A DNA stretch of 64,000 nucleotides, from NCBI RefSeq assembly GCF_000003815.2, contig NC_049979.1:27402782-27466781 (forward strand), written 5' to 3'. Numbering within the stretch: position 1 is the first letter of the stretch; every line of letters starts with the position of its first letter. A model generated the notes under the pieces. It was not told the DNA's origin. It was given only the letters and a program-made list of their open reading frames with translations, and searched no databases. Source of the DNA: Branchiostoma floridae. Lineage: Eukaryota; Chordata; Leptocardii; Amphioxiformes; Branchiostomatidae. The position numbers were made by a program, and so were the translations under genes. Positions 1 through 64,000 of the stretch are shown here, one piece after another.

Positions 1-186
1 TTTGGACGTTGGAACATTGCTGTTGTAACACTTTTTGTTCGACTGGCCCCAAATTTGTTTAACTTCTGGCGCATTTCGCATCAAAACATGGGTTTTCTCC
101 TCCCGCGGGTCGGGCTGGCACCTCGGGTGATACGGAATACACCGTGTTGTATTCTATATGTACAAATACGTCTTCATTCATTGAAA

Positions 187-537
187 CAGGGCTCTAGCCA
201 GCGTCCGTTTTTCCGTCAATTGACGGAAATTTGCTGCGTGTGACGGAAAAATTTTAGAACCAATCTGTCAACTTAGACGGACAAAAATCTGATAAAAGCT
301 CCTTGGTGGAAGCTACAGGCTACTTGGGGACGCCGTCCACGGCCGTAAAAGCCACACACTGTTTGTTTTGCTATTATTATGATTGTTGATAATGTGTTTC
401 GGTGCCCTTTCGCATACAATAATCTCATTAAAACCCTTTTTAAGGTCTCAGTTCAGTCTCTCTAACTCCTGGAATAGTGTTTTCGCGACAATGGGAATTG
501 GCTGACGGAAAAAAATGTTGAGCTGGCTAGAGCCCTG
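187..537. mobile_element. hAT-like non-autonomous element, 351 bp
   Basis: Ends are CAGGGCTCTAGCCAGC and its inverse GCTGGCTAGAGCCCTG. Flanks CATTGAAA (179-186) and CATTGAAC (538-545) match at 7 of 8 positions, as expected for an hAT 8-bp target duplication. There is no coding capacity. Inside lies GATAAAAGCTCCTTGGT, which also occurs near both ends of the 28.07-29.61 kb element. Confidence 0.8.
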
Positions 538-673
538 CATTGAACTGACAGCATTTTGTGAGATGAGAATACATTTTCTAGAAACTAGTTCCCATGCTTG
601 GTTGTAGCATTACCTATTAAAGGTCCCAATTGATGCTACAGATTTTCATTTTATGTCCATTAGGCTTAAGAAA

Positions 674-885
674 TACTGTAAATGTATCTAAGTTTGCGGG
701 ATTTGATTTCGTGGTAGCGGGAAAAAGGACTTTTTGTGGTGGTTATATTGTTCACGGTAGCGCCATGCACTGACGTAGTTTCTTACTGCCACGGAAAAAT
801 GTTCACGGTGGTTTTAAGTTTGCGGTGAAGCTGCCGCCGCGAAAACCGCCAACACTACATAACCATGAAAGTTTCTGCATTAACA
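674..885. mobile_element. TA-flanked palindromic MITE, copy 1
   Basis: The left end TACTGTAAATG is followed by TTCGCGG-type internal motifs; the right end is degenerate (TTAACAGG). This is one of eight related copies of about 210 bp in the window; the better copies end TA/CTGTAAATGC and GCATTTACAG/TA, suggesting a Tc1/mariner-type TA target. Confidence 0.75.
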
Positions 886-1179
886 GGATCATCTACTCAT
901 TGTTCGAGTGCTCAGATCAAAGCGCCATCCTTGCACACAAAGCAGGACGTGTTATGACAATGAATGATGCGGGCCTGAGGGCCTACTTCCCCCTTATCCT
1001 CAGGCCTGGAGCCGATCCCTTCTTTAATTTCCCCTAATTGGAAGGGAAAAACCGTCTTATTGACCTAAAACGTAGCCAGGCAGCGAAAGCTTCAAAAGGA
1101 TGACGCACATCTCGATATCCACGTGCACTGATGATTGTCTGTATTTTTTTTAAAGAAAATAATTGTTTTCGCCAAATCA

Positions 1180-1822
1180 GAATGGGGTCTGCCTAAACGG
1201 CTCAAACGACCTCAACCAACCTCAAATGGCTGTGATATGCAGTGTACATTGGGCAACAACCTTTTGTGGCATTCTGGATGCTGTAAATGCATTTAAGTTC
1301 GTGGGGATTTAATTTCGCGGTAGCGGAAAAAATGACTCTTTGCGGTGGATTTAAGTTCGCGGTAACACCATCGACTGCAGTCTAATACCATGATAGAAAA
1401 ATATTCGTGGTGGTTTTAAGTTTGCGCTGAAGTGGTCACTGCGAAAACTGGGAACATTAATCCACCGCAAACATTTCTGCATTTACAGTACTTTGTTTAT
1501 GCTTTTATATGAATTTAAAAAATGCAGCAAGTCATAAGTATTTACCAATACTTGGAGTTAGTCATGATCAGCCGGTTTCAAGATTGATACAATATGAGGC
1601 TGAAAAACACTAAGCATACAAGTATCATAAGTTGACAAATTATGATAGAATTGTGTTATTTACTTAGGACTTGCTGCTTTGTTTTAATTCATAAATGCAT
1701 AAACAAAGTATCCAGAGCGCCACACAAGGTTGTTGCCCAACGTACTACTACTAGTGCACAATAGAATTGTTTCAGGCTGTTTGAGGTCGTTTGAGGTGTT
1801 AAGACAGACCGATCAGAATGAA
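1180..1822. mobile_element. Inverted-repeat element carrying a nested MITE
   Basis: The left arm (about 1180-1278: CAGAATGGGGTCTG..., CCTCAAACGACC-like motifs, TTGGGCAACAACCTT) pairs with the right arm (about 1690-1822: AAGGTTGTTGCCCAA, GAGGTCGTTTGAGG). MITE copy 2 (1279-1490, ends CTGTAAATGC and GCATTTACAGTA) sits inside, so the arms are older than the MITE. Confidence 0.7.
1279..1490. mobile_element. TA-flanked palindromic MITE, copy 2
   Basis: The element ends CTGTAAATGC and GCATTTACAG with inner GTTCGYGGGGATTTAATTTC motifs. It is inserted in an older inverted-repeat element. Confidence 0.85.
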
Positions 1823-3336
1823 TAATTTTTTACAGACCATAACGGTTTGCAGCTTATTGTGGAAACAATGGAAGGTCAAAATGCTAAGTTAGCCAGTGAG
1901 GAATCCTTAAAGCTTTGTGTTACTCCCCCCTCCATTTGGAGCCCTCGTAGCCCCTTAGTATGTGGCTGCCCCCCCCCCCTTTCTGGCCCCCTAAATTCTT
2001 GGTATGTGTTCAGGGGCACCCCCTAGCAGCTTTTGAGTAGACTGTTGATTGTTCTATGCAGTTATCATAGCGTTCAATGCTTAAATCCCATGATGAGACC
2101 TCCAAAGTGAGATGGATTAAAATACAATTATAATATCTCAATATAATTGGCAGGCACACTTCAGTCACAGTGCATGATTAAGCATTTAGTTGACAGAATG
2201 TTGGGGGTGGGACTTTTTCATTATTTTTTTCAAAATTTTTTTCTGGTACAAATATTTGTAATATAATACAACATGCAAAAAGAAGACTTACTGATATTCC
2301 TGACCAAGACAAAGAAACTATTTGTACATTAGATACAGTACAATAGAAGGCCACTAGGGGGTCAAAACCTATACATGTATTCTCCAAGCAGAGGTTGGTT
2401 TGGGGGATAGTAGTGGCCGGGACTTTTTACTGCTCCACCCTGAAAAAATTTCAGTCAACACTATTCCTCTGTTTGGAGCTTAATGGTGGTATAGGAAATT
2501 GAACAAATGCGCAATTATCCACCAATGGGCGCAGACCAAGTCTGGTGAGGGACTTAAGTTCAGACATACATTTTTCTTCCACTTTCCAACTGTTGAACTA
2601 AAGTCTCTCTGTGCCAAGAGCCATGTATCATCCGCAAATTACGACCATAGAAAATCGAATGTCCCAGTTCAGTTCAGTTCCAAACACGAGATATCAAAAC
2701 TGGACGTTCCACTGGAGTCCCTTAGAAAGTCACTAGGGGGCCCATTGTTGAACTTGACCTTCCACGGCATCTCTAGTCATGCTGTTGACAGACACACACA
2801 CTAATGGCAAAGTAGAGAAGCAACCAATGGGGGGGGGGGGGGCTAGTCTGCAAGCAGACGTGTCAGCTGAGCTGGATGAAAAATGAGAAGAATTTGGCCA
2901 AATATGGTCTTTACTAGGCCAGGTGGGAGTCTGGTAAAAATTACGGTTGGGCAGATATTGAATTGAGTACTACTAGTTAGATGTTTGAATTCTCATGGAA
3001 GCCAGGGGGACTTTATTCTTATTAAACCACCTGTAATCAGACAGATTTTTGTCAGTGTCGCGGGTCATGTAATAAACATTTTTCACGTTATATTTGATCT
3101 AACATTATTACAGAAATAAACACCAGCAAAGTTCAATGTACATTTTAGAAAATACTGTTATCATAATGGCTTCAATTTAGTGTGGTTGTCGTATACAAAG
3201 GCTTGATGTCCTGTTGCACTAAAATGCATTAGCTAGCCTAGAAGTAGAAGTAGAACACTGCTGCCCAATTAGCCTGTGGTACAGTCTTGTCAGCTTGTGG
3301 CTACCCTCTGCCAACAATAAATGAGTCTAGTCTTCT

Positions 3337-3530
3337 TAGCTTTTGGTCCGCTCTCGAAGGTCCTACCCTTAGCCTGGAGTCCAGCCTTGTTTGCTTAAGT
3401 CCACTCCCGAAGGTTGTTACCGGAGGTAGTGAACATGGCTGGACTCCTTTGGAGCGAACTAATAGCAAACATGGCTGGACTCCAGGCTAAGGGTAGGAAC
3501 CTTCGAGAGCAGACCAAAGACTAGAATCCA
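3337..3530. repeat. Foldback repeat, about 195 bp
   Basis: GGTCCGCTCTCGAAGGTCCT with TAGCCTGGAGTCCAGCC on the left is mirrored by GGCTGGACTCCAGGCTAAGG with CCTTCGAGAGCAGACC on the right. A second GGCTGGACTCC lies between. There are no coding signs. Confidence 0.8.
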
Positions 3531-4439
3531 GGCTACACTGTCCTTTAGGTCCTTTACCCCGTAGTACAGTGGGCTGAGCTTGTGTCATGCACCAGCCACG
3601 TGCACACAGCTTCCAACTTGTAGTAAACAGAACGATTAACTCGTACCCTCAGGCCCTTCCAAGTTCCTCTGGTCTATACTGTAACTCTGGATTTGTTGAC
3701 GGTACATTACTTTTAGCAACTTAGCGACTTAGACACGAATTTCATCACAAATTATCATTTCATCACTCTGACACAGGCTAGAAATAGATGTTGAATTGAA
3801 ATGCTTTGAGCTTTTTTTATTTCCCCCGAATGCTAAAATTATCGAAAGCGATGTTAAACTGACCTACAGTAGTTGACCATAGAGGCTACCCAAAAACAAT
3901 TGCAGCTTTTCTACAAATCCAACACTTTGAATTGACTGGTAGATAATTATTGGTCTTTATAACCAAAGTAAGCCTTGTATTTCGATAATGATTACAGACA
4001 GTGTGTATCAGATTTTGTCACCACTTCCAGTAAGGCTTGATCAACTATTAGATAATTATTAAGTTTCCTTGGAGTTGAGGTATCGTCTAATTCAGTTCGC
4101 AATTCTAACTGGTACGTGTACGTATTCAAGTTTCAAGTCTCCTTGTGATTTGATCTTTTATCACTGGTATATGAATATCGTTTTATATCGTGTTAAGTTT
4201 TATCAGATGCTCTGCTGGGGTGAAAGTCCTAAAGGTCAATTCCGCTTCATTTACATGTGTCCCAGACAGGGTTTTTACATCATGCACCTCCTCAGGCTAT
4301 GTGTGAAGGGTGGAGGTCTCCCAAAAAGTCTCCGTTTCTGGTAAACAAAATAATTATGCACCTGTCAAGGACAAAACAGGGGTGTCTTTGAACCAACTCT
4401 GTGTCCACAACCCCTTTTCCCCTTGGGGGTTTACATTGC

Positions 4440-4615
4440 ATGCCACGTGATGACGAAAATGTTACCTAATGCCGGTAACGGCACGGAACGCTCTTTTTAT
4501 GGCTCAATTGGTCTGTTCAGTAATTTGTCTCAGAGCAGTCTCAGAAGCGCTCGGATAAAGCGGATTTTAAAGTTTGCCCAGTTTTAGGGACAAGGGAAAG
4601 AGGAACTTATAAGGC
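4440..4615 (+). promoter_or_regulatory. Candidate CIPC promoter with perfect E-box
   Basis: A perfect palindromic E-box CACGTG lies at 4444-4449, 167 bases upstream of the proposed ATG, followed by TGACG. CACGTG is the canonical CLOCK-BMAL1 site. There is no clear TATA box; GATAAAG at about 4554 is a poor match. The transcription start is not visible in the sequence. Confidence 0.4.
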
Positions 4616-4717
4616 ATGGCTTATGTTTTGATGGCCCCATACTATGTTCTTGGACATCCACCACCGGTCGTGTGCTATCCAGTGCCGGTGCGTGTTCCTA
4701 CGGTCTGTCTGACTAAG
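4616..4717 (+). CDS. CIPC: Putative first coding exon of the CIPC-like gene
   Basis: An ATG in reasonable context (AAGGCATGG) opens 34 codons, beginning MAYVLMAPYYVLGHPPP, that end exactly at an AAG/GTAACG donor in phase 0. The exon 2 acceptor at 7717/7718 (TTTGTTTCAG) is also phase 0, so the join is open. Phase agreement alone has a one-in-three chance, and the leader has no known homologue that I recognise. It may instead be a 5' UTR exon. Confidence 0.55.
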
Positions 4718-7700
4718 GTAACGATTTAACTCTCTTCTTGTACTAAGTTATACTATAGTAGGAAAAGTTTCTTTTGAAAAGTTTTAAAGGTGACCTACAT
4801 GTAAGCATTGTTAGGGTGTTAAAAGTGGAAATATTCCGGATAAGGAAATCTGTATGATATTGACATTTGCTGCATCGTATCACCACATTTACATCACTAT
4901 TTCATACTTTGAGCGGTTGAAAACACCACGGAAATAAATCGAACAAAGGAATCCTCTGATTTTTTTGGGAAAATTCAGCTCGCTTACTTGTACGGCATTT
5001 TGATTCATGAACGTCGGTATGGAATGAAATAGAGTTGCTTCCTTTGATTTGAAAAGTGCAAAAAAATAGGTTTGAAAATTGAAGTTCTAAATCCCTGAAT
5101 CAGACTGATATCGCTTTGGTTGCCTCTGACTCTGCATCGTATATGTATCGTCGTGTTTCAAACCGCTTCTTACTCCACTTTGGGACTGCGTAACAAGTGT
5201 TTCTGAATTTAAAGTGCTGCGGGTTGTATCAGATATTTAACCGATCAATGACAATGTTTAACTAAATGGGCTAAAACACTTAAAAGAACCAAACATATTG
5301 GAAAGACAAATCCTCACTGTTATAGTAAACGAGTAAATTGTTGTTATGATACTTATAGGTTAATATTGTTCATTCATGTCATAGTATGTAGGAACACTGG
5401 TTCCTCGAGAATAGTAATTTCTTAGTAGGTAAGGGTGTGCCCATGGTGCAACACGACTTGTTTCTTAGATTTAGATTTAAGACTGCATGCTGACATCAAA
5501 CTATCACGGGACAGTCGTATTCAAGTTCAATCAGGGATGTGTCTTTTGCAATTCAAAGCAGTTTTTGTTACATCTGACTGTCTGTACCTGAAGTTGAATT
5601 GTTCAATTAATTTTACCCCCTCACTTGCCAGCTTGAATCGCACACAAAGGCAGCAGGGAATATCTTACTGCAAATGAGGTGTAGATTTCCAAGTTCCGTT
5701 ATAGAAGCTACAGTTCTTGAGCTGTCTTCCATGCGAGAAGGATTGCAAATACCTAGTAGGGACCAAGTAATCTCCAGGCAGATTTACCGGTGGCATAAGA
5801 TAGTATCAAAGCTGGCTTCAGGAGTATAGCCAAAGGGATTCAATCGAGTCTACCGGTGGCTGACTCCCTTTGGTCGGCTTTACTCCTTTTGATACTATCT
5901 TATGCCACCGGTAAATCTGCCTGGAGATTAGTAGGGAGGCCCCTACTGTACTTGAAACCAATGAGAATAATACTGTCTATGATGATTGGACTAGTGCAAT
6001 TGAGAATTGCATGGGTACTACTAGTAGTCAAAGTGTGTTTGCTGTTTACCTTGCAGTTGGTTACTAAGATTTTGAGTTTGATCCTGGCCAAGTCATACCA
6101 AAGACTTTAAAAATGGCACATGCATGCTTCTTCTATGAATAGCACTGAGCACTTGGGAAAGAGATTCTCAATCGAGAATTGAACACACAGACAGCTCACT
6201 ACCTGAGAACAGACTAGCCCCCTAGCCTGCTGTAATGAATGCACAAAGCTGTGTGGCCCAGGGGTACAGAAGTAGAGATGGGAACTGTCTTATTCCCCAT
6301 TTGTTTGGTGTTAGTTTGGAAATCTGCATAGAGTGTTTGTACGGTAATAATTAAAGAATTATAGCAGAGTTCAGTATACCCAAGATTCAAGGCGAAGCAG
6401 TCTTTGCTTTTATTTCAGCAATCAGTTATTTAGCCAGAGGTTTTAAGGCAATGTCTGATACTAGACAGTATATTTAGACATTTCATTCTAACTACTAGTA
6501 CATGTATGCCAGGTTTGGAATGATAAGTCATATCATTTCCAATTGCCTAGTTGCGCTTTCAAAATTTTTATTTAGCAAGCGGATGTTCCCGACAGACTCC
6601 ATACCATAGTGCGCACTACCGGTAGTACCTCATTTACGGGGATTCTGCCCGCAAAAAAAAGATCGCAAACCAGATGGGTGCCGACAACACACCCTCCCAT
6701 TGGAATACTAAGTAATCAGTAGGTAGATAGTATCAGACTTGATGTATCGTTTGTACCATGTAAAGGAATGTTTCCTTTTCTTGCCACCAGCAATGTTGGA
6801 ACATTGCCAAAGTCATGTGCTAAGAGTGGAGCATACAATGTGAGATGTGTTGTTTTCTTCTACATGAAAAAATAATGAGTTTTTTTTTTTTGGGGGGGGG
6901 GGGTAGTGTAGATCTGTTTGTCTGTCTGTAATATTGCATCTGTGATATATAATATCCCTTCACCGCAAACTTGAAACACCGCCAACATTTTTCCATGGCA
7001 AATAAGGGACTACAGTGCATGGTGATACCGCAAACTTAAATCGCTGCGAAAAGTCATTTTTCCCGCTACGGCGAAGTTAAATCTCCGCGAACTTAAATGC
7101 ATTTACAGTATGCACTGTCACTACAGAGCCAGGAGGGGTGTGGCAAGGTCACCGTAAAGGTCAGACTCATGGGGAGTCACCGGAAGTACGTAATTACCAT
7201 AAAAACGGAGGTATAATTGTCTTGGTGTGTTTATCTGGTTGTATTTTTACCGAATATTTAGCCCTGGATGGGTTTAGATGATATTCTTGGGTTTTAGGAT
7301 GGGTCTTGGGAAGACGAATCTCAAGGTTGATTTTGGATCCCTGCTGTCCCTGATACTCACCGCAGCAGAACTTTCTGTATCTTTTGCCCAAGAAATGCTA
7401 CAGTGATGTTTTGGTACCTATGATGTCAGGGCAATTGTGATGTAGGTTTGGGCCCCCTGTCAGCATGCTCTTTAACTTGCGGGGTCACTTTTGTTTATTT
7501 ATACAATTAAAATGTTACTCATACAAAATGACAAACTTTGCATACTTGATGGGATTTTCTCATGTATATCTTTTGTCCAGAGAAGAGCTATCAGTCTGGA
7601 ACCCCTAGCAATTAATGTTGGAACTGCAGGAGTATTTTCAAAGATAGATAACTGAAGAAAGAAAACATGACTTCTAGTAGGGCAAAGTCTGATCTCTGAT

Positions 7701-10700
7701 TGGTACGTTTGTTTCAGGAATGCCCATGTTACCCGTGCACCTCTATGAGAAAGAGGCTTCTGGCGACCAGAATCATGGAGGAAGAAATGGACACTAGCAA
7801 TGACAGCGTTTCTGCAGTACCACCAGAGCTGACAGAGGGCGCTAGCGACAGCTATCTCGATGGTGAAGAGAAAAAGGACCTACCAGAGAACTCGAACAAG
7901 GACATGGGTGATACCAAGAAGGAAGAAGACCACAAGAACAATTTAGAGGAGAGGAGTAGCTCCAGCGATGCAGGGTCCAGCGATGGGTCGGGATGGGAAG
8001 ATGGCCAGACGTCGGACCCAGACAAGGACAAGTTCTCCGGGAACGGTAGCAGCGACAGCGGCATCAGCGGCCGAGGCTCCCCGGGGGGTGGGAACAGCAG
8101 CGGGGACGACACGGACAACACCGTAGGCAGCGCGGTCACAGATGTGACGTTTGTCGGTAAGTTTCAAATGAAGTCTCTCTGAGTTTTGGTAAAAAGTTGT
8201 AACATTCCAGTAAAAAATACTATATTTTCTATGGATCCCACCTCTTTCTATCATAGAATAGCATACATGGGACAGTCTGGAAGGCCTAGCGAAAGAAAAT
8301 GCTGTGTTGCCGGTTCAAGTCCTGAAAAAATCAGGGTCGTTCGGCAGTGTTTCTCTTCATTTCCAAAGAAGTGATCCAACAAATACAGTCTGTAACAAAA
8401 TGTAAATCAAACTGATATGCATCAGGCACTGGTATTTTTAGCAACATTATTGTAATTATCATACAGATAAACAAGCACAAAATGTATTATATAAACTGAA
8501 CAAAGTATGTAGGATGTCATCACTCATTTAGAAATTTTATGTCTTGCTTGTGGTCGACAGAAAAAAGGCTAGGGTCGGTTCTTGCTAGGATTGGTAATAA
8601 AATAAAAAATGGATTGGTAATAAAAAAATTGGATTGGTAATAAAAATAATAAAAATATAAATAATAAGAATTATAATAATAATAGAAATTATAATTATAA
8701 TAATAACAATAATAACTATAATTTAATAATATAAATAATAAAAATATACATAAGGATAATTGGTCAGGTAACTGGAAACACAGCACTTTTTCTAGGCCTA
8801 AGCAGTCATATGTCATGCAGTTAAACACATCATGTTTCATTTCCTTTCTGTCCACCATCACACAGAGGAAGACTCGAGAGGTTCCCTCCCACCCTGTCCT
8901 GACCAAGACACCAAGGGGGACTTGGACGAGGGTTCAGCCATTCAGCCGGACCAGGTAATAAGACATTTTTACCTTCTCCAAGGAGGTTCTGTTTTTGGGT
9001 GTGTTTCTGAATGGTATTATTGACTGAAGAAGCTGTAACTGGATGTTCGTGATAGACAGATTCAAACTGATAGAAAAAAGGGGGTAGATAGATCTGGAGA
9101 GGACAACAGAGGCACTGGTTGGATAAAGGAGGCCTTTAAAGTTTAAAATGCTTCATGTTTGGGACTGCATCTGTAAGAAAGCAGACACTTGCAGTATGCC
9201 TGTCATGTTTCTTGACACCGACTATGCTGATTAGATAGGTAAATATATGTAAACCAAGTCCATGCACGAAGCTGTAATCTGCATTCAAAAATGCAGTCTT
9301 GTACGTGTCTTTTTTTCTCAAAAAAATAGTATTAAAACAATAATGATCATTGATGGTAGCACTAAATAGGGGGTCAATACAAAGCAGCGACTCGTGCTGC
9401 AAAATACTGTAAATGTATTTAAGTTCGCGGGGATTTAATTTCCGGTAGCAGGAAAAGGGATTTTTCGCGGTGGATTTAAGTTCGCGGTAACACCATAGAC
9501 TGCAATCTAATATCATATTAGAAAAATGCTCGCAGTGGTTTTAAATTCGCGGTGAAGTGGTCACCGCGAAAACCGCGAATATTAATCCACTGTGAACATT
9601 TCTGCATTTACAGTAAATGACCTGTCCCAAGCAGTCACGGAACAGTCTATAAATTTTTACATAAAAATTAAGCTTCACAAAACACCAAAAATCAGGCTTG
9701 CTCCCTGAGGGTGTTGCCAAAAAGGGAAATATTCTTCTAATGATAAAAGGATACTGTCTGATGTTATAAATACATTTGTATCTTCAATTTTGTGTTTTTT
9801 GGGGAATGTTTTAAAGATTGTAATTGCAATAATTTATAGGAAACAGGACATTGATGTTGTCAGGATGAGGTTTATTGTCAACCATAGAATGCCTTATTCC
9901 CCTGTGTACTTAATAGTTTCATCCATCACACATGTTCTATGGTTAACCAAGGTAGCAGCATGGTGCCTATGTTAAAAATCTCCTTGCTATTTTACCTCTT
10001 TGATAATTATCATTTCAATGGTAGTCTTGGCAACTCCGCTAAGCTGCAACAAAATTAATGAGTACCGCAAATTGTCAATTATCTGTGGTTTGTGAACACC
10101 TGTTAGTCTCCACGCGAGGAAATGGACCCGCGACCAATTAGATGTATAAGGATGCATGTGAAGTCTTTGTCACGTGTACGGCGGTAAAAGCGACCTGACG
10201 GTTACTTCAGTGAATCGGCAAACCACTAATCTACATGACTGTAGCATATTGTGGTTGCATCTTTTTTCTTGCTGTTCATCACAAAATGGTAATCATTTTT
10301 GTCTTTGTGTGGGCCAAATCTTGTGATTTGTAATCTGGAATAATGACGATCTGTTCTATCACAGCATGTGGTTGTACTGTATACAAGAACTGTTGATTTA
10401 GATGGAGCTAGATTTGCTAACGCAGGGGAAAGCAAACGGCTTTGATGTTAGAAGAGGTCTTGCCAGAGAGCTACAATTGCGTATGCTGCATATTCTAGCC
10501 ATGAGTTATCAATAATTAACATGATTATAGTAGGAAACAAGCAAATTTTGTCAGACAAGTCCCTAAATATCACATTTTACAGGAATATTGAGGAAGATTA
10601 TTTCACAAATCTGCGTCATTTTTTATTGTTGACTGTGGAATCCTGATTATGCAAGTAATGGTGAATTACAGTGCTTGATGATGCGATGTATGCAGGGCTT

Positions 10701-12499
10701 ATCTCTGTCTAAAGCAGTATGCAGGGAAATTTGCTGTGCCTATGAATTAGACGCTAATGAGTACTTGACGCACAGTAGCGGATACGTAGTCTCCAAGCAG
10801 ACCCAACGGTGCCTTAGAGATAGTATCAAAGCTGGCAAAGGAGAATAGCCGGCCAAAGGGAGATAGCCGGCTAAGGGAGTCAAACGAGTGCCGCTATACT
10901 AAGTCCCTGGCTTTGATACTATTTCTAAGGCACTGTTGGGTCTGCTTGGAGACTAGCGGATACGCAAAAATCAAGGCAAGCTCCATCATTCCTATCCCAT
11001 GGATACGATGGTGCAAATATGTTATAATTGTGTACTGATGGATACAGTTTCATGACTGGTTTATCCATTTCAACCACATGACTTGCATAATTATTGTACA
11101 CAAGTACATGCTGAAAGGCTGAAGGCTGAATTGTGAGGTTAGCATAAGTCAATAAGAGGATTATTCTTACAAATTGTTTTTTTTTAGATAGAGTGACATC
11201 AAAACATTGTGATATGACTGGCAGGGCAATTTAAGCTTCTCATGAATAAACAAAGGTTCAAACAAATAGTGTAAAAAATTTAACAATAATAGGTGATAAA
11301 AATGTGGTTTTCAAGATGGTACTATATATGTGTCCATAAGTAACTGTTGATTTGAAAAAGGTTAAGTTCAAGTTTTACGGATTAATTTCAAGTTCAAGTA
11401 CAACACGTGTGTGTAATGTGTCTCTGCATGGTTCTGTGTGGAAACAATGTCTACTGTCATACTGTGACATACAATCTAGGTATACATGTAGGTATAGTTC
11501 TGTCATAAGTAGCCTTTGATTTGGTTTCAGTGTTAATTTTCTTGTCAAATTAATGGACTTAGATTTAGACTTACATGTAAGGTCCCGTTTATGATGCAAA
11601 AATCCAGATGGTCTTATCTGTTTGTCCTAAAAATCTGACAGTAAACTGTTTGCATTTTGCGTTCACGCTGCAAACTTGCAGCCACAGGCAAATTGTTTCA
11701 GTTCTTTGAAAAAGGCATGGTGATGCATAGAAATGTGACCTCTGACCCGTTAAGGTTGTTGTGATTTTGCACCATCACTACTTCTGTATCAGATTATTGG
11801 TCTTCGTTTGGATCTGAACCAGTGTTTTGCTGAAGCTGCGTTCCCATGCTCATATCTGATATATGTAACTATATATAACCCAAGTAACAGCTTCGTTGAA
11901 GGATTTTCTGAAAAACATGACTTGTATGACACTGTTATTGACAGAGATATAGTTTTAGCCACAGTCCATGACGCTTCTCTTGTATTTTCCAGACCGACAT
12001 GACCACGGGCGAGTCTGTGAACTGCATTTTACGCCACTACACAAGCATGGTGACCACATCCATGACTTCAGCCAAGTCCTCCATTCCCGCGCAGAGCTAC
12101 ATCACTCCGTGTTTCCAGCCGTTCGGCATGGAGTTGCAGGGAACGAGCACCCACTGTACCGCCTCCTACCAGGGCGGGAACCTCCAATCTGCGCCGATTC
12201 CATCGACGGGAATGCCAGCGAGACCGGACGAGAAGCTTCCGACCGCGAATAATCCCATAGCCACGAAAACCAGTATGAAGGACATCCAGCAAGCCAAGAT
12301 GAAACGTTACCAGCAGGTTTTGGAACAGTTGAGAAAATCGGGGTTGTTCGAGGTGACGTTGCGGACTGCAAAGCTCATGCGTCAGAGTAGACTGATTCAG
12401 GCCCAGATCAACGCGCTGCGTGCGGACGCACAGAGGCTCTCGCAGTCCGTGATACAGGACTACCCATACTCCAAGACAGCGGTGACCAGTGAAAGATGA
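4616..12499 (+). CDS. CIPC: CIPC-like CLOCK-interacting pacemaker protein (4 exons, 378 aa)
   Basis: Coding exons are 4616-4717, 7718-8156, 8866-8954 and 11993-12499. They total 1137 bases and stay in frame through all three GT/AG introns (phases 0, 1, 0). In vertebrates CIPC binds CLOCK and inhibits CLOCK-BMAL1 transcription in the nucleus. The call rests on the C-terminal helical block at residues about 311-366, where KSGLFEVTLRT followed by LMRQ matches the vertebrate family's KSGL-x-E-x-TL-x-T-x-x-L-x-RQ pattern (recalled, not searched). Residues about 55-200 are acidic and Ser/Gly-rich with an SSDSGISG stretch, resembling the DSGFSDGSS stretch of human CIPC. Human CIPC is about 399 aa, so length fits. 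Exon 1 encodes a Pro/Val/Tyr-rich 34-residue leader without a known domain; it is in phase, but the ATG at 7745 or 7775 in exon 2 is an alternative start. The family call is firmer than the exact N-terminus. Confidence 0.82.
5768..5930. mobile_element. Foldback element, perfect 43-bp arms
   Basis: TAATCTCCAGGCAGATTTAC and the rest of a 43-base arm (5768-5810) recur perfectly inverted at 5888-5930. It is related to the element at 10787-10955 (TAGTCTCCAAGCAGA...). It lies in intron 1 of the CIPC-like gene. Confidence 0.85.
6958..7110. mobile_element. Truncated TA-flanked MITE, copy 3
   Basis: One end is intact (GCATTTACAGTA at about 7099-7110); the other is missing. It lies in intron 1 of the CIPC-like gene. 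Confidence 0.75.
8585..8755. repeat. AT-rich simple repeat (TAA/TAAT type)
   Basis: Almost pure A/T sequence with repeated GGATTGGTAATAAAA at the start and (ATAATAA) runs after. It explains the Tyr-rich antisense frame over this intron 2 segment. Confidence 0.9.
9405..9615. mobile_element. TA-flanked palindromic MITE, copy 4
   Basis: Both ends are intact (TACTGTAAATG and GCATTTACAGTA), in intron 3 of the CIPC-like gene. Confidence 0.88.
10787..10955. mobile_element. 169-bp foldback element with perfect 9-bp target duplication
   Basis: Ends TAGTCTCCAAGCAGA and TCTGCTTGGAGACTA enclose imperfect inverted arms. GCGGATACG occurs at 10778-10786 and again at 10956-10964. A 9-bp duplication points to the Mutator-like superfamily; that class call is inference. 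Confidence 0.88.
11993..12499 (+). CDS. CIPC: CIPC terminal exon with the family's conserved C-terminal helix
   Basis: The acceptor is a pyrimidine-rich tract ending in TTTTCCAG, and the exon continues codon phase 0 from exon 3. It encodes residues 211-378 and ends at TGA. The first 90 residues are Ser/Thr-rich and low in recognisable motifs. Residues 311-366 form an amphipathic, Lys/Arg/Gln-rich helix that starts with KMKRYQQVLEQLRKSGLF, the signature region of the family. In vertebrates this C-terminal region is predicted coiled coil and involved in CLOCK binding (from memory). Antisense open frames over this exon are shadows. Confidence 0.85.
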   Translation, partial: TDMTTGESVNCILRHYTSMVTTSMTSAKSSIPAQSYITPCFQPFGMELQGTSTHCTASYQGGNLQSAPIPSTGMPARPDEKLPTANNPIATKTSMKDIQQAKMKRYQQVLEQLRKSGLFEVTLRTAKLMRQSRLIQAQINALRADAQRLSQSVIQDYPYSKTAVTSER

Positions 12500-15400
12500 T
12501 GTATTCTCACTGTAGGAGTAGCCAAACATTCACGCCTTCCTTCATCTTACCCAACCTACAGTCCATAATCTGACCTCTCTCATACTGTCATTGCCAAAGA
12601 AACTGTGCTTGCCTCCACTTTCCTGACTATCAACATTTAATGATCACTATGTTCCATCTCTTGTTCAAATTGTACACATTTTTCTCCAAACCTTTCCGTT
12701 TTAGGAGAAAAAAATGGAAGTCTTTTTTTATTTCATCTTTGTCAAGTGCAGTGTGGGGCGTTAAGACAATGTCTGTAAACGTGCAGTGCCGTCGCTTCAT
12801 GATGTTTTTGTTGCTATATTGCTGTAAAGTTATATTAGAAATGTACATAATGTATCTGAGAGATTTAAAACCACTCTTTGTCTGACCAGGACATGAAACT
12901 AATATTTACTGATATGCTAAAAAAAACAAAGAAAATTAGAATGCGATTTCTAATTGGTGGAAAGTCCCTTACATGATCAAATTTTTCAAGACGTAGTGAA
13001 ACACATGCACAAGAAATCCCTACAGCATTTGAACCATGTTGCATTTTCCTTATTATTTGCTGTATAAAACATATAAATGGTCAACTGTGCCTTATTTTAG
13101 AACAACTTCTTGAGCTCCCAATACGAGCCGAGTGTTTCCCTATGTTTGAGGCCTGGTGGTCAATAAGTTTGCAGCCTCACTTAGAAATATGGTGACCAAC
13201 TCAAATTTTGGGGCATGATTATTTAAGCCTTGTATGAATGGCTATATAAAAATCCAAACCATTACGATCTGTACTTTGTAGGCGACACCCAAGTTTATGT
13301 CAGGTGAGGGAGACAATTGAGCTGTGACCTGTACTGCTTGGGTCAACATGCTCAGCTGAAAGTCTTATACGCACTCTGTTCTAGCCGAAATACTGCACAA
13401 AGTGAATCCTCATCAAGTTTTTTTGTCTTCGTAGATTTGACCATATACAGTTCACCCTTGTTTTTCTCGCCATTTCCATACTGATCCTCAAAAGGATGGT
13501 AACTGAAAAGCAATAACAATTTGAAATTTTTATTTATTTATTTATTTAAATTTGGTGCATATTGATTTATAAATCTCCATACTATATAATGATTGAAGGT
13601 TTTGATATATAATTCTGCCCTAAAATTTGCATGAGGTCGCAAATGTATTGATCTTCCACATAAATGGGTATCAATGCTACTTATACAGGTTTGCCATATG
13701 ATCAAATTGTATTGATCACCCCTCGTAAATGGGTAGCACCTACATGTATAGGGGTCATTAACCCCAGCCAGTGAGAGATTGTGTAAACACAGGCTACTGG
13801 TTCACACATTCTGTGGATATATGGGGCAAGCAGCTGACATGTTGTGAGGGAATGTAGTTCTTATTTTTAGAGGGTGACATAAAGCTAGCGACCATGTGTA
13901 CAGTTGTGTTTTAATCACCCAACCTCTGCACATAGAAGAACCTTACATACATGTTAGTATGTAATACTTATTAGGAAGAGTAGGGGACTGACCCAGTGTG
14001 ATTGGTTAGTAAGGTGACCAATAGTGAAGCCCGCCACACTAAAAGCTTTCAAAAAATCATCACTGACACTTTAACTGATCAAACAATGTAACCTATTATG
14101 TGATCGGTTAGTAAGGTGACCAATAGTAAAGCCCGCCACACCAAAAGCTTTCGAAAAATCATCACTGACACTTTAACTGATCAAACAATGTAACCTATTA
14201 TGCATGATATTAGTTTTGAAAAACTCTGCTTTGTAAAAGTATGATTTTAGGGTTAAGTCATGAGAGTATATTTATATGCCAAAATGTGGTTGAAAACACA
14301 CGGTACGTGTATGTCGCAATTTCTCTGTTAACGGGTGCAATTGGACCAAGATATTGTGAAAAAATGAAGTGCTCCCAAATACTTACTAATGATATGAACT
14401 CATTTCCCACTATCTTTTGCCACTTTTGGTGCTAGCTTTTTGAGATATTCAATTGTTTTGGTCTGAGATTGAGGGTTATCATTTCTCCAGTATTTATTCT
14501 CTTGGTCGGGGGTTTCTTACACAAAAACGCAGTTTAGCTGGTACAACAGGAAAAAATTATCGGAAAATGCAGTTTACATACGCTGTGCAACAAGAATTTA
14601 ATGGCATATCATACTTAATATAGATACCAGCTGGATAAGTTCAATCACCTGTAACTTATGACTGAAAGCTAACATATTTTTGTTATTTGAATGCGACGAT
14701 TCATACGTTTCTAGTATTTGGGTGATTTTAGTGTGTCGCTAGGCAAAACCCTACCCTGGATGATCTGAAGGAAGCTAAGATAGCAAGGGGACAGCACCAA
14801 GTATGTTGTCTTTTTCAGTCATGGTGGGCCGCTTTACCATTCCACAGTAATTGCACCCATTGACGGAGAATAAACCATGTAAACTATATTTTTATTTGTA
14901 TCATAATGGTGTACCAATAGGCATGTTAACATGTATCTGTTGTTTTGTTGTTATTCTTTGTGCTGGTATGATATCTAATTTGTGTGAAGTCTGTAAAGTA
15001 ATTTAAGACTATTAAATTTCCTTTAAACATATATTGTATATATTATTATATAGTAATTTACTTTGGAACATTTTAGGCTGTTATAATTATACAGTGAGAT
15101 TTGACAGACAAAATGATGTACATGTACAGTGTATGTTAATCATATTGCAAAACTAGCAGCTTTTGTATATACATAAGCAATGTCTTGTGTACTGATAATG
15201 TAGAGACTGTCACACTTGCAAATTGTAACTTCACATTCTATTTGTGAATCAATCTAAAAAGGCAGGCAAAATAAAACCAGGGATTCTGCAAGAGCCCCAG
15301 GAATTTTTTACAATGGGAATTTTGCTAATAAAAGAAAAAAAACGAAAGTACTTCTTGGGGCTGTTAGGAGCAGACAACCTGCCAAAGACCATTTTCCAAC

Positions 15401-15560
15401 ACTATACAACGGTTTATTGAAATTCATCTCCATCTAAATATTATGGAGTTAATAAACTGTAGGTATCTCTTATGATGTTTCCTGGGAGTCAAGGTGGATA
15501 TTGTGCAAATGGATTCTTCTTTTTCTGTACTGCAGCCAAGTTCAATAAAATGTACTTTTA
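12500..15560 (+). other. Probable long 3' UTR of the CIPC-like gene
   Basis: No further exon is visible after the stop at 12497-12499. The stretch is AT-rich, with ATTTA-type motifs (for example TTATTTATTTATTT at about 13530) that often mark unstable mRNAs. A canonical AATAAA lies at 15544-15549, and a second at 16760-16765. A 107-bp direct duplication at about 13998-14203 falls inside. The UTR extent is inferred; no transcript evidence is available here. Confidence 0.4.
13998..14203. repeat. 107-bp tandem duplication
   Basis: The segment from GATTGGTTAGTAAGGTGACC to CCTATTATG occurs twice in direct succession with only a few substitutions. It lies in the probable 3' UTR of the CIPC-like gene and has no open reading frame of interest. 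Confidence 0.85.
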
Positions 15561-15725
15561 ATGTTATTCCGTGTGTGCCCTATCACTTTGTAATTGTTTG
15601 TGAGCAAGGTTATAGGCCTATAAACTTCTTGGGGTGAGCCTTTCACTACCTACTAACCTACCTAGTCCCTAGTGAGCCTTTCACTGTTAGATCTAAATAT
15701 GACAGAAATATTTAACAGGCAATAG

Positions 15726-16126
15726 TAGGGCTGGGTACCGGTACAGAAAATTCCGGTCCAGGTCCGGACCTGATCCGGACCTGATGCAGTATGACTCATA
15801 CCAATGGTCCATTTTACTACAAAGAAATCTGTTTGGTGGAGTATTAGACTTACACTGGCGTTTTAAAACCATACAACGCCAACTGCACCTGTACGATTGG
15901 CTGTAAAACTTGGTAGAAATTACTATAAATTCTACTCTACTTCACTCTTGTTATTTTCTTCCATCTGCAAGCGCTAAAATGTTTGAATGCCTGATAAAAT
16001 AATCTGTTAACTTTCGAATCGGTCCAACATCCGGTCCACCTAATTTTTTCAGGTCCGGTTTTTCTGGACCGGTCCAATAAGAAAAAACGGTTTTGTACCG
16101 GTACGCAGTACCGATACCCAGCCCTA
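15726..16126. mobile_element. hAT-like MITE (TAGGGCTGGGTA family), copy 1
   Basis: Inverted ends are TAGGGCTGGGTACCGGTAC and GTACCGATACCCAGCCCTA. The perfect 8-bp target duplication GGCAATAG flanks it (15718-15725 and 16127-16134). The inside holds repeated AGGTCCGGACCTG motifs. It is non-coding. Confidence 0.93.
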
Positions 16127-16489
16127 GGCAATAGGCCAAGTTGATTTGATCATATTAGATGACATCCACAGTTGCCGTGCGCATCAATTTTCGTCAGTTA
16201 CGCACCCCCCCCCCCTTGGGTTTTCAACCATATGGTAACTTGCACAAAAAGCAGTATGCAGCATATTGCAAACACAAAAAATATAGAAAATCACGGCTTC
16301 TAATGATGAGATTGCCAAAAGACCAGAAGTCAAAGAAGATGTGAAAGAACAAAAACAAAGAACCCATTGTTCAGTATACAACACTTTGTGTGTTCAGTCA
16401 TTTGTTCAACCTTCCTGACCACTAAGACCTCGTAACATTTGTAACTTTTTTGCAAGACATTTTTTTATTCCCACGAATCAGTTTTGGGG

Positions 16490-16750
16490 TTCCCAGAAAA
16501 TGTCATCTATACATCATCATCATCATTGGTCGACGTGATCACACATCTTGGCACATGTTTACACACGACGGGGTTATACCGCCCCTTACGGGGTGACATA
16601 CCCTTTCGCTGGCTAATTACAAGATGGGGATGCGCCAGGTCTCCAGACCGGGTGAATGATGCAATTCACCATGTGGCTGATACCAGACAGAGGTTTGCCA
16701 GGCCTCCATCCAGGTCATCTATACAATCAAATCAACATGGCCTAAGACAT
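16490..16750. repeat. Dispersed repeat ending AATCAAATCAACATGGCCTAA
   Basis: The end motif AATCAAATCAACATGGCCT recurs at about 41625, 55248 and 56372, and inverted near 27750 and 54130. It often lies near TTCAACCTTCCTGACCAC or GAAATCTAAGTG motifs. This is a dispersed family of unclear class with no coding capacity here. Confidence 0.55.
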
Positions 16751-16789
16751 TTCTGACACAATAAAGACATATGCAAAACACATGGTTCT

Positions 16790-17994
16790 CATTAAAAAAT
16801 TTATCCATTTATTGAGCATATCGTTTTATCAATCATTTTCTACAAAGATATCGTACTGTTAGCCTAGATAAAATGTACATAAAATAAACTAAAAAAAAAG
16901 TAAAAGGCAGATGTAGCCAAACTAAAATTGTCACCATCTTTTAATATGGAGTGTCAGATTTTTCAATGCACAATTCTTTAACGTCTCCATTTCATTTGGT
17001 GATTTTCCATATGATTCAACAATGTTTAAAATAGCACACATACACACGCATGTACTAAGTATGACGCTCTGAGTTAGGCATCTGACATACAACAATGTAT
17101 TGACATTAGAATTAAAGTTGTAAACAAATCTTAATTTCACGAAGTTTAATTATGAAGGTGTCACTAGTTACAGATAAGTTGTAAAAGAAACAGAATGAAT
17201 GCTTCTTGACGAAAGCACCACTTCCAGTATTACAATGTTCTACAAGCAATGTCAGCCCAAAACACTACATACTCATGGAAAAAGTAGCATCATTAACTCA
17301 AAATAAAAAAAGAAATGCTTCTCAACATAGTTGAGCTGTAAAAAAACAGAACAATTGCTTCTTTTTTACCAAAGCAGCACTATTACTACATGGACAAATG
17401 ATGTTAGCCAGCAACATTAGATCATCTCATTGTAACTGAAAATTATACAACAGAACATGTCAAATGCTTCTAAACAGGGTTAAACTGTAAAGGAAAAAAC
17501 AAAACAATTTTTGCTTCTTCTTGACCAAAGCGCCACTACTACTACGTTACTTCTACTACTGCATGTACAATCGATGCAGCACTTTTGTTAGCTGGCAACA
17601 TTTATTTCCTTTAATCAAACTCATTGTTAAGCTGAAAAAGTACAAAACAAAATGCTTATTCGCCCAAAAGATTTGAGATGCTATCTTATTTGTACTTCTT
17701 CTTCTACAAAAAACAACATATTATGCTCATTGATTAAATACAGTAAAAAAAAACACATTTTAGTACAAAAATAATTCTCAAGTGATACTTTCAAGAGATG
17801 ATGATGTTCGGCTCTTCAAATTTTTACATCTTGTGTAGTACGTTTTTATTTCATTTGGACAGTCTTCAGTCATGCAAACTGTTTTGGGTGGAAAATGTTT
17901 TGGTTTTGCACAAGGAGATTTTAATCTATGTAAATTAAATACATATGTCCATAGTAGAATTTATATACCCCCAAAAGAGGGGAGGGGCTAAGAG
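16790..17994 (-). other. Probable 3' UTR of MIS18BP1
   Basis: On the minus strand, a canonical AATAAA lies at 16813-16808, about 1.2 kb past the stop. The stretch holds several diverged copies of a motif around GCTTCTT...ACCAAAGC...CACTA (near 17200, 17350, 17515), suggesting an old local repeat. Plus-strand signals of the convergent CIPC-like gene end at 15549 or 16765, so the two transcripts end tail to tail. Confidence 0.5.
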
Positions 17995-18930
17995 TTAATC
18001 TTCCATGTCTGAAAAATAGTCATCTTCTTCTTCTGAGTCGTCATCTTGGATGGGCTGAGCTGTCAGCAGCTTGGAGAAGTCAATGTTGGAAAGCTTCGTC
18101 TTTTTGCCTGCCTGGCGACTTCCTCCCAGGGTCTGAAACAAAAACAGTACAAGCAATGCTTTAGAAACTGAAATACTTTTAAATTATTCTGCCAACAGTT
18201 CTTTTATCATGATCTTTGTTAAAGAGGCCTTCATTTGTATAATTAAACAAGTTACATGTAACATGTGCCAAAGAATTACCACTACAGTGGAAGCCAGTTA
18301 ATTGCACGTCGGATAAACGCACACTGCGGTCAATTGCACGGAATCTCCAAATCCCGTGGTGGTGCTGCCTAACTGGGCAACTTTGCATTATCGCACACAC
18401 CGGATAATTGCACGGCGTTCGCTGGCAAATTAGTGTGCAATGAAGCAGCTTCCACTGTAGTGCTTCTAGGGTGCCAAAGCTCATACTTCAACTTGCCTAT
18501 CTTTCATGCACTGTGATTGGTTAATCCATAAGATGAAAACTGCGTGATTACTGCGCAGAAGAGACAGACTCATCCGCATAGCCTGGTACTAGCGAGAGGT
18601 ATCGTATGAGTAAAGAAAGAGACGGGAGGGAGGTGCGATAGGAGTAATTATTTGGGTCAAGATGAGGGCCAAAGAATTAAACCCAAAAACCTCCATTAGA
18701 GGAAAATGGATAAGAATCAGATTGCTGCATATGTTTAAGCCAATCATTGCGCAGAAAGAACTTTTGTTTTGTCAACACCAAACAAAGATCCACCCAACTT
18801 TCTCCAGTTGTGCTTTCCACTACCCCCTCCTCTATGACCACAATCATGACTCACCTTTATGGGGCCTCCATTGATAGCTTTTCCTTTCTTTGCCTTCTGC
18901 TGCTTGTAGACATACTTATCAAGATTGGAC
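17995..18930 (-). CDS. MIS18BP1: MIS18BP1 exons 17 and 18, conserved C-terminal tail
   Basis: Exon 17 (18930-18855) encodes SNLDKYVYKQQKAKKGKAIN and NGGPIK, matching the DKYVFRMQK and NGGI tail motif of vertebrates. Exon 18 (18132-17995) encodes NIDFSKLLTAQ and an acidic end, DDYFSDMED, before TAA at 17997-17995; human MIS18BP1 also ends in an acidic YYFS segment (recalled). The phase is 0 at the junction. Confidence 0.93.
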
Positions 18931-21900
18931 CTGCAAAAAAATTGCATTCAGACATCAGTACAATACATTTACAGAGGAAGGGCTAGTAAACGAGAGCCTC
19001 CTTGTAAATTTTAATACTGTAAATGCAGAAATGTTCGCCGTGGATTAATGTTCGCGATTTTCGCGGTGACCACTTTACCGCGAAATTAAAACCACCGCAA
19101 ACATTTTTCTATTGTGGTATTAGACTGCAGTCTATGGTGTAACCGCGACATTAAATCCACAGCGAAAAGTCCTTTTTCCCGCTACCGCGAAATTAAATCC
19201 CCGCGAACTTAAATGCATTTACAGTATATCATGCTATTGAAACTAGTTTAAGGGCTGTTTGGACACTTCCGGGTGTGACCCCTTCGTGGGTGGTTCCCAG
19301 GGTATTTTTGAGCGCGGCCGGGCACCAGGTTGACTTTAAGTCAGACTTGAAATAAACACAAACAAAAATATCCGTAAACACAAACAAAAATATCCGTAGA
19401 CATAAACAAAAAAACCGTAAATAACAACAGAAATATCTGTTAATACAAACAGGTGGTGTTGGTAAATACACACACTGTGGCAGACACACACAAAACAAAA
19501 TTTCCATTTTTCCCGGAAGTAACTACAAAATGTATCCTTGAAGTCTCAGAAGTTCACCATTTTAACTGGTAGATGAAAAACTGCAGTGCGCACAGGAAAG
19601 GTCTATAACGTCTCCAGAAAAAACACGAGGGTTCATCGACTTGAGTAGCTTTACAAACTTTTTGATTGCTACCTTCCAGCACAAATAAACTCCTCTTTCA
19701 AGAAAATTAGTCTGCAACTTGCAGAAAAACAAAATTCATCCACTCACGTACAAAGTCTTTGATGTCTCTACCTCCAAGCCTCTTACTTGCAGAAAAACAA
19801 AATACCATACCGCCTACTGCCACGTCATTATTCCAGATAAAAGCAAAAGTCAGCACTTCGTCAGACTCATTCTCTCCGTTTTATACACTGCGCCACGGTT
19901 GTCAGCACAGTACGGTCGACAAGAATGTACGAGCAGCAAGCAGAGCCTGTCCGGACCCCTTTCTCTGGCCCCGGCAGCGGCCAAACCAGTGAGCCACCGT
20001 CCCAACCCCCTCCTATCTACCAGAGCGTCTCAAGCGGGCGAGTCTGCCATGGCAACGGTGCTTCTGACAAGTCGCAAGAAGAGCCAGAAACGTCCACTGA
20101 CACGTACGAAGAAGCCGAGGCAGTGAAACGTGACGCAATGTTCACTGCAGGTAACCAGCGCTTTTGTTACTTGCCTTCTTTAGTTCCATCAGTATTGAAT
20201 GTGTGTTTATTTGTAAAGTAATTCTAAAAATTAGTTAGATATCAGGTTTAATTTATATTTCATTAGTTGACATTTTGTGATTAGAGAAATTGCAAAGAAA
20301 TTAGGTCTACCAATGTAGTTACCGGCTCCCTAAAGATTTCTTTTTAAATCTGTAAACACAAATAAGGCCACACCAATATATAATTTTATTGGTTATTTGT
20401 GGTTATTTTCGACGATGCATACATGTATATCACTTATTCAAAATTGGGGCTTTGCTAAAGTAATCAGGGACCACCCTAAATATTGATTTGTTAAAGAACA
20501 TAAAAGGTTACATAAAATGTGCCAAGGAAATCTGAAAACTTATTATTTGTTAAATCTGTTGTTATCTATGTTGTGTAACTTGAGTAAGCCCCTCAATCTC
20601 TACACCCCAGACTTTTTGCAAAAAACAATTTTTATTTATTTTTCCACTAGCCTGATTAAATCTTGCTTATAGCAGCCCGCCAAACATCCGCCGGCGGGGA
20701 GGGGCCAGTTACAGCCCTGGACAGCAGAGTTTGTGTTACACAGACTATTTTTCCACCTACCAGTCCAATTTTTTTCTGAAAAACCTGAGAATCAACAAAT
20801 TAAATTGGTGTGGCCTAAGTAAAAAAAAAAAAAAAGAATCAGAATGTTTTCAAGAAGGAAGGGTACCTGGGTATATTGTCGCATTTGGACCGTTCATACC
20901 CGTGTTGGTGAATCTGGATTAAACCAGGCACAAATAGAATTGATCCATATTAATAAACCCTGATATGATTGTTCTGAAATGTATGTGAAAATAATCTTTC
21001 TTCTGGAAAAACTCTTGCTTCTAGGTGGCTAATGCTAGGGTAATGGTTACAAACCTTTATAATTTGGTATACCGTTGTTCATTTAGTCATTTGTTTATTC
21101 TGGGCCATTTAGATTTCCAAATGAAGACAACTTTCCTCCAAACATTTTTTTTCTTGCAAGTTCGCACCAGTTTTACTTGGAGTTTCTCAAAAGATGTTAA
21201 CATCATCCATTTAATCGAATCAATCGAAAGCCCTAAACTTAAATAAATGATTGTCTCTGCAGACCGCACGTGTCCGGGTGGAGCAAGCGGTCGCCGTTCT
21301 CACGCTCTCTGTAGCTTCATCCGCTCCCACCAAAGCTGCATCGCGGCCGGCATTGCTGTCCTGCTCAGCCTTACCGCTATGGGACTCGCTCCTATGACGA
21401 TTATCAATAAAGAGGTACGACTATCTTGCAGGCTTTTAGCTGGGATTTTATAATAGGGAGTCCAAACGTATTGGTGAGTCGCAGTAAGTGACTATTGTAG
21501 GGGGGTCTTGGGGCATCCACCTTCCATGGTGCAGAGATTTGATGATTTTAAGTTAAAACAGTGCAAATTCTAAGGTATTCAAAGAGGCAATAATACTGTT
21601 ACAGATGTCACAGTAGAAGACTGTGACCACAGATGACATGGTTGCATCCCGGGTCAATCAGAATTTCATGCTTGTCAGAGAATTTTCTCCCCAGTATAAG
21701 GTGTCCAGGGGCATCAAATTTCTTGTTATTCTAAGAAAAGTGCGTCCAGATGATGCGTTGACGCATGCCTGGCTAAAAGCCTGCTATTTTGTGTCACTTA
21801 AACTGCTATTTTTATGCCATTTTTGTTGCTATTTTACTGGCAAGGCTATCAAACTCTCTAGTTTAGTATTCTGACATACTTTTTTTAGGAAATATCCCAA

Positions 21901-24900
21901 CTGTCCACCGCTTTCGACGCACTGAAGCACTACCTTGACGACATGTCCACCATTGTTAATGCCTTAAAGCACTATCATGACATGTCCAACACTGCTGACG
22001 CCTTGAAACGCGGTCAAGACGACATGCGCCAACTGCCCACCACTGTTGACACCTTGAAGTGCGATCATGGCAACATGCATCAACTGTCCACTGCTGTCGA
22101 TGCCTTAAAACGCCGCCAAGACAACCTGTCCACCACTGTTGACACCTTGAAGCGCAACCAAGACGACATGCACCAACTGACCACCACTGTTGACGCCTTG
22201 AAGCGCAACCAAGATGACATGCGCCAACTGACCACCACTGTTGACGCCTTGAAGCGCCACCAAGAAGACATGCGCCAACTGACCACCACTGTTGACGCCT
22301 TGAAGCGCAACCAAGATGACATGCGCCAACTGACCACCACTGTTGACGCCTTGAAGCGCAACCAAGATGACATGCGCCAACTGACCACCACTGTTGACGC
22401 CTTGAAGCGCAACCAAGAAGACATGCGCCAACTGACCACCACTGTTGACGCCTTGAAGCGCAACCAAGATGACATGCGCCAACTGACCACCACTGTTGAC
22501 GCCTTGAAGCGCAACCAAGATGACATGCGCCAACTGACCACCACTGTTGACGCCTTGAAGCGCCACCAAGAAGACATGCGCCAACTGACCACCACTGTTG
22601 ACGCCTTGAAGCGCAACCAAGATGACATGCGCCAACTGACCACCACTGTTGACGCCTTGAAGCGCAACCAAGATGACATGCGCCAACTGTCCACGACTGT
22701 TGACGCCTTGAAGCATGCCCTGGACAAGGAGCGAGATCGAACAACCACTTTGGAGCAGCGTCTTGAAGAGATGAGTAAGAAGTTACTATATCTGTATGAT
22801 TGTGTACTATTTGTGATGGCGTATATATGGCCGTTTATTTAGAAAAACACAGGTGATCTGTCACTTCTTCCTGAGCACAAGGGCTATCTAACACACCCAA
22901 AAGTCGTGACCATAGCTTGTTCAGAACACTAGAACGCAAATGTTCCACTGCAGTACCAAGAGAAGCCGCTAGGGGGCAAAAGTCTAAACATTTTCAGTTT
23001 TTTTCACACCCTACAAACACACTAAGCATGAAACCAATCCTTTCAGCCATCCTTGAGTTATTTTGTTGACCAACAGACAGACAAATTCTACTGAAAACGT
23101 AACGTTCCATAATTACTTTATGAAGGTAATAATACATAACTACATCTACCTTGCGGCAATCACACCTTTTTTTCAAATTTCATGTACCAGAAAATTGCCA
23201 GGAGGGAGATGGGTCATCCTACCGAGGAACAGTCTCTGTGACCAAGACAGGCAAGACGTGTCAGCGCTGGGACACGCTGCTGCCCCATTTTCACGTTTAC
23301 AAGGATCTTTTGCATCCGTCAGACGGACTGAAGGAGAACTACTGCCGGAACCCAGATGACAGACATACCGAGGGAGTTTGGTGCTTCACCATGGATCCCA
23401 GCAAGAGATGGGAGCTGTGTGACGTACCAGTTTGTGGTACTGTCTGAGTCTGACGTACCAGTTTGTGGTACTGTCTGAGTCTGACGTACCAGTGTGTGGT
23501 ACTGTCTGAGTCTGACGTACCAGTGTGTGGTACTGTCTGAGTCTGACGTACCAGTTTGTGGTACTGTCTGAGTCTGACGTACCAGTTTGTGGTACTGTCT
23601 GAGTCTGACGTACCAGTGTGTGGTACTGTCTGAGTCTAACATACCAGTTTGTGGTACTGTCTGAGTCTGACGTACCAGTGTGTGGTACTGTCTGAGTCTG
23701 ACATACCAGTGTTTGGTACTGTCTGAGTCTGACGTACCAGTATGTGGTACTGTCTGAGTCTGATGTACCAGTGTGTGGTACTGTCTGAGTCTGATGTACC
23801 AGTGTGTGGTACCGTCTGAGTCTGACATACCAGCGTGTGGTACTGTCTGAGTCTAACATACCAGTTTGTGGTACTGTCTGAGTCTGACGTACCAGTGTGT
23901 GGTACTGTCTGAGTCTGACATACCAGTGTTTGGTACTGTCTGAGTCTGACGTACCAGTATGTGGTACTGTCTGAGTCTGATGTACCAGTGTGTGGTACTG
24001 TCTGAGTCTAACATACCAGTTTGTGGTACTGTCTGAGTCTGACGTACCAGTGTGTGGTACTGTCTGAGTCTGACATACCAGTGTTTGGTACTGTCTGAGT
24101 CTGACGTACCAGTATGTGGTACTGTCTGAGTCTGATGTACCAGTGTGTGGTACTGTCTGAGTCTGATGTACCAGTGTGTGGTACCGTCTGAGTCTGACAT
24201 ACCAGCGTGTGGTACTGTCTGAGTCTAACATACCAGTTTGTGGTACTGTCTGAGTCTGACGTACCAGTGTGTGGTACTGTCTGAGTCTGACGTACCAGTG
24301 TGTGGTACTGTCTGAGTCTGACATACCAGTGTTTGGTACTGTCTGAGTCTGACGTACCAGTATGTGGTACTGTACGTCTGAGTCTAAAATGATGTTTCTA
24401 AACTTTTGTGTTAAATGCACCATGCATTCCTTAGCGTATGAGACCACTATGAATACCTCAGTTTTCTGATTTTATGCATATTTTCTTACTGTATTCTTTT
24501 CTTACTTTCAAAACTTTCTTATTGTATGCTAATTTTCTTGATTGTATACTTAGGTTTGGGATATAATACTTGTATTTTCTCCTCCTGATTGTATACCATT
24601 TTTCTGATTGAATATCAGTTTTCAGATTGTATACCAGTTTTGTGATTGTATATATCAGTCTTCTGATTGTATATATCAGTTTTCTGACTGTAAACTTGTT
24701 TTTCTAATTGAATACCAATTCAAGGATTGTATACTGGTTTTCTGATTGAATACCAGTTTTCTTCATTTTCTAATTGAATATTAATTTTTTTGATTGGATA
24801 CAATTTCTTCAAATTGTATACCATGACCAATTTCTAAATGTACTCTTAGTTTTATAATTGTATACCATTTTTTCTGATTCTATATCAGTTTTCTGGTTGT

Positions 24901-27900
24901 ATATCAGTTTTCCGACTGTATACCAGTTTTCTAATTGAACACAGGTTCAAGGATTGTACACTGGTTTTCTGATTGTATATTAGTTTTCTGATTGAATACT
25001 AATCTTTTTATTCAATATCATTTCTTTAAGTTACATACCATGGCCAGTTTTCTAATTGTATTCTTAGTTTTATTGCATACCATTTTTCTGATTGTGTACA
25101 CTTTTCATACTGATTTTATGCCATACTGGTTATATTTACAGTATTCTTATTGAATACCATTTTTATTCTATACCAGTTTTATTGCTGTTAACAAGATTTA
25201 TGATAATTGTATAACTGTTACAGTTTTCTGATTGCATACACTACTTTTCGGATTGAATGTCGACGTTAGTTTCCTGATTGTATACCACTTTTATTGAATG
25301 CCAGTTTTGTGACTGAATACCAGTTTTGTGACTGAATACCAGTTTTGTGACTGAATACCAGTTTTGTGACTGATTACCAGTTTTGTAACTGAATACCAGT
25401 TTTGTGACTGAATACCAGTTTTGTGACTGAATACCAGTTTTGTGACTGAATACCAGTTTTGTGACTGAATACCAGTTTTGTGACTGATTACCAGTTTTGT
25501 GACTGAATACCAGTTTTGTGACTGAATACCAGTTTTGTGACTGAATACCAGTTTTGTGACTGAATACCAGTTTTGTGACTGAATACCAGTTTTGTGACTG
25601 ATTACCAGTTTTGTGACTGATTACCAGTTTTGTGACTGAATACCAATTTTGTGACTGAATACCAGTTTTGTGACTTAATACCAGTTTTGTGACTGAATAC
25701 CAGTTTTGTGACTGAATACCAGTTTTGTGACTGAATACCAGTTTTGTGACTGAATACCAGTTTTGTGACTGATTACCAGTTTTGTAACTGAATACCAGTT
25801 TTGTGACTTAATACCAGTTTTGTGACTGAATACCAATTTTGTGACTGAATACCAATTTTGTGACTGAATACCAGTTTTGTGACTGAATACCAGTTTTGTG
25901 ACTGAATACCAATCTTGTGACTGAATACCAGTTTTGTGAGTGTGACTGAATACCAGTTTTGTGACTGATTACCAGTTTTGTGACTGAATACCAATTTTGT
26001 GACTGATTACCAGTTTTGTGACTGATTACCAGTTTTGTGACTTAATACCAGTTTTGTGACTGAATACCAGTTTTGTGACTGAATACCAGTTTTGTGACTG
26101 ATTACCAGTTTTGTGACTGATTACCAGTTTTGTGACTGAATACCAGTTTTGTGACTGAATACCAGTTTTGTGACTGAATACCAGTTTTGTGACTGATTAC
26201 CAGTTTTGTGACTGAATACCAGTTTTGTGACTGAATACCAGTTTTGTGACTGAATACCAGTTTTGTGACTGAATACCAGTTTTGTGACTGATTACCAGTT
26301 TTGTGACTGAATACCAGTTTTGTGACTGAATACCAGTTTTGTGACTGATTACCAGTTTTGCGATTGAATACCAGTTTTGTGACTGAGCACAAGTGTTGTG
26401 GTTTAAGGAATATTTGCCTTCTTGTTGTATGACGGACTTCTTTTCTTTCTTTGCTTCATAATTTATTGTACTTTTCCACAACAGTGGACAGTATGGTGAA
26501 GCAGACGTTCCTTGTTAGGATCACCATTTCAAGGCCACCATACCAATACAATGATAACAAAGTAATACATGTGGTACAACAAATAATGAAATATGAAGAT
26601 GGGGTGAAGATATACGGCTCAAATAATACAAAAAAAAACCAGCCTGAGGAGTTTGATGGCACGTTTTATACAATGAATCCCTTCCTTTGATTTGTTACTA
26701 ATATTCTGAATAAAAGTCATTGCTTTAGACTGACATGATGTGTATGTCTCTCTGAATGGTAATATTTGTGATAGCAAAACCTGTAATATTTTTTCTCTGG
26801 ACTTTTTTTTTTGAAAGTGAAAAAACATGAATAGGCAGATCTGAGAAGCAACAAATAAAATTGTGACCCTAAGCCCCCTTGAAATACTGTAAATGCATTT
26901 AAGTTCACAGGGATTTCATTTCGCGGTAGCAGAAAAAAAGGACTTTTCGCGGTGGTTTAAAGTTTGTGGTAGCACCATGCACTATAGTCTCTTACTGCAA
27001 AGGAAAAATATTCGCAGTGGTTTTAAGTTTGCGGTAAAGCAGCAACCGCGAAATACGCGAAAATTAATCGACCGTAAAAGTTTCTGCATTTACAGTATTT
27101 TCCCATTCTCCTACGCAGAGGGGAGTCGTGTCAAAACTCCTTGGGGTCACCTCTGCTATCTGACGCACTCAGACAAGTTCCTAGCCGCCCTGCTTATAAA
27201 TATTAATGTGCAGTCAGCCGTTGGGGATCGGGCATAGGAGGATGGTGCTATGTAAGGCGTAACATGATTGGCTGATAGCTTCCCAGGGGCCTATGCAAGA
27301 TGGCTTTCATAAAAAGAAAGCCCAAGAAATTGCTATTCTCTGATTGGCTGACAACTGGTTTGTGGCGACAATGATAGTAACCGCTGGTAGGCCATGAGAT
27401 AGCAGGGCCCCAATAGGCAGTTAGCTATCAGTTGGGGACCGTGTATAGGAGGAAGTATTTTCCTAGAAAAACCCCTAGTGTACATAAAGCAGCTCCTTAC
27501 TTGTGCACCTCCTCGCTGATAGCCCCTGGTGTTCGGAGGCTCAGCCCCTTGGGAGTGGGCTCAGCGGCGGCGGAACTGTGCCCGAACAGCCGGCTCATCG
27601 GTGTCTGGAAGGCCTGTCTGGTCGCCACGTCAGTGTGCACGTCGTCATCCTCGTCTGCATTGTAGTCTATAGAGATAAGTCCCTGTAAACAAGGAACAGA
27701 GCATCAGAAATGGGAGAAGCACCTCATACCTTTTAAGAGTAAGTCGAGCCATGTTGATTCAATTACAAGAATGGAAATCCCCATCTTGATACAAGAGAGC
27801 GAATAGAACAAATTTTAAAGTTAGGCTAAAAAAGTTGCCTTTATTATGAAATCTACAAGTGGTCAGGAAGGTTGTAAAGACGAGTAAGAGGGGTGTTGTT

Positions 27901-30900
27901 ACAATTCTTAAGTTGATATACACGCAAATGTAAGTGGACATTGGTTAGAGGTTCATCTACTTTCTGTGTTATCCTCTTATATAATGGGCCTTAAAAAGAA
28001 GAAAAAATGAGTTAAATGGAGCTTAATTTTCTTTCTTTTTTAAAGGGGGTATTTTGATGCATGTGCAGATGTAGGGCTCGAAATACTTTTTTCTGCATAC
28101 CTGCACTGGTGCAGGTGGCTTTGAAAATTACTTGCGCCAGACAAATGTTACCTGCACCACTCTGAATTAAGGACGTATGCATCATACTAAAATTGTTCAG
28201 GAACCATTATTTCATACTTAATAGGTGGTAACAGTTAATCCAGCTAATAACAATCCACATGCACCTACCTGTATACCCAAGGAGCTTTTATCAGTAGGAG
28301 AGAGTACGGATTAGTTTCCATTGTTCGTATGTTCGTAGCGGGCGACAAAATTTTATTAACACCCACGTGTCAAAAACCCGCATCTGCATACATTTCACCC
28401 ACGCAAGCTTTTGTTTTCCCTTTGTTTTGTGGTCATTTTCATGGTGGGGCGGCCTGGGGATACAAACATTGTGTGTAGCGATCTGATTTTTGCGATTTTG
28501 TCGACGATGTTGAACAGAAGAGTAACTTCGGAATACATACAGCGGCGGCAATATTCTCTCTGACTGAGGGTGAAATTTCAAAGCCATACGGCGACCGGAC
28601 AGCGCCGCCGCTCGGGTACGGGCTGAGCCTAAAGGCAAAATTGTCTGAGGCAAAGTCTACGAAAAAAACTGGTAATATTCCTACAATTAATGATGACTGT
28701 GAAAAACCTGACTCAATGATCACAGGAACCAAGTTTTTTTTAAGTATGCAACAGATATATTTCATAAATCGATACAAATACAAAGTTCAAAATTATGCCT
28801 GGAGAACTCAAGACATTATATACGAAAACCCGATCGTAACGAAAACCATGAAAACTATGCTCTCCCGCCTTACTTTCACCTTATTCCAGGCCCGATGTAT
28901 CCTCTAAAAACACGGGTGGTTCGACAAAAATGAGCAAGGTTCGACCAAGAATGAACACGCCATTTTACCGAGCACATCATCAACAGTTACGAAAAAATAT
29001 CAGCTAAATGAAGAAAAACGTCATATTTTTTTAGTAGCCATCTGAAAATACATGTGAAAATTCATAATTCTATCGCAAGAAAACAGACCTCGATCCGCGA
29101 AAATAGGCCTAAACTGGCCCATGTTTGTTGTACGGCGAAGAGAAACATATCAAACTGTCCGCCATTGTGCCCTCTACCGCAAGATGACGTAGTCACATGC
29201 CTGCCGAGTTTTCCAAATAAGGGAATCGTCGGAAACCTGACCCACTTCGCCTCTTGCCGATCGGGCTTCGGGCTGGCTCGAGGGCTATGACGTAATGGCG
29301 TGGCTCATTAGCATAGAAACCGCGCCAACCGGCGCTACGAACATCAGATCAGACGGGCGCCGCGCAGGGCAGTAAACAAAGCCGGCGCTGCGGGATTTAA
29401 CGGGCCAAACAAAGGCGCACAGCGGGCGGGTAACTCCATACTCTCTCCTCCTGATAAAAGCTCCTTGGTATACCATAGGACATTTATGTATAAAACCCAG
29501 TACATGGACTAGTGCAGGTAAGGTGCAGGTAGACACCAGAAATACCTGCACAGCTCCAATTTTACCTGCACTAACCTGCATATGCAGGTGGTATTTTGAG
29601 CCCTGTGATGTCATCATAGAATTGAGACAGTGTGGCCTTATTTGACCCCAAAATTGACAGAGTTAAATATTGATATGATATTTCATATACTTCCAGCAAC
29701 ATCTCATACCTTACTGATCTTTCTCTGCTTCTTGAAAGGAGTGATGCCATCTTCAAAGGCTTCGTCTTTGTGGCCTTCATTGTGCTGCTTCAGCAACTCC
29801 TGTATCTGCCTCTTCCTCTTCAGTGTGCCAGCCTTTCCAGTCACAACAACAGGCTTCTTAGGCTCTGGATACAAACACACATACATGTACAGTACCAGCA
29901 TGGTAAAAAGTAACGTAATTACGAAAATTCGAAAACGTAAACACGGCGTAATTACGATCGTGTACACGTTTACGGTGAACACCAGATTACGGTGCCGCTA
30001 GCTCATTAACGCTAATGAGGTCGATAATGAGCAGCGTGTCCTCGCCGTAAGAACTGATTAGCGCCTTGATTTTACGACAGCGTGAATAGTAAAAATGCTG
30101 TAAAATCAACCTAAGGCAGCCTTCCGCTGGTGCAGTCTTTCGGGTTGCTAGCGGGCTTAGTACGTTCTCATTTGTATAAAATTCTTATTTTGGGGGGTAG
30201 AAAAGGCAATCTGCAACACAACTTTTATACTCTGAAGTGAAAACACAGGTTGGATTTATTCGATTGTGCAATCCATCCGAAGTTTTCTGCATTCAAAGCC
30301 ACGCACTTTAAAGGTCGTTGACCCCGAAAGACGCAGCCTGCGTGGATAGGTCGTTGACCCCCAAATACACAAGGTGCGTGGATATTTGCGCGGCGCCTCT
30401 AGGAGGGAGCAGTATTAAACTTTATACTTGCTCTTCTGAATAGCTTGAGACAAAAAGAGGTGGGGAATAATCACAGTGCAATCGCCATTTTGATCGATTC
30501 ATGCAAAAGTTCATTGTACAGATCAAGACAAGCCGGTTTGACAAAACATATCATATTCTATAGCAGATAAATAACACATTTACCGAGATCGAGATCTATT
30601 CTTGTCTTTGACTTTGTCTTGCACTTGTCGACAAAGACTGAAATTTTTGTTTTGTCTTCAACAATCCCTTGTAATCAGCTGCGAAAACTCGCACGCTGAC
30701 GGGAAACACGCCCGTGTCGTTTTCCGAGAGCAGAAGCAGTCCTGGGTTACTTTCACATTTACTAACTTAAACAAGCCACAACACTAAATAGGCATCACAA
30801 TTTTTTTATGTTGGAAATAGATTTGACAAAAATTGACCAAAAGTGGACATTCAATGTTTCGGCACACCCGTGTCGGCCAACTGAACGCGAGGTAAAAAAA

Positions 30901-33900
30901 GTTGACTTACACCGAGCGCCGGCCTTACGTCTAAACAAACACGCATGTTCCTTAGCAACACAGCTTTTCTGTACAACTCTTCAAATTGCAATTGATATAG
31001 CCAAAGATTTGATTAAAATTTGAGCGTTGTAACAAATAATAGCCAGAAATCGGAGAATCGTCTGGGATCTGGATAAAACTAAACTAGAGATTATGATATG
31101 AGATTTGATGCATCCAGCGCGAAACAGCAGCTCCGAGATGGCCACTACAAGTCAAATATACACTTTCCCACGGTGTGTCGTCTTGATTACATTGAAAGCA
31201 GATCGCGGCCTTTTGAAGATCGTGCTGCCCGCGCCGGACAATCTGAAACTTTGCCGATCGCAAATTCAATCATTTTTGACAGCCAATCAGCGAAGAGGAA
31301 AACTGATAGCAAAAATAAGTTGACACTTGTCGCGTATAAAGTAAAACGAGGTTCTGACGCTGGCGTTTGAAGAACCCTGAAATATGGCTCACAAAAGACG
31401 TGTTGTTTGTGTATAAAAAATAAATGAGAGACTTTCAGTTTCAAACCTAAAATCGATAAAACGGATAATAAAAAACGATTTATTTATTTCAGTAACCAGA
31501 ACCTGGCACAAAAGATTAAATCCTTGCATTTGTAAATGTACATTTTTGTATAAGTCCAAATTTGATTTCTTTTACAGTTTTTAGTTTCTCCGGAAATGTC
31601 AGACAGCTAGTGCTGTCAAAATTGATTGATTTTGTCGCCGGCGCCCGGCACATATGATACTAGATCAAAGGACCGCCGCCCCGTACAACTTGGATGTAGG
31701 GAACTTCTGACGTTCTGTACTGGGATTCCCACGATTTAGGGGACGTTCTAATAGTAGCAGATGGGGACAATTATATCAAGAAATGTCAAATTAACTTTTT
31801 TTTTCAAAAGATATGTAATTTGACCAGCTTCCTTTGAATATGTAGGAACATTTAACAACCGTTATGGAATATTTAAGTTGGCATTTTGTTTATTTCAATG
31901 AACTTTAGAATCACCCCATGTGTGACGTTTCCCCCTATTATAATAGACTGGTCCAATACTAGTTACCGGCTACGCTCACTTATCGGAGGTTTTGCAGCCG
32001 GACGACGCAAGTTTTCGGTGCTAAATTTGGTGTGGCATTGTGATGAAAGTCTTGGTCGGGTATTTTGAGACGTTTTTTTATTTTTTATTTTAGAGAGACG
32101 GAAACACCATCACAAAAGATGGAGTTTTGTAAATCGAGGCGTAAATTTTCATTCAAACTGTACCTGACTCAAGTATGACCAAGGACTTTGGCACAAAGCA
32201 ATATCACCGACTCAAGGATGGGGGACGGAGTGATCATGATGTAATATTCCCACTACAAATAGATCGCTACGTGCGAAGTTCTCAAGGAGTATTAAATAGA
32301 TCTGTGGACTATTTCAGGCATGTATGGTTCGCATTAATGGACTATTTGTACGTATAAATTGACTACATATAATGCTTGTAATATGAATATATATAGGATA
32401 ATGTGTCTGGTCATAAGCTACTATTTCTAGATAAATTGACCATTAATTAGACGGCATTAGCTACTTTTCTAGGTTACGAATTTAGGTTTTCGTCGGCCGC
32501 CCTTTTCCTTGAAACACTGCTGCTCGTCGAGGGTGCAACTCGGCATTAAGACCTACCTGTTCTCTTGGGTCGGAACATCGCCATCGGACGTTCCTGGTCG
32601 TCGGGCAGTCGACCTACCTGTTCCTGGCGGAGCTCTTGGGACGGAACATCGCTGACGGCGGCTCCTGGTCGCCGGACAGTCGACCGACGAAATCAATACA
32701 GGGCATACTTTTATCCTTATGTGTTTTTAATGTTGTTGTTAATCGTATTTTGTCTGTGTATCTGTTCAAAGTTTTGTTGACGTAACTAACATTATATGTA
32801 CTTCTACTATGTAGTTATACATCCGTCGCTACTTTTCTAAGCTAGGATAAATTAAAGGGATTGGGTTTCCATCCGTTGGCTTCCTCGGCCCACTGCTGAT
32901 CGTCGAGGGTGCAGCTCCGCCAACAAGACCTACCTGTTCCTGGCGGAGATCTTGAGACGGAACATCGCTGACGGCGGCTCCTGGTCGTCAGACAGTCGAC
33001 CAATGAAATCAATACATACTTTTCAGTAACATAGCATACTTTCATCCTTATGCGTTTTTAATGTTGTTGTTAATCGTATTTTGTCTGTTCAATGTTGTGT
33101 TAGCGTAACTAACCGTACATGTTCAAAGTTGTGAAGTCGTAACTAACATTACACTTACTTTTACTATGTATTAAGACTTACGTTAGCTAGCTACATTTCT
33201 AAGCCAGAATAAAAGGATGCGGATTTCCATCCGTTGGCTTCCTTGGCACACTGCTGATCGTCGAGGGTGCAGCTCCGCCAACAAGACCTACCTGTTCCTG
33301 AATGAGCTCTTGGGACGGAACATCGCTGACGGCAGTGGCAATTATACTCCTCTGCCGGCTAAACTCCTTCCCCAGCTTATGTTACTGTTTTATGCCACGG
33401 AGGAATCTGCTTGGAGATTACGCTGACGGCTGCTCCTGGTCGTCGGATAGTCGACGCAAACTTACTGCGGGGAATACATTCAGCCTTGCAGCTATCCTAG
33501 ATTCTTATGTCCTGGTTTAACAACTGACACCAATATGATTGCAATAACTGTCACGAGCGCTTAATTTTGAAATATTGATATAAGCAGTAAGGATAGCAGG
33601 AAGGAGTACATCGTACATATATTTAAGAAATTATTTTTTTCCGATTCATGCTGCAAGAACTGTTTTTTTTGGGGGGGGGGGGATATGAATGAGCCCTTGA
33701 ACGAAAACGAAAATTATACAATCTACCGCTTGTAAAAAAAAAAGATCGCCGTAAACAGTGGTGACGATCTATTCCCATTTTAAACTTCGTTTATTGATTT
33801 TGTTATCTGCAACTACACTGTAATTGCGAACTTCCCAGAATTTCCGGTGAAACTTTTAAAGCTCTTTTTGAGAACACTGAAGACCCCGGGCCCATTCTCT

Positions 33901-36900
33901 GGACTCCTATATACATATACACTACGTCACAACATGTAACGTTTAAAACCTGGAAGGTAAGTTTATATCAGATTTTCCATCATCATTCTGCTGCTACCCG
34001 ATCGACCATCATCTATTCCAAATGTTGGAAATATGTTAGGTAAATCGCTATTTATAAAATGTGCTAATGTATATGAAGAAGTTTCGTGCCTTCGTCATCA
34101 CGATACATGTCGTTCCAAAATATATACGTCGGTACTTAATATCGCTATCAAGTAGAATAAACCAAGAAAAAAAAAAAAACACGGCGGAAAAACAAGCTCT
34201 GTGTTTATTGTTGTAACAATGAATGAATGAAGACCTTTATTGCGCATTTTTTTGCCATAGCGGGCTGTTAGAGTTAAAGTGCAGTTCGCGCAGGCCCGAT
34301 CTTTGAGAATTGAATATGCCGACAAACTCAAAGAAGCCGCGCCTCGGCCGCATGTGTCAATCAAATTTAGCGTCGCGGTGGGAGGGCACGGGTCAGACCC
34401 ATTTTTTCTACAATTCTACCGTCCGGTATCTTATAACATCTACTAAACACGCAAAAACATCTATTAGTTTCGACTTCAACAATGGAGGCCTCATATTTCC
34501 ACTCAAAACCCCAAAGTTTGCCAACATTTTCCACTTTGCAAACGCCACACAAAACTGTATACACGGCTGTGACGCCGTAATTACGGCGTGTACACGCCGA
34601 CTGTGTGACATGCCGAGGAGAAAAGTGTCTCACTATGGCATTTTTGGACGTTTATATTTAATAGGAAGCGAGGACGTAGTAGTTATAAAATAATTGCACC
34701 ATTCCAGATATGTATTTGTCGAACCTTAAAGATATTCCTATCAAAATTCGAAGGTGGTTTTCCGAGCGCGCGCTGGTGTGTGTTCCCGATCGCTGATCAT
34801 GCCCGGCGGCAATATCAAACCCGCCGGTGAAAACCGGTTGAGTTATATTTTCGGCAAACAGGAGCATTTTTATTGTGAAGTTGTATCTGGTTCCGTATAA
34901 TATTTGAACACACGTATTTATGCTTCGAGAAATACTTTCAATTCATACAAGAGAACATGGTTATGAGGATTGTTCTGCTATGCAGTCTACATTTTGTTCG
35001 GAAAATCACAAAAGATCGGCTCGCGATTTACTAAGTACTAAAAAACAGTCTAGTTATGTTACGCATGCGGCGGTACCCCGCCCTCCGGGTCAGGCGCCGC
35101 TAAATTTCTGCCGCAAATCATGCTGTTTGATTAATAATTAATGACGTTCTCATGAATATTCCGTGTACACGGTGTTCAAAACATGAATCTTCTGAATATT
35201 ACCGACCGGTTTCCACGTGATACCGCCCCGTAAATACGGCCGTAATTACGATCGTATTTACGGCGTGTTCACGATTACGCACACCGTAATTTACGGTAAA
35301 GTTTACCGTGCTGGTACTGTACATGAGTTGCCTTGCTAAAGAAGGCTCCACACCTGAGGAATTGCCAAAAAATTAGTCACAACAACAGGCTTCTTGGGCT
35401 CTGGATACAAACACACATACATGTACATGAGTTGCCTTGCTAAAGAAGGCTCCACACCTGAGGAATTGCCAAAAAATTAGTCACAACAACAGGCTTCTTG
35501 GGCTCTAGATTGAAGAAAGCATATTGAGTAGCTAAGAAGGCTCTGCACCTGAGGTATTGCAAAAAAATCACTGGACACTAGGGGTGTGTATCAATACAGA
35601 AAATTCAGGTCCAGGTCTGGTCCAGGTCCAAAGGATCAGGTCCAGATCTGGACCTGAACTTGGACCTAATTGTCTGTAAAATCTTGTGTTGGGCAATACT
35701 CAAAACAACGGACGTCCATTTTGCTAGTACAAAGGATTCTGTTTGATGGAGTATCTGACCCAACATGAGTGAATGCCTGCCGGAAATATTTGTTCATTTT
35801 TAAATCAGTCCAAAATCTGGTCCACTGATTTTTTTCAGGTCTGTTTTTTGGAGGGGTGAAACAAGAAAAAAAAAGGTTTTGTACCAGTAAACCGCACCGG
35901 TACTCATCCCTACTGGACACAACAATGATTTACATTAAAAACAGAATGCACGCCCTGCAATAGTTTATGCCAAGTTGCGTCTGGAAATGTTCATAAACTT
36001 TTCAGTACCTTTCTCTGCCCCACTGGCCTCTCCTTTGTCCTTTGCGCTGGCTGTTTGTTTGGCTGTACTTGTAGACGTCATCTCCTGATACCTGGCCTGA
36101 CAGTCCTCTGCAGTGTGTGTCCCCACCATCACAGCAACCTTCTGCCACATGCACTCATCCTCCGCAGATGTGCTGTTTATGGCACTATGAGAACAGAACA
36201 GTAGTAAGTTTTATCACACCATGAAACTGTCGACCAAGCAGCTAAGAACTAGCTGTAGGCTTGGAGTACATAGTGTATAGGACATAGTGAGATTTAAATG
36301 GTAACAGACCAGTGTTCAAAATACTTGTTTCAGCCAGGTTGCTCAGGCAGCAACTGAGTCAAAAGCCAGGTTGCACCTTCAACATTTCAGGTTGCCCCGG
36401 CCCACTTCCAAGCTATTATTTTTGTCAGCTACATACTTATCCATTATCTTTTTTTCCAGGTACATGTAACTACTTATGTTCAATCTTATCAAGAAATAAA
36501 TACAACATCTCATACATGCAGGTGGGGGAAAATCTATGTTCCAACTGCAAAATTTCAGGTTGCACAGTGCGCTACCTGGGTAGCCCGGTAAGCGATAAGA
36601 CTGACAACATATTAGGGAAATACCTTTATCTCCTAAACCTACACAGTGCCAACCAGGGTTGTTGCCAGCCTGCAATCATTTTCCATCCCTTGATTTTGAA
36701 TCATGATTCATATCGAGCGCCGAAGGCACAACTCCTAGGGGGATCTAGGAGCATACTCCTGGGAAAGTTTTCAAATCTGGCACTTCTGAAACACTATTTC
36801 CTGCATATTAAGTTTGCTGTTAGACTAAGCTGTTCAAAGGCACCTGTTTTGGTGAAAAATTACACAAGGGAGACAGTTTTATTATATATTTACATATCTA

Positions 36901-39900
36901 TTTTTGTCCATCACAGGGGACGGAATGGGCAAAAATTTTTTCCGTCCCCAGCTGCAAAAATCCGTCAAAGGACGGAAGGATGGGTGCTGGCTACAACAGT
37001 GTCAGGTCAATTCCCCGTCATTCACTTTCCCCGTCGGTGGTCTGGATGTTTCCCGGTCAAGTTATGGAGGTTATTACAAGTTATTACAAGTCACAAAAGT
37101 TTTGTCAAGGGTTTTATCAAATTTCTTTTTATAGAGACTAGACCTTTGTGAGTTTTTTTTTACCTTGGATTACCGGCACTCAACTGATGCACGAGAAATG
37201 TTCGCATTGCCAGCTCCGCCATCTTGGTTATTTAAACATGTTGCAAACCTCTCGTGGGTACCTTTTACTGACTTTGTAGTTTGTATGAGTACATGGGCAG
37301 ACTTAAACCAAACCCTAACATGAAAAACAACTGTTTGTGTATTTCAAAAAAGATATGTTGGTAGATTTACGAGGGATTCGGACTGAAAGTGTAATCACTC
37401 GGACGGTATGGTGTTGTCCAACTGAGGACGGAAACTATTTGCCGCTACAAGCTGTCTGAAAATGCTTTCCAAGTAATGAAATATACAATCAAGTAGTCCC
37501 TTAGGGTTCCGAACAAGAAAGATGTAATGTTTCTTCAAAATTTGTGCAAGAAGCACGAAGGGAAATATCCTGACGGGGAAAGTGAATGACGGGGAACTGT
37601 CCAGAAAACGTTACAACCCTGGTGGCAACCCTAAGATACCGTCAAGCCTCCCCATCTACGTGCAAGCAGTCGAACCCTTGCCTGACAGGGAACAACAGAC
37701 AATAAACTGGATAATGAGTGGTTTGCAATGTTCTTGCACGAGGGCTAATTGCAACTTGAAACAGGAATTATAGAAAATCTATACATACGGTGAAAGATAA
37801 CAATGGTGACATGTGACTATTCTAATAGTAACACCTGGTAAGGATTTATTTTTGGAGGGAGTGCGTGCAGGCTACGTGCCTCACTCTTTCCTAATGAGTG
37901 GGTTTTGTGAAGTTAACAGGGCTGTACAGTAGCTTTCGCCAAGAAACGTTTGGCAATTATCCATCAAAATAGCTCTTTTCATTAATGTTGCTTAATGGCA
38001 TCCTCCTACGCACGGTCCACAACCGGCTAATCGCCTACGTGAGGACCCTGCTATCTGAAGGGCCACCCCCGGTTACTGTGAGCATCGCTACAATTTGTAC
38101 AAACCAGCTGTCAGTCAATCAGAGAATAGGCCTTTCTTGGACTTTCTGTTTACGAAAGCCATCTCACAAAGACCGCTGGGAAACTATCAGCCAATCATGT
38201 TACGTCTTACATTACCTCCGATCCCCAACTGCTGACTGCGCATATAAGGGTAAGCTCATTAACATTTATAAGCAGGGCGGTCAGTAACTGATCTGAGTGC
38301 ACCAGACAGCAGAAGTGACCACAAGGAGTTTCGACGTGACTGTGGTCCCTCTGCATAGGAAAATGCTCAATGGAAACAGAAAGACATCAGTTGACAAAAA
38401 TATCAAATGACAACCTGGGCTCAGACATGTAAAGGGCCATCCCCTGCCAAAGACTGGGGCACAATTTGTAGAGAAAAAAAAGTAGAGATGACCACTACTA
38501 TTTTTTTGTTTTGCACTGTTCCTGCACATCGGAGTATCAAATTCAGCATTCCCTTATACTTAATTATAGATAAACACAGGGTCTTAAACATTGATGGAAT
38601 AAAAATAGCTTCATCGCATATTTCCAAAAAAATGTACCTGTAAAGCTTCTTTTCTTCCTCCAGAGTCCAGGACGTCTCAGACGCATCTCTACCCTGTTCT
38701 TTTCCCTGTCTTCCTTTGCAGTCTTCAGATGACTTTTTGTCCGTCTTTCTTTGAGACTTATTTGTGTCCTGTGTGCTTTCACACTTATCCGTGGCGTCAT
38801 CTTCTTGTTCAGTTGTACTTGTTTCAGTTTCCTCTGTCTTCTTGTTACCTGCTCTCTTCTTCCTTTGGTAATGTCGTTTTCTTTTGCCTGGATTTTTTTG
38901 GGCTTCACTTTCTTCCCTTTCTGTTTCAGTGTTATCAGGCATACCTTTAGCTTGCTCTTCTGCACTGCTTTTGTTGTGTGCAACTGTGGATTTTTTGGTG
39001 TTTCGCAGACCCATCCTGTTACCTCTCTGCCTCGCAGTTGGTTCCTCCTCACTCTCTCCCATGCTGCCTTCAGCAACATCTTTTATTCTTTGTGACGTTC
39101 GAGACGTGCCTTGACTGGCGGAAGACTGCGCTCGTTTACGGCCGCGACCTCTCCTCGGACGTCCCCCCTTACCTGTTTCTTCAGCCTGACTTTCCTCATC
39201 TTCAGTCAGATTCTTGTGTTTGCTTGGAGCTTCCATCTTTTCGTTTGTCTCTGTGTTCTCGGAACGTTCTCCGCTGACGGTAAGGCTTTCTTTCTTGCTT
39301 GGCCTCCCTCTTTTCTTGGTCGTGGTAACAACAACTTCTTTGGCTGTCTGCACATTACTGGTTGACTCCTCTTTCCTTGGTCTTCCTCTTCTTGCCCCTC
39401 CCCTAGTGGCGACCTGTTTCTCTGTAGAGGGTTGTTGTTCAACGCTTGCGCCGTTGTTTCCACCGTCTTTACGTGACCTACCCCTTCTCTGTTTGCTCTC
39501 GGAAGTCTTTCCTTTCCTCTTGTCTTCTGATTCACATTGAGGAGGTTCTCGAGTCTTTGGCTCCTTCTGGTGTGAAGACTGGTCTCTCTTGCGAGCCGAT
39601 GACTGGTCTCTGATGTCCTCTTCCCCACGTTTGGAACTCTACAATAAAAGGAAAGAATCGGATTTTGCAGTTTCAAACAAGCGTTTTCTAGAAAGGAAAA
39701 GCATGAGTTGGGTAATTGTCAAGGCAAAAGAGTGGTGCCATATTTAAAGTGGGAGATTTTACAACGGGGAAAATTCTAAAATTTGAAGACAAACAGGACA
39801 ACTGAGTGTGAGTAAGAGGTGTTTCAATCTGGCATTATTTTTTCAAAATCGAGAAACGAGCAATCAAATTGGTACATGTATTTCATGCTGTGCAAATACT

Positions 39901-42900
39901 ACTGTAAATGCAGAAATTTTCGCAGTGGATTTTTATTTGCGGATTTCGCGGTGGCCACCGAAAATATTCATAAGACTCCATTTTCCTGCTGCCGCAAAAT
40001 TAAATCCCCGCGAACTTAAATGCATTTACAGTATACTCCTATACTATACCTTGAAAGGATCGGTTGGTTTTGGAGTGCTGAGGATGTCTTCAGGTACCCC
40101 CTGTGGTTTCTTGTTTCTTGTGTTTCTCCGCAGCCTTGAGTTCTGCACATTACTGAGTGCCTCTCTCCCCTTCGGTGCCCCAGGTGTGTCTAACAGTATA
40201 TCTGTTCTGATAACCGTGTCATTCTCCCCCTGGACTTCCTGTCTGGGTGTCTTCTTCACTGTCAGGAGAGTTGTGTCTGGTTCTGACTGGTTGGATCTGT
40301 CCCGGGGAATGCGTGGGTCTTTGAGCTGGGCGTTTGCCGTGGCGGTTTTTGTCGCACGCCTGCTGGCAGGGCGGCGCTTGACGGTGCCTGGAGTTCCGCT
40401 GAGGTAAAACAAACAAGACTTCTACAACAACAGCAACCACTACCAACAACAACAACTGTGTTCATTGGGTGACGATCACGGACAGTCATCCTTCTGACGC
40501 CTTATCGACCACTACCAACAACAACAACTGGTTACACCAGATAGCAACATCAAACAACACCAACAGCAACATTTTACAGCCAATAGTTTGCTCAAAATAC
40601 TTTTTAGGTTACATGCAACATTACAGGTTGGTGGCGTCACAGTAAATACAGCAGCTGATTCGGAAACTGGCACATTCACCCAAAATGTTCTTGTTAGAAG
40701 CAAACAAAGCATAATCATTGTAATGTAGATACAATTGCAATTTTTCATGTTTGCTTTTCTGCTTCTCAAAAAAAAGTATTTCTTGAGCTGTGCTTCCAAG
40801 TTGCAAATCGGCTGCTATGTTTACTATGAAGCCACAAACAGAAACTAACTTGCTTACTTGGCAGCAGGAGCTAAGAACTGGAAGGATGGTTTGGACAAAG
40901 CTGGTTTGGAAGATTTGACGTCCAATAATATCAGAAGGGTGTATATTTTGTACGAATGTCTTTGTTCATTGAAAGATAGTACTGCTACTTCTGAATGTAA
41001 ACAGGAAATGACACACGTTTTTTACATGCCCAGCACTTAGATTGGATCAAACATGACAGTTCTAGTAACATCTACCATAACTGTTCACACCTACCTTCTA
41101 CTGTCTTCTAGGTCATCTCTGTGTACAATCTGAAAAGGAAGAATCAGCCACATATCACAACACTGTAAGGGCAACTCATTGATACACCAACCATGTCTGT
41201 GCTTCTTAAATTTATATTCTGTATGGATCACATAACTGGTAAACTGTCCCAAACACAAATTGTACATGAGGCAGCCCACTCTTAGGCCATGTTAATATGA
41301 ATATCATGGATGACATCAGCATACACATCAACTTTAGTCCAATTACAAAATAAAAATCTTTTCTACCATACTGTGAATTGTACAAAGCTACTGCAAATAT
41401 ATGCTGGCAAAGTTGCAAAGAAATATCAGAAAATGTTGTAGAATGCCGAAGTAAAAAAAAAAAAATGTTACAGAACAAAAACCAAGAATCTATTGATTTG
41501 TTTATTACTATACCATAATTGTTCAACCTTCCTGACCAACTTATGTTTCCTACTGAATGAATCTTTTTCTTCTTTCGCATCCTTTAAAGTTTAATCAATT
41601 TTAGGGTTGTATGTCATCAATATAATCAAATCAACATGGCCTGATGGTAAAAATTCTGTATATATATATGTACACACATAATATACCTTAGAGAGAGAGA
41701 GAGAGAGAGAGAAAGAGTGAGATAGCTGTATGCAACTGATAATACGGTACATGTACAGAATACTGTAAATACAGAAATGTTCGCAGCGGTTTCATGTTCA
41801 CGGTTTTTGCGGTGGCCACTTCACCACGAATTTAAAACCACTGGAACAGTGGAAACATTTTTCCAGGACAGTAAGAGACTACACAGCATGGTGCTACCGC
41901 GAACTTAAAACCACCGCAAAAAGTCCTTTTTCCTGCTACCATGAAAGTAAACCCCCACTAACTTAAATGCATTTACAGTATAACTGCTACAATGTAACTC
42001 ACCAAGCCTTTGACAGTTCTGAAGCTGAGAAATGCGGGTGACATGGCCAGCTCGTCACTACTGGTGCAGTGGATCTTGACATTGTCTTTCTCAATGACAA
42101 CCCTCTGGTTGGCCCACCATGCCATCCTGGGCTTTACCACACGTCCGCTACGCGACCGCCCCAAGGAGCCCAACACGTTTTGTACCGAGTGTGGCGGGAC
42201 GTCGGGGACTAGGAACAAATGGAAATTCAGTTCATCATTTGGGTGTAAAAGTCAAAAGTAATTCATTTGCTGTGGAACTCAGGGCTAAAGACACTACCTG
42301 TATCACTTTACTTTCAAAGTTGCATGTATAAATTGTTTACAATTCTCCTGTTTTTGATTATCATAAAACTTTGTGGTAAATGGTAATAAATGCACAATGG
42401 CCAGGTGCTCCTTACAAAAAAATGGTTACTTGTGCCAAATAGACTGTATATCAATGGCGAGATGCTCCTTACATTTTTTATGTTGAGGTTGTCACTTGTA
42501 CAGGTTTGACTGTGTATCAACGGCCAGGTGGTCTTTATCAAGTTTATGTGGAGATATTTACCAGTACAGGTTTGACTGTATATCAATAACCAGGTGATCC
42601 TTATGTAGAGGTGGTCACTAGTGCAGGTTTGAATGTGCATCACGTGGTCTTTGTAAAGAGGTGGTCACTAGAACAAGTTTTGACTTTTTTGATAACGCTG
42701 GGTGCCACTGTGTAGAACTCAACACTGTGATTGACTTTGGAACACTAAAGCATGCATACCAGCTCTTGTTGACTCTCTCACTTTGTGATGAACCTTCAGT
42801 TTGTTGGTGTTCCTCTGTCCTTGACCTTGCCTGCAAAAGAGGAGGCAATCAGAGATGGCACACTTTGCCCCCAAACTAATTTTGGCTTCTGTATTCAAGT

Positions 42901-45900
42901 GATGATGTCAAGAGTGAATCAAAGGTGGAAGAAAGATGGAATCTACCACCGTCGAGTTTCAAAGGGGGTTGATTGACACTGATGTTTAAGTGCCACCTTT
43001 GATTCACTCATGACATCATCACACTTCCAGATTCCAGTACATCATCACAGTGAATCAGTCATCTGATGAAGGTTGGCAGGGTTAAATAAAGGTAAAAACA
43101 AGTCTGACTGAAAAAAAAGTGTTGGAAAAAAGCTCAAATTGTACAACTATAGTGGTAGCACTTCTAAGAAGGTTTCTAAGATCTAGATAAAATATAACCC
43201 ATCTTTGAGCTTCAACCAATGGCTCTCAACAAGACAGTAAAACTCACTTTTCTGAGGTGCTGTTGGCAATGTCCTCAAGGACCTCCTTCCAATTCTCAGG
43301 GAAGCCAGTTTTGAAGGCTTTCGCAATCTTGGCGTGGAATCCTGCAGAAAAACAGATGTTAGATAAATTTGAGGGAGGACTTATCAATAGACAAGAAATG
43401 AGTATGACACACAAGTGACATTGTATGCAAACAATACCACTATTCAATAACTAAGAAGGATTTCTTTTATTTTGAAACTTGTAAAAATTGGGGGTTTTTT
43501 TCAGATAGACTTACTAAGGTTGTCTATGTTTGGACACATCCTCAGGATGCCACAAGACACCCCTGCACAAAAAGCCCTTGAATTTGCCATACTAGACTCC
43601 AGCAGATACAAGACACTGTGTCAACCTACTCAGCTTGCTAAAAGCAGACCTAAAGCACAGAGACAGAGAGCAAGCCCTACAACAGTAAAGAAACTCCAAC
43701 AGCTAAGGAAGCTTGCAGGATGCAAAGCACAATGGAGAAAGATGAAGAAAATCTAAATGCAACTCCAGGACTCTTCAAAGACTGTAGGTGCAGAACACAG
43801 GGAATGATGAAGATGATACTTAGTATTGATTTGATCTTCCAGTTCATTCTAGTGACGCTGAGAAGAGTGATGGATGTCACTCAAAAATCTGGAAGTAATT
43901 CTTCGAATTTTATATTCGTTTTGAAATATCGTTTACTTGGATGTCTAATCTTCGAACGAACTAATCTTCATAAACATGATTGCCTACCTTGTTCTAGTAC
44001 CATAGACCTGTCTATGAACCCTCGGAGCCTGTACACGGTACCACTGCCAGTAACCACCATACGGGATGTCACCCTCTTCACAATGGCAGTGCTGTGCCAA
44101 TACTGGTGCTCTGGGTCTTGCCTGTAGTAATACACATAAGAACATCTTACACTTAGTCAGTAAACAAAACAGACTAAATGTCTTCTCAGGTTTCAAAGAC
44201 AATACTGTTATGCTTATGGTACCTTGAACAAGACAGGTGCATGTATTCGTTCTGAGACAGAAACCTTATTTTTTGTCTCTCACAAAAACAAAAATGAATG
44301 AATAAGATTGCTCCACAGATACCTTACACTTAAAAGGTGAAAAAGGGTAAAGGCAGTCCCATAGCCTTCTGTAGGCAGTTGATAAGCTTTGTAAAATTGT
44401 TTTACGCATGGTTTAACAAGATGGAAGAAACTATGCAAACATAGAAGGAGCATAGCATAATTTTCTACTCCATACACTTACGTGTACCCCAAAGTGGGCA
44501 TAAATATGCAAGTTCATTCTCATTGTCCTTGTATAAAATCTGGGAAGACTTATTTGTTCCCACTACAAATGTATATCCTTATAAAGTTCCAAACAAAATC
44601 TGACCAAGACAAGGAACTTTTTCAAGAAGCTAGCATGTACTTACTTGCGATGGCCCTCAACCACGATGTCTGTAGACTTTCTCATTGGTTTAATAAACCA
44701 GTCGTAGAGAATGTGCTCCTTAAACGGCTTCACTGCAGTCTATGGAGGGAAATACAAAAAAGACTTAATGATAATGATATTTTCCCTTTTCTGACTTTCT
44801 TGTACTGTACTAGTCTTGAGCTAGTACTGCGTACCTGAACTCATCTTCAGATTCAGGTCCAGATTCAGGTCCGGACATACAAGTCTAAACCTAAACCCAT
44901 AGCATATGTGTGCTCAACATACTCAAATTAGTTACATGATAAATTGCATGCTGGCATGAATTTTACTTTTTAATTGTACATTTAATTTTAAAAGTATAAA
45001 TTCAAAATTAGATACAGGCAGTATTATTAAACACAAAGGCTCTGTAATTTACACAAAAGCAACAAAGTTTTTGTCTTTTTCCAGCACAAATTTCAAGATC
45101 CATGGAAGGCCTTCACATGGTTAAGAATGAAAAGGGGAATACAAGTGAGAGATTATCTTGGCAGACTTTGTACCCGAGTAACCCAACATTTAGGCCACAC
45201 CGATTTAATTTCTTGGTTCACGGATTCGCTCGCTCCTATTTTTTGGAAAAAAAAAATAAAAATAAAAATTACCACTCAGCAAATTTTCACCATAAATGAA
45301 ACCATTCAACAACTTTCTAGTGTAGCAAACATAAAAACTGACACTACTTTTGTAATTTTCAACAAACAGGAGCTGTTACTGTACAGTAATAGTCTTTTGT
45401 ACTTTTTTCAAGCTGAAAACTTTTTATTCTTTACGTTTTGGATTAGCCCTTACCTTTACCCCAACCATTTTACAATTTTTATTTTTATTTTTATTTCGCC
45501 CTCTCGCTCCATATTTTTTATGAAAAAATCCGTGAACCAAGAAATTAAATTGGTGTGGCCTTAGGCTTCTTTTTTTTAAGTGAACCTAAACATTTTAAAA
45601 GTCCAATTCCATGCCTGTGTACAGGTACATAGCACCAGAAGTAGCTTAAATAGGTAAATGTCAACCTCTATATCTTGGACTATACATTGGCATTGCTGTC
45701 AACTAAACATTTCCTTAAATGTTCCCATGCATAAAGATACAAGCATTAAGCAGCCTCTGTGGATACCACAAACATTTCTTACATCTTTCTTCGGGTTGGG
45801 GGCAGCTGGTTTCTCTTGCCTTGAAGTATCAGTTGTATCGACTGACACATTGTCTGCAAAAAAAAAGAACACATCATGGTAGGATGATAAAACATCAACA

Positions 45901-48900
45901 ATCATCATGTGGCTTCACAAATAGAATGTTTTCTGATCTCAAAACTGCCAAATAGCCTGTCAGGTTAGATGTTGATCTGGGCTCAAAATTCATTTTTGGG
46001 ATTAGGTGCACTGGTGCACCCAGCTTGAAAAATTGGGTGCACCAAAAAATGTTTGGGTGCACCACTTAAATTCAAGTAACAACCTAATAATAAAACTTAT
46101 CAAATTCTTAAACAAGTACCATGACAGACATTTTTATTATCTTTCTAACACTTAGATGTCAAGAATATGATGTATACTCAAGTATACTTTGATATCTTTC
46201 CATACATAAACCTAAGAAAATATTTGAGTGCACCCTGTGCACCCAATTTTGGGTACACCTGGGTGCACGTGCACCCAGTATTTAGAGCCCTTTTGATGTA
46301 GCATTGATATACAAATGTACTCAGTACTGTACCTATGTTATCAGCCCAGGCGATACTCTGTGAACTCTGTGAAAGTCGATCATTCGGAGGCTGGTCCATT
46401 TCCTGCTCCTCCTCCTCATCCATGTCCTCTTCAGACATGTTGTCATCTCTGTCTTCATCAAGAGTCTTCTCTTCTACTATCTCTCCATCCATTCCCTCTG
46501 CATTCATTTCCACGTCAGTGTCCTATATAAATCCACAAAATATTCTTTATATAAAGCCATATACTAGTATACATAGAAACAACAAAACTCCATACCTTTA
46601 CAAGTCACCAGTCTTTGAATTTTTACCTGTCCTCTAAATATTCTAGAATATTGTCAGATTTGCTAATGATGTTTTAGCCAATCAGAGAGTGCTTCCTGCT
46701 ATGATGTCATTTTATCACTCATTCGTTGCTGTTCACCAACTCACATGCAAAGCTACCAGGTAATTGCTAATCTTTAGAGCAAATTGGGAATCTAGTTCAG
46801 ACATGGAGAAAAAAAGCCAAGTTGACTTGTTGACCTAACAGTTTCAGTTGTATTCAGTGTTGGTATAAATTATACAACCTTACGTTGTCTGCAGTTCAGT
46901 GTAATAAAACCTAAAACCAACAGACTTTGGAGCTTTAAATGCTCTTCTGACAGACCTTGGTTCTCTTGTACCCTTGATGCCCATTCTCATCAGCTTCCTC
47001 GATGGTACCATCTGTCTCGTTCATCTTGATGGTATCATCGTCACTATCTCTGTCGTCCATACTGTCATCTTCCTGAGACTGATCAGAAAAGACATTTACA
47101 TACAATAAATGAATGAAAAATATGACATATAATATATAAAATATGACATCTATTGCACCTGTACTTATCATACCTGAACAATCTATAGAACTAATGGACA
47201 CCACTTCATGTATAACTTTATCAAGATATTTGATATAAGTTCTAGTTAGAGTTTACCACATACATGTACCAGGGAATTTTGGGGTGCACCACTTAAATTT
47301 ACGTAATAACCTAATAATAAAACTTAGTTAAAAGCTACCAAATTCTTAAACAAGTACAATGACAGACATTTTTATTATCTTTCTATCACTTAGATGTCAA
47401 GAATATGATGCAAAAAACCAGATGTATACTTAGTCTAGTATACTTTGATATCTTTATATACATAAACTTCAGAAAATATTTGGGTGCACCCTGTGCACAG
47501 AAAATAATTGGGTGCACAGCTCCAATTTTGGGTGCACCTGGGTGCACATGCACCAGTATTTTGAGCCCTGGTTAACATCGATATTATCTTACAAGTTTAG
47601 GTGACAGAACACATAGACATACCTTGTTGGTTGTCGCTGTGGTGTCATCACCGAGCTGGGAGGAAAAGCCCACGTCCGGCGCTCGTTCTGTCGAGGGCGG
47701 AGAGACGATGAGGTCGTCAGGGTCATGTTGTAGCAACATCTCCTCGTCGTGGGATTCCAGCCAGTTCATGACCTTCTGTTTGCGCGCCCCCGCGGTCTGT
47801 CTCTCCCTCCCTCCCGTAGGCTTGGAGCCTGCGTCCTTTGGCGCTAGACCAACCGAGGGCTCTTTCTGCGGCTCTTCGCTCCTGCTTTGCTGTACATCAC
47901 TCGCACTCTTGTCAACTTCAGACGTAGGTCTGCTCATGTTTTCCTTGTCCTCACCCGTCCCTTGTACCGGAAGCGAGCCGTTCTGTAAATCGGGCGCCGG
48001 CGGATTGGTACGATCTTTCCTGACGGCTTGCCTGGCGGAAGAGGACCCTGGGGACATGATTTGTTCCAGCTCTTCGAACGTCTTTTTTTGTCGCATGGCT
48101 GCGACAAGTTTCGCCACCGGTGAGGCTTTGTACACCACGCGGCTGGCGGGGGACTTGAAGGCAGGAGCTGTATGCCTACTGCTCGCTATGCCACTAACAT
48201 TTGCTTTGTCCTGTAATGAAGGGCGGTGAAAGAAAAAAATATTGCTCTCATCTTCAAAATGAATATACATTTTTTATCCAAAAAAAATGAATATTACCAG
48301 TTTATCAATTTTCTTTTCTTTCCTCAAAATCTGTCCTGTATTCAGCATCTTTTGTATCGCATGCTTGATAATTGTTATGTTCAAATACAATATTCAATCT
48401 CCCCATGTACAACTGGATAGAAACAAGGTTTACTTCTGGATGTTTTGAGTGACATCCATCTAGTGATGCTGAAGATAATATTTGAATACTAGAAGACGCT
48501 GAAGATAGTATTGTTTACCTGGATGTCTAACCTTCATTCATAAATGGGATAAATTAGGGCTGGGTACCGGTACAGAAAATTCAGGTCCAGGTCCGGTTCA
48601 GGTCCAAAGGATCAGGTCCGGACCTGAACCTGGACCTGATTCAGTTTGACTCATACCAATGGTCCATTTTACTACAAATAGATCTGTTTGGTGGAGTATT
48701 AGACTTACACTGGCGTTTTAAAATCCTACAACGCTAACTGCACCTGCTGTACGATTGGCTGTAAAACTTGGTAGAAATTACTATAAACTCTACACTACTT
48801 CACTCTTGTTATTTTCTTCCACCTGCTAGCGCCAAAACGTGTGAATGCCTGATAAAATAATCTGTTAATTTTCTAATCCGTCCAACATCCGGTCACCTAA

Positions 48901-49202
48901 TTTTTTCAGGTCCTTTTTTTCTGGACCGGTCCAATAAGAAAAACCGATACCCAGCCCTAGGATAAATGTTATGAAACCATCAAAAAGGGTAGGGGTTCTT
49001 CCCTAGATCAAATAAATATAATGTCATGAGGCAGCTTACTGGGTATACAAAATCAATAACAAAAACAAAACAAACAACAAGTAAACATTCCCTTGTCCCT
49101 TACCTTCACAGCACCACCTCCTTCAAACATCTTGGCAAACTCATCGTTGATAGAGGTCACCTTCTCAGGAGGCACAACTATAGACTTGTACACCGAACTC
49201 AT
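17995..49202 (-). CDS. MIS18BP1: MIS18-binding protein 1 / KNL2, centromere licensing factor (18 exons, 1260 aa)
   Basis: Coding exons in gene order: 49202-49104, 48210-47623, 47078-46956, 46522-46333, 45853-45783, 44739-44645, 44121-43988, 43341-43248, 42830-42760, 42208-42003, 41129-41095, 40398-40050, 39638-38638, 36184-36009, 29864-29710, 27682-27501, 18930-18855, 18132-17995. They sum to 3783 bases and remain in frame across 17 introns. Family members recruit the MIS18 complex and HJURP to centromeres so that new CENP-A is deposited after mitosis. Domain order: SANTA (about 366-455), CENP-C-like motif (about 506-526), AT-hook-like basic tracts (736-855), SANT/Myb (about 1006-1058), a conserved GTLKRK block (1090-1095) and the conserved DKYV tail motif (1194-1197), ending in an acidic YFSDMED. 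Human MIS18BP1 is about 1132 aa with the same order except the CENP-C motif. Exon 3 has two possible acceptors six bases apart. The kringle gene lies antisense in intron 16. Confidence 0.93.
19015..19226. mobile_element. TA-flanked palindromic MITE, copy 5
   Basis: Reverse orientation relative to copies 1, 2 and 4; ends TACTGTAAATGC and GCATTTACAGTA are intact. It lies upstream of the kringle gene within MIS18BP1 intron 16. Confidence 0.9.
19925..23447 (+). CDS. Type II membrane protein with coiled-coil stalk and C-terminal kringle (4 exons, 506 aa)
   Basis: Exons are 19925-20150, 21263-21414, 21889-22774 and 23191-23447, with junction phases 1, 0 and 1, totalling 1521 bases. There is no signal peptide. 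Residues 1-100 are a Pro/Gln/Glu-rich, presumably cytosolic tail; residues about 102-123 (CIAAGIAVLLSLTAMGLAP region) form one hydrophobic segment; residues 127-415 are a repetitive coiled coil; residues 424-503 are a complete kringle with six cysteines. This predicts a type II surface protein with an extracellular kringle that may bind ligands through its lysine-type site. The architecture is common in amphioxus expansions, which often swap kringle for C-type lectin domains (recalled). The gene lies wholly inside a MIS18BP1 intron on the other strand. Its exact role is unknown. Confidence 0.88.
20369..20820. mobile_element. TAAGGCCACACC element, copy 1 (decayed)
   Basis: The left end TAAGGCCACACCAATA and right end AAATTGGTGTGGCCTAAG are inverted. 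The better preserved copy is at 45190-45563. It lies in intron 1 of the kringle gene and is followed by a poly-A run. Confidence 0.6.
21889..22774 (+). CDS. Coiled-coil repeat exon of the kringle gene
   Basis: Encodes residues 127-421 in one exon from a TTTTTTTAG acceptor to an ATGA/GTAAGA donor. Most of it consists of near-identical 51-base units encoding a 17-residue repeat, DDMRQLTTTVDALKRNQ, with about 12 units nearly identical in DNA. Earlier units without the M-R/H-Q triplet are 14 residues long. Hydrophobic positions M, L, V, L are spaced 3, 4, 3, 7. Long antisense frames over this exon exist only because the repeat lacks stops. Confidence 0.9.
23191..23447 (+). CDS. Kringle domain exon
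   Basis: Encodes a full kringle of about 80 residues: first Cys in NCQEGDG, then YRGTVS, CQRWD, LPHFH, NYCRNPD, WCFT, DP-KRWELC and the last Cys in VPVC. All six cysteines expected for three disulfides are present. The stop TGA follows three codons after the last Cys. The final codons (from GACGTACCAG) are also the first unit of the downstream 31-bp minisatellite. Confidence 0.95.
23420..24380. repeat. 31-bp minisatellite, about 31 copies, overlapping the kringle gene's stop
   Basis: The unit GACGTACCAGTKTGTGGTAC followed by TGTCTGAGTCT repeats with single-base variants. Variant units (for example TCTAACATACC at about 23636, 23853, 24008 and 24225) recur in a fixed order, giving spacings of 217 and 155 bases, so a 372-bp block of 12 units has itself been duplicated. 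The first unit is coding and contains the TGA stop; the rest is 3' UTR. The minus strand is open in all frames across the array, which explains the long antisense reading frames there. Confidence 0.97.
24440..25290. repeat. Degenerate AT-rich repeat zone (about 20-bp period)
   Basis: Short, diverged units around TTTTCTGATTGTATACCAG recur irregularly. They resemble the 19-bp unit of the adjoining array and look like an older, decayed part of it. No gene is visible here. Confidence 0.75.
25290..26385. repeat. 19-bp minisatellite, over 50 copies
   Basis: The unit GAATACCAGTTTTGTGACT repeats with few variants; GATTACCAG and CTTAATACC types are the most common. Three frame-shifted 19-residue translations on the minus strand explain the SQNWYSVTK-type antisense frames. 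No coding role is supported. Confidence 0.97.
26460..26720 (+). other. Possible 3' end or alternative last exon of the kringle gene
   Basis: After the minisatellites, a CCACAACAG acceptor-like site at about 26484 precedes an open stretch encoding SMVKQTFLVRITISRPPYQ and onward to a stop near 26690. A canonical AATAAA follows at 26709-26714. It may be the end of a long 3' UTR or an alternative exon. The peptide matches no family that I know. Confidence 0.25.
26885..27097. mobile_element. TA-flanked palindromic MITE, copy 6
   Basis: Ends TACTGTAAATGC and GCATTTACAGTA are intact, in MIS18BP1 intron 16, just beyond the 19-bp array. Confidence 0.9.
27105..27455 (-). mobile_element. Promoter-bearing dispersed repeat, copy 1
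   Basis: Read on the minus strand it starts TCCTCCTATACACGGTCC and matches the repeat at 38001-38365 along its length. It carries two CCAAT boxes (CAGCCAATCAGAG and CAGCCAATCATG) and a TATAAGCAGGGCGG segment downstream of them. It could be a solo LTR or a promoter-bearing DNA element; the ends do not settle this. Confidence 0.65.
27501..27682 (-). CDS. MIS18BP1: MIS18BP1 exon 16
   Basis: Encodes residues 1130-1189: an acidic DEDDD run, then Thr/Pro-rich sequence with FQTPMSRLFG and TPKG motifs, resembling the Thr-Pro-rich segment between the GTLKRK block and the tail in vertebrates. It is bounded by a TTTACAG acceptor and a GTAAGG donor (phase 2). The downstream intron of 8570 bases contains the antisense kringle gene. 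Confidence 0.88.
28072..29605. mobile_element. hAT-like element, about 1.53 kb, in MIS18BP1 intron 15
   Basis: The left end TAGGGCTCGAAATAC and right end GTATTTTGAGCCCTG are inverted. Subterminal TGCAGGT motifs and an inverted CTGATAAAAGCTCCTTGGTAT pair (about 28270 and 29455) extend the arms. The flanking 8-mers do not match. No transposase is visible; the right third is GC-rich. Confidence 0.7.
29710..29864 (-). CDS. MIS18BP1: MIS18BP1 exon 15 with conserved GTLKRK block
   Basis: Encodes residues 1078-1129. KAGTLKRKRQIQELLKQHNE matches the conserved post-SANT helix of vertebrate MIS18BP1 (VGTLKRKQQMREFLEQ, recalled). The first bases of this exon, with its splice acceptor, are repeated further upstream at about 35376-35507 by a tandem duplication. 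Confidence 0.93.
29891..35318. mobile_element. 5428-bp inverted-repeat insertion with 4-bp target duplication
   Basis: The left end AGTACCAGCATGGTAAA is mirrored by TTTACCGTGCTGGTACT on the right (16 of 17). GTAC flanks both ends (29887-29890, 35319-35322). The uninterrupted site CATGTACATGAG occurs at about 35420-35431 in the next tandem copy. Palindromic CGTAATTACG motifs cluster near both ends. No transposase or other convincing protein is encoded. It lies in MIS18BP1 intron 14. Confidence 0.88.
32440..33520. repeat. Three tandem copies of a 360-375 bp unit
   Basis: The phrase CTGCTGMTCGTCGAGGGTGC recurs at about 32516, 32892 and 33252, each followed by AAGACCTACCTGTTC and GGAACATCGC motifs. 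The last copy is interrupted by a fragment of the CTCCAAGCAGA foldback family (about 33350-33422). It lies inside the 5.43 kb insertion. Confidence 0.85.
35376..35507 (-). repeat. Tandem copies of the MIS18BP1 exon 15 acceptor region
   Basis: A 104-bp unit running from GTCACAACAACAGGCTTCTT through GGATACAAACACACATACAT to AAAAAATTA occurs complete at 35376-35479 and partial at 35480-35507. The original, now split by the 5.43 kb element, starts at 29840. Each copy holds a splice acceptor and the codons EPKKPVVV, but then runs into non-homologous sequence. Confidence 0.9.
35579..35912. mobile_element. hAT-like MITE (TAGGGCTGGGTA family), copy 2
   Basis: Divergent ends TAGGGGTGTGTATCAATAC and CACCGGTACTCATCCCTA are flanked by a perfect 8-bp duplication CTGGACAC (35571-35578 and 35913-35920). 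Confidence 0.9.
36009..36184 (-). CDS. MIS18BP1: MIS18BP1 exon 14: second half of SANT domain
   Basis: Encodes residues 1019-1077. MWQKVAVMVGTHTAEDCQAR continues the SANT fold begun in exon 13 and aligns with the [20 protein letters not shown] segment of the human protein (recalled). The spacing W to W and the TAEDCQARY recognition-helix pattern are typical of the family. Downstream is a Lys/Ser/Thr-rich linker. Confidence 0.93.
37011..37596. mobile_element. Inverted-repeat element with 25-bp perfect arms
   Basis: TTCCCCGTCATTCACTTTCC plus CCGTC (37011-37035) is exactly mirrored at 37572-37596. Upstream GACGGAA motifs (36916-36980) suggest a larger composite element reaching back to about 36310. 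It overlaps the end of an open but unconvincing 279-residue frame. Confidence 0.65.
38001..38365 (+). mobile_element. Promoter-bearing dispersed repeat, copy 2
   Basis: Full-length relative of 27105-27455 in the opposite orientation. It holds two CCAATCA boxes (about 38115 and 38192) and ATTTATAAGCAGGGCGG (about 38264). Confidence 0.65.
38638..39638 (-). CDS. MIS18BP1: MIS18BP1 exon 13: AT-hook cluster and first half of SANT domain
   Basis: The largest exon (1001 bases) encodes residues 686-1018. It is highly charged and contains basic AT-hook-like cores: RRGRSRK (736-742), RRGRPRK (768-774), KKRGRPSKK (793-801) and GGRPRRGRGRKR (843-854). The GRP core binds the minor groove of AT-rich DNA. 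The exon ends with SWTLEEEKKLY, the first tryptophan helix of the SANT/Myb domain, split by a phase 2 intron. AT-hooks are not a feature I associate with human MIS18BP1. Confidence 0.9.
39900..40033. mobile_element. TA-flanked palindromic MITE, copy 7 (internally deleted)
   Basis: Ends TACTGTAAATGC and GCATTTACAGTA are intact, but only about 134 bases remain. It sits 17 bases from the exon 12 donor of MIS18BP1. Confidence 0.88.
41693..41718. repeat. (GA)n microsatellite
   Basis: An AGAGAGAGAGAG tract lies in MIS18BP1 intron 10, next to MITE copy 8. Confidence 0.9.
41761..41980. mobile_element. TA-flanked palindromic MITE, copy 8
   Basis: Ends TACTGTAAATAC and GCATTTACAGTA. It ends about 22 bases from the exon 10 donor of MIS18BP1. 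Confidence 0.88.
42003..42208 (-). CDS. MIS18BP1: MIS18BP1 exon 10 with CENP-C-like (CENPC-k) motif
   Basis: Encodes residues 489-557. RSRSGRVVKPRMAWWANQR (506-524) fits the CENP-C motif layout: basic residues, SGR, a Pro, then a paired aromatic two residues before a basic NQR. In CENP-C this motif binds the CENP-A nucleosome. It occurs in KNL2 of plants, frogs, fish and birds but is absent from mammalian MIS18BP1 (established knowledge, recalled). To keep phase, exon 9 must end at the GTATGC donor after 42760 rather than at the nearer GTGAGA site. Confidence 0.85.
42375..42680. repeat. Diverged tandem repeat, about 65-75 bp period
   Basis: Four to five copies of a unit with GGTTTGACTGTATATCAA, GGCCAGGTGGTC and GGTGGTCACTAGT-like phrases, in MIS18BP1 intron 9. 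Nothing in it looks coding. Confidence 0.75.
43248..44739 (-). CDS. MIS18BP1: MIS18BP1 exons 6-8 encoding the SANTA domain
   Basis: Exons 44739-44645, 44121-43988 and 43341-43248 (junction phases 2 and 1) encode residues 358-465. Recognisable SANTA landmarks in order are LYDWFIKP, YWHSTAIVKRVTS, GTVYRLRG and TGFPENWKE. These match the family's DW-x-I, WHS-AIV-RI, G-VY-L-G and GFPENWKE positions. SANTA (SANT-associated) is a roughly 90-residue module found almost only in KNL2/MIS18BP1 proteins, which makes this the strongest identifying evidence for the gene. Confidence 0.95.
43500..43760 (+). mobile_element. LINE-type reverse transcriptase C-terminal fragment
   Basis: The open frame includes RLSMFGHILRMPQDTPAQKA, followed by a Gln/Lys/Arg-rich tail with VKKLQQLRKLAGC. 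The FGHILRMP pattern is typical of the end of non-LTR (RTE/CR1-like) reverse transcriptase proteins. Upstream enzyme motifs are absent, so this is a 5'-truncated fossil in MIS18BP1 intron 7. Confidence 0.6.
45190..45563. mobile_element. TAAGGCCACACC element, copy 2
   Basis: TAGGCCACACCGATTTAATT with TCTTGGTTCACGGATT is mirrored by AATCCGTGAACCAAGAAATT with AAATTGGTGTGGCCTTA, giving arms of about 36 bp. It lies in MIS18BP1 intron 5. Confidence 0.88.
45978..46291. mobile_element. GTGCACCC hAT-like MITE, copy 1
   Basis: Ends TGGGCTCAAAATTC and TATTTAGAGCCC are inverted, with subterminal GGTGCACC motifs. The core (AATAACCTAATAATAAAACT type, GACAGACATTTTTATTATC) matches the copy at 47268-47571. 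It lies in MIS18BP1 intron 4. Confidence 0.8.
47268..47571. mobile_element. GTGCACCC hAT-like MITE, copy 2
   Basis: The left end is worn (CAGGGAATTTTGGGGTGCAC); the right end GTATTTTGAGCCCTG is intact. It shares the copy 1 core and lies in MIS18BP1 intron 2, so introns 2 and 4 carry the same family. Confidence 0.8.
47623..48210 (-). CDS. MIS18BP1: MIS18BP1 exon 2, disordered N-terminal region
   Basis: Encodes residues 34-229, phase 0 at both ends. It is rich in Ser, Pro, Lys and Glu. The stretch near VVYKASPVAKLVAAMRQKKT and ELEQIMSP carries several Ser-Pro sites, which in the vertebrate protein are CDK and PLK1 targets (family knowledge, not shown here). No globular domain is visible. Confidence 0.88.
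48555..48959. mobile_element. hAT-like MITE (TAGGGCTGGGTA family), copy 3
   Basis: Ends TAGGGCTGGGTACCGGTAC and CGATACCCAGCCCTA; perfect 8-bp duplication GGATAAAT (48547-48554 and 48960-48967). It lies in MIS18BP1 intron 1 and closely resembles copy 1. Confidence 0.93.
49104..49202 (-). CDS. MIS18BP1: MIS18BP1 exon 1 (start exon)
   Basis: Encodes residues 1-33, starting MSSVYKSIVVPPEK, and ends at a GTAAGG donor in phase 0. The SVYKSIVVPPE string resembles the short N-terminal IYLPPE motif of vertebrate MIS18BP1, a segment that in human contacts the MIS18 complex (from memory). A weak CTGAAG acceptor sits right before the ATG, so a 5' UTR exon upstream is likely. Confidence 0.8.
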
Positions 49203-49550
49203 CCTTCAGATAGAGTGAGTCATGGATTCACATCATATACAGATCTGTGGAATGAAAGGAATACTTCACAGAATACTAGTAAATGGAAATGGACTAACAA
49301 ATTCTTTGCACACAACTAAATCAGTAAATGTTTTATTCAACTGACATTTTGGCAACTGTCACCTTCCTCAGAGCAATTCTGACTGCAGCATAGGTGTCGT
49401 TGCTGACAGATAGTCCCACAAAAATTAACATAACAAAGTGAATCAATCAGAATTGCCTCGAGGAAATGTGGGTTGAAATTAATTCATAACACCACTGTCA
49501 CTCAGTGAATTGCCAAAGTGATGAAACTGTTCTCGGAATAAATGTATTAA

Positions 49551-50197
49551 GGTATCTCGGTTGGCTAAATTGGCATTTTGACCTTCCACTGTTTTCTTTT
49601 TAATAAATTAAGAAAGAATGGAGCCGTAACGAATGTTGATAGATGGGCATTAGAGAATTCTAAATCTGATATTTTTGGGGCCGAATTGATGACGTCATCA
49701 TTTTTATTACCTCTGATATTATTTTTTTCTATGACAAAATACAGCACTCTGGTACATACCACTGTAATGAAACTTCGTTTTTCGTTGCATAAATCTGGAA
49801 GCTAAAAACGTAGTGTTGCGCAAATTGATATCTACTAATGATCTGTAGTAATTAGAAAATGTTTGTTTTCATCTAATTTAAAAAAATAATTCTTAATAAC
49901 TACAGATCGTAAGTAGATATCAGTTTGCGCAACACTACGTTTGTAGCTTCCATCATTATGCAACGAAATACGAAGTTTCATTACAGTGGTATGTACCAAA
50001 GTGCTGTATTTTGTCATAGAAAAAAATAATATCAGAGGTAATAAAAATGATGACGTCATCAATTTGGCCCCCAAAAAATGAGATTTAGAATTCTTTAATG
50101 CCCATCTATCAACATTCATTATGGCTCCATTCTTTCTTAATTCATTAATAAGAAAACAGTGGAAGGTCAAAATGCCAATTTAGCCAACCGAGATACC
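49551..50197. mobile_element. 647-bp near-perfect palindrome flanked by TTAA
   Basis: The left arm from GGTATCTCGGTTGGCTAAAT to about 49835 is mirrored by about 49906-50197, ending ATTTAGCCAACCGAGATACC. The loop is about 70 bases. TTAA lies at 49547-49550 and 50198-50201. TTAA duplication is typical of piggyBac-type targets. It holds no gene; frames in it are mirror images of each other. Confidence 0.9.
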
Positions 50198-51039
50198 TTA
50201 ATAGAAAGGCTTGAATCGAAAACCAGCAGGAAAATTTTTCAGATTAAATAAAACAGACCTTAGAAGAATAATGTACATGCTTGGTGACTATATTACAAGT
50301 TACAACTACCACTAACATCAAACTTAACTAAGAGCAAGATCTGTTCTTTGTTTTGTTACCTCTCAAAGGATGAAGATTGAACTATTACACTTAGTTTAAG
50401 ATCATTTATATTCATGTTAACGGACTTTGTGACATTATAGTTGGTACAGTAACAAGTTACTCAAGGAAGTAGACAATTTTCCGTCTATGTCTACTTTTTC
50501 TTTCAAAATAGCTGTGAAGTGGCTTGAGCAACATGCAAAGTTGGAGCAAAGAAACGGCATGATAGGCATTATATACCTGTTAGGCTTGTCATATTATGGT
50601 TATCATAGAGTTTGAATTCTTCAGCGAGCTGACCATGTTGGTGGGCAAATATTATCATTAGAAAAATTAATAATAGCACCTTCATGTGTTGAAATCCAAC
50701 AGAAGCACATGGTTTAGACAAGTCCACAAAGCCGAATAAAACGCCTAAAATGTGCCGGACTTAAACCCTTACTTGATGGATAACCCATCACGTATTCGAG
50801 AAGGGGCAAATTACTATGTAAACCAAATAAATTTAGGTAAAATTTCAGTCAGCAAATCAAAGTTTTGCCCCCCTCCCACAAAAGAATAACAAAATTTCCT
50901 GCCCCGTTTCTGAAACATTTTTACCGCCAAAACATCCATCGAGTAACAGAAAGATATCTTGAGACATTCTGGACAATGTATGTGACCTAAAACAAAAGGT
51001 ATCACCTCTATGGATCCAATAAATCCAACAAAAATACAA

Positions 51040-51200
51040 ACCTTTGCAAAATCTTGCCACAGATTTTCTTCCACTGATATTCAATTCAAGCGCCAACGTT
51101 GGCAATATGTCACATGATTTCCAGTGTAGTAACGGGCGATGTGATTGGTCCAAACGAAAAGCTCTGTCATTCAGCGGTCCACAAAATGACCAATCATAGA
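51040..51200 (-). promoter_or_regulatory. Candidate MIS18BP1 promoter and 5' UTR exon
   Basis: Two CCAAT boxes in opposite orientation lie 46 bases apart: ATTGG at 51144-51148 and CCAAT at 51190-51194 on the plus strand. On the minus strand a possible non-coding exon ends at 51042 with an AAAG/GTTTGT donor. Paired CCAAT boxes are common in promoters of mitotic genes. The link to MIS18BP1 is inference; there is no transcript evidence. Confidence 0.3.
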
Positions 51201-52111
51201 GAGGCTATTATTGAGATCAGTTATTGGACGAATTCATTTTTTCCTGGGGGTTAGATCGGCCGAGAGTTTTTTTTTTTTTGCAAGTAGCCTGTAAAATTAT
51301 AGATATGATCGGGCTAGATGTATTAAAAAAACCTAAACGCTGAGGCATGTGTCAGTTTTTTTTACGTTAGAGAGGTTTTAGAGACAATTTTGGCCGATTA
51401 AATGTTTGCGAAAATCCTCAATGTTCATTCAAAACCTCATATGGCCTCATATTCACTGGTTCTTCAATATGGGTAGGTGGAAAGTGTGGTCCAGTCCAAA
51501 GAGCAGGACACGCGAGTCAGACTGGTGAGGAGGGGTAAAAACTGGTACGACATTTTCTGCGCATGGTTTAATACGTCCCGTGGCAGATGTGATGTAGCTA
51601 AATTTGTGTGCAGTCTGTCACCCAGGATTATGTGTTCCCCTATCGTGGGTTCTGTCTGCATTGTCTAATTCAGATTCAAACTCTATACATGTGTATTTTT
51701 GGTGACGCCTCAGGGGCTAGCCTAATTTCAATAATGTTTATCATTTTTTTTTACATCTATAATTGTCCAGTAAAATTTAAATTCAGGTAAACCATGTAGA
51801 TATTTTGTGCATTGCAAAATGACAGCCTATGCTGTAGTTTCCGAAACATTGGCATTTTTTTCGTCCGTTTATTAATGGAAGAATTGTTTCGGCCATACAG
51901 TTTTTGCTTGTCTCAACCAGACTCTCACCTGGTCGAATAGTAACAGGGGACTTTGGCCAAGTTAGGAATAAAAGCCTCCTAGGCCAATTAATAAATTAAC
52001 AGCTACATCGAGTTTAGACTTCCAATTAGTATATCAATTCACAGCTTAGACTATAAAACTAAAGCAAAGATAAATTTTCAATAGTCCTAAAGCAACAAGG
52101 GTAAGACAAAT

Positions 52112-52516
52112 TAAGACTTATAATGTTGGAAGCATATGAAAATTGTATTTAGATTTACAAGTAGAATTATATTATTTGGTTCTTTTGGTTCTAATCCTAT
52201 TTTTCTGAACACATTGTTATTAATTGCTAAAATGTATATCTTAAAAAGTAGGCATTTAAAAATTCCTACATAGTTTTTTAGCCTATGTACATTATTATTA
52301 CAAAGTAGAATACATCATTGCTCAAAACTTACAGAAAACTGAAAAACACTTGTTAAAGTGGGGACCCATTGGTTATGCACTGTTAGATTAATTTAGTTGG
52401 GAAAATGCAAATTGTCTTACCCGGTTTAGGTTGCTTTTGTGTACATCCACTTTGTATTGTTTTTATTTCAAAAATGAATAAAGATTTTGTGAAAAAAAAA
52501 AGACTTACAATTTTGA
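52112..52516 (+). mobile_element. Possible retroposed sequence with poly-A tail
   Basis: A stretch ending AATGAATAAAGATTTTGTG then ten or more A's (52490-52500) is flanked by similar strings AAGACTTATAATGTT (52112) and AAGACTTACAATTTT (52500). That is the form expected of a retroposed 3' end with target duplication. The source transcript is not recognisable. Confidence 0.4.
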
Positions 52517-53309
52517 GGCAAATTTAGTTTAGCTCCTGTTGTTTGAGTTACAGGAGCTAACTGTTGCACACCCAGCACCAACGGCTACTCCTACGCCATT
52601 TTCCATATTTCATAATTTGAGTGTCTGTAAGGTTGATTATTGCAAGCTATCCGTAACTTGTGCTATCCTCATCATTTCTATTTTTAAGCTCACTAGCCAA
52701 TTTTCAATGGGCAATGTCACATATAAAGGGTTGATAACATCATTACTTCAACTGATTACTTCAATTGATAGTTTTCAGCTACTCACGCACTCACTCGGCT
52801 TCCTAGTAGTGGCGATTTTTACATCTTTCTAAAGTTTCTTCACCCAGCCTCAATAGTGAAGGCCACTTTGGCCACTACTAGCCAACCCCAAACCTCTGCT
52901 TGGAGAATAATATGTCTTATAGATTATATGTCTTAAGACAAAGTCAAGGACTTGCATATCTCTCACATACGCTGACACAGCAATTTGCATAACAGCAGGG
53001 AAAAAAGCCCAAAACAATGTTGTACTATTCAGTATTCTCTGACAAAGCTTTATTCACCCATACACATTTTTGATAACTTATTTGCAAATACATGATTTTC
53101 CAGACAGTGATCTTCAGCATCTCATCTGATACTATACAATAGTTCCTAGAATTCGTTATAAAAATAGATGTCAATTATGTCTTTATAAGTCTTCTGTCTT
53201 CTTCCCCTTGCCTGTGTGAAAGGAAACAAAAAGAAGAATAATTATGTAAGACAGGACTAGGGACTATGTACTGTTTTTATTTTTGTCACAGCAAGTCTTA
53301 GCATATGAA

Positions 53310-53430
53310 CAATTCCTGTGTGTGTTTGTATGTGAATGTGTATGTGTGTATGTAATACTATGTATGTGTGTATGTACATGTATATATGTTTGCGTGTATG
53401 TGTGAATGAATGAATGTGTTTGTGTGCGTG
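53310..53430. repeat. GT/TATG-rich simple repeat
   Basis: Alternating TGTGTATGTATG-type sequence in the probable 3' UTR or flank of the unknown minus-strand gene. Confidence 0.85.
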
Positions 53431-53665
53431 TCTGAACATTTCATTATCATTTCAAAAATAGGTTAACGTAGAATAGAAAAATGGTAGCAAAGTTGATCCC
53501 AATTGGACAATATTGTCTTAGAACATTTCAGATTGACAATAATACACGTTTAAGGGCTGAAAATAATATTCCTAACCACCTACTGATTTTTCTTTCATGA
53601 TACAGCCCCAACTGTCAGAATATCATACAGCAAACAAGTAAAACCAGCCTTACTAACCACATTCT

Positions 53666-53745
53666 CTAGTCAAACTCGTCGTCAGAGGCCTCCTGTCTGC
53701 TGCAGCAGCAGAAGAACCTCTTCCACCACTTCCTCCTCTTCTTTC
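53666..53745 (-). CDS. Short last exon of the unknown gene (basic plus Cys cluster)
   Basis: A TTGTAG acceptor opens GKKRRKWWKRFFCCCSRQEA followed by SDDEFD and a TAG stop. The phase matches exon 3. The basic-aromatic-CCC arrangement is typical of S-acylated membrane anchors, but this is inference. On the minus strand a possible AATAAA lies at 53054-53049. Confidence 0.75.
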
Positions 53746-56700
53746 CTACAAGTCGTAAAAAAATTACCCATGACTGAAACAATGTTGTAGTTTTGGAAAT
53801 TGCCAGTCAACATATTCTGTCTTTAAAAGTGATATCTCACTGAACTTGGGGCACCGGCGCATCACTGTGAGGTTCAAAAGATTACTCAACGAATTTCAGA
53901 GATAAAGACGAATTTTCTTATATTCTGTGTATTTTATTGTATTCTTCGTCATACTTTTACGGAATATACACAATGTCAAAATTGTAAAAAAATCACAACA
54001 GTGCCACAGTTAACAAACCTTGCAGTGCCACACCGGTGCCCCAAGTGCAGTGAGATACCACCTTTATGGTGGTGCCATTATTAGTGGATTCAAATCCATG
54101 CTTCTACTGATTAATCATGTTTCTTACCATAAGGCCATGTTGATTTGATTACTAGTATGTGGATGACATCGTATAGAACCACCAAACTGATGTGAGCATG
54201 TAAATAAATAAAAAGTTTGGAAAAAAAAAAAGGTTGCCTTCGTTATGAAATCTAAGTGATTAGATAGGTTGAACAAATGTCTGAGCACACAGAATATGGT
54301 ATACCCAAGGAGTTTAACCTCCTTGGTATAACAAACTAAAAGTTCTTCGTTTTTGTCCTTTCAAGTCTTTTTCTGTTACCTCTGAATTGATGTTGGCATT
54401 CTATGACATAGAGTCCATTCCAAGACACCGTGCGGATGTTTGTTGCCATTGTTTACAATTGATTTTAAAGTTTTGTAATTATATGTCTAGGACATTTGAT
54501 ACTTAAGAAATATTTTTAACACTGTTTCAACTTTATAAACATATCCCCAATCCTGTAAAACATTGGAAATAATCATGATGTGGAATTGAATACTTCTAAT
54601 GGTTTCTTATTAATGACAACAGCTTTCTACCATTATTTACCATTTTCTACCATTTTTGTAACATTTTGTAAATGGGTCAGTGGGCTGGGAAGATAGTAAT
54701 TCACACATCCTTGCTAAGTTTGGTTGGGTGACATGCAACAATGGTCCACCACAAAGGACCCACCAGTGCCCAGCAGTGAAATCTAAAAATATTCAGAGGC
54801 AACAATAGGACTTAGTTTTATGGGGGCAATAAACTAATGTAACCATTTGGCATTGTGAAAGAATCACACATAAGTTTCACAATTATTCTAAATAAAGATA
54901 TTTTTGTACTGTTACTTTCAAAATGTTTCTAAAATATTGAAAGGAATTCAAATAGATGAATATTTTTTTGTCAATTTTTAAAAAAAAAGTTAATTATTTT
55001 GGCTTACATATTCATTTATTCAAAATAATTCAAACTTATTACAAATATCACCTAAAAACCCTCATGGTGTCTTGGAATGGACTCTAAGTATACATTTTAC
55101 TTTTTTATTTAGGGCATAATGTTACATTTGCTAGTTTTGCAGATGCTTTGTACGATTTATGGTATGGCTGAAAACTCTTTTTTTCTTATTTTGGAAACAG
55201 CAAAAAATTGATACATGCGGAAATGTCATCCATCTAAAGATTGTAATGAAATCAACATGGCCTAACTACTTGTTTCCTAATCAAATATCTTCATGCCAAA
55301 GCAAATGAGAAAACAGCAACAACTACATGCACTACTATGTGGACAATGATAAAACAGTTATGAATACACCAACCACACACAGTCACTGGGTATGTGAGAT
55401 AGACCATGTTTGGACAGAGTTATAGTCTGAAATATTGCTGACCGGGTCCTCTGAACATTGCCAGACACACTATGTGTAGCCGTGGTACTGAAAGTACTTC
55501 CGCCAGTAAAAAAAAGGTTGTACTGCTGAATTTGAGAATAAAGTTGTTGTCCTTACCTGAAGCACATTCCGATCCATCTGAGGAGAGACTGCTAGACTCC
55601 TGGTCCCAGCTGGTGTAGTCATAGAAGCTGCTGACACCACTGCTGTAGCTCTCGTCCCGGCTGGCAGTCTCGTCTCGGCTAACAGTCTCATCTCGGCTGG
55701 CGGTCTCATCCCGGCTGGCGGTCTCGTCCCGGCTGGTGAAGTCATAGAGGCTGCTGACACCACTGCTGTCATTCTCGTCCTGGCTAGACTCCTCCTCGTC
55801 ATCTTCTTCCTGATGATGATGATTGGTTTATTTTTCAGTAAATAGAATTTTCATCAAACAGTGAAATTGATTATTCAAAATGAACATACCTGGCATCCAG
55901 AAGGCTGAATTACGTAAAAAATCTTACAGACATCCATAACATACAGATATATCCACGTACAAATCATTTAAAATACCTGGCTGGTGTCATCTTCTTCCTG
56001 GGTGGTGTCATCTTCTTTCTCACTGGAGTCATCTTCTCCCTCGCTGCTGTCTTCTGCTTCATCATCTGCTTCGTAGTCAGCATCCTCGCTGCTGGTCTCC
56101 TCCTCTGCTGGGCTGTCCATGGCACTGCTGTCCTCTGCCTGGCTGTCCATGGCACTGCTATCCTCTGCTGGGCTGTCCACGGCACTGCTGTCCCCCTTCT
56201 CTGCTGGGCTGTCAACCGCACTGCTGACCATCTCTGCTGGGCTGTCCACGGCACTGCTGTCCTCTGCTGGGCTATTCACGGCACTGCTGTCCCCCTTCTC
56301 TGCTGGGCTGTACACGGCACTGCTGTCCTCCCCTGCTGGGCTGTTGTCCTGGGCTGTGTCCATATACATATAATCAAATCAACATGGCCTAACTACTTGC
56401 TTCAATCAAATACCTTCATGCCAATGCAAAGCAGAAAACCAACAACAGCAACAACAACACAACTACATCCACTATTATATGGACAATGATAGAAGGGTGA
56501 GTCAGAAAGTAATGCAAATGGTTTCATAACAGACTCATTTTTTAATTGAATGAGTTGAAATTTGGTAAAAAAAGTAAAGGCATATATCCTTTTGAGATTA
56601 AAATATCTAAATTTGTTGTTCATTATTCTATAGGTCACTGAGCTGATTTCAAGATGACCACACCCTTGGAATCCCGTCAGAACAAAAGAAAGATACAATT

Positions 56701-58466
56701 AACGTACAATTAAGAATTTCCATGAACCAATTTTTGCTATTTAGAAAACTAAGCCTGCACATGGAATAGTCTGTTGCCACATGCTTACTTTCAACTCTGA
56801 AATTGTATTAGTTTTTCTTTTTTTGTTGTTGGTGTACAGTGAGGTATAAGCAGTCGTCAGGGTCACGAGATTTGAGGTGTGTTGAAAAGTTTCTGTAGCC
56901 TACTTTCCCATAAACAAAGAGGAACGAAACACTTCTTGGCCTTTAAAAAATGAATAATTGTGTAAAAATTTTGTTTCTTTTGATTAATGGAAAAGCAGTC
57001 TTTTAACCTTTTAACCAACAACTTACGAATTCGTGTATAAATCCAACTTGCTCTATATCACAACTTACTTTACCCTAGGAGCTGTAAATGAGGAAGTATT
57101 GGGAGTTCAGAAATAAAAATTGGCATGCAACCTATAGAGACATTTGTTATCATACATGTGTAATTCCAACCTCATACAGTAGTTTTCAGTGGTCAGATTT
57201 AGAGGAACTGATCGTCTGACAAGCTTCCAAGGGTGTGGCCATCTTTTAATCAACTCAGTTGCTCATAAGATGATAAAGAGAAATTTTAAAATTTCAATCA
57301 CAAGAGGATATATGCCTCTATCTTTGTACCAAATTTCAACTCAATCTATTAAAATATGAGTCTGTTATGAAACCACTTGCATTACTTTCTGACTCAATCT
57401 CGTAACGTAAGGTTACCAGTTTACGTGCAGGACCAATTAACGGTCAGTTAGCGACATGGCTACATTTCAAGGTGCACCATGCAAAAATTAATCAATAATA
57501 ATAAAGCTATAAATGTGTTATTAACATTGAAAACAATTGCAATGAATATTGCACAATTTTCATGGAAGATCATGGGCCCTTGGTGCCTGGGTTGACTTTA
57601 CGTGACGTTCTACTGAGGCAAAATCGGCAGTCCAACCTCATTCATCACTACGGCGCTACTGCAGGCGATGGTGGGGTAGACACAAAAATTTTACGGTGGT
57701 TTGTTTGTTTACCACTTCTGTAATATTTTGCAGCAAGTGTTTGAATATGTGTGCTAATAGGCAGAGCACTACAGGGAGAAAGACTCAAGTGACCGTTAAT
57801 TGGTCACCCTAGAACAATTCTTCACTGCCAACCTCTCCATTATTACATGCTGGTGCGCAACTAAAGATGGAGGGAAGAAATAAATTACCATGCACTTTTT
57901 TAACAGACAAACTACTGTTTCTTCAAATGGGTTAAATATCTAATTCTGCCCAAGCATTTCAGAACAATAATCATTTTCCATAATTCGACCATTAACTGGT
58001 AACCTTACGTTATAACAGTTATGAATACACTCGCCAGAGTAACTGGATATGTGAAATTATAAGACCATATTTGGGACAGAATTATAGTCTGAAATATTGC
58101 TGCCTGGGTCGTCTGAAAATTGCCAGACGCACTTTGTGTAGCCGTGGTACTGAAACTAGAGAAAGTATTTCCACCAGACAAAAACAATCCTGTACTGATG
58201 AATTTGAGAAGAAAGTTGTTGTCCTTACCTGAAGCATATTCCGACTCCTCCGTCTCTGCTGGGCTGTCCACGGCACTGCTGTCCTCCTCCGCTGGGCTGG
58301 GTCCTTCCTGAAAGAGAATGGTGGGCTTCACGGCTTCGTCCATCGCTGGCAGCCGCTTGGCCCGGTTTTCGCACAACTTCCTCCAGGCGTCGCGCCTGTG
58401 AGCGAGTCTACCTGCGATGGCGCATGCTGTGCCGACCACGGGTAACTCGGAGTGACTGTCAGACAT
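53666..58466 (-). CDS. Unknown acidic-repeat protein with basic, triple-cysteine C-terminus (4 exons, 315 aa)
   Basis: Exons in gene order are 58466-58229, 56353-55977, 55809-55557 and 53745-53666, with junction phases 1, 0 and 1, totalling 948 bases. I do not recognise the family. Residues 1-55 are mostly basic (GRLAHRRDAWRKLCENRAKR). Residues 55-205 are acidic Ser-Pro-Ala-Glu repeats of the type SSAVDSPAE. Residues 231-257 carry five SRDETA-type repeats inside a Ser/Asp-rich part flanked by SSGVSS-YDYT motifs. The last exon encodes KKRRKWWKRFFCCCSRQEAS and an acidic end, a layout that suggests palmitoylated, membrane-attached cysteines (inference). No transmembrane segment is visible. The ATG at 58466 is the first in frame; an upstream open stretch lacks an ATG. 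Exon 1 and exon 3 ends plus adjoining introns are duplicates of each other. Confidence 0.72.
55557..55809 (-). CDS. RDETAS-repeat exon of the unknown gene
   Basis: Phase forces the frame that reads EEDDEEESSQDENDSSGVSS, then repeats of SRDETA, then SSLSSDGSECAS. A different, Arg/Thr-rich open frame over the same bases on the same strand does not join its neighbours and is a shadow. The exon ends with a TCAG/GTAAGG donor nearly identical to that of exon 1. Confidence 0.75.
55977..56353 (-). CDS. Acidic SPAE-repeat exon of the unknown gene
   Basis: Encodes residues 80-205, about nine imperfect units of D-SSAVDSPAE-like sequence with GD, EK or MV inserts, followed by a Glu/Asp-rich stretch (SEDADYEADDEAEDSSEGED). 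The ACACAG acceptor and GTATTT donor fix it in phase. The DNA repeats are short (27-36 bases) and well preserved, so copy number may vary between alleles. Confidence 0.8.
56494..57409. mobile_element. DNA transposon remnant with about 190-bp inverted ends
   Basis: GTGAGTCAGAAAGTAATGCAA with TTTCATAACAGACTCA on the left is mirrored near 57215-57405 (TGAGTCTGTTATGAAACC, TTGCATTACTTTCTGACTC). The GAAAGTAATGCAA end resembles mariner-type ends. The centre shows no intact transposase. It lies in intron 1 of the unknown gene. Confidence 0.8.
57412..58014. mobile_element. About 600-bp inverted-repeat element
   Basis: The left end GTAACGTAAGGTTACCAGTT and right end AACTGGTAACCTTACGTTA are inverted. 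A second inner pair, ACCAATTAACGGTCA and TGACCGTTAATTGGT, lies at about 57452 and 57790. It abuts the 56.49-57.41 kb element. Confidence 0.75.
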
Positions 58467-59090
58467 CGTTGGATAGTGTCGGTCAGGATCGTAACCGTGT
58501 GGAACACTGAGACTGCGGAGCTCTTGAAAAGAACGTCCGTCCGCGGTGAAGTCTCTCGCGGAATGAAGCAAACACAAGGTTGCCCCGGCTAACCATGCCG
58601 TACAATGGCGTTCCAGAACATATGACCGTTAGAAGCAACGTTCGCAAGTGCGATTCGCCCCCCTCCCCATCCTCCGCTCCCCCTCCCCTCTTGGCGTAAA
58701 AAATGCACATTTATGAAATATTAAACTACAAAAACACAACTAACCTAAGTTTAACACCATAACGGTGCTAGTACATAATCCTTCTCAAACGATCATCACC
58801 TGTCCATTGAGAAATGACTGGCCGAGTTGTAACGTTAGTTGAAATGAAAAAGTGGGCGTTTACGTTCGAATCCGACGTAAACTTTCATTTGATAGCCTTC
58901 AATGTCTTCTCATTTCCAACATAACACAGACACACATTGGAAATTTCAACTCCCAAGTTAGAAGGAAGAGCCTAAAATACTGCGGTATCCTCCAAAATAA
59001 AACGTTGTTATTGCTAGAAACGGTGACCTATGGGGTCACTGCCGTATGAGTAAGGTCACGTTCGAATGGCTACATTCACACTTTCCTACC

Positions 59091-60481
59091 CAGTCGAACC
59101 GCAGGTCACCCTAGAACGCGTTATTCTCTAAGATACGGCTTTTGTCGCGACCCGATTTGACCCCGCTGCATGGGTGTTTTTAACTGAATGTTGTACAACA
59201 AAAAGACCTCAGACCTACATGATGTTTATACTTTTTCATATCAACAGGTTTTGCCCAGTACAACCATGTAGATATTTCGTGCATTGCCCAATGGCAGCGA
59301 ACGCTGTTGGCTTTGAAACATAAGCAATTTTTGGTAAGTTTATGTTTGCCGGTCTTTTTTTACAGTTCAACTTGATCCCACGAGATAAATTCACAGCGCG
59401 AAAGTCCAATTCCTCACCTTTTCATTGATACCTAAGTTCCCGGGGAAATTTGAAGAGCAACGGGTTTGCCCCGAAATTATGTGACAACATGTCGAATTTC
59501 CCGGCATCTTTTTTCGAACGTGAAACCGCACACACTGATCTTTCACTATGCTTTACAAATCTCAGACATGATGTATTGATATCAGTATGCTTGCACATGA
59601 ATCCCACTTATTCTGGCTTCTGGTTAATGTCAGTTTCATTTCGGTAGGTTTTAAGAAGCCTATTTGCGACGGCAAGTCCTGAGCCGTAAGTTTTATCAAC
59701 CTTTCCAAACGCTGCAACATTAGGCTTGAACTCGCTTGACCCCTACGACACGGAAAATGGAACGTACCGGCTGCGTTCCACCGTTCGAACCCAGGTTCGG
59801 AGCAGGAGTTCGAAACAGATTGACTCAAAATCTGATGTTTTTTAAAAAGTCTAACTTTGCACTAAAACCCTGTGTCTATGTGTACTTGTCTATCATCATG
59901 TCACTTATTATATTGCATCTGACAGTAGAACCCATTCAGCTTCTCGTACCAAGAAATGAGGCCTGTGACACCATGCGAAATGTATGAAAATATGGTCAAA
60001 ACGCAGGGTAGTGTGCGTGGCCTGCAACAACCAGACTGAAACTTCACCACCGTGATTTGTGCATGTTAGAAGATAATTTCGGGGCAAACCCGTTGCTCCT
60101 CAAATTAAACAAGCAAGTTTGGTATCAATGTTCAGGTGAGGAACTGGGCTATCACGTGGTGGGGTTAGCTAATGGGATCATGGTGAACTGCAAAAAAGAC
60201 AACCACAAATAAACTGGCAAAAATTGCCAATGTTTCGAAAGCTACAGTGTTCGCTGTCATTTTGCAATGCATGAAATATCTACATGGTTGTACTGGGCAA
60301 AGCCTGTAGATATAAAAAAGAACAAACATTATGTAGGTCTGAGGTCTTTTTGCTGCACAACGGGCACTTGCTTACACCCATGCAGCGAGGTCAAGCCAGG
60401 ACAAACGGTGTTCCGGCGTATGACCTGTCGTAGAGAGGGCTGCGCAGAACGGATGCGCATAGAGCTCTGCGGTTCGACTGT
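59091..60481. mobile_element. 1.39-kb foldback element between two divergent genes
   Basis: The outer pair CAGTCGAACCGCAG (59091) and CTGCGGTTCGACTG (60468) and inner pairs such as AAAAAGACCTCAGACCTACAT and its inverse, and GGGTTTGCCCCGAAATTAT and its inverse, define arms of about 400 bases around a centre of about 570 bases. A partial third copy lies near 51785-51860 (CCATGTAGATATTTTGTGC). Confidence 0.8.
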
Positions 60482-60889
60482 ACCGTAAACACGTGATACA
60501 CCCCAAAGGAAAGTAAGGAAAGAGTCTTTACCGATACAGAGTTGGAGTATCCTGTGTTTTGTCCAGTTCAACACGGCTGTCAGTCACACAGTTGTCAGCA
60601 TAAGCAGATAATGAAGTTTTCATCGTGCCTGAAGAACTCTACTCTACTCTACTCTACACAAATCTCCGTACACACACATGCTCTGTGACACCACAGTCCT
60701 TGCAAACCAGAAGGAAGAATGTCAGACTCACAACCATGTACAAATTCATTCTCAACCACATTTCTGTCCCATATGCGTCCAAATAACTGGTCCTGGCGAC
60801 TTGAGATGATGCTCTCGCCGCACCAACCACGCTTCCAAACTGCAGCTGCAGGCCATTGCGACTTGCGACGAGTAAATCCAAGTACTAAC

Positions 60890-61040
60890 GTTATACAGGT
60901 TCTCGTTTTCCCCTCGCACCATCCAGGAGTTGAAGAAACTTGAGCCTGGTGTGGCGGAGGCCGCGGGTCTCTCTTCCTGTTCAAAACCGAACTGGGAAGC
61001 CGGGTCCTGCTTTGAGTTGCTCCTAGACTTCCTCGTATAC
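60890..61040 (-). other. Candidate minus-strand exon, unassigned
   Basis: On the minus strand an open stretch reads RKSRSNSKQDPASQFGFEQE followed by RPAASATPGSSFFNSWMVRG. The composition is protein-like, but there is no in-frame ATG, and neither a good acceptor nor donor is clear. It may be a 5' exon of a gene that lies beyond what I can follow, or a chance frame. Confidence 0.2.
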
Positions 61041-61084
61041 AACGTTAACGTTAACGTTACCCACTAAATTCACTCATAACGTTA

Positions 61085-61320
61085 AACACCCACAACTCTG
61101 TTGTTTATGTTGCTTAGTGTTGTTACCTTTATTTCCCTATGTTTATCTGTTCCGATCACTTGTTACTGACACCCTGCTAGACATTTCAGACGATCGTTAC
61201 ACTAAATTCGCTTATCTTCTTTTGCACCCACAAATCAGTTGTTTACGTTCGTCAATGTCTTTACTTTTATTTCCCTATTTTTATTTGTCCCGATCACTTG
61301 TTACCGTAACACATGCGCAC
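61085..61320. repeat. Imperfect direct duplication, about 145 bp
   Basis: TTGTTTATGTTGC...TTATTTCCCTATGTTTATCT with CCGATCACTTGTTAC recurs as TTGTTTACGTTCG...TTATTTCCCTATTTTTATTT with CCGATCACTTGTTAC. It lies upstream of the stathmin-like gene. A short (CTACT)n run is at about 60640. Confidence 0.7.
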
Positions 61321-62054
61321 TGCTAGTAATACCTGTTATGGGGGCCTAGCAGTACAAAAATAAGAACAAGATCCCAAGTCGTTGTCATCATTTATTTATC
61401 AGTCACCACTCACCAATCATATTCTGCTAAGTTAAAACGACCCCCCTCCTCTCCTCATCCTAGAAAAGAAATCAAGATGATGACGTTTTTGTCTAGTAAC
61501 TAGTATTTCAAAACATCCAGGGGGCAACTCAAACGCATGTTTGAAATAATGCATTTTTTATATTTATGTAAAGCATTTTATTTCAAAAACCTATTTGGCG
61601 ACAAGAGAACCGGTCTGCTTTTAGCATGAGCTTTGTACTACTTAAGCGTCCAAGTGAACAATAGATAACGTACAAATAACGCACATACGCGTATAATGAC
61701 GTATTTATTGTATCATGTTCGATTATTGGACGAGGTGGTGTCTTATTGTAAAAATTATATGTTTACATATCTTTAACAAAAAGTGATAAAATAAGATCAT
61801 TTTGTTCTTTTTTGTTTTTCATTTGGCCAGTTTCAACTACTTGAATTTGTAACTTAAGCCTCACATCGTAGAACAATGATTAAACGGAGACAGAAAGACC
61901 ATACAACACCCCCACGTCTTGTCCCATAATCGAACATTCCACACTTCCCCATCAGTTGTGACGTTATATTGTGTTGCCTAGCTGCGTTTAGAACAACAAA
62001 GTTCCACTAGCCGATAGTCACTGATCATAGACTCGTGACAATTGCACGTACATA

Positions 62055-63496
62055 ATGTGGAAGTTTCTCATTACGCTCACGAGCTGCTTCTGTATGAAGC
62101 GCTCCAACAAGGTGTCCCCTGTGGAGGATGGAGATGTGGAGAAAGAGACAGCACCGGTAGAGGAGGAGATGGCCCGCGGGACCACCGGTGAGTCACTGGG
62201 TTTACGTACGTTGTACGTGTTGTATTTATCGCATAAAATTAAAATTCGGTCGTTGTGCGAGGCGGTGTTTTTTTTCAGTCTAGATAGCTTGTGGTGAGTT
62301 TGTGATGGAAGGGGAGTGGTATAGACCCGCCCTATATCACATCCCTTAGGTAACTTCTACAAAATCTTACATGTCATCGTAAATATATACGCTATCACCA
62401 GCATTTACTACATTTTCATGTATTCTTTGAATTGTTCCAGAATGTCCAGTGGTGACCGCACAGCCTCCGATGTCCCAGCCAAGGTCCAGCAAGTCGTCGG
62501 CCGACGTCCTTGCTGAGCTGCGACAAGACGGCCTGTTGCCCCTCAACACCCGGGGCGAGTCCGTCGCTTTCCAGGTGCTAGTCAAGCCCGCCTCCGAGCC
62601 CGACGCGCCCCCTCGCCGTCCGGTTAAGCTGGAGAAACTTGAAGAAAATCTCCAGGAGAGGCGCGAACGGGTCAAGAAGGAGCCCGCGGGATCACGCACT
62701 AAACTGAGACAGCAACTCAGCAACGCCGCCAACAGACGTGACGTGAGTGATACATGTATCATATCATATCATTTCATATCATTTGAACTCCTCTCCATAT
62801 CATTTCTAGTCAATGAGTGGATCATTATCAGGGAAATTTCGAGAAATTTCGATGATACAGACAATAAGAAAGAAAGGACCAAAAGCAGCTGGAGAACAAA
62901 TATAGGCTGTTGGCACAGTTGAAGGCTTGAAGCTCTGAGCTAAATCGCTTTGTTTGTATCTTTCTGAACAGGAGATCTTACAGAATAGATCACGGAAACT
63001 TGCAGAGAGCTCTAGGAGAGCAAAGGCCAAAGCAAGGGCAGCGAAGAAGGAGCGCAAGAGCACTGCCTTTGTTATTTCCTCTGTCAGCGACACGGATGCC
63101 ATCGTTCCCCGGGACTCGGAGAAGGCGCAGGATTTGGAGAAACGTCTAAGCAAGAGGAGAGAGCGAGTCGCGAAAAGGATCACCGCGGAAGACCTGAAGA
63201 AACAGCAGGAGTTGGCAGCTGAACGCAGGAGGGTGAGTTTCTCAGTGCACTCTCTAATGTTGAATATCGGAAGGGCAAAATTCTGTGTTGTATTGCAACT
63301 GGGATCAACAAAGGGCAACTTTTTGATGGCCTATGGCATGTAATTTGTGTTCCTGAAGATTTTGAAAGAGACAAAGATGAACTTTTGGGTAATTCTTGAC
63401 TTTTGTCGCCCGCCTGTGCAGGAGAACAGGAAAGAGACAGCATGGAAGGCCAAAATGTCGGGGATGAGCAGCTGGGATAAGGCTCTCGACTTTTAA
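62055..63496 (+). CDS. Stathmin-family protein, membrane-anchor-like N-terminus (4 exons, 256 aa)
   Basis: Exons are 62055-62187, 62441-62742, 62972-63232 and 63422-63496, junction phases 1, 0, 0, total 771 bases. Stathmins sequester tubulin dimers and destabilise microtubules. The N-terminus MWKFLITLTSCFCMKRSN has the hydrophobic-CxC layout of the palmitoylated, Golgi-targeted neuronal stathmins (SCG10 has CSCF). Residues 83-94, GESVAFQVLVKP, correspond to SGQAFELILKP of SCG10 (recalled). From about residue 107 onward the chain is a long charged helix (EKLEENLQERRERVKKE and later LEKRLSKRRERV), typical of the stathmin-like domain. The ADVLAELRQDGLL segment hints at the stathmin-domain-containing 1 (STMND1) branch. 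The helix is less regular than in vertebrate stathmins, so subfamily assignment is open. A canonical AATAAA lies at 63713-63718. Confidence 0.72.
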
Positions 63497-64000
63497 ACAT
63501 TTTTAGAGGTGCGTAGAAATAGATGTTGTAATAAGAAAATTCTTCTTGTTGGGTTTTGAAATCTACTTGCATGAAATTGTAGAGTATATGTTTTATTACA
63601 CACATGTGCATTATTTGTACGTTATCTATTGTTCAGTTCGACCATAACGTTAATGTAATCCAAAGCTTAAGTTAATGCAGACCGGTTGTCTTACCGCCAA
63701 ATAAGTTGTTGAAATAAAAAACAAAAATGTTATACATGAATGTAAAAAAAAAACACGTTCTTTCAAACATGCGTTTTACATCTAAATGTTTTGAGGTAAA
63801 TGTTTGCATGTTTTAAAAGTGGTTTTCAGAATTTCTTTCTTATTTTCCAGAGTGGGGGATCTAGAGGCCTGATCTGGACGAGCAGTTGGAGACTGGAGAG
63901 TTTATGCTCTGGTTTTTGTTAAAATTCATTGAAAAATTGACATAACGTTCACATCTGGGTTTGTTCTGATAATTTGAAAAAAAAGGTTTACAGAAACTAA

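Follow-up and report, generated by a model that had tools for sequence, protein, structure and literature searches.

A gene near the beginning of a 64,000-nt stretch of Branchiostoma floridae DNA (contig NC_049979.1; hereafter the window) raises the question of whether amphioxus has a homologue of the clock repressor CIPC, a protein held to lack invertebrate homologues in a view that goes back to Zhao et al. (2007; cited here by title). A first-pass annotation of the window had proposed such a homologue, with the signature CIPC helix in the last exon and an N-terminal part in CIPC style. It had further argued that, if the DNA came from amphioxus, the family would predate vertebrates and a CLOCK-directed repressor would have been present in the chordate ancestor.

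Structure of the gene

The gene lies on the + strand, with its ATG at 4616 and a TGA stop codon ending at 12499, and its four coding exons encode a protein of 378 aa:

4616..4717, + strand: coding exon 1, residues 1-34; begins with ATG; donor AAG/gtaacg; identical to NCBI isoform X1
7718..8156, + strand: coding exon 2, residues 35-180 plus base 1 of codon 181; contains an acidic Ser/Asp/Gly-rich block
8866..8954, + strand: coding exon 3, remainder of codon 181 through residue 210; matches the NCBI model
11993..12499, + strand: coding exon 4, residues 211-378 and the stop; contains the CIPC C-terminal region

The splice sites are good and join the exons in frame: the exon 1 donor is followed by the acceptor tttgtttcag/GAA, exons 2 and 3 are joined through GTCG/gtaagt and cacacag/AGG, and exons 3 and 4 through CCAG/gtaata and ttttccag/ACC. 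In a search of 5.8 billion proteins, the translation was 100% identical over 100% of its length to "uncharacterized protein LOC118419039 isoform X1" of B. floridae. The coordinates given in the first-pass annotation were thus exact, its four exons being in frame and equal to the NCBI isoform; the amphioxus origin on which its argument depended is confirmed by this identity, which rules out a vertebrate contig. Relatives over the full length are a B. lanceolatum protein labelled "protein starmaker-like" (85% identical) and one from a B. floridae x B. belcheri record (82% identical), and all three amphioxus proteins carry a precomputed PF15800 domain.

The C-terminal region and CIPC family membership

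When the protein was compared with Pfam, the CiPC family (PF15800) matched residues 262-363 with 50.2 bits (cut-off 27; E 4.7e-13), the alignment covering profile positions 227-326 of 338. The next families had E-values of 0.11 and 0.12, under their cut-offs (DUF7615, a weak match, had E 0.11), and no unrelated coiled-coil family fitted better than CIPC. The helix KSGLFEVTLRT...LMRQ, at residues 325-341, falls within exon 4, so that the signature was indeed where the first-pass annotation had placed it. In the 513-Mb assembly PF15800 matched one place only (50.9 bits), by a six-frame search that ran exon by exon and could therefore miss an intron-broken copy. In the PDB, a single-sequence search gave 5vji_C, "CLOCK-interacting pacemaker," as the nearest entry (E 1.2e-4), followed by a poly(A) polymerase at E 0.25. 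Another chain of 5vji is CLOCK, so that the entry represents CIPC bound to CLOCK, and its 44-residue CIPC fragment is identical to the amphioxus protein at 17 of 44 positions, including SGL-E-TL-T.

When the large database was queried with nothing but the amphioxus protein, in full or by its final part, the three amphioxus proteins were the sole matches, which may be because seeding requires exact five-residue words. With the 44-residue 5vji fragment added to the amphioxus sequences, a profile search that scored only the 7999 candidates sharing the most words yielded 170 proteins with E ≤ 1. PF15800 was present on 120/120 of the matches listed (the best 120 of 170); the named non-amphioxus proteins among them were from mammals and birds, and no other invertebrate CIPC was seen there, as far as the proteins are named. 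Since the added fragment is itself CIPC, this search is not independent, and a control profile was built solely from 117 non-amphioxus proteins, the named ones being from birds and mammals. Scanned against 1639 ORFs of the window (stop-to-stop, 25 aa or longer), the control profile selected the exon-4 ORF alone at E ≤ 10 (37.1 bits, E 1.8e-10). The real protein scored 37.0 bits with this profile, compared with 7.4 bits for the best of 2000 shuffled versions, and a profile-profile comparison with 27 of the 117 proteins gave E 1.2e-8 over 54 columns with 37% identity. The match is therefore reciprocal, as the 117-protein profile leads to exon 4 alone and the amphioxus sequence leads to CIPC first in both the PDB and Pfam. 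Taken at the level of sequence, the CIPC identity is well supported by the C-terminal region; homology rests on the C-terminal ~100 residues, outside of which nothing is demonstrably homologous.

One might ask whether the resemblance is a chance or convergent coiled-coil likeness without homology, given that the matching segment is short, helical and charged and that other helical proteins also gave weak E-values (the poly(A) polymerase and DUF7615). We regard this as highly improbable, since PF15800 is eleven orders of magnitude ahead of the next Pfam family, the shuffled proteins fall far below the real one and the 17 shared residues of the 5vji fragment include the SGL-E-TL-T pattern; for practical purposes these comparisons have already refuted it. 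Alternatively, the gene model may be partly wrong, with exon 1 or exon 3 being alternative or non-coding and translation starting in exon 2. There are 14 in-frame splice combinations within the scanned ranges, although the chosen one is exactly NCBI isoform X1, and the label "isoform X1" suggests that LOC118419039 has other isoforms listed. However, exon 1 is identical at 28 of 34 positions across the three amphioxus proteins, and the NCBI model contains all four exons, including the less conserved exon 3 (17 of 30 positions identical), making an error of this kind improbable.

The N-terminal part and the acidic block

The first-pass annotation had also counted an acidic, SDSG-containing N-terminal style in favor of CIPC. 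This resemblance proved no better than that of shuffled sequence: the best stretch against an N-terminal CIPC profile had -1.2 bits, a score equaled or exceeded by 459 of 1910 scored shuffles (2000 were made), and a profile-profile comparison gave E 0.16 (probability 0.4%), with E 0.44 for the reversed control. The top alignment of that comparison, which lacks significance, places RSSSSDAGSSDGS against ADSDKDSGFSDGS. Neither the SDKDSGxSDGSSE block nor the conserved central region of bird and mammal CIPCs showed significant similarity to the amphioxus protein, and N-terminal homology was dropped as evidence for CIPC. Within amphioxus the picture is the following:

7949-8155, + strand: acidic Ser/Asp/Gly-rich block, residues 112-180

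In this block 66 of 69 residues are the same in all three amphioxus proteins, compared with 59 of 65 for residues 302-366, so that within amphioxus it is as constrained as that C-terminal stretch. It had no significant similarity to other CIPCs when assessed with the N-terminal profile and shuffles.

The C-terminal helix and the Asn/Ser position

An AlphaFold2 model contains helices at residues 39-60, 305-326 and 328-369, with most of the remainder unstructured; helix 39-60 is the sole secondary structure in the exon 2 region. Confidence is low for the model as a whole (mean pLDDT 53, pTM 0.27); block means of pLDDT are 88-96 over residues 311-360 and 67 for 361-370. The last helix is of most interest here:

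12344..12469, + strand: putative CLOCK-binding helix, residues 328-369; CLOCK binding is proposed from the solved complex

Besides the gene and its family membership, the analysis shows a helix modelled with high confidence where the CLOCK-bound fragment aligns: helix 328-369 covers the stretch that matches the CIPC fragment of 5vji, an agreement that concerns homology and fold and not binding. Read by hand, without structure coordinates, its putative heptad core consists of L328, V331, T335, L338, S342, I345, I349, L352, A356 and L359.

At position 342 all three amphioxus proteins have Ser, whereas 117/117 non-amphioxus proteins among the matches listed, the named ones being from birds and mammals, have Asn. 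We take this Asn to be the polar core Asn341 of mouse CIPC, which makes the polar core Asn of the helix absent from amphioxus CIPC. In work by Hou and colleagues (Hou et al. 2017), the CIPC Asn reportedly lies in the middle of the mouse CLOCK-CIPC bundle, where it makes a buried polar contact with two Gln residues, one from each of two CLOCK helices, and it is said there to be conserved in fish, flies and other invertebrates. The missing Asn is not decisive for family membership, because it is not a Pfam criterion. Ser342 could still form a hydrogen bond, or amphioxus CLOCK may have changed too. A stronger proposal, to which we give rather little weight, is that amphioxus CIPC has lost the buried Asn and that either the CLOCK core co-evolved or the helix turned to another partner; if this were true, the loss would serve as a natural experiment on which part of the repressor interface is indispensable. 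The change from Asn to Ser makes a simple binding test worthwhile.

Clock genes and E-boxes

Clock, Bmal and Period genes are all present in B. floridae according to PMC4066832, with Period expression higher in the light phase and no significant light-dark difference for BfClock and BfBmal. Upstream of the CIPC gene one E-box was noted:

4444..4449, + strand: E-box CACGTG, ~170 bp before the ATG; a weak candidate

CACGTG occurs 12 times in the window where 10.7 occurrences are expected, so it is not enriched and the copy at 4444 is only a weak candidate. Given this chance frequency, we dropped it as a sign of clock control.

Other features of the window

Several further features were recorded in the window:

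5763-5935, intron of the CIPC gene: inverted-repeat element, arms of 48 nt, 96%
10787-10955, intron of the CIPC gene: inverted-repeat element, arms of 63 nt, 84%
21889-22839, + strand: repeat ORF of 317 aa with near-identical repeats (RNQDDMRQLTTTVDALK); scores with many coiled-coil families
23133-23444, + strand: Kringle-domain exon (PF00051, 91.6 bits)
43971-44156 and 43247-43450, - strand: SANTA domain (PF09133), 37.5 and 24.6 bits
62031-63340, + strand: Lys/Glu-rich ORFs, resembling stathmin by eye; none passes a Pfam cut-off

By eye, the two inverted-repeat elements have AGATAGTATCAAAGCTGGC in common and are MITE-like. The SANTA domain is split over two exons of what is seemingly one multi-exon gene, represented by ORFs at 38424-48273 on the - strand. 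By eye, 41976-42251 contains a CENP-C-like motif and the start of 38424-39638 (same strand) is SANT-like; neither ORF has a Pfam match, and the gene looks like MIS18BP1/KNL2. An Rfam scan of the window at the gathering threshold gave 0 matches.

Proposed function

Our preferred reading is that the gene is the amphioxus CIPC orthologue, apparently single-copy, and that it probably acts in the way described for the mammalian and fly proteins. CIPC would then be disordered over most of its length, with its C-terminal helix packing on the coiled coil formed by the exon-19 segment of CLOCK; once there, it would lower CLOCK:BMAL transcription at E-boxes, providing negative feedback. Binding to CLOCK, repression and rhythmic expression of the amphioxus gene are predicted here by analogy with its relatives. 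Several observations count against this reading: the confinement of demonstrable homology to the C-terminal region, the Ser at position 342, the low overall confidence of the model, the finding of amphioxus proteins only when the amphioxus sequence was searched by itself, the lack of a light-dark difference for BfClock and BfBmal, and the loss of Nematostella CIPC rhythm in constant darkness. Even for mammals, "clock repressor" may be too strong a term, because Qu (2015), by its title, reports that Cipc loss in mouse alters Per1 expression with circadian rhythms unchanged.

That mouse result, as titled, would also fit a true CIPC orthologue whose main role lies outside the clock, its helix binding another coiled-coil partner and its acidic block being lineage-specific. 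Such a role would be consistent with the Ser in place of Asn in the helix, with the C-terminal region being all that amphioxus and other CIPCs demonstrably have in common, and with residues 112-180 being near-invariant in amphioxus (66/69, vs 59/65 for residues 302-366). On the other hand, the Drosophila orthologue is described as an inhibitor of CLK:CYC in PMC8635995, which cites Rivas 2021, so that targeting of CLOCK is reported in flies as well as in mammals. We therefore think a main role outside the clock unlikely, and retain that of a CLOCK-directed repressor as the working proposal.

Comparison with known CIPC proteins

The claim that an amphioxus gene would overturn the absence of CIPC from invertebrates does not stand, because cnidarian, urchin, mollusc and fly relatives are already in print; the correction can be found in PMC4476465, PMC8635995 and PMC11271600. 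The first of these (2015) describes CIPC-like proteins in Nematostella, Acropora, urchin and Aplysia, for which it states CLOCK binding to be unknown, and the last puts forward the coral CIPC as belonging to the core clock genes. A commentary (PMC11078541) discusses Nematostella CIPC as a candidate repressor of CLK and notes that its transcripts cease to cycle in constant darkness; in the main text of the paper commented on (Aguillon 2024, PMC11093582), CIPC occurs only within the reference list. Homology of the cnidarian and fly proteins, if real, would place the origin of CIPC before the chordate ancestor. The literature searched contained no relevant paper joining CIPC with amphioxus, or CLOCK-interacting with Branchiostoma, and among the matches listed for lamprey, sea urchin and mollusc circadian biology Cipc did not occur.

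With invertebrate CIPCs in print, the amphioxus gene adds an unnamed member to a known family and leaves the family's known age unchanged. Its significance is modest, the find being real but expected, since relatives have been reported in sea anemones, corals, flies, sea urchins and molluscs. It does assign a likely function to an unnamed amphioxus gene, and it supplies the cephalochordate member missing between the invertebrate CIPCs in print and vertebrate CIPC. As a 2025 review (PMC12285964) still repeats that CIPC is vertebrate-only and invertebrates have none, a well-supported chordate outgroup is useful.

Compared with vertebrate CIPC (KIAA1737, Pfam PF15800), the amphioxus protein has the same C-terminal helix, [KR]SGL-E-TL-T...L..Q being found in both, and a similar length (378 aa vs 399 aa for the protein P0012). 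It differs in its N-terminal and central regions, which have no demonstrable match, in the tail past the helix, which by eye has no correspondence, and in having Ser where the vertebrate helix has Asn. Drosophila Cipc and the CIPC-like proteins of Nematostella, Acropora, Strongylocentrotus and Aplysia are likewise invertebrate CIPC relatives, compared here through their published descriptions. Closest of all are the amphioxus records themselves: LOC118419039 ("uncharacterized") is the same gene and the B. lanceolatum "protein starmaker-like" its closest relative, and for both the CIPC identity, absent from their names, is held in the PF15800 domain record.
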